In this document: one piece after another, positions 1-33,773 of the stretch
How the letters are laid out: the number at the start of each line of letters is the position of its first letter
Position numbering within the stretch: position 1 is the first letter of the stretch
Source of the DNA: Bacteroidales bacterium
GTDB lineage: Bacteria > Bacteroidota > Bacteroidia > Bacteroidales > Prolixibacteraceae
Assembly (NCBI GenBank): GCA_012522835.1
Contig: JAAYJR010000567.1
Location: 1 to 33,773 of the forward strand
Length of the DNA: 33,773 bases
Direction of reading: 5' to 3'
Notes under the pieces: model-generated
What the model saw: only the letters and a program-made list of their open reading frames with translations
Told to the model about the DNA's origin: nothing
Database searches by the model: none
Position numbers and translations under genes: made by a program

Positions 1-2602
1 CCGATCTGTATAATTTGAAAGGATTGTAATTTTGGAAATTCACATCAGCATTTCCTCCCTCGAGAAATGTAAGTGCATAAATCGTTGCACTTGGTTTCAG
101 GGTTATGGGATAGCGCATTTCCATAGTGAATTTAGAATACATTTTTGAACCTGTGCTGGGACTCAGGCTGAAATCGCGGTAGCCTCTGAGGGCAACATAG
201 TCAGTTCCGTACATATTATAACCCGACATGCCTGAACCACACACTATGAATCCTTCAAAAGGCGAAGGGCGATTGGCATCGTAATATCCGAGGAATCCTA
301 CTTCTGCAGAGGTACGCAATACAAGGTTCAAATTTCTTGACAACGGATTAAACACCTGTCCCTTGAATAACCATTTATGATATTCTATCCATTTGTATTT
401 CTCTTTATTGGTAAGGTCAGCCGAGGTGGAGTTCTGTCCTGACATTAATGAAAACGGAGGTGTTGCTTTTAATGTTAATGAAAATTGTGAGCCACTGCGT
501 GAATAGAGTGGATTATCAATTGAGTTTCTTCCAAAAGCCGTTTTCAGGCTGAAATTATTGAATGTTCCGTTAACCTGGCCATTCTCATCAGCAAGAAAAT
601 AGAAATAACTACCCATATTTCGAAGAAGGTAATGTTCAAGGGACAGTTCATGGTAAACTGTAAAGTAGTCATCAGGGAATGACAACCTGTATCCATATCC
701 CATTGCTATGGCCGTGGTTTCCCAGATCTGGTCATTGGCTTCGTCATCATCTTCTGCGCCATAGTTATATTGATACTGAGGATACCCTCCGTACCCGTAA
801 GGATCATAGCCTCCATAACCGTATCCGTAGGGTGAATATCCTCCGTATCCGTAATTTCCGTAAGGGGAATATCCTCCGTACCCGTAGGGTGAGTATCCAC
901 CATAACCATAAGGCGAATAACCTCCGTAACTTCCGTATGGACTGTAGGTCTGATAATACTTATTTGCACTGTAATTTATCCTGGTATGTGATAATGACAG
1001 AGAGAATGAATTAGGCTTTTTGCCTCCCAGCCATGGCTCTACGAACGACAGGCTTACAGTACGGTAATATCTTCCACTTGTCTGGTATCTCAGGCTGAGA
1101 GTTTGTCCGTCACCTGTAGGCAATGGCCTCCATGCTTCTTTATTGAAAAAATTACGCATTGAGAAATTGGCAAATTTAAGGCCTACCGACCCGACAAACA
1201 TACCGGCTCCGAAACCTCCCGACAGCTCTATCTGGTCGTTTGCCTTTTCCTCCAGCTGATATTCAATATCGACGGTACCGTCTTCAGGTTTGGGGCGGAC
1301 ATCAGGATTGATAGCCTCCGGATCAAAATGGCCCAATTGTGACAATTCCCTGACAGATCGGATAATTGCTGATTTATTGAACAGGTCGCCCGGATAAGTT
1401 CTTATCTCTCTTCTGGCAACATGTTCGTGTGTTTTTGTATTCCCCGTTATAAGTACTCTGTCGATGGTGGCCTGTTTGCCCTCACGCATACGCATTTCAT
1501 AATTGATGGTGTCATTATCAATGCTGACTTCAATAGGCTGAAGGTCGAAAAACAGATATCCCTCATTAAGATAGAGGTTATTCAGGCCTATATCATTGTC
1601 AAATAGTTGCTTTTCAAGAATTGAATGATTGAAAACTTCTCCTTTCTCTATTCCCAGTACATTGTTCAGATGTTCTGAGGAATAGACTGTATTTCCTACC
1701 CATTTGATATCTCCGAAATAATATTTATTTCCTTCATCGATCTCTATTTCGACATTTACCCTTGGTTTATTTTTTCTTCCTACCTCAACCTGGTATATTG
1801 AGTCATCAACAATAATGGCATCCCTGAATCCCTTTTCATTATACTTGTCAATAAGGTTAACTTTATCTTTTTCATACTCTTCCTGAAGAAACTTTTTTGT
1901 CCTGAAGAAGTTTTTAAGTTCTTTGGCATTTGTTTTTTTCATTGCACGCTCCAGGACCCTGTCGGCTATTTCCTTGTTGCCATTGATAATTACATCATTG
2001 ACTTTAACCTTTTCTTTTTTGTCTACGTTGATATCGAGGATAACACTGTTGTTGGTTGTTGTATCATCGCGTTGCAGGATGGTTACTTCAGTGTTAAGGA
2101 ATCCTTTTGCCAGAAACAGATTTTTGATAGCCTTTTCTGCATTAATTATCTGGTTATCGGTTATCTGGCTGCCCTTAAGTAACAGAACCTTTTCGGTGAT
2201 ATCATCCTGTTCTGACTTATTGACCCCGTAAAAATTTATATCCGAAAGCCGTGGCCGTTCCTGAAGGTAAATATCCAGCCATATCTGGTTGTCAACTACC
2301 TTGGTGGCAGTAATTCTTACATCTGAGAAAAGGCCCTGCTGCCACATTTTGTTAATGGCATTTGTAATTGCTTCGCCCGGAATCTCTATTTCCTGTCCGG
2401 GAAGCAGGCCTGAAAGCTGAACCAGGACTGTTTTATCCAGATATTTTATGCCGGAGATCTGGACATCAGCTATCGTATATTTTCTCGGACTTGCATAGTA
2501 AATGGAAAAGTTTGTATCATCAGTAATCTGGCTAAATGATTGCTGATTTAATGCAATAATTAAAACAAAAAGTAATATTAACTTCTTAAGTAATCTGATC
2601 AT
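1..2602 (-). CDS. bamA: Outer membrane protein assembly factor BamA (POTRA domains + beta-barrel), truncated at window edge
   Basis: Minus-strand frame open from ATG at 2602 to position 1 with no stop; translation starts MIRLLKKLILLFVLIIALNQQSFSQ, has POTRA-like repeats and barrel motifs (ELSGGFGAGMFVGSVGLKFANFSMRNFF, LSFVEPWLGGKKP) and ends ...GGNADVNFQNYNPFKLYRS at the edge. Absent from the ORF track because its stop lies outside the window. Confidence 0.93.
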   Translation of the reverse strand, partial: MIRLLKKLILLFVLIIALNQQSFSQITDDTNFSIYYASPRKYTIADVQISGIKYLDKTVLVQLSGLLPGQEIEIPGEAITNAINKMWQQGLFSDVRITATKVVDNQIWLDIYLQERPRLSDINFYGVNKSEQDDITEKVLLLKGSQITDNQIINAEKAIKNLFLAKGFLNTEVTILQRDDTTTNNSVILDINVDKKEKVKVNDVIINGNKEIADRVLERAMKKTNAKELKNFFRTKKFLQEEYEKDKVNLIDKYNEKGFRDAIIVDDSIYQVEVGRKNKPRVNVEIEIDEGNKYYFGDIKWVGNTVYSSEHLNNVLGIEKGEVFNHSILEKQLFDNDIGLNNLYLNEGYLFFDLQPIEVSIDNDTINYEMRMREGKQATIDRVLITGNTKTHEHVARREIRTYPGDLFNKSAIIRSVRELSQLGHFDPEAINPDVRPKPEDGTVDIEYQLEEKANDQIELSGGFGAGMFVGSVGLKFANFSMRNFFNKEAWRPLPTGDGQTLSLRYQTSGRYYRTVSLSFVEPWLGGKKPNSFSLSLSHTRINYSANKYYQTYSPYGSYGGYSPYGYGGYSPYGYGGYSPYGNYGYGGYSPYGYGYGGYDPYGYGGYPQYQYNYGAEDDDEANDQIWETTAIAMGYGYRLSFPDDYFTVYHELSLEHYLLRNMGSYFYFLADENGQVNGTFNNFSLKTAFGRNSIDNPLYSRSGSQFSLTLKATPPFSLMSGQNSTSADLTNKEKYKWIEYHKWLFKGQVFNPLSRNLNLVLRTSAEVGFLGYYDANRPSPFEGFIVCGSGMSGYNMYGTDYVALRGYRDFSLSPSTGSKMYSKFTMEMRYPITLKPSATIYALTFLEGGNADVNFQNYNPFKLYRS
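755..960 (-). repeat. In-frame tandem repeat in bamA encoding YSPYGYGG-type units
   Basis: Minus-strand translation reads YSPYGSYGGYSPYGYGGYSPYGYGGYSPYGNYGYGGYSPYGYGYGGYDPYGYGGYPQYQYNYGAEDDDE; degenerate ~24-30 nt units visible in the DNA. Confidence 0.9.
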
Positions 2603-2612
2603 ATTAAATATA

Positions 2613-3356
2613 CTAAAATAACTGTTCACTGATTTTTCCAAATCTCCTCTCTCTGTTCTGAAAATCATAAACTGCTTCAAATAAATCATCTTTTCTAAAA
2701 TCTGGCCACAATTTATCGGTGAAATATAACTCAGAATAAGCTAACTGCCAAAGCAGAAAATTGCTGAGCCTGAATTCTCCGCTTGTCCTGATCATAAGTT
2801 CGGGATCAGGGAGATGTGATGAGGGAAGGTATTTTGCAAATAGCCGGTCAGTTATTTCCTCCCGATCAATTTTGCCCTCCTTCACATCGGTTGCTAAATT
2901 TTTGGCTGCTTCTGTAATTTCCCATTTGGAACTGTAACTGATTGCCAGGATCAGGTTAAGCCCCGTATTGGAACTAAGCGTCCCTATACATTCTTTGAGC
3001 TTAGTCCTCACTGAAAGGGGAAGTTTTTCAAGATCGCCAATTGCTCCAAGTTTAACATTATATTTCATTAAATCTGCTGTTTCGTTGTCGATAGCCTGCA
3101 CTAACAGTTTCATCAGGGCATCTACCTCATACTTCGGCCGTTTCCAGTTTTCCGTTGAAAAAGCAAATAGTGTCAGGTATTTTAAGCCAATCTCACCTGC
3201 TCCTTCAACCGTTGATTTTACAGCCATAATGCCTTGCTGGTGGCCGATTATGCGGGCATTTCCGTGTTGTGCTGCCCAGCGGCCGTTACCATCCATAATG
3301 ATAGCTATATGTTGTGGAATTTTATCTCTTTTTAATTTGTCTTTTAATGATTCCAT
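2613..3356 (-). CDS. uppS: Isoprenyl transferase / undecaprenyl diphosphate synthase
   Basis: cis-prenyltransferase motifs IAIIMDGNGRWA, LTLFAFSTENWKRP, PDPELMIRTSGEFRLSNFLLWQLAYSELYF. Confidence 0.97.
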   Translation of the reverse strand: MESLKDKLKRDKIPQHIAIIMDGNGRWAAQHGNARIIGHQQGIMAVKSTVEGAGEIGLKYLTLFAFSTENWKRPKYEVDALMKLLVQAIDNETADLMKYNVKLGAIGDLEKLPLSVRTKLKECIGTLSSNTGLNLILAISYSSKWEITEAAKNLATDVKEGKIDREEITDRLFAKYLPSSHLPDPELMIRTSGEFRLSNFLLWQLAYSELYFTDKLWPDFRKDDLFEAVYDFQNRERRFGKISEQLF

Positions 3357-4102
3357 TACCAGTATTTCCTGTCATAAGCCGGACAGGGATTTTTGCTCAG
3401 ATATATTTTATATACTAAATGTACTCCCAAATAGCCCGGCCAGTCGTTGTTATGTAAAAGATCAGTATATTTTATAATAGTCTCTTCGTTATTGTTTGTG
3501 CCGTTTGGATTGAATGTAAGGGGATCATCAAGATCATCAAGTTTATCTGTAATAATCTTTCTTAACTGATATTCCAATCCTATTCCTAACCTTCTTCCAA
3601 TACTGAATTTAAAACCAAACCCAAAAGGTATTGAAGGTGTCACAACCGATTCTTCAGTTTGCGGCTGTCCGGCAAAATACGGATTTATCAAAACCAGTCT
3701 TGCCGGATCAAGCGTGTAGGGAAAAAACATCATCCCGACACCTCCCATAATATATGGAGTGAATGGTGTCTTTTTTTCACCCAGTATATATTTCAGATAA
3801 TTTATCTCAATCTGCAGCGACAGGTCCTGTGCCATTTTCCCAAAATCCCATTCAACATCCTCTGTATATCCCTCTGCACTGAAATTACCGGTAAGGAACA
3901 TAACCCGTAACCCAATCCTCGGGTTAAAATTGTACCTGAAATATGCTCCTAAATTTAAATTGAACGTTTCCATAAAGGGAACCTCCCTTACATCACCCCA
4001 ATATGTCGAAGAACCTCCCCAAATACCTATATCTGCTGTTGTTTGGGTAAAACCTGAAACAGTTAAAAGCAATGCTATAAACACCAATTTAATTTTTCTC
4101 AT
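3356..4102 (-). CDS. DUF6089-like outer-membrane beta-barrel protein
   Basis: Signal peptide (MRKIKLVFIALLLTVSGFTQ) then ADIGIWGGSSTYWGDV and barrel-like alternation; upstream of uppS-bamA as is common in Bacteroidota. Confidence 0.7.
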   Translation of the reverse strand: MRKIKLVFIALLLTVSGFTQTTADIGIWGGSSTYWGDVREVPFMETFNLNLGAYFRYNFNPRIGLRVMFLTGNFSAEGYTEDVEWDFGKMAQDLSLQIEINYLKYILGEKKTPFTPYIMGGVGMMFFPYTLDPARLVLINPYFAGQPQTEESVVTPSIPFGFGFKFSIGRRLGIGLEYQLRKIITDKLDDLDDPLTFNPNGTNNNEETIIKYTDLLHNNDWPGYLGVHLVYKIYLSKNPCPAYDRKYW

Positions 4103-4300
4103 TTGGCATTACAATTCATGTATTCAACAATAGTTTCAGGCATATTATTTTTAAAGTCTTTGAACTACAATGTTATACAGTTTAAGCTCAATACTTATTA
4201 TGTATATAAGCCTCATTTTGCCTGTTCAGTATTTTATTTATAAACATCTGTAAATCAGCAACTTTTTTGTAGCCCTTTTATTATCAGCTTTTAAAAGTTA

Positions 4301-4308
4301 CAAAAGTA
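4301..4308 (-). promoter_or_regulatory. Candidate Bacteroidota -7 element (TACTTTTG) upstream of the DUF6089-uppS-bamA genes
   Basis: Plus strand CAAAAGTA = TACTTTTG on minus, matching TAnnTTTG. Confidence 0.4.
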
Positions 4309-4389
4309 ATATAATTCTAAAAATAACATACCTGAATGTTATTATAAAACCCAAAGAAAGATTAAAAATTGTTAAGCCCTGCAGAATAA

Positions 4390-5271
4390 TTAGTTGCGTT
4401 TGTCTAAGCCCCACATTAGCTTGTTTCTCAATGTATTAAAGAAGTGTTGGTCGTGCAGTTTCAGAGTTTTTAGTGTGACTTCGGCTTTTTTTATTTTAAG
4501 TGTTGTAGAAAAATTAACTGCTTCATAGCGGTAATCCATGGATGTGAGGAAGTGAGAGCCCCGGCCGTCCACCTTTAAAGTTATTTCATAGTTATCGGGT
4601 ACAACGACCGGTCTTATAGCCAGGTTATGCGGGGCCAGCGGAGTAATTACGAAGTTTTCCGAGTCAGGGGTCAGGATAGGCCCGCCAACACTTAAGGAAT
4701 AAGCTGTAGAACCGGTAGGGGTAGCGATTATTAGTCCGTCAGCCCAATAATGGTTAAGCAATTGTCCGTTGCACCAGGCAGAGATATTTAACATTGAGGA
4801 TGAGTCAGTTTTGTGAACTGCAACCTCGTTGAGCGTAAGATTGAAATCAATATTTTTCCTGCCGCAAAAATCAACTTGCAGTAAAGATCTCTTAATGACA
4901 GAATAGCGGTTGTTAAAAATATCAGAGAGGGCATTATGTAAATGTTCTTCTGAGATATCAGCCAGAAAACCCAGCTTGCCGCTATTCAATCCGATGACCG
5001 GAATTTCGAAGTTGCGAATATTGACAACAGAGTGCAGGAATGTACCGTCTCCTCCCACGCTGAATATATATGAATTGGAATTGTCAAAATCCTGATGTGA
5101 CCTGAAAGTTGAGGTGTAATAGGGTTCAATATCCAGTTTTTTTTTCAAAAAATCGTAAAATGGTTTGAATAGCTGTACTTCCAGACTGTTATTTTTAAAA
5201 TATCCGAAGAATTCTTCCAAAACCGGACGAAAGTTTTCTGTTACCATCGTCCCAAAAACTGCCACTTTCAT
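4390..5271 (-). CDS. nadK: NAD kinase
   Basis: GGDGTFLHSV motif and WADGLIIATPTGSTAYSLSVGGPI typical of NAD kinase. Confidence 0.96.
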   Translation of the reverse strand: MKVAVFGTMVTENFRPVLEEFFGYFKNNSLEVQLFKPFYDFLKKKLDIEPYYTSTFRSHQDFDNSNSYIFSVGGDGTFLHSVVNIRNFEIPVIGLNSGKLGFLADISEEHLHNALSDIFNNRYSVIKRSLLQVDFCGRKNIDFNLTLNEVAVHKTDSSSMLNISAWCNGQLLNHYWADGLIIATPTGSTAYSLSVGGPILTPDSENFVITPLAPHNLAIRPVVVPDNYEITLKVDGRGSHFLTSMDYRYEAVNFSTTLKIKKAEVTLKTLKLHDQHFFNTLRNKLMWGLDKRN

Positions 5272-5281
5272 TAGCGGAAAT

Positions 5282-5947
5282 TTAAATATTCATATATTTC
5301 ATAAACTGCTGATACCTGTCCATATACAGATCATTCAACATCGAGTGGTCAAGATAGATTCCCTTTATATTGTAATCATATCTGTTGAATGCCTGAATCA
5401 CAGGAGACAAGTCTTCTTTGTCCAGTTTAATGATTATTTCCAGTCTGTTTGTTCCGGGAATTCTGTTCATAAAAAAACTCAGAATCCTGGTGTCGTTGTT
5501 TTCTACTATCTGACTGATTTGAGTCATTGAATAGTCATTAACATTTACCTCCAACACGATTACACCACCTACTTCCTGTAATGAAAAATAGCGTGCAAAT
5601 CTTCGGGCAAGATCGTACAGGGTAATTGACCCAAGATAATCATGGCCGGATTTCAGAACAGGCATTACACTTAACTTCAGCTTATACATCATCGAAGCCA
5701 CTTCAAAAATATGCTGGTCTTCATGAACATGCGTGGTTATCAGTTTATCTGTCTCCTTATCTATTGACTTTTTTAATAAATTCAGATCATAAATGAATTT
5801 ATCAGAGATAAGCCCAAGGTATCTGTTTTCATCAACCACCGGAAGATGGGATACCCTGAAAACATCCATAGTATTCAGAATTTTCTGGCCTTTTTCGGTA
5901 CTTCTTACCGATGGTATAACACTTGATATTAGATTAACTGCTAGCAA
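5282..5947 (-). CDS. CBS domain-containing protein (CBS pair plus ACT-like C-terminus)
   Basis: Two CBS-like motifs (VFRVSHLPVVDENRYLGLIS; LKLSVMPVLKSGHDYLGSITL); likely co-transcribed with nadK (10-nt gap). Confidence 0.8.
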   Translation of the reverse strand: MLAVNLISSVIPSVRSTEKGQKILNTMDVFRVSHLPVVDENRYLGLISDKFIYDLNLLKKSIDKETDKLITTHVHEDQHIFEVASMMYKLKLSVMPVLKSGHDYLGSITLYDLARRFARYFSLQEVGGVIVLEVNVNDYSMTQISQIVENNDTRILSFFMNRIPGTNRLEIIIKLDKEDLSPVIQAFNRYDYNIKGIYLDHSMLNDLYMDRYQQFMKYMNI

Positions 5948-6012
5948 TTATTTTTTTTTGTTTAAACGTTTCAAATATAAAATTGTAAATTGCGGTGGCA
6001 AATTTAATAGTT

Positions 6013-6726
6013 ATGACAAGACTTAGTGTAAATATAAATAAAATAGCAACACTGCGAAATTCCAGAGGAGGAAATATTCCGAGTGTTAAAGATGCTGCAG
6101 TAAACTGTCAGAAGTTTGGCGCTCAGGGTATTACCGTGCATCCCAGGCCTGATGAGAGGCATATTACCCGTAAGGATGTCTATGAGATTAAACCTCTAAT
6201 TTATACTGAATTTAATATAGAAGGGTATCCTTCAGACGAATTCTTAAAGATGGTTACTGAGGTGAGGGCAGATCAGGTTACTCTTGTACCTGACAGTCAC
6301 GATCAGCTGACAAGTGACCATGGCTGGGATACATGGGGCAATTTGTCATTTTTAAAGGATGTTGTGGCACTTCTGAAAGAGAACGGGATCAGGTCTTCCA
6401 TTTTTATTGATTCCGATCCTGATATGATTGAAGGTGCTGCCGAAACGGGTACCGACCGGATTGAACTATACACTGAATCTTATGCACGGCTTTATCCCCT
6501 TGGCAGGGATAAAGCGATTGAACCATTTGTTGAGGCTGCCAGAGTTGCGGGGAATGCCGGACTTGGAGTAAATGCGGGTCATGATCTGAGTCTGGATAAC
6601 CTGAATTATCTTTATAATCTGATTCCAAATCTTGAGGAAGTATCAATCGGGCATGCACTTATTTCGGATGCTCTTTATATGGGACTTGAAACAACTATTC
6701 GTAAATATCTTGATTGCCTTAAATAG
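6013..6726 (+). CDS. pdxJ: Pyridoxine 5'-phosphate synthase
   Basis: [69 protein letters not shown] track starts at GTG 5995; ATG at 6013 fits the family N-terminus better. Confidence 0.96.
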
Positions 6727-7530
6727 ATGGATCTTTTTTACAGGAAAGAGGGCAGGGGCCCTGTGATAATAGTCATTCACGGATTGTACGGATCGTCAGA
6801 CAACTGGATAAGCATGAGCAGGAGGCTTGCTGAAAATCACACTGTTTACTTAATCGATCAAAGGAATCACGGCAGATCGCCTTCTTCAGACAGTCACCTT
6901 TATGACGATCTTAAAAATGACCTGACAGGATTTTTTACAAAGCATAAAATTGAAAAAGCTACTATTTTGGGCCATAGCATGGGAGGGAAGGCAGCTATGT
7001 GGTTTGCTGCTGATTATCCTGAAAAAGTTGAAAAACTGGTAATTGCAGATATTGCACCCAAAGATTACTGTAGTGGTAGCGATAACAGCCAGTTTGGCAT
7101 GCACAGGGATATCCTCAGGACAATGCTTGAAGTTGATTTTGGGAAGGTAAAAAAAAGGAGTAATGTGGAGGAACAACTTATGCCAGCAATAAAGGATCCC
7201 CGGACAAGGAAATTTTTATTAAAAAATGTTGCAAAGGATAAACATACCAAGCATTACAGATGGAGATTGAATGTGCCTGTGTTATTAAAAAATCTTGAAG
7301 AGATAGTTTGTGGTGTCAATGAAAAATGGTTTGAAGACCGTAAACCTGTTACCGCTTATCCGGTAGTATTTATAAGAGGTATGGATTCCAATTATATAAT
7401 GCCTGAAGATGAGTCACTTATTAAAAGTATATATCCTGATTCAGTCATTATAGATATTCCTGATGCAGGACACTGGCTCCATGCAGAAAATCCTGACAAA
7501 TTTGAAGAGGCTGTATTAAGATGTTGCTGA
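6727..7530 (+). CDS. Alpha/beta hydrolase (YbfF-like esterase)
   Basis: VIHGLYGSSDNW, nucleophile elbow GHSMGGKAA, C-terminal DAGHWLHAENP; ATG directly follows the pdxJ TAG. Confidence 0.9.
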   Translation: MDLFYRKEGRGPVIIVIHGLYGSSDNWISMSRRLAENHTVYLIDQRNHGRSPSSDSHLYDDLKNDLTGFFTKHKIEKATILGHSMGGKAAMWFAADYPEKVEKLVIADIAPKDYCSGSDNSQFGMHRDILRTMLEVDFGKVKKRSNVEEQLMPAIKDPRTRKFLLKNVAKDKHTKHYRWRLNVPVLLKNLEEIVCGVNEKWFEDRKPVTAYPVVFIRGMDSNYIMPEDESLIKSIYPDSVIIDIPDAGHWLHAENPDKFEEAVLRCC

Positions 7531-9018
7531 CAATTCCCGGTTATACCTGCTTGTAATTATTTTTAAAAAGCTGATATGTTTTGTTTTTAACTGGTTTGTG
7601 CGGAAGCGCCACTGCCAGTTTCCTGATGAAGTGCCCGGCCTGTTCATCCTTGCCTTTTCCCCTAGCATCAGCAGATCCTGCAAAGGTATAACCGCAGTTT
7701 CGGCACAGGATGACCATATCAGCTCAATTGCATTTTTTAATCTCTTTTTATTGGTATTTCCCAGATAACTTCGCGCCAGTTTTTTTTCGTTTCCTTTTAA
7801 AGAGCGGAGCCACCCGAGTGTTGTATTATTATCATGTGTACCGGTATAAGCGATAAAGCCGGGAGAATAATTATGGGGCAGATACTGGTTTTTTGCATCG
7901 GTACTAAATGCAAATTGCAGCACCTTCATTCCGGGCAGATTGAAATGATTCCTAAGACTTTCGACTTCCGGGGTAATAACGCCAAGGTCTTCAGCCCAGA
8001 AGGGCAGGTGACCGGTTTGTTCCCGGAATTTTGAAAGAATCTGGTATCCTCCGGCAGGTATCCATCTCCCGTTCACAGCACTCTTTTCTCCTGCCGGCAC
8101 TGCCCAGAACGATTCCAATCCTCGGAAGTGGTCAATCCTCACTTTATCGAACAGGTTCAGGTTAAAATGTAACCGTGCCATCCACCAGTCAAAATTACGC
8201 TTCTTAAGTTGTTGCCAGTCATATACCGGATTGCCCCACAACTGGCCTGTCTCACTGAAATAATCAGGAGGGACGCCTCCTGTCAGTATTGGTTCAAGGT
8301 CATTGTCGAGCTGGAAAATATTTGTATTTGCCCATACATCAACACTATCGCCCGACACATACAGAGGCAGATCACCAATGATCTGAATACCTTTTGAATT
8401 GGCATAGTGTTTTATCTTAAACCATTGTCTGAAAAAGAGGAATTGTATGAATTTTTGTTCTTCACAATCCCTTTCAAGCAATTCGCTGTATTTTCTGACA
8501 GCTTTTTTATCGCGGAATTTAAGCTCATCGTCCCAACGCTGCCATGGCACGTTTTTGAAATATTTTTTAGCAGACATGTAAAGTGCAAAATCCTGAAGCC
8601 ACCAGTTATGTTCCTCTAAAAATTGATTATACTCTTCAGCTAATCCGTCAGGTTGGATTTTTTGAAAATTTTCAAATGCTTTTTTGAGCAACGGCATTTT
8701 CCAACATGCTGTTTTTTCAAAATCAATTTGGGATTTATTGAATCCGGGAATATTGGAGAGATCCCCTGCACTAAGCAAAAGGCAGGCTTTCAGTTCATGC
8801 AGGTCAATTAACAATGGATTACCGGCAAAAGCAGAATAACACTGATAAGGGGAATTTCCATATCCGGCGGGGCCCAGTGGTAGTATTTGCCAGTATTTTT
8901 GTTCTGTATTTTTTAGAAAATCGATAAACAACAATGCTTCATTTCCCAGTGTTCCTGTTCCTTCAAGACCTGGAAGAGAAGTAATATGTAGCAATATGCC
9001 GCAGTTGCGTTCAGACAT
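7516..9018 (-). CDS. malQ: 4-alpha-glucanotransferase (GH77)
   Basis: GILLHITSLPG, LPLGPAGYGNSPYQCYSAFAGNPLLI, GDLPLYVSGDSVDVWA, RIDHFRGLESFWAVPAGE, AEDLGVITPEV, YTGTHDNNTTLGW. Confidence 0.97.
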   Translation of the reverse strand: MSERNCGILLHITSLPGLEGTGTLGNEALLFIDFLKNTEQKYWQILPLGPAGYGNSPYQCYSAFAGNPLLIDLHELKACLLLSAGDLSNIPGFNKSQIDFEKTACWKMPLLKKAFENFQKIQPDGLAEEYNQFLEEHNWWLQDFALYMSAKKYFKNVPWQRWDDELKFRDKKAVRKYSELLERDCEEQKFIQFLFFRQWFKIKHYANSKGIQIIGDLPLYVSGDSVDVWANTNIFQLDNDLEPILTGGVPPDYFSETGQLWGNPVYDWQQLKKRNFDWWMARLHFNLNLFDKVRIDHFRGLESFWAVPAGEKSAVNGRWIPAGGYQILSKFREQTGHLPFWAEDLGVITPEVESLRNHFNLPGMKVLQFAFSTDAKNQYLPHNYSPGFIAYTGTHDNNTTLGWLRSLKGNEKKLARSYLGNTNKKRLKNAIELIWSSCAETAVIPLQDLLMLGEKARMNRPGTSSGNWQWRFRTNQLKTKHISFLKIITSRYNRELSATS

Positions 9019-10108
9019 TTGCAGTCAGTTTTCGGAATTTAGTTAACTGTTCAGCAGTCTCCCTGACAAGTTTCTGGACAGCAAGTCCGTGATCAAGTCC
9101 GGGAACAAATGATCCGGTATCATTTCCTGTAAAAAATATATAGTGTGTATGAACAAGGGAACGCAGCCAGCCGGGAGAAGCATGTTTTGAGGGGAAGGAT
9201 GAGGCCGGGCTATAATCGCTTCCTGCAAATTTTTTTATACGCTTTCCGCTGTTTTCCAGGTAATATTCAAAAAATCCCGGATTTTCGGAGGAGTATGACA
9301 GCCATCCGTTTTCAGAGTAGATCTCAATTGATACAAGATCGCCACTTCCTGAACTAATGCGGCTTGCGGAAAGATGGCCCACAGCTTTTGTTTCCATGTC
9401 TGCTATGGAGATTGAGCTAAACAGGTCTGAATCAACAGGAACATCCCTGAAATTTCCGGATTGCAGTGCTCCTGTAATTTTCAGTTTATCGCCAAAAAAT
9501 GCTATTAACAAGCTGATACCATGTGATCCAAGATCAGCCATTGCTCCACCGTCAGGTGCTGGTGTCAGCCTGCTTAATCTCTTTGTCCGGTAATCCGCCT
9601 GAAGGTAATCGCCATGGTAATATTTCAGGTCAAAATGAACAGGTTTGCCTAAGATCCCTGTCTGCCACAATTTAAGAGCTTCCCTGACTGATGATGTCTG
9701 CAGATACTGAAATCCAACCTGTAATTTTACTTTACCTTCAGCATCAACAAGGAGTTCTTTCATTTTTAGCTCCTCTTCCAAAGTGGTGCAGACAGGTTTT
9801 TCCAGGTATATATATTTTATGCCAGGCATTTTCAGAGCCAGTTGGAAATGTTCAAAATGCACATTATTAGGCCCGAGAATAAAGACAGCTTCAATATTTT
9901 TATCTTTAACAAATTCTTTCAAATGGTTGGCTGAAGAAAATCCAAATTTTTCCATGAATAGCTTACGGCTTTCTTCTCTTGCTGAAGTTACCGACTCAAG
10001 CACTATTTCCGGAACATCATCATAAAAGAATTTTAACGCCTGAATTGCATATGCATGGGATTTGGCAATCCCTCCTGCACCGATAAAGCCAACGTGTATT
10101 TTTTGCAT
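9011..10108 (-). CDS. Gfo/Idh/MocA family oxidoreductase
   Basis: N-terminal Rossmann GFIGAGGIAKSHA, YLEKPVCTTLEE, GGAMADLGSHGI. Stop overlaps malQ start by 8 nt (ATGTCTGA). Confidence 0.92.
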   Translation of the reverse strand: MQKIHVGFIGAGGIAKSHAYAIQALKFFYDDVPEIVLESVTSAREESRKLFMEKFGFSSANHLKEFVKDKNIEAVFILGPNNVHFEHFQLALKMPGIKYIYLEKPVCTTLEEELKMKELLVDAEGKVKLQVGFQYLQTSSVREALKLWQTGILGKPVHFDLKYYHGDYLQADYRTKRLSRLTPAPDGGAMADLGSHGISLLIAFFGDKLKITGALQSGNFRDVPVDSDLFSSISIADMETKAVGHLSASRISSGSGDLVSIEIYSENGWLSYSSENPGFFEYYLENSGKRIKKFAGSDYSPASSFPSKHASPGWLRSLVHTHYIFFTGNDTGSFVPGLDHGLAVQKLVRETAEQLTKFRKLTANV

Positions 10109-10277
10109 ATTTCAGTAGTTACAAAAACCGGTTAATGAAACGAGCATGATTGTAAAATCACAAAAAGGTGTGATTAAAACATGTGCGAGTTCCTTCTTAT
10201 TCCATATAAATAAACAATTTTAATAAGATGAAATAATTGCTAAAATTAATAGTTTTTGTACAATACCGGCAAAATGC

Positions 10278-10310
10278 AAAAAAAAAAGGCGTCATTCTAT
10301 GGCGCCTTTT
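10278..10310 (-). terminator. Rho-independent terminator of the NigD-like gene
   Basis: Minus strand AAAAGGCGCC-ATAGAAT-GACGCCTTTT followed by a T-run; 10-bp stem (one G-U). Confidence 0.85.
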
Positions 10311-10327
10311 CAATACTAATTGTTTAT

Positions 10328-11056
10328 TTAATTGTTTTCATCATAATGGTAAACCCCTTCGTATTCAAAAAGGCCTCCATCATAATCGGTTGCAGTTACC
10401 CTGAACTGAACAGAGTCAAGTCCTGCGATTTTTAGTTCATTCAGACTGAATGAGACGAAGGCAGAGTATTGAAAGTCGTTGACGTCATCATTGTCATTGT
10501 GCCTTAACTCCAGTTCAATTGGCTGACTGCCTTCTGTGAGTTCGCCCGGCTCTTTTACAAGATTAATATAGTGCATCTTGTAGCGGCCCCAATATTTTAA
10601 ATCAAAATTTAACAGGCTGTCTGTTAACCAACATTCTCTGACAATAACAGGATCATTACCTATGCTGTCCTGATTTTCAGGGGTAATATCCATGATCCCT
10701 TTCAGCAGGATTTTTTTTACTGAATTAACCTTGATGAAATACTCTGTCGCTTCACCAGGCTCTTTTGCATTATCGCCGATAATGGTGTAGTTAATTAATA
10801 TTCTGTCACCTGTTTTTAACCTCGATTCATTATCATTGCTGTTATAATAATACCAGGGATAGTGATAATCCGAGGCAACAGGTGTCAGTAAGTCCCCGTT
10901 ATCCATAGTAATCTTGTATTCAGGAGGATCTGAAGTGACCTGTTCAACCATGCCGAATCCAACCCACATCTTTCCAAGTGAATACCCGTCATCATCAAGA
11001 CAGCCTGAGGTAATCACCGCCAGACTGATAAAAATTATTAAAAAATACTTTTTCAT
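10328..11056 (-). CDS. NigD-like lipoprotein
   Basis: Lipobox ...VITSGC followed by LDDDGYSLGKMWVGFGMV, typical of NigD-like proteins; two-domain beta-rich sequence. Confidence 0.75.
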   Translation of the reverse strand: MKKYFLIIFISLAVITSGCLDDDGYSLGKMWVGFGMVEQVTSDPPEYKITMDNGDLLTPVASDYHYPWYYYNSNDNESRLKTGDRILINYTIIGDNAKEPGEATEYFIKVNSVKKILLKGIMDITPENQDSIGNDPVIVRECWLTDSLLNFDLKYWGRYKMHYINLVKEPGELTEGSQPIELELRHNDNDDVNDFQYSAFVSFSLNELKIAGLDSVQFRVTATDYDGGLFEYEGVYHYDENN

Positions 11057-11142
11057 GGCTTTCTAATGGCTTTAAATTTTACTTACTAATAGATTGATGA
11101 AAACATTATTCCAATGGTTGCGTATGAAAAAAAAATTTATAG

Positions 11143-11166
11143 CTGTCCGGGACAGGTCACAGTGAC
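11143..11166. promoter_or_regulatory. Two abutting palindromes CTGTCCGGGACAG and GTCACAGTGAC
   Basis: CTGTCC-G-GGACAG (11143-11155) and GTCAC-A-GTGAC (11156-11166), both perfect, in the divergent intergenic region. Confidence 0.5.
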
Positions 11167-11178
11167 ATATTTTTATTT

Positions 11179-11193
11179 TGGCACAACTATTGA
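11179..11193 (+). promoter_or_regulatory. Sigma54-like -24/-12 element TGGCAC-AACTA-TTGA (near match)
   Basis: Spacing identical to the sigma54 consensus TGGCAC-N5-TTGC; last base A instead of C; 44 nt upstream of the Trx-Grx start. Confidence 0.4.
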
Positions 11194-11237
11194 TAGCAAT
11201 TTATCCATATATATAAATTTATAGATATCAAATAAAA

Positions 11238-11840
11238 ATGGTGCATAATATAGATCTTCAAAGTTTGAAAAATGATGTTAAGCTGAATAAAAAAGTTTGG
11301 CTTTTATTGTACAAACAGGGCTCACAGCAGAGTGACTGTGCCTTTGAAAACTTTACGAAGGCAGAAAATTTAGTCAAAAAACATTCAGGAGATACAACAA
11401 AAGATGTTTTATTTTGTTCTTCAGATGTGAACATTGTAAAAGATATTCATCCTGAATACAATATATCAAGTGTTCCTGTTCTTATCCAGTTTGAGGACGG
11501 ATTGTTTAAAAATATGATAAAGGGATGTCACAAGCCGGAACAATTTAATGCTATTTTAGAAAGGCCGGTATTTTCCGGCACCGGTGAGAGTGACAAAGGG
11601 AAACAGATGAATGTAACCGTATATACAACTCCGATGTGTACCTGGTGTAATACCATTAAAAAGCATTTTAAAGAACATGGAGTACAATATCGTGAAGTTG
11701 ATGTTTCCCGCGACACAAAAGCTGCCGGGGAAATGGTAAAGCGAAGCGGACAGCAGGGAGTTCCCCAAACAGATATAAATGGACAGATTATAGTGGGATT
11801 TGACAGGATTAGAATAAATAAATTATTGGGAATTAATTAA
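11238..11840 (+). CDS. Thioredoxin-like / glutaredoxin fusion protein
   Basis: N-terminal thioredoxin-like half (VWLLLYKQGSQQSDCAFENF...ISSVPVLIQFEDG) lacking CXXC; C-terminal glutaredoxin half VTVYTTPMCTWCNTIKKHFKEHGVQYREVDVS...GQQGVPQTDINGQIIVGFD. Confidence 0.88.
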   Translation: MVHNIDLQSLKNDVKLNKKVWLLLYKQGSQQSDCAFENFTKAENLVKKHSGDTTKDVLFCSSDVNIVKDIHPEYNISSVPVLIQFEDGLFKNMIKGCHKPEQFNAILERPVFSGTGESDKGKQMNVTVYTTPMCTWCNTIKKHFKEHGVQYREVDVSRDTKAAGEMVKRSGQQGVPQTDINGQIIVGFDRIRINKLLGIN

Positions 11841-11852
11841 AAAACATTAAAG

Positions 11853-12377
11853 ATGAGACATTTAGTTTTATTAATCGCAATTGCAACATTATCCTTACAG
11901 AGTTGTAATTCAAGTCAGGCCAAAGACAATGACGAGCAAAGTGATATTAAAAAAACCGCAGTTGTTGAAAGTCCTGTACAGGATCCAGTGGGACAAAGCG
12001 GATCAGTTAAACTTACAAAAGATGTTTTTTTGAAACAGGTATGGGATTATCAGTCATCTCCCAGGGAATGGGTTTACAAAGGTGATAAACCTGCACTGAT
12101 AGATTTTTATGCTGACTGGTGTGGTCCTTGTAAAATAGCATCACCTATACTGGATGAGATATCAAAGGAATATAGTGGTAAAATATATGTTTATAAAATT
12201 GATACACAGGTTGAAAGAGAATTGGCTTCTGTGTTTGGAATAAGCGGGATACCTGCATTTCTTTATATCCCGGTTGATGGTAAGCCTGTCATGATGTCAG
12301 GGATTGCCCGCTCAAAGGAAGATACTAAAAAGATGTTTATAGATAATATTGAAAAATACCTGTTAGCCTCCAAATAA
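11853..12377 (+). CDS. Thioredoxin-fold lipoprotein (WCGPC active site)
   Basis: Lipoprotein signal (MRHLVLLIAIATLSLQSC), ALIDFYADWCGPCKIASPILDEIS, GISGIPAFLYIP. Confidence 0.92.
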   Translation: MRHLVLLIAIATLSLQSCNSSQAKDNDEQSDIKKTAVVESPVQDPVGQSGSVKLTKDVFLKQVWDYQSSPREWVYKGDKPALIDFYADWCGPCKIASPILDEISKEYSGKIYVYKIDTQVERELASVFGISGIPAFLYIPVDGKPVMMSGIARSKEDTKKMFIDNIEKYLLASK

Positions 12378-12407
12378 TTGTTTAACGTTAAATTAAAGAA
12401 TGATAAA

Positions 12408-12695
12408 ATGAAAGAATTACAGCCAATTAATCAGAATGTTCTGTTGGAACTAACGGAAGATGACCTGGAGCAAAAAACAGCGGGTGGAATAATTATACCC
12501 GACTCAGCCAGGGAGAAGCAGGAGGTAGCTAAAGTCGTTGCAGTAAGTAACATCGAAAATGCAGAAATTGTGCCGGGAGACTATGTTTTGTATAAAAAGT
12601 ATTCAGGTACTGAGATTGAGTTTGAAGGTAAACAATTTCTGTTATTACCTTATGCTGACATATTATCCAGGGTAGTAGAAACAGAATCTATTTAA
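12408..12695 (+). CDS. groS: GroES-like co-chaperonin, not adjacent to groEL
   Basis: MKELQPINQNVLLELTEDDLEQKTAGGIIIPDSAREKQEVAKVVAV...GDYVLYKKYSGTEIEFEGKQFLLLPYADIL; mobile-loop motif KTAGGIIIPD present. ATG at 12408 preferred over TTG at 12378. Confidence 0.88.
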   Translation: MKELQPINQNVLLELTEDDLEQKTAGGIIIPDSAREKQEVAKVVAVSNIENAEIVPGDYVLYKKYSGTEIEFEGKQFLLLPYADILSRVVETESI

Positions 12696-12759
12696 TGAGG
12701 ATTTTTTTAGGCTGCCTGTTAAATTTATCATTCTGCCAAAACGTTTTAAAATCGATATT

Positions 12760-12789
12760 AAAGCCGGTTGTTTAATTACTGCCGGCTTT
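12760..12789 (-). terminator. Terminator-like hairpin overlapping the 3' end of hisS
   Basis: AAAGCCGG...CCGGCTTT arms; the hisS stop codon (12772-12774) lies in the loop; weak U-tract. Confidence 0.45.
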
Positions 12790-14157
12790 ATAATTAAGGA
12801 GAGTATCGGCAAGTTCTTCTGAACTGACAGTCAGTTGTTCCCCGGTTTGCATGTTTTTCAACGTAACTGAATTGGAGGCAATTTCCGATTCGCCGGCAAG
12901 GACAACAAAAGGGATTTGTTTTTTATTTGCATAATTCATTTGCTTTTTCACTCTTGCGCTATCGGGGTATATTTCTGCATTAATTCCTTTCTCCCGCACT
13001 TTTGATAAAATGGGCAGACAGTAAGCCTCCTCTTTCTCACCAAAATTGACGAATATGACTCTGGTGATCTCTGATGAATCTTCAGGAAAAAGCTGCAGCT
13101 GCAGTAAAACATCATAAATTCGTTCTGCTCCGAATGATATTCCGACACCTGATACTCCAGGCATTCCAAATATACCTGTAAGGTCATCATACCGGCCTCC
13201 TCCGCAAATACTGCCAAAGTCAGCCCCGGCTGCCTTTACCTCAAAAATAGCACCTGTATAATAATTCAGTCCGCGTGCCAGAGTGAGGTCTAGCTCTATA
13301 TCAATTTTCAGGTTAGTCATGTTGATATAACTGAAAAATTCTTTTATCTCCTGCAACCCCTTCAATCCTGTTTCAGAAGTTTGCAGCATTTTACCAAGGC
13401 TGCCTAATTTTGACTCATTTGTACCTTTCAGCAACAGGACTGGTTTTAATTTATCGATTGCATTGTCGGATATCCCTTTTTCAGTAAGCTCTCTGACCAC
13501 TGCATCACTGCCGATTTTTTCAATTTTGTCTAATGAGACAGTTATGTCAGTTATGCGCTCTTTTTCACCTATTATCTCGGCAATTCCGGCAAGTATTTTT
13601 CGATTATTGACTTTAAGGATAACATCAATTTTTAGTCTGTTGAAGACTTCACTTATTATTTGAGCCAGTTCAGCCTCATTTAGCATACTGTTACTGCCAA
13701 TAATATCTGCGTCGCACTGAAAAAATTCACGGTATCGCCCTTTCTGAGGCCTGTCAGCGCGCCACACAGGTTGTATCTGGTACCTTCTGAAAGGAAATAC
13801 AATTTCATTTTGGTTTTGAACAACAAAGCGTGCGAAAGGAACTGTTAAATCATATCTTAATCCTTTACCGGAAATTTTTGGAGTGATATAATTCAAATCT
13901 TTCGACAGCAGTGTCTCATCACTTACCTTTGAAAGGTAATTGCCCGAGTTGAGAATTTTATACAGCAGTTTATCCCCTTCCTCACCATATTTGCCCAGGA
14001 GAGTTGACAGGTCTTCCATAGCAGGAGTTTCAATCGCCTGAAATCCGAAAAGCATGAAGACTTCTTTAATAGTATTGAAAATATAATTTCTTCTTACCAC
14101 CTCAGCAGGTAAAAAATCACGGGTCCCTTTAGGGATAGAAGGTTTTTGTGCCATCAT
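12772..14157 (-). CDS. hisS: Histidyl-tRNA synthetase
   Basis: KGTRDFLP motif, class II motif 2 [60 protein letters not shown]. Confidence 0.97.
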
Positions 14158-14344
14158 TTATAATTAAAATAAAGTGCAAAAATAAGTAATTATAGCGGGG
14201 AATGTCAAAAAAATATACCGGGATTGTTGTTGATCAATTAAAAGGCATGAGAAAAATTACATAGACAAAGCGTCCAATTCATGCCAAAATGTTGACAATT
14301 TCAGCTTTTATATGTTATTTTCGGCTGATTTTTAATAGAAGAAT

Positions 14345-15508
14345 ATGGAGATTATAGAAGTTACCGGCAAAAAGCTGGCGGAGGAATTTCATAATGTGCC
14401 GGATAAAATTTATAAGGATGACCCAAATTACATTCCTTTTCTCCGTCCCATGGTTGAAAATACTTTCAATCCCCTTGAAAACAGTAAGTTTAAAAACGGT
14501 GATGCACGGCGATGGGTTTTAAAAGACCGCGATGGATATACAGGCCGGATAGCTGCTTTTTTTGATGATGATTACTCGTCAGGTTATGAACAACCGACCG
14601 GTTGTATTGGCTTTTTTGAGTGCACAGATAACAGGGAAGCTTCTTTTATGCTTTTTGATACGGCCAGGGAGTGGCTTAAAAAAAACGGGATGGAAGCAAT
14701 GGACGGTCCGGTTAATTTCGGGGAGAACTTTTTTTTCTGGGGACTGCTTGTTGAAGGTTTTAAACCCATGACATTCGGAATGCAATATAATCCGCCTTAT
14801 TACCGCAGATTGTTTGAAGAATACGGATTCAGAACATATTATGAACAGTACAGTTATTCAATGGATATCAGCAGTCCCGACCTTCCTGACAGATTTTGGA
14901 AAATAGCAGCTTGGGTGGCCAAAAAACCGGATTATTCATATGAGCATTTTACCTTCAAAAACAGGGATAAGTACGTCCGTGATTTTGTTAAAATACATGA
15001 ACTTGCATGGTCAGGGCACAGCAATTATAAACCTGCAAGTGAGGATCAGCTGAAAGAGATGATCAGACAGGCACGCATAATCCTGGAGGAGGAGTTCATA
15101 TGGTTTGTCTACCATAAAGGTATGCCGGTGGCATTTTATATGATGATACCTGATATTAATCAAATAATTAGTAAATTGAAATCAGGGAAGATGAATTGGA
15201 TAAATATTATTAAATTACTATATTATAAGAAAATAAAAATAATTTCCCGCTGCAGGGTAATTGTTTTGGGTGTCGTGCCGCAATTTCAGAAGCTTGGGAT
15301 AGAGTCAGGCATTTTTTATCAGTTGAAGCAGGTAATGTTGAAAAAACCGTGGTACAATGATATGGAAATGAGTTGGGTGGGCGATTTTAATCCGAAAATG
15401 AATGCACTTTTTAAATCTTTTGGAGCTAATCGCACTCTTACCCATTTAACTCTTAGGTACCTCTTTGACAGAAAAAAAGAGTTTGTGAGAGCCCAAATAG
15501 TTAATTGA
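14345..15508 (+). CDS. GNAT-like (acyl-CoA N-acyltransferase fold) protein, paralogue 1
   Basis: Long ORF homologous to the next gene (FKNGxARRW, MDGPVNFGEN, YNPPYYxxLFExYGF, RYLFDRxKxFVRA shared); family assignment by fold-like pattern only. Confidence 0.65.
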   Translation: MEIIEVTGKKLAEEFHNVPDKIYKDDPNYIPFLRPMVENTFNPLENSKFKNGDARRWVLKDRDGYTGRIAAFFDDDYSSGYEQPTGCIGFFECTDNREASFMLFDTAREWLKKNGMEAMDGPVNFGENFFFWGLLVEGFKPMTFGMQYNPPYYRRLFEEYGFRTYYEQYSYSMDISSPDLPDRFWKIAAWVAKKPDYSYEHFTFKNRDKYVRDFVKIHELAWSGHSNYKPASEDQLKEMIRQARIILEEEFIWFVYHKGMPVAFYMMIPDINQIISKLKSGKMNWINIIKLLYYKKIKIISRCRVIVLGVVPQFQKLGIESGIFYQLKQVMLKKPWYNDMEMSWVGDFNPKMNALFKSFGANRTLTHLTLRYLFDRKKEFVRAQIVN

Positions 15509-15541
15509 ACATTGCTTAATTTGCAAATAAATTGTGAACAA

Positions 15542-16729
15542 ATGCAACTAATAGAAGTAACAGACCAGAAAACCCGGAAATTATTTCATAAGGTTCCTCA
15601 TATTATATACAGGAATGATCCTAACTGGATTTGTCCGTTGAACCTTATGGTTGAAAATGTTTTTAATCCGGATAAGAATCCCTCTTTTAAAAATGGAGAA
15701 GCCATCAGATGGATATTGATGGACGACAATAAAAAACCAATTGGGCGTATTGCTGCCTTTTATAATCTTGACAAGGCTGGAATATTTGAGCAGCCAACCG
15801 GTGGATGTGGTTTCTTTGAATGCATAAATAGCCAGGAAGCAGCAGAATTATTATTTAATTCGTCCCGCGACTGGTTGAAATCAAAAGGTATGGAGGCAAT
15901 GGACGGGCCGGTTAATTTTGGAGAAAATTACATGAACTGGGGACTTCTTGCCGATGGATATATGCCACAGGGATTTGGAATGCCTTATAATCCTCCCTAT
16001 TATGTGGAGTTGTTTGAAAAATACGGATTTAAAATATATTTTAAGCAGTTTAGTTATCATCTTGATACTACTCTTCCTGAACTGCCGGACCGTTTTTGGA
16101 ATATTGCCGAATGGGTGGCAAAGAAGCCGCAATTCAGCTTTAAACATTTTTCCTGGCAGGAGAAAGAACAGTTTATCGATGATTTTGCAAATGTCTATGA
16201 TAATGCCTGGCGTTTTCATAAACATTTTAAACCCATTGATAAAGATGACCTCCATGAATTCATTAATGATGCAAAATTTTTAATCGAGGAAGAATTTATA
16301 TGGTTTGCATATCATGAAGGAGAACCGATTGCATTGTTTGTTATGGTGCCAGATTTTAACCAGATACTGGCTAAACTGAAGGGCAGGATTACTTTATTTA
16401 ACTTTCCAAAGGTATTATGGCTGAGATGGCGTAAAACAATGACCAGGACAAGAAGCCTGATAATAGGGATAGTTCCTAAGTTTCAGAGGTCGGGGATTGA
16501 AGCCGCTATCTTTTGGCATCTCAGGCCGGCGATGTACAAAAAGAGATGGTACAGGGAGATGGAGCTTTCATGGGCAGGTGACTTTAATCCGAAGATTGTA
16601 TCACTTTATGAGTCGGTAGGAGGAAAAAGAGTTAAGACTCACTACACCATGAGATATCTTTTCGACAGGGATAAGCCATTTGTCAGGGCACCTGTAATAA
16701 CTGCCGGGGCAGCAGATGATGAAAAATAA
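15542..16729 (+). CDS. GNAT-like (acyl-CoA N-acyltransferase fold) protein, paralogue 2
   Basis: Tandem paralogue of 14345-15508; ATG at 15542 (MQLIEVTDQKTRKLFHKVP) aligns with paralogue 1, better than 15512. Confidence 0.65.
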   Translation: MQLIEVTDQKTRKLFHKVPHIIYRNDPNWICPLNLMVENVFNPDKNPSFKNGEAIRWILMDDNKKPIGRIAAFYNLDKAGIFEQPTGGCGFFECINSQEAAELLFNSSRDWLKSKGMEAMDGPVNFGENYMNWGLLADGYMPQGFGMPYNPPYYVELFEKYGFKIYFKQFSYHLDTTLPELPDRFWNIAEWVAKKPQFSFKHFSWQEKEQFIDDFANVYDNAWRFHKHFKPIDKDDLHEFINDAKFLIEEEFIWFAYHEGEPIALFVMVPDFNQILAKLKGRITLFNFPKVLWLRWRKTMTRTRSLIIGIVPKFQRSGIEAAIFWHLRPAMYKKRWYREMELSWAGDFNPKIVSLYESVGGKRVKTHYTMRYLFDRDKPFVRAPVITAGAADDEK

Positions 16730-16747
16730 TAAAGTAGAGAAACAAAG

Positions 16748-16777
16748 TTGTATTTTAAAGAATATTTTTTAATTTTG
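16748..16777 (+). promoter_or_regulatory. Bacteroidota -33/-7 promoter for L31 (TTG-N19-TAATTTTG)
   Basis: TTG 16748-16750 and TAATTTTG 16770-16777 with 19-nt spacing. Confidence 0.65.
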
Positions 16778-16815
16778 CACCCCTGTTGTAAAAATAAAAA
16801 TAGTACAGAAAAATT

Positions 16816-16867
16816 AAAAATGAACTGAGTAGGAGAATCGAGTTGCTCCATACGTTCTCAAATTTTT
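16816..16867 (+). promoter_or_regulatory. Structured 5' leader hairpin of the L31 mRNA (candidate)
   Basis: Nested arms AAAAAT/ATTTTT, GAAC/GTTC, GGAG/CTCC separated by internal loops. Confidence 0.4.
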
Positions 16868-16914
16868 AATTAATTTATTTACAAGTAATTACAAAATTTT
16901 AAACAGATGAACAG

Positions 16915-17178
16915 ATGAAAAAAGGCATACATCCCGAGAATTACAGACTGGTTGCATTCAAAGATATGTCAAACGGCTACACTTTTATTACTGGTTCAAC
17001 GGTTGAAACAAAAGAGACTGTTGAGATAGAAGGTGTTGAGTACCCACTTTGCAAACTAGAAATATCAAATTCTTCACATCCATTTTATACTGGCAAGGTT
17101 AAACTGGTAGATACCGCAGGAAGGGTTGATAAATTCATGAACCGCTATGGGAAACATATGGAAAACAGGAAGAAATAA
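16915..17178 (+). CDS. rpmE2: 50S ribosomal protein L31 type B
   Basis: [30 protein letters not shown]...[27 protein letters not shown]; lacks the CxxC zinc motifs. Confidence 0.97.
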
Positions 17179-17200
17179 AATATTTAACCAAAATATAATT

Positions 17201-17227
17201 AGCCCCTGAGCAAGGGGCTTTTTTTTT
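17201..17227 (+). terminator. Rho-independent terminator after rpmE2
   Basis: AGCCCCTGAGCAAGGGGCTTTTTTTTT: AGCCCC/GGGGCT stem plus T-run. Confidence 0.9.
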
Positions 17228-17285
17228 GTTTGTGATATCCGGATAAATAATTATTAAACATGTGTCACCAATAATTTGTTAGATA

Positions 17286-17300
17286 TGGCATGACTATTGC
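17286..17300 (+). promoter_or_regulatory. Sigma54-like -24/-12 element TGGCAT-GACTA-TTGC upstream of lon
   Basis: Matches TGGCAY-N5-TTGC with canonical spacing, 62 nt upstream of the lon ATG, in the correct orientation. Confidence 0.5.
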
Positions 17301-17362
17301 CTTTTATTAATCTTGCTTTTTTGCAGGATATGTTCAGACATAATGACAGAAATTAGTTTTAT

Positions 17363-19813
17363 ATGGGAAAAATAAAGAATTCAGAATTCCAGGATATTTT
17401 TTTAAGCAGAATGGTTAACGATGATCCGGATTATATACCGATAATAGCAGATGGAGATGACAACGATTTGAAGAATACAGAAGTGCCGGAAACTCTGCCG
17501 GTACTGCCATTGCGAAATACAGTATTGTTTCCCGGCGTAGTACTTCCGATAACAGTAGGAAGGAAAAAATCGCTGAGACTGATCAAAGATGTCTATAAGG
17601 GGAGTAAATTGCTGGGGACTTTTGCACAGAAGGATTACACAGTTGACGATCCGGCTTCAGATGAATTATATACTATTGGAACTGTGGGGGAGGTGCTGAA
17701 GATTCTTGAAATGCCTGATGGGTCTACATCTGTTATCATACAGGGGAAAAGGCGTTGTGTAGTTAAAAAATTTGTAGCAACTGAGCCCTATTATAAAGCT
17801 TCAGTTGAACCTTTGAATGAGATTGCCCCGGCAGATGATACGGAATTCAATGCTATTGTTGGCTCCCTGAAAGATCTGTCGATTAAAATAGCACAGTTTT
17901 CGGCCAATGTCCCGCCTGAAGCAACATTTGCTGTAAAAAATATTGAAAATTCTACATTCCTGATCAATTTTATCTGTTCCAATACCGATCTGAATGTAGA
18001 AAATAAACAAAATCTTCTTGAAATAGACAGTCTGAAGGAGAGGGGTATCCAGGCAATCAGTTATCTGGTTAAAGAGGTTCAAATGCTTGAACTAAAGCAG
18101 GATATTCAAAAGAAGGTAAAAACTGACATGGACCGGCAACAGCGTGAGTTCATGCTAAATCAGCAGATGAAGACTATACAGGATGAACTGGGAGGTAATC
18201 CTGTTGAACAGGAAATTAAGGAACTCATAAAAAGGGTAAAAGATAAAAAATGGAATAAAGAGGTTTCAAAATTTTTTGAAAAGGAGGTTGGGAAGTTGCA
18301 CAGACTAAATCCGGCTGCCGGCGAATACTCCGTTCAGTACACATTTTGCCAGACCCTGGCCGACCTTCCGTGGAATGAATTTACTTCTGATAATTTTGAC
18401 CTGAAAAATGCCCGGAAGGTTTTAGATGAGGATCATTACGGACTGGAAAAGGTTAAAGAACGGATATTGGAACATCTTGCTGTCCTGAAACTCAAGAATG
18501 ATATGAAATCTCCAATACTCTGTCTGTACGGTCCTCCCGGCGTTGGAAAGACATCTCTGGGAAAATCCATTGCCCGTGCCCTGAACAGGAAATACGTAAG
18601 AATGAGCCTTGGCGGATTAAGTGATGAAGCAGAGATCCGGGGCCATAGAAAAACATATATAGGAGCTATGCCGGGAAGAATTATACAGAATATAAAAAGG
18701 GCTAAATCATCAAATCCTGTTTTTGTGCTTGATGAAAGTGATAAGGTATCAAAACATTTTCATGGTGATCCTGCCTCCGCTCTTCTGGAAGTTCTTGATC
18801 CGGAGCAGAATGCTGAATTCCACGATAATTATGTTGAGATCGACTTTGATCTTTCAAAAGTGATGTTCATAACCACTGCCAATACCTTGAACACAATAGC
18901 CCCGCCATTGCGCGACAGGCTTGAACTGATTGAAGTGAGTGGTTATCTGGTGGAAGAGAAAATAGAAATTGCCAAACGCCACCTGATACCTCAACAACTA
19001 GAAAATCACGGACTTAAGAAAAATGATGTAATATTTTCAAAAAAAATTATTGAATTAATAATTGACGGATACACAAGGGAATCGGGAGTCAGTGAACTGG
19101 ATAAAAAGATTGCCGGTGTAATCAGAAGAATTGCAAAGAAGATAGCATTTGAGGAGGATTATAATAAGAGGGTCTCCAGATCTGATATTCGTGAATACCT
19201 GGGTGTAACTGAATATACCAAGGAAAAATACCAGGGTAATGAGTTCGCAGGGGTTGTTACAGGACTGGCATGGACTGCCACAGGAGGTGAGATATTATAT
19301 GTTGAGACCAGCCTGAGCAAGGGGAAAGGCGCACTGACACTTACGGGAAATCTCGGGGATGTGATGAAGGAGTCGGCTATGCTGGCCCATGAATATCTGA
19401 AATCACATGCTGAAGACCTTGATCTTGATCCTGAGATATTCAGCAACTGGAACGTTCATGTACATGTGCCTGAAGGAGCTATTCCAAAAGATGGTCCGTC
19501 AGCCGGAGTTACCATGGTTTCCTCTATGGCCTCCGCATTCACCGGACGTAAGGTAAAAAAGAGCCTTGCGATGACCGGAGAGATAACTTTGCGGGGAAAG
19601 GTGCTTCCGGTAGGAGGTATAAAGGAGAAAATCCTTGCCGCCAAGAGAGCCGGGATATCTGAAATAATTCTTTCGGCTGACAATAAAAAGAACCTGGAAG
19701 ATATTAAGGTGGAGTACCTGAAAGGTTTGGAATTCCGTTTCGTAGATACCGTACGCGATGTTTTGCAAATCTCCCTGCTTAAAACAAAAGCAGCCAACAG
19801 GGTTAAATTATAG
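17363..19813 (+). CDS. lon: ATP-dependent endopeptidase La (Lon)
   Basis: LON N-terminal domain, Walker A GPPGVGKTSLGKSIA, Walker B PVFVLDESDK, catalytic PKDGPSAGVTM. Confidence 0.98.
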   Translation: MGKIKNSEFQDIFLSRMVNDDPDYIPIIADGDDNDLKNTEVPETLPVLPLRNTVLFPGVVLPITVGRKKSLRLIKDVYKGSKLLGTFAQKDYTVDDPASDELYTIGTVGEVLKILEMPDGSTSVIIQGKRRCVVKKFVATEPYYKASVEPLNEIAPADDTEFNAIVGSLKDLSIKIAQFSANVPPEATFAVKNIENSTFLINFICSNTDLNVENKQNLLEIDSLKERGIQAISYLVKEVQMLELKQDIQKKVKTDMDRQQREFMLNQQMKTIQDELGGNPVEQEIKELIKRVKDKKWNKEVSKFFEKEVGKLHRLNPAAGEYSVQYTFCQTLADLPWNEFTSDNFDLKNARKVLDEDHYGLEKVKERILEHLAVLKLKNDMKSPILCLYGPPGVGKTSLGKSIARALNRKYVRMSLGGLSDEAEIRGHRKTYIGAMPGRIIQNIKRAKSSNPVFVLDESDKVSKHFHGDPASALLEVLDPEQNAEFHDNYVEIDFDLSKVMFITTANTLNTIAPPLRDRLELIEVSGYLVEEKIEIAKRHLIPQQLENHGLKKNDVIFSKKIIELIIDGYTRESGVSELDKKIAGVIRRIAKKIAFEEDYNKRVSRSDIREYLGVTEYTKEKYQGNEFAGVVTGLAWTATGGEILYVETSLSKGKGALTLTGNLGDVMKESAMLAHEYLKSHAEDLDLDPEIFSNWNVHVHVPEGAIPKDGPSAGVTMVSSMASAFTGRKVKKSLAMTGEITLRGKVLPVGGIKEKILAAKRAGISEIILSADNKKNLEDIKVEYLKGLEFRFVDTVRDVLQISLLKTKAANRVKL

Positions 19814-19858
19814 TTAAAATTCATAAAAAGAAACGGATAGCCTTTTTTGGTTAGTCTG

Positions 19859-19873
19859 TGGCATAATATTTGC
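19859..19873 (+). promoter_or_regulatory. Sigma54-like -24/-12 element TGGCAT-AATAT-TTGC
   Basis: Matches TGGCAY-N5-TTGC with canonical spacing, 45 nt before the ATG of a 50-aa ORF. Confidence 0.45.
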
Positions 19874-19917
19874 TTTTAGGATTCTTTTAATATTCAATCT
19901 GTAAAGCGAAAGATATT

Positions 19918-20070
19918 ATGGACCAGAGGAAAGGGAAAAAGATGACATTTTCAGACGAAAAAGATATAGTCTGGAATGTTAATGTAAAGACATATGATTA
20001 TTTAATCTTCTTAAAATCATTTAAATCAGCCGGTTCCAAAATTATGAAATTTAAGATACTTCTTAATTAG
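19918..20070 (+). CDS. Hypothetical small protein (50 aa) or non-coding transcript
   Basis: ATG...TAG reading MDQRKGKKMTFSDEKDIVWNVNVKTYDYLIFLKSFKSAGSKIMKFKILLN; preceded by a promoter-like element and ending in a hairpin. No family recognised. Confidence 0.35.
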   Translation: MDQRKGKKMTFSDEKDIVWNVNVKTYDYLIFLKSFKSAGSKIMKFKILLN

Positions 20071-20081
20071 AAGGATCTTAA
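20051..20081. terminator. Hairpin between the small ORF and carB (possible bidirectional terminator)
   Basis: TTAAGATACTTCT-TAATT-AGAAGGATCTTAA, 12 of 13 positions paired; convergent 3' ends on both sides; no strong U-tract. Confidence 0.5.
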
Positions 20082-23000
20082 TTAATATTCATCCCAGCTT
20101 TTAATGGATATATCTTTCAGATCATATTTACAGATTGCATAAACAAAGGCACTTGCCACTTTTGAATTTGTTATCAAAGGAATATTAAAATCAACCGAAT
20201 TTCTTCTGATTTTGTATCCATTGCTTAGTTCCCTCCTGGAATAGTTTTTTGGTATATTGATCACCAGGTCAATTTTTCTTTGCCTGATATAATCTATCGT
20301 ATTTGGTTTACGGTCTTCTTCATCAGGCCAATGCAACAGTGTATTGATAATCCCGTGATCCAGCAGGAATTTGTGTGTACCCTCAGTGGCAAAGAGGTTA
20401 TATCCTTGTTCTATGAGCATTTCCGAACTTTTTAGCAGTTCTGCTTTTGATTTCAACGGGCCTGATGAAATGAGGATATTTTTGACGGGTAATTTATACC
20501 CTACAGATAACATGGAAGTCAGGAGCGCTTCATAATAGGTTTCCCCTATACAGCCGACCTCGCCGGTTGAAGCCATATCCACACCCAGTACCGGATCTGC
20601 ATTTAGCAGCCTGGAAAATGAGAACTGGGGTGCTTTAACACCTATATAATCCAGCTCAAACAATGACTTATCGGGTTTTGCTACCGGGATTCCAAGCATT
20701 ACCCGGGTTGCTATTTCTATGAAATTTAGTTTCATAACTTTTGAAACAAACGGGAAGCTTCTGGAGGCCCTTAAATTACATTCAATTACCTTTATATCAT
20801 TGTCTTTTGCAAGAAATTGCATATTAAACGGCCCGGTTATTTCAAGTCCTTTTGCAATTTGCCGCGCAATTTTTTTGATTCTCCTGATAGTCTCTATATA
20901 CAATTTTTGTGGAGGAAAAACAATTGTTGCATCTCCCGAGTGAACTCCGGCATACTCAACATGTTCAGAAATCGCATAGGCTATTATTTCACCATCCGAG
21001 GCAACTGCATCAATTTCAATTTCCTTTGCCTCTTCTATGAATTCAGATACGACTACCGGATGTTCTTTTGAAACATTTGCTGCCATTTCAAGGAAATTTT
21101 TCAGCTGGTCAGAATTGGAGACTACATTCATTGCAGCACCCGAAAGCACATAGGAGGGCCGGATTAATACTGGATATCCGACCAGGTCAGTGAATTTTAT
21201 TATCTCTTCAATAGTTGATAACTTCGCCCATCGTGGCTGGTCAACTTCCAGTTCATCAAGTAGTAAGGAAAATTTTTCCCTGTCTTCAGCGTTGTCAATT
21301 TTTACAGGGGAGGTGCCAAGTACCGGGACTTTCCGGTTATATAGTTTCATGGCCAGGTTATTGGGTATCTGGCCACCCATGGAAATTATCACTCCGAAAG
21401 GATTTTCCAGTTCAATTATATCCATCACTCTTTCAAAGCTAAGCTCGTCAAAATAGAGCCGGTCGCATATATCATAGTCTGTGCTTACCGTTTCCGGATT
21501 GTAGTTTATCATTACCGAGCGATAATTCTCTTTTTTGATTGTATTTATTGCATTTACACTACACCAGTCGAATTCAACCGAACTACCTATACGGTACGCT
21601 CCCGAGCCTAGTACAATAACTGATTTGTTATCATTTAAATATTCTATATCGTTAACACTTCCATGGTATGTCAGGTATAGATAGTTAGTCATGGCAGGAT
21701 ATTCACCGGCTAATGTATCTATCTGCTTAACTACAGGTTTAATGCCTCTGCTTTTCCTGTAATCCCTCACTTTGAGAAGGTCATTGTGAATTGCGTTGTC
21801 GGGACTTGCAAAAATTAGCCTTGCAATTTGGAAATCAGAAAATCCTGTCTTCTTTACTGTTAACAGCAGGTCATCGGAGATCTCCTCCAGCTTGTCAATT
21901 TCAACTAACCGGTTTTTAATATTGTAAATATTTTTTAATCTGCTCAGAAACCAGGGGTCAATTTTGGTTTTATAATAAATATCATCTATAGAGTAACCCC
22001 GGTTGAAAGCTTCTGCAATTGCAAATATCCTGCGGTCGGTAGGATTGATTAGTTCAGAATCAATTTCTTCTGCATTTAGTTCAATTTTGTTTCCGACAAA
22101 CCCATGCATGCCCATTCCAACCATTCGGATACCTTTCTGAATTGCCTCTTCGAAGTTTCTCCCTATAGCCATAATTTCACCCACGCTTTTCATGGAACTA
22201 CCTATAAACTTTGAAACACCATAAAATTTATTGAGATCCCACCGGGGTATTTTAACTACACAATAGTCGAGTGCAGGTTCAAATGCGGCAGTAGTAACTT
22301 TGGTTACTGTATTTTTTAACTGGTGAAGCCCGTAACCGAGTGCAAGTTTAGCTGCAATAAATGCAAGAGGGTAACCGGTGGCTTTTGAAGCCAGGGCTGA
22401 TGACCTTGACAATCTTGCATTAACTTCAATTACCCGGTAATCCTGCGACTGAGGATCAAGTGCAAATTGGACATTGCATTCACCAATCACACCGACTCTT
22501 CTGATAATTTTGATTGAGATAGCCCTCAGTTTGTGATATTCGGCATTTGAAAGTGTTTGTGAAGGGGCAACGACTATGCTTTCTCCGGTATGGATACCGA
22601 GAGGATCAAAATTCTCCATGTTGCATACAGTAATGCAATTGTCGTAACGATCGCGAACAACTTCATATTCGACCTCTTTCCATCCCTTAATAGATTCTTC
22701 TATAAGTATTTGCGGAGAGTAGGAAAATGCTCTTGATGCCAGTGATTCCAGCTCTTTTTCATTTTCACAAAACCCACTGCCTAATCCTCCAAGTGAATAG
22801 GCAGCCCTGATGATTATCGGGAATCCTGTTTTTTTTGCGGCCTCTCTTGCTTCCTCCATATTTTTAGCAGCAATGCTTTGGGGGGTTTTTACCCCGATTT
22901 CTGCAAGCATCTTGGCAAAAATGTCCCTGTCTTCGGTGTCAATGATCGACTGAACGGGAGTACCCAGTACTTCAAGGTTATATTTCTCAAATATACCAGC

Positions 23001-23309
23001 TTTATAAAGTTCAACACCGCAGTTAAGCGCTGTTTGTCCACCGAATGCCAGAAGTATTCCCTGGGGATTTTCCTTTTTAATGACCTCTTCCACAAAGAAA
23101 GGTGTAACGGGCAGAAAATATATTTTATTGGCAATGTCTCCGGAAGTTTGGATAGTTGCTATATTCGGATTGATCAGTACTGTTTCAATACCCTCTTCTT
23201 TCAAAGCCTTCAAAGCCTGCGATCCGGAATAGTCAAATTCACCTGCCTCTCCGATTTTTAGAGCTCCCGAACCGAGAATGACCGCTTTTTTTATTTTTTC
23301 TTTTATCAT
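20082..23309 (-). CDS. carB: Carbamoyl-phosphate synthase large subunit
   Basis: 1075 aa, duplicated ATP-grasp halves: KAVILGSGALKIGEAGEFDYSGSQA, KEVEYEVVRD, EVNARLSRSSALASKATGYPLA; second half SVIVLGSGAYRIGSSVEFDWCSV. Confidence 0.98.
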   Translation of the reverse strand: MIKEKIKKAVILGSGALKIGEAGEFDYSGSQALKALKEEGIETVLINPNIATIQTSGDIANKIYFLPVTPFFVEEVIKKENPQGILLAFGGQTALNCGVELYKAGIFEKYNLEVLGTPVQSIIDTEDRDIFAKMLAEIGVKTPQSIAAKNMEEAREAAKKTGFPIIIRAAYSLGGLGSGFCENEKELESLASRAFSYSPQILIEESIKGWKEVEYEVVRDRYDNCITVCNMENFDPLGIHTGESIVVAPSQTLSNAEYHKLRAISIKIIRRVGVIGECNVQFALDPQSQDYRVIEVNARLSRSSALASKATGYPLAFIAAKLALGYGLHQLKNTVTKVTTAAFEPALDYCVVKIPRWDLNKFYGVSKFIGSSMKSVGEIMAIGRNFEEAIQKGIRMVGMGMHGFVGNKIELNAEEIDSELINPTDRRIFAIAEAFNRGYSIDDIYYKTKIDPWFLSRLKNIYNIKNRLVEIDKLEEISDDLLLTVKKTGFSDFQIARLIFASPDNAIHNDLLKVRDYRKSRGIKPVVKQIDTLAGEYPAMTNYLYLTYHGSVNDIEYLNDNKSVIVLGSGAYRIGSSVEFDWCSVNAINTIKKENYRSVMINYNPETVSTDYDICDRLYFDELSFERVMDIIELENPFGVIISMGGQIPNNLAMKLYNRKVPVLGTSPVKIDNAEDREKFSLLLDELEVDQPRWAKLSTIEEIIKFTDLVGYPVLIRPSYVLSGAAMNVVSNSDQLKNFLEMAANVSKEHPVVVSEFIEEAKEIEIDAVASDGEIIAYAISEHVEYAGVHSGDATIVFPPQKLYIETIRRIKKIARQIAKGLEITGPFNMQFLAKDNDIKVIECNLRASRSFPFVSKVMKLNFIEIATRVMLGIPVAKPDKSLFELDYIGVKAPQFSFSRLLNADPVLGVDMASTGEVGCIGETYYEALLTSMLSVGYKLPVKNILISSGPLKSKAELLKSSEMLIEQGYNLFATEGTHKFLLDHGIINTLLHWPDEEDRKPNTIDYIRQRKIDLVINIPKNYSRRELSNGYKIRRNSVDFNIPLITNSKVASAFVYAICKYDLKDISIKSWDEY

Positions 23310-23320
23310 AACCTCAATTA

Positions 23321-24403
23321 TTATTGACCTTTATTTCTGACTGTATTAATAAAATCATCAAACAGAAAATCAGTATCAGTTGGCCCGCTGGATGCTTCAG
23401 GGTGAAACTGAGTTGAGAAAAATGGTTTGAATTTATGTCTGATACCTTCATTGGTATTATCGTTTACATTGGTGAATAACGGTTCCCAGTCGTCAGGTAA
23501 AGTATCTGTATCAACTGCATATCCATGATTTTGGGAAGTTACATAGCACCTGTTTGTTTCATAGAGAATTACAGGCTGGTTATGGCTACGATGGCCGTAT
23601 TTAAGTTTATATGTGTCTGCACCTGCTGCGCGTGCCAGCAACTGGTTGCCCAGACATATGCCCATAACAGGAGTGTTTCCTTCCAGTAATTTTTTAATAT
23701 TTATGATGGTTTCGGTGCACATTGCCGGATCACCCGGACCGTTTGAAATAAATACTCCGTCATATTTTTCCCCGGAAAAATCATAATCCCATGGAACCCT
23801 TATCACTTTTACACCTCTTTTTAGCAGGCACCGAATTATATTGTTTTTAACACCGCAGTCAATTAAAAGCACCTTGAAAAGTCCGTCACCATATTCTTCC
23901 CTTTTTTTACAGCTGGCAACAGCAACGAGGTTCTCTTTATTTGGGTCATAAAAGTCTGTTTTTTCATCTCCAAATTCAATTTTACCGAGCATAGAGCCTT
24001 TTTCTCGAAGAATTTTGGTCAATGCCCTGGTATCTATACCAAAAAGTCCGGGAACCATGAATTCTTTCAGCCAGTCAGACAAGCTTTTCTCTGCATTCCA
24101 ATGGCTGTATTCAAATGAGTAATCAGAGATAATAAGGCCTTTTATATGAAGCTTATCAGATTCATAATATTTATGGATTCCATGTTTCTTCTTGTCTGAA
24201 GGTACGCCGTAATTTCCAATCATGGGGTAGGTAGATACAAGTATCTGTCCTGTGTATGAGGGATCAGTCAGGCTTTCGGGATAACCTGTCATTGCAGTGT
24301 AAAATACCACTTCCCCTGCTGCCGATACTTCACTTCCAAATGATTTACCCCAAAAAACTGTGCCATCTTCCAGGGTAAGTTTTGCTTGCTTTATTACTTC
24401 CAT
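23321..24403 (-). CDS. carA: Carbamoyl-phosphate synthase small subunit
   Basis: LEDGTVFWGKSFG, YPESLTDPSYTGQI, class I amidotransferase VFISNGPGDPA, GICLGNQLLA, FSTQFHPEASSGPTDT. Confidence 0.98.
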   Translation of the reverse strand: MEVIKQAKLTLEDGTVFWGKSFGSEVSAAGEVVFYTAMTGYPESLTDPSYTGQILVSTYPMIGNYGVPSDKKKHGIHKYYESDKLHIKGLIISDYSFEYSHWNAEKSLSDWLKEFMVPGLFGIDTRALTKILREKGSMLGKIEFGDEKTDFYDPNKENLVAVASCKKREEYGDGLFKVLLIDCGVKNNIIRCLLKRGVKVIRVPWDYDFSGEKYDGVFISNGPGDPAMCTETIINIKKLLEGNTPVMGICLGNQLLARAAGADTYKLKYGHRSHNQPVILYETNRCYVTSQNHGYAVDTDTLPDDWEPLFTNVNDNTNEGIRHKFKPFFSTQFHPEASSGPTDTDFLFDDFINTVRNKGQ

Positions 24404-24417
24404 ATTAAACGGTTGTT

Positions 24418-24459
24418 AAAAAAAAATGCGTTTGGTCCTTTGCAGGTCGAAACGCATTT
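24418..24459 (-). terminator. Terminator-like hairpin in the carA 5' leader (candidate attenuator)
   Basis: Minus strand AAATGCGTTT-CGA-CCT-GCAA-AGG-ACC-AAACGCATTT-TTTTTT: 10-bp perfect outer stem, GCAA loop, U-run; ends 14 nt before the carA ATG. Confidence 0.7.
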
Positions 24460-24536
24460 AAGTCAGTTGACTGTTTTGATAAATGATTAATTTCCTAATA
24501 CAGGCTGAAATCATGATGTTAATCTTAAATATGACA

Positions 24537-24544
24537 CAAAAATA
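24537..24544 (-). promoter_or_regulatory. Candidate -7 element for carA (TATTTTTG)
   Basis: Plus CAAAAATA = TATTTTTG on minus, matching TAnnTTTG; implies a leader of roughly 125 nt. Confidence 0.4.
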
Positions 24545-24565
24545 ATAATATTTATTTAAATTTTA

Positions 24566-24594
24566 TTGTAACTGGAGAAAAATGTATAAATTTG
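24566..24594 (+). promoter_or_regulatory. Bacteroidota -33/-7 promoter for argR (TTG-N18-TAAATTTG)
   Basis: TTG 24566-24568, TAAATTTG 24587-24594. Confidence 0.6.
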
Positions 24595-24602
24595 CACTAT
24601 AA

Positions 24603-24620
24603 AATGAATAAATATTCATT
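24603..24620 (+). promoter_or_regulatory. ARG box (ArgR operator) AATGAATAAATATTCATT
   Basis: Perfect arms AATGAAT/ATTCATT around AAAT; matches the ArgR consensus TGAATwwwwATTCA and overlaps the predicted start site. Confidence 0.75.
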
Positions 24621-24713
24621 ATGAAACGAGGAATTTGATTATAACCGGGATCCGGGAGTATGAATAAAATAGTATGTGGGTTTATATGATACCTTTGAAA
24701 AAATAATTTACGT

Positions 24714-25199
24714 ATGAAAAATCGGGTGTCGCGACATTGAGAGATAAGAAAAATAATATCAAGGGGCAACATCAGGAATCAGGAGGAACTGTTGTCGGCT
24801 CTCATGGTTAAAGGATATGATATGACACAGGCTACATTGTCAAGGGATTTGAAATTTTTACAGGTAGCCAAGATGCCACATCCTGTAAAAGGTTATGTAT
24901 ATGTCATTCCTGATATTGGTAAGAGTGAAGTAATGACAGAAGGAGCAGCCGACAGTTTTCTTGCTGAAGGGTTCAGGGGATTAAATTATTCTGGAAATCT
25001 TGCTGTTATGAAGACCCTGCCCGGTTATGCCAGTAGTTTTGCTGCTGTAATAGACAGCGCTAATCCCTATGAGATACTGGGAACTATAGCCGGAGATGAT
25101 ACTATTTTAATTGTCAGACGCGAAGGGACATCAAAAAATGATTTATTGAATGCTTTAAAATCGATAATGCCAAAATTGAAAGATAAATTGCATGAATAA
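24714..25199 (+). pseudogene. argR: Arginine repressor ArgR with in-frame TGA at codon 9
   Basis: One continuous frame MKNRVSRH*EIRKIISRGNIRNQEELLSALMVKGYDMTQATLSRDLKFLQVAKMPHPVKGYVYVIP...; TGA at 24738-24740. The ORF track shows only the part after the stop (TTG 24792). Confidence 0.85.
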
Positions 25200-25285
25200 A
25201 AAGCAATGGGTAACGCAAATAATAAAGCATTCCATATGATACCATTTAAAGTAAACAATTTTAATTATGAATTAGTTAGTGGGAA

Positions 25286-25942
25286 ATGAAAACAACAAAT
25301 AAGATAAAGGTAGTTGTAGCGTCAGAGGAACATGTGAAGTATGTGGATGAGATAAATGATGCTATAGATATTGCTTCTAAACAGCGGGGGACCGGTATAG
25401 CCAGGCGTACTAATGAATATCTCGCTGAAAAGATCAGTGAAAGTAAGGCTATTCTTGCCCTGGATGGGGACAAGTTTGCAGGATTTTGCTATATAGAAAC
25501 ATTTGGCAATAAAAATTTTGTTGCCAATTCAGGACTCATAGTGGTGCCCGAGTACAGAGGACACGGACTTGCCAAAGAGATTAAAAATAAAGCCTTTGAA
25601 TTGTCCCGGAAAAAATATCCTAATGCCAAAATTTTTGGTTTAACTACAGGACTGGCTGTGCTGAAGATCAATCATGAACTGGGATACCGGCCGGTTACCT
25701 TTTCAGAGCTGACTGATGATGATATGTTCTGGAATGGGTGCAAAGGGTGTGTAAATTATGATATTCTGGAGAGAACAAACCGGACAAAGTGTCTTTGTAC
25801 CGCTATGCTTTATGATCCTGCCTGGGAAAATACTAAAAATGGAAACGGTATCAGAAAGAGAAGCCTTCTTGACGTAATTCAAAAGCTGAAACCAAAAAAC
25901 GGATTTAAAAAACAAAATCAGGAGAAAATTAAGAATGAATAA
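25286..25942 (+). CDS. GNAT N-acetyltransferase, probable N-acylglutamate synthase of the arginine cluster
   Basis: GNAT motif A SGLIVVPEYRGHGLAKEIKNKA; location between argR and argG; Cys-rich C-terminus. Confidence 0.75.
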   Translation: MKTTNKIKVVVASEEHVKYVDEINDAIDIASKQRGTGIARRTNEYLAEKISESKAILALDGDKFAGFCYIETFGNKNFVANSGLIVVPEYRGHGLAKEIKNKAFELSRKKYPNAKIFGLTTGLAVLKINHELGYRPVTFSELTDDDMFWNGCKGCVNYDILERTNRTKCLCTAMLYDPAWENTKNGNGIRKRSLLDVIQKLKPKNGFKKQNQEKIKNE

Positions 25943-27131
25943 AAAATTAGTGCTGGCATACAGCGGGGGACTCGATACCTCCTTTTGCGTAAAATATCTT
26001 AAAGAAGAGAAAGGCTACGATGTATACACAGCTATTGCAAATACCGGAGGATTCTCACAGTCTGAACTGGAAAATATAGAGAAAAAGGCATATAGTCTAG
26101 GATCCAAAAAACATGTTACCCTGGATATTACAGGGGAGTATTATCAGAAATGTATTCGCTATATGGTTTACGGTAATATTTTGAGAAACAATACTTATCC
26201 GGTTTCTGTCAGTTCTGAGAGAGTTTTTCAGGCTATTGCCATAATTAATTATGCTAAAGAAATCGGAGCAGGATACATAGCTCACGGAAGTACCGGTGCC
26301 GGAAATGACCAGGTCAGGTTTGATCTCACATTCCAGGTACTGGCCCCGGAAATTGAAATTATAACCCCTGTCAGGGACCTTATGCTCAGCAGGGAGCAGG
26401 AAATTGAGTATTTAAAGAAGTACGGTGTTGAGGATGACTTTAAAAAAATGCAGTATTCTGTTAATCAGGGTATTTGGGGGACCAGTGTAGGTGGGAAAGA
26501 GACTCTTACTTCAAATTTGCCTTTGCCGGAGGAGGCTTATCCGGGACAACTTGAAATGCAGGGAGAGAAAGTCATTGAGCTGGGTTTCGTCAGGGGGGAA
26601 CTGAATTCAATAGACGGCCAGCCGTATGAAAATGTTATTGACGCCATAAAAAAACTTGAGTCAATAGCCTCAAAGTATGCTATTGGCCGTGATACACATG
26701 TGGGGGATACAATTATAGGAATAAAGGGGAGAGTGGGATTTCAGGCATCTGCCCCTGTCATAATTATTAAAGCCCATCACCTGCTTGAGAAACATACTCT
26801 TACCAAATGGCAAACCTATTGGAAAGAACAGCTTTCAAACTGGTACGGAATGTTCCTTCATGAGGCTATGTATCAGGAGCCTGTAATGAGAAACATTGAA
26901 TTATTCATGGAATCGACCCAGGAGAATGTTACCGGGAAGGTTTTTGTAAAGTTGAAACCTTATGCTTTTGATCTGCAAGGCGTTAAATCAGAATTTGACC
27001 TTATGAATTCCGGTTTTGGCGACTATGGCGAGACGGTAAAGGCCTGGACCGCTGAGGATGTAAAGGGGTTTACAAAAATTCTGGCAAATCCGCTCAAGAT
27101 ATATTATTCAGTGAACAAAAAGTTAAATTAA
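25935..27131 (+). CDS. argG: Argininosuccinate synthase
   Basis: KLVLAYSGGLDTSFCVKYL, AHGSTGAGNDQVRFD, LTSNLPLPEEAYPGQ; overlaps the preceding GNAT gene by 8 nt. Confidence 0.97.
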   Translation: MNKKLVLAYSGGLDTSFCVKYLKEEKGYDVYTAIANTGGFSQSELENIEKKAYSLGSKKHVTLDITGEYYQKCIRYMVYGNILRNNTYPVSVSSERVFQAIAIINYAKEIGAGYIAHGSTGAGNDQVRFDLTFQVLAPEIEIITPVRDLMLSREQEIEYLKKYGVEDDFKKMQYSVNQGIWGTSVGGKETLTSNLPLPEEAYPGQLEMQGEKVIELGFVRGELNSIDGQPYENVIDAIKKLESIASKYAIGRDTHVGDTIIGIKGRVGFQASAPVIIIKAHHLLEKHTLTKWQTYWKEQLSNWYGMFLHEAMYQEPVMRNIELFMESTQENVTGKVFVKLKPYAFDLQGVKSEFDLMNSGFGDYGETVKAWTAEDVKGFTKILANPLKIYYSVNKKLN

Positions 27132-27188
27132 TAATTCAATTCCGGCGAAGAGACAACAGTTAATAATCTTTCGCCATAATTTAGCAGA

Positions 27189-28157
27189 ATGATAAAAGCA
27201 GGTATAATTGGAGGGGCTGGCTATACAGCAGGCGAATTGTTAAGAATATTACTGAATCATGCTGATACAGAAATAGCTTTTGTACAGAGTTCAAGTAATG
27301 CAGGTAACTACATTGCAGATGTGCATACTGACTTGTTGGGAGAAACCAACCTTAAGTTTATTTCAGACCTCCCTTTTGATGATGTTGATGTGCTGTTTTT
27401 GTGTATGGGGCATGGAAGGTCAAAAGAGTTTATGGACTCGCAGTCATTGCCTGAAAATTTAAAAGTCATTGACCTCAGTCATGATTTCAGGATAAAAAAG
27501 CCCGGGAACGAATTTGTTTACGGATTACCGGAATTAAACCGTGATGAGATAAGGAGGGCCGAAAAAATTGCCAATCCCGGGTGTTTTGCCACAGGAATAC
27601 AGTTAGCTGTCCTGCCGCTTGCCGCCGGCAAATTGATAACCGATGATATTCATGTCAATGCTATAACCGGATCGACCGGCGCAGGACAGAAGCCAACAGA
27701 GACATCGCATTTTAGTTGGAGAAATGGGAACATGTCTGCATATAAAATTTTCAACCATTAGCATGAGGCTGAGATTTTGCAAAGCCTTGACCAATTACAA
27801 CCGGGATTCCCGGGCAATCTTCGTTTTATACCTGTCAGGGGTAATCATACCCGGGGTATTTTTGTAACTGCATATACCCGCTTTGCCGGATCATTTGATG
27901 AAGCCGTTGAAATTTACAGGAATTTCTATGACGGACATCCGTTTGTGGTTCTTTCAGGAAAGAATCCGTCGCTCAAACAGGTGGTAAATACAAATAAAGC
28001 TATCCTTTACCTTGAAAAACACGGTAGTAACCTGGTGATTATAAGTATAACAGACAATTTGATCAAAGGAGCATCAGGACAGGCGGTTCAGAATATGAAC
28101 TTAATGTTTGGAATTGATGAGAGGTCAGGGTTATTGGTTAAACCTTCAGCATTTTAA
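27189..28157 (+). pseudogene. argC: N-acyl-gamma-glutamyl-phosphate reductase interrupted by in-frame TAG
   Basis: IKAGIIGGAGYTAGELLRIL...NPGCFATGIQLAVLPL...FNH*HEAEILQSLDQLQPG...FIPVRGNHTRGIFVTAYTRF; TAG at 27759-27761 and both halves in the same frame (27189 and 27777 differ by 588 = 3x196). Confidence 0.9.
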
Positions 28158-28175
28158 ATTTATAATAAAAATCAG

Positions 28176-29297
28176 ATGGAACTTTTCGATGCATATAATC
28201 TTTTTAATATCACTCCGGTAAAGGCCAGCGGTTGTTATGTGTGGGATTCGGAAGGTAAAAAATACCTGGACCTGTACGGCGGACATGCCGTGATATCAAT
28301 CGGACATACACACCCCCATTATGTATCTTTGATTTCGGAACAACTGAAGAAAATAGGTTTTTACAGTAATTCAATTGTAAATCCGTTGCAACAGGAGTTA
28401 GCCGATAAGCTGGGCAATTTATCGGGTTACCCTGACTATAAACTTTTTTTGTGCAATTCAGGAGCCGAGGCCAATGAGAATGCAGTTAAATTAGCCTCTT
28501 TTGTGACCGGCAGGAAAAGAGTGATAAGTTATCAAAAGGGATTTCACGGAAGAACTTCCGCAACTGTTGCTTTAACTGATAATCCGAAAATTGTTGCCCC
28601 TTTCAATGAAACTGAAAATGCAGTAATACTGCCTATGGATGAAATCGGATTAACTGAAAAGGAGTTAAAAACGGGAACAATAGCTGCTGTTATCATTGAA
28701 GGGATACAGGGTATCGGAGGAATAAACATTCCAGATCAACATTTTCTGGAAGAGTTGTCTGAACTGACTAAAAAATATGGTGCTCTTTTAATCCTGGATG
28801 AAATTCAGTCAGGTTACGGACGCAGTGGCAAATTTTTCGCCCACCAGTATACTTCTGTGATTCCTGATATAATTACAATGGCAAAAGGAATGGGTAACGG
28901 ATTCCCTGTCGGGGGAATTATGATACAGCCGGGAATTAAACCGTGGAAAGGAATGTTAGGTACAACATTTGGCGGTAACCATCTGGCTTGTGCAGCTGCG
29001 ATTGCAGTGTTGGATGTCCTGAAGGATGAGGATCTTGTTAATAATGCCTCCAGGACAGGCAGCTATATTATCCGGAAGGTCAAAGAGATAGCCCCCGGTA
29101 TTCAGGTAAGGGGCAGGGGATTGATGATCGGACTTGAGTTTACTTTTCCGGTAAAGGAGATGAGAGAACAATTATTATTTCATAATCAGATATTTACAGG
29201 ATTCTCAGGTCAAAATATTATACGTCTGTTGCCTCCTCTCTGTTTGTCGGAGAACGAGGCCGGGATTTTTCTTAATGCTTTCGGGAAAATGTTATAG
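28176..29297 (+). CDS. argD: Acetyl/succinylornithine aminotransferase (class III PLP)
   Basis: LDLYGGHAVISIGHTHP, NSGAEANENAVKLA, LLILDEIQSGYGRSGKFFA, TMAKGMGNGFPVGGI. Confidence 0.94.
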   Translation: MELFDAYNLFNITPVKASGCYVWDSEGKKYLDLYGGHAVISIGHTHPHYVSLISEQLKKIGFYSNSIVNPLQQELADKLGNLSGYPDYKLFLCNSGAEANENAVKLASFVTGRKRVISYQKGFHGRTSATVALTDNPKIVAPFNETENAVILPMDEIGLTEKELKTGTIAAVIIEGIQGIGGINIPDQHFLEELSELTKKYGALLILDEIQSGYGRSGKFFAHQYTSVIPDIITMAKGMGNGFPVGGIMIQPGIKPWKGMLGTTFGGNHLACAAAIAVLDVLKDEDLVNNASRTGSYIIRKVKEIAPGIQVRGRGLMIGLEFTFPVKEMREQLLFHNQIFTGFSGQNIIRLLPPLCLSENEAGIFLNAFGKML

Positions 29298-29325
29298 ATT
29301 CTTCTTCATTATAAAGATTTATAAA

Positions 29326-30123
29326 ATGAACAATAAAAAAATTGCAGTTATCGGAGTTGGTAATATGGGGGGGGCAATTGTTACCGGATTGATTAAATCT
29401 GAATTCATTGCTAAATCAGACATATTTGTTTTTGACACACGGGAGAGTATTCTTGCTGAAATGAAAGAGGCAGGTGTAACTATCGCCGGACACAGCCTTG
29501 ATGCTGCCAGGAATTCAGATGTTATAATAATAGCAGTCAAACCACGTTTTGTAGGAAAAGTGTTGCATGAGATCAAACCGGCCCTGATCCCCGGAAAGAT
29601 TCTCATATCAATAGCTGCAGGGATAAGCTTGTCTGATTTGGCCGGGATATGTGGTGATGATATTGCCTGTTATCGGATTATGCCCAATACTGCAGTTGCT
29701 ATGCAGCAGTCACTTACATGTATTTCAGGTAATGAGGCAGGCAGGTCTGATTTGGATTACGTTATGGAGTTATTTAACAATCTGGGCAGAACTGTTGAAA
29801 TACGTGAAGATCTTATGTCGGCAGCAACAGTGCTGTCTTCATGCGGTATTGCATTTGCCCTCAGATATATCAGGGCAGCTGTTGAAGGAGGGGTTGAGAT
29901 GGGCTTTGGTGCTGAAGAGGCTGGTTTGATAACAGCCCAGACTGTTAAGGGAGCCGCCGAACTTATTCTGAGTTCGGGGAATCATCCTGAGAGTGAAATT
30001 GACAAGGTTACCACACCAGGGGGAATCACGATAGCAGGTCTAAACGAAATGGAGCATGAAGGTTTCAGTTCGTCACTTATAAAGGGAATTATGGCAGCAT
30101 ATAAAAAAGTTGAAAACAAATAG
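29326..30123 (+). CDS. proC: Pyrroline-5-carboxylate reductase
   Basis: KIAVIGVGNMGGAIVTGLI, RIMPNTAVAMQQSLTCI, TVKGAAELILSSGNHPESEIDKVTTPGGITIAGLNEME. ATG at 29326 preferred over 29275, which overlaps argD. Confidence 0.96.
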   Translation: MNNKKIAVIGVGNMGGAIVTGLIKSEFIAKSDIFVFDTRESILAEMKEAGVTIAGHSLDAARNSDVIIIAVKPRFVGKVLHEIKPALIPGKILISIAAGISLSDLAGICGDDIACYRIMPNTAVAMQQSLTCISGNEAGRSDLDYVMELFNNLGRTVEIREDLMSAATVLSSCGIAFALRYIRAAVEGGVEMGFGAEEAGLITAQTVKGAAELILSSGNHPESEIDKVTTPGGITIAGLNEMEHEGFSSSLIKGIMAAYKKVENK

Positions 30124-30138
30124 CCATGTAAAGGATTT

Positions 30139-31254
30139 ATGAAATTCAGGTATACAAAAATTACAGTTAAGGTAGGAAGTAATGTGCTTGCAAAAGATGA
30201 CGGCACTCTTAATGTTGCACGTATAGCCCATCTGGTAGATCAGATTGCTTATCTTCATAAACACGGGGTAGAGGTGATTTTGGTTTCATCAGGTGCTGTT
30301 GCTGCAGGGAAAGCTGTAATGGAACCGGTAAAAAAAGCTGATTCTGTATCCAGGCGCCAGCTTTGGGCAGCTTTAGGCCAGGTTAAACTGATCAGCCGGT
30401 ATTCTGATTTTTTTAATGAACACGGACTTGTATGTGCACAGGTGCTCACAACCAAGGAGAGTTTTTCAAGCCGGAGGCACTATCTCAATATGAAAAATTG
30501 TATGTCGACTCTGCTTGAAAACAGGGTCATCCCAATCGTGAATGAAAATGATACAATTTCGGTAACTGAGTTAATGTTTACCGACAATGATGAACTTTCA
30601 GGGTTGATTGCATCAATGGTTAATTCAGAGGCGTTAGTCATACTGACTGATGTAAACGGTGTATATAACACGAATCCGAAAGAAAAAGATGCAGAGCTTA
30701 TACATACAATAGGCCTTGATGAGTCAAAACCTGTAAATACTGAAAATGAAGGACACTCAAGTCTCGGGAGGGGAGGCATGGCTACAAAATTCAAAATAGC
30801 CAAAAAACTTGCCAATGCAGGTATCAGCGTTCATGTCACCAACGGGAAAAGGGAAAATGTATTAATTGACCTGTTGGAAGACATTGAATTTACCAAGCAT
30901 ACCTATTTTGAACCAAGCAAAAAAGCATCCAGCGGTGTTAAAAAGTGGATTGCTTATTCAGAAGGGTTTACAAAGGGAGAAATTACTATAAATGAGGGCG
31001 CTGCCATGGCTCTCTGTTCCGATAAGGCGGCAAGCCTTCTTCCTGTCGGGGTGGTAAGTATAGGAAATGAATTTAAAAAGGGGGACCTGCTTAGTATAGT
31101 TGATGAAAAGGGTAACCATTTGGGACTTGGCAGGGCTAATTATGGCTCTGAAAAGCTGGAGACTGAAAAACAGTCTAAGAGACAGAAGGCTTTAGTGCAT
31201 TATGATTATTTATATATAGAAAAAATTAAGAAAAAGGCTCAGAATAATTATTAA
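30139..31254 (+). CDS. proB: Glutamate 5-kinase (with C-terminal PUA-like domain)
   Basis: TVKVGSNVLAKDDG, ILVSSGAVAAGKA, PIVNENDTISVTELMFTDNDELSGLIASM, LGRGGMATKFKIAKKLANAGI. Confidence 0.97.
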   Translation: MKFRYTKITVKVGSNVLAKDDGTLNVARIAHLVDQIAYLHKHGVEVILVSSGAVAAGKAVMEPVKKADSVSRRQLWAALGQVKLISRYSDFFNEHGLVCAQVLTTKESFSSRRHYLNMKNCMSTLLENRVIPIVNENDTISVTELMFTDNDELSGLIASMVNSEALVILTDVNGVYNTNPKEKDAELIHTIGLDESKPVNTENEGHSSLGRGGMATKFKIAKKLANAGISVHVTNGKRENVLIDLLEDIEFTKHTYFEPSKKASSGVKKWIAYSEGFTKGEITINEGAAMALCSDKAASLLPVGVVSIGNEFKKGDLLSIVDEKGNHLGLGRANYGSEKLETEKQSKRQKALVHYDYLYIEKIKKKAQNNY

Positions 31255-31304
31255 TTTCTCTTTTCTCCCCTTAATTATACCTTAATGATTAAATTTCTGA
31301 GCCC

Positions 31305-31336
31305 CCCTCTCCCTCCCCCGGGAGAGGGATTTTTTA
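31305..31336 (+). terminator. Rho-independent terminator-like hairpin between proB and proA
   Basis: CCCTCTCCC-TCCCCC-GGGAGAGGG (9-bp perfect stem, 31305-31328) followed by ATTTTTTA. Confidence 0.8.
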
Positions 31337-31419
31337 ATTTTTATTATTTTTTGGGGTTTGAAAGATCAGTTTTGCTGCCGGGAAAAATTAAAGAGGTAAA
31401 TTTATAGGATGTTAATAAT

Positions 31420-32676
31420 ATGGATGATATGAAGATAGAGAAACAACTCAAAAGTGTGCTTGAGGCTTCGCGAAAGCTTAACCTCAAAGATGATTCAGCA
31501 ATAAACAGTGTACTGCTGGATCTGGCATCTGAAATTGAGGCTGCAATGGATCTGATCCTGGAAGAGAATAAAAAAGATCTCGACAGGATGGATCCCGAAG
31601 ATCCTAAATTTGACAGGCTCAAATTAACCGAGGAGAGGATAAAAGGTATTGCAGGAGATACAAGAACTGTTGCAGGATTGCCCGGCCCGACAGGCAGGAT
31701 ACTGAAAGAGAGTGTCCGGCCAAACGGATTGCGCATTAAAAAGATATCAGTGCCTTTCGGAGTGATCGGGATTATTTTTGAAGCCCGGCCGAATGTTACC
31801 CTCGACGTGTTTTCCCTTTGTTTGAAGTCGGGTAATGCATGTGTTTTAAAAGGAGGCAGTGATGCAATATATTCTAATCAGGCAATAGTCTCGGTAATAA
31901 AGAAGGTTTTGACAAAATTCGGGCTGGATGAAAATACAGTTGTACTTTTACCTGCCGGCCGCGAGGAGACAAATGAAATGTTAAAGGCGCACGGATATAT
32001 AGATCTGATAATACCGAGAGGCAGTCAGGGGCTTATCAATTTTGTCCGCCAAAATGCCACCATTCCTGTTATCGAAACAGGTGCCGGTATTTGTCATACT
32101 TACTTTGATGAATATGGAGATACACAGAAAGGCAGGGATATCATCTTTAATGCAAAAACCCGCAGGCCCTCTGTTTGCAATGCACTCGATTGCCTGGTGA
32201 TCCATGAGGGCAGGCTTGACGATTTGAAGGAGTTAACAGAAAAGCTGGCAGGTTCGGGTGTAGTCATTTATGCTGATGAAAAATCATTCGACAAATTAAA
32301 TGGCACCTATCCGGGTAATCTCTTACTGCCCGCAACATCAGAATCTTTTGGTACAGAATTTCTTTCACTTAAGATGGCAATAAAAACAGCTGCAGGCTTT
32401 GATGAAGCGATTGATCATATTAACAAATATACATCTAAACACAGCGAGGCTATCATCTCTGAGAACAAAGAACGCATTGAGACATTCAGAAAGATGGTTG
32501 ATGCATCGTCTGTATATTCCAATGCATCAACTGCCTTTACCGACGGGGCACAATTCGGACTGGGAGCAGAAATTGGGATAAGTACACAAAAACTTCATGC
32601 ACGGGGACCAATGGCGCTTGAGGAGCTGACAAGTTATAAATGGATAATTGAAGGACAGGGACAGATACGTCCGTAA
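31420..32676 (+). CDS. proA: Gamma-glutamyl phosphate reductase
   Basis: [70 protein letters not shown]. Confidence 0.97.
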
Positions 32677-32687
32677 TTTTTTATATT

Positions 32688-33635
32688 ATGCTGAAATTCA
32701 CGTCTGTAAAAGATATTTCTGATTTGAAAAAAGCAGTTGAAACTGCGTTGGAGATAAAGAGGAACCGTTTCGCTTTTAGTCATCTGGGTAAAAACAGGAC
32801 TATGGTATTGATATTCTTCAATCCCAGCCTCAGAACCCGCCTGAGTACACAAAAAGCTGCCATGAACCTGGGAATGAATACTATGGTGCTGGACGTGAAT
32901 AAAGATGGCTGGCAATTGGAAACCGGAATGGGAGTTAAGATGGATGGCGATAAACCTGAACATCTGCGGGAAGCTATTCCTGTTATAGGAAAATACTGTG
33001 ATGTGATAGGGGTCCGGGCCTTTGCCAGGTTTGAGAACAGGGAAAATGACTATTCCGAGGAGATTATTAACCAGTTTATTGATTATGCGGGTGTGCCGGT
33101 TGTGAGTATGGAAGGAGCTACACGTCATCCGCTTCAGAGTTTTGCAGATCTTCTTACAATAGAGGAATTTAAGAAAAGGCCAAGGCCAAAAGTGGTGTTA
33201 TCCTGGGCTCCTCATCCTAAAGCTTTGCCCCAGGCTGTTCCTAATTCATTTGTGGAATGGATGAGGCATACTGAATATGAGCTTATAGTAACTCATCCTG
33301 AAGGCTATGAACTCGCCCCGGAATTTATGGGTGATATTAAAGTAGAATATGATCAGAAGAAAGCCTTTAAAGATGCTGATTTTATCTATGGGAAAAACTG
33401 GTCATCATATAGTTCCTATGGGAAAATACTTTCAACTGATTATAGCTGGACAATAGACAAAGAGAAGATGGCCCTTACTAACAATGCATTTTTCATGCAC
33501 TGCCTGCCGGTAAGAAGGAATGTAGTTGTTACGGATGGCGTTCTCGACAGTCCGGCTTCAATCGTTGTTGAGCAGGCTGCAAACAGGGAAATTACTGCAC
33601 AGGCAGTTTTAAAAATGATACTGGAATCCATGTAG
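32688..33635 (+). CDS. argF': N-succinylornithine carbamoyltransferase
   Basis: FFNPSLRTRLSTQKAAMNLG, ETGMGVKMDGDKPEHLREAIPV, ARFENRENDYSEEIINQF, HPLQSFADLLTIEE, FMHCLPVRRN; Pro at residue 90. Confidence 0.93.
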   Translation: MLKFTSVKDISDLKKAVETALEIKRNRFAFSHLGKNRTMVLIFFNPSLRTRLSTQKAAMNLGMNTMVLDVNKDGWQLETGMGVKMDGDKPEHLREAIPVIGKYCDVIGVRAFARFENRENDYSEEIINQFIDYAGVPVVSMEGATRHPLQSFADLLTIEEFKKRPRPKVVLSWAPHPKALPQAVPNSFVEWMRHTEYELIVTHPEGYELAPEFMGDIKVEYDQKKAFKDADFIYGKNWSSYSSYGKILSTDYSWTIDKEKMALTNNAFFMHCLPVRRNVVVTDGVLDSPASIVVEQAANREITAQAVLKMILESM

Positions 33636-33668
33636 TTTTATTATAATTAACGGTTAGCTATATTATAA

Positions 33669-33773
33669 ATGCAAAAAATTGAGATAATTCCTGCAATTGA
33701 CCTGATTGAAGGGAAGTGTGTACGTCTTTCTCAGGGAGATTACAAAAAGAAAACTGTTTATGATGACGATCCG
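33669..33773 (+). CDS. hisA: HisA (ProFAR isomerase), truncated at window edge
   Basis: [35 protein letters not shown] matches the HisA N-terminus. Confidence 0.9.

Follow-up and report, generated by a model that had tools for sequence, protein, structure and literature searches.

A candidate ribosome-coupled attenuator in the carAB leader of Prolixibacteraceae, with a predicted separate arginine input

We found that the leader of the carAB operon in a Bacteroidales bacterium of the family Prolixibacteraceae is probably a ribosome-coupled transcription attenuator, with the pyrimidine pool as the inferred signal and with arginine acting apart from it through ArgR, a reading drawn from the comparison of sequences. 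The locus lies in a stretch of 33,773 nucleotides (contig JAAYJR010000567.1; the whole stretch is called the window here), and carAB and its leader are on the minus strand. A promoter, a short open reading frame (ORF), a hairpin and a T-run follow one another ahead of carA, and these elements, their order and their conservation are established by sequence comparison. We infer termination at the hairpin, translation of the ORF, control of the hairpin by the ribosome and the role of the pyrimidine nucleotide pool as the signal. A preliminary description of this DNA had proposed premature-termination control of carAB, a proposal that the comparison with relatives supports.

In the mechanism that we propose, RNA polymerase would start just past the -7 box and transcribe the short leader ORF and then the intrinsic terminator. 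With a ribosome close behind, its footprint on the last codons of the ORF would cover or melt the 5' arm, the hairpin would be blocked, and the polymerase would continue into carAB. If instead the polymerase had a long lead over the ribosome, the hairpin would form and transcription would end 14 nt before carA. Low UTP would slow the polymerase and thus favor coupling and readthrough, and arginine would be sensed separately, via ArgR at the promoter.

Layout of the locus and arginine boxes

The putatively regulated gene, carA (23321 to 24403; Pfam CPSase_sm_chain and GATase), codes for the small subunit of carbamoyl-phosphate synthase, and 11 bp past it begins carB (20082 to 23309, 1075 codons), the large subunit in the same operon, named by its sequence and position. 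The carA promoter is marked by a Bacteroidota -7 box, TATTTTTG (24537 to 24544), recognized from sequence and conservation. The leader ORF, MISACIRKLIIYQNSQLT followed by a stop (18 codons, 24458 to 24514), runs from an ATG at 24514-24512 to a TAA at 24460-24458 that overlaps the hairpin foot. The candidate attenuator hairpin (24424 to 24459), identified by sequence, fold, family conservation and covariation, consists of a 5' arm AAATGCGTTT (24459-24450), a 3' arm AAACGCATTT (24433-24424) and an apical part CCT-GCAA-AGG (24446-24437), in which 24446-24444 pair with 24439-24437 around a loop at 24443-24440. The T-run of the intrinsic terminator has nine T (24418 to 24426), and the carA ATG, at 24403, lies 14 nt past it. 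When the sequence was re-read, every element and coordinate given in the preliminary description proved correct, including the -7 box upstream of the hairpin and the 14 nt that separate the T-run from carA. As that description had also stated, no minus-strand gene needs the leader terminator, since argR, upstream of carA, is divergent and transcribed away.

The argR gene itself (plus strand, from 24714) shows a TGA in frame, at codon 9 (24738-24740; MKNRVSRH*EIRK), a position occupied in relatives by a sense codon, mostly Leu. This TGA is either a nonsense mutation or an assembly error, or else the gene starts downstream.

Of 88 leaders, 87 have a TAnnTTTG box ahead of the hairpin, at a distance of 35 to 120 nt, where shuffling predicts 7.5; a box of this kind between the hairpin and carA was seen in 1 of 82. 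Because the promoter box sits upstream of the hairpin, the latter belongs to the carA leader RNA; a start site downstream of the hairpin, which had been named as one of the observations that would speak against attenuation, finds no support. As in pyrBI-type attenuation, a predicted intrinsic terminator thus stands in the leader between the promoter box and the first gene.

Farther upstream there are two predicted ARG boxes. The first, AATGAATATTTATTCATT (24603 to 24620), is a predicted ArgR operator half that matches TGAATWWWWATTCA at 14/14 positions, and the second, read from the sequence 3 bp past it, is the degenerate TAGTGCAAATTTATACAT (24582 to 24599). Across the family, such tandem boxes occupy constant positions, with one ending ~60 nt and the other ~39 nt ahead of the -7 box. 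Most genera have the element at ~60 nt, and in other genera the best box is often ~39-42 nt upstream, that is, in the second slot. A predicted box pair at the promoter is the mark of an ArgR regulon member, and these predicted boxes would provide a separate arginine control at the carA promoter. In Escherichia coli, the carAB promoter P2 is controlled by ArgR through ARG boxes. There, as here, the boxes are a tandem pair spaced by 3 bp; unlike those of P2, the boxes described here lie ~40-75 nt ahead of the -7 box and not over it.

Conservation of the hairpin

Loci of carA were gathered across Prolixibacteraceae, the family to which GTDB assigns the window. The same terminator is found upstream of carA in all 90 loci with a readable carA start region, from 23 genera, near the start of the gene in 84 and farther upstream in six, all belonging to one genus. 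Of 41 family genomes searched with a covariance model, 40 gave the site, and the sole genome lacking a match to it also lacked a carA match. In the genome of the window, the leader site ranks first (E 5.9e-4; next match 0.31), with no convincing second copy of the hairpin, and in relatives nothing but the carA leader matches strongly. Over 396 genomes of the phylum the model gave weak matches but no clear further case, and carA leaders from outside the family, within the order and class, lack the hairpin with the exception of one look-alike. This look-alike, ATGCATTTATCC..GGGTAAATGCATTTTTT, is found in a genome of another family (L114), ~35 nt before carA and downstream of a TAAATTTG box.

Conservation of the stem with compensatory changes, the check that the preliminary description had suggested, was indeed observed: two-sided changes occur at 10 of 14 pairs, a value that none of 500 shuffles reached, both in a MAFFT alignment and in a model-fitted alignment, the latter being fitted to the structure and taking in a few opposite-strand matches. 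The distance between the arms also differs among relatives. Since arm spacing varies and pairs co-vary, the hairpin acts as RNA, and the variable distance and compensatory pairs led us to reject a DNA operator as an explanation of the inverted repeat. The folding energy of the hairpin averages -17.8 kcal/mol. Compared with its shuffles, the leader as a whole is just moderately more stable (z -1.9), but the conservation of the hairpin goes far past chance. On the carA side, the T-run is exactly 8 T long in 73 of 88 relatives and 6-10 in all; on the side away from carA, the runs are much shorter, with 5 or more in 11 of 88. This placement of the T-run fits a terminator for carA-directed transcription. 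A terminator of an upstream or antisense gene was discarded, given that there is no minus-strand gene upstream and that the long T-run faces carA.

A search of Rfam at gathering and relaxed thresholds found no family or riboswitch matching the leader, and a resemblance to GibS (26 bits, against a gathering score of 115) was treated as chance. Together with the ~110-125 nt that a terminated leader would measure, this weak resemblance is what favors the idea that the hairpin is the end of a stable, trans-acting small RNA produced from the leader. We consider it highly improbable, since the GibS match falls far under the threshold and outside the arms the leader shows no conservation from genus to genus.

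The arms, AATGCGTTTG and CAA(A/G)CGCATT with a T-run of ~8, are near-invariant across the 23 genera, and the apical stem and loop vary in sequence and length among genera. This near-invariant primary sequence of the lower stem exceeds what a plain terminator needs and is a point against our main reading. A specific RNA-binding protein or a ligand could read the conserved lower stem and set termination, with the ORF being secondary, in keeping with a lower stem that hardly changes and an apical part that drifts. However, no competing antiterminator is conserved, no Rfam family is matched at the gathering score, PyrR was found above the cut-off in none of 21 genomes, and the conserved ORF would be left unexplained; hence, it seems unlikely that such a factor governs the hairpin.

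Two short motifs were also noticed here. A TGCG at the hairpin foot (24456-24453, minus strand) is near-invariant in the window and its relatives, is similar to the core of the consensus for elemental pauses in E. coli and might be a timer of ribosome arrival. In the carA leaders of three genera (g6, g7 and g15; for example L057 and L066), an ACGC directly before the hairpin could pair with the GCGT of the 5' arm, possibly as a small antiterminator, which is not seen in other genera.

Leader ORFs at carA and pyrB and the nature of the signal

The preliminary description had pointed to a mini-ORF ending at the 5' arm and termed its coupling to the hairpin speculative; the comparison among relatives now argues strongly for it. 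We looked for an ORF that begins with ATG or GTG in a range of 30-60 nt ahead of the hairpin and stays open into it; this range for the start codon was picked after viewing the data, although a wide range gave the same result. Such an ORF is carried by 74 of 88 leaders, against 25.7 in dinucleotide shuffles, and with one leader per genus by 18 of 22 genera, against a mean of 5.9 and a maximum of 12 in 2000 shuffled sets. When all 61 sense triplets were tried as the start, GTG came first and ATG second in over-representation. The spacing from start to hairpin has a mean of 42 nt and an SD of 6.7, a figure narrowed by the limit of the search range; the -7 box is 5 to 65 from the ORF start. Most of the carA leader ORFs have 10-30 codons, and their stops are spread between 8 nt ahead of the hairpin and sites inside or past it. 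Work in E. coli shows nearly complete repression of a terminator when the stop codon directly precedes it, and recovery once the distance exceeds ~30 nt (PMC4824070); all the leader ORFs described here end within that repressing range.

The peptide, on the other hand, drifts. Substitutions are near neutral (39 synonymous versus 29 expected), no amino acid is common to all leader peptides, and the run of regulatory codons or universal regulatory codon typical of trp/his-type leaders was not found. Since the start and the openness of the frame are kept while the peptide drifts, what appears to be maintained is the start of a ribosome and its arrival at the hairpin. The conserved position, the drifting peptide and the lack of a universal amino acid together point to ribosome-coupled attenuation like that of pyrBI, of which a leader ORF reaching a putative terminator is the sequence hallmark.

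An amino acid, arginine above all, could instead be the signal if ribosomes stalled at regulatory codons set the hairpin. Both carAB and the divergent cluster serve arginine, and the leader peptides are basic, with 10.7% Arg versus 7.8% in other frames. Nevertheless, several peptides have no Arg before the hairpin, such as MAEKVYLKISIKNN and MDKKKKNKISDNT, and for that reason we rejected attenuation by Arg codons, to which we assign only a very slight probability. Moreover, with a ribosome stalled upstream the terminator would be able to form, so that starvation would reduce expression, and arginine is already covered by the ARG boxes.

Which signal the coupling would report is best approached through composition and through pyrB. 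At 45% A and 24% T, the carA leader is rich in A and shows no obvious U-rich pause tract, although such a tract is expected for UTP sensing. For this reason the main rival to our reading is that the ribosome-blocked terminator is real and reports general translation or growth rather than pyrimidines, which would also agree with the unconstrained peptide sequence. A parallel candidate attenuator is present in most relatives, however, at pyrB, whose product opens the pyrimidine-specific branch, and the pyrB leader of relatives is more pyrimidine-rich than that of carA; with these points against it, we regard a gate of this general kind as possible, though rather doubtful.

When pyrB was taken as an independent test, this second conserved terminator, AAACCAACAG..CTGTTGGTTTTTTTTT and variants, turned up in 68 of 88 loci, ~35 nt ahead of the gene, and it is present in most relatives (18 genera). 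In 55 of these 68 leaders an ATG frame from at least 100 nt upstream is open into the hairpin (6.7 expected), and in 59 of 68 the ATG is 4-7 nt past a -7 box. This ORF, of 50-80 codons, usually runs through the terminator ACCAACAG/CTGTTGGT with its T8-9 (L278, L288, L298, L300 and others). It is this second candidate ORF-terminator attenuator in relatives that ties the carAB design to pyrimidines. The pyrB gene in the genome of the window does not have the second terminator, so for this organism the support from pyrB is by analogy with its relatives.

Many pyrB leaders also show a small upstream hairpin, GGTGA..TCACC, and then a pyrimidine tract, AAATTTTTTCCC (g18 and g21, for example L278, L306 and L298), the tract being possibly a pause site. 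In several other families of the order, GCGAC...GTCGC hairpins with a T-run are found before pyrB (L393, L394, L397, L401, L406, L411, L416); these are perhaps another pyrB attenuator or the terminator of an upstream gene.

Relation to known systems and significance

The closest known counterpart is E. coli pyrBI, where coupling over the leader pyrL is established and tight coupling prevents the terminator (PMC5021804). As in pyrL, a leader ORF runs into an intrinsic terminator ahead of a pyrimidine gene, and the pyrB leader of the relatives resembles it closely, with an ORF of 50-80 codons through the terminator and a pyrimidine-rich tract. The carA leader differs in belonging to another phylum, in having an ORF mostly of 10-30 codons that starts ~42 nt before the hairpin, in being A-rich with no clear U-rich pause, and in that the hairpin sequence itself is conserved. 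PyrR-dependent pyr attenuators also control pyrimidine genes by termination; they go with a pyrR gene in the genome, which was not detected above the cut-off among the 21 genomes.

Other carA leaders have been described. In Pseudomonas aeruginosa, carAB is reported to combine arginine control at the promoter with a pyrimidine control that may work by attenuation, and to have a leader peptide (PMC4997734, citing Kwon 1994), a combination like the one proposed here, although the two leaders are unrelated in sequence and come from different phyla. The carA motif of Polynucleobacter and its betaproteobacterial relatives, a proposed riboswitch with 30 representatives (PMC8632094), is likewise a structured element directly upstream of carA; unlike that extended imperfect hairpin, the present leader matches nothing in Rfam. 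Within Bacteroidota, leader-peptide attenuation has been suggested before amino-acid operons of Flavobacterium (PMC9723704), and leader-like short ORFs are found in Bacteroides thetaiotaomicron (PMC7366714). A search of the open-access literature gave no account of attenuation at pyrimidine genes in Bacteroidota.

Regulatory coupling of ribosome and polymerase outside Proteobacteria is in question, since runaway transcription of the Bacillus type would disable such attenuators. The main conserved feature of the putative attenuators described here is an open frame ahead of the terminator, and the family-wide carAB and pyrB elements offer a direct, easily tested case of coupling in Bacteroidota. 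The putative carAB attenuator gives Prolixibacteraceae a likely pyrimidine control where PyrR was not found. We see about even chances that the family controls pyrimidines with no dedicated sensor, the spacing between ribosome and polymerase at two unrelated attenuators (carAB and pyrB) reporting the nucleotide pool. If this reading is true, such control by two leaders would have arisen as a counterpart independent of the pyrBI control of enterobacteria, and it would speak for functional transcription-translation coupling in Bacteroidota.
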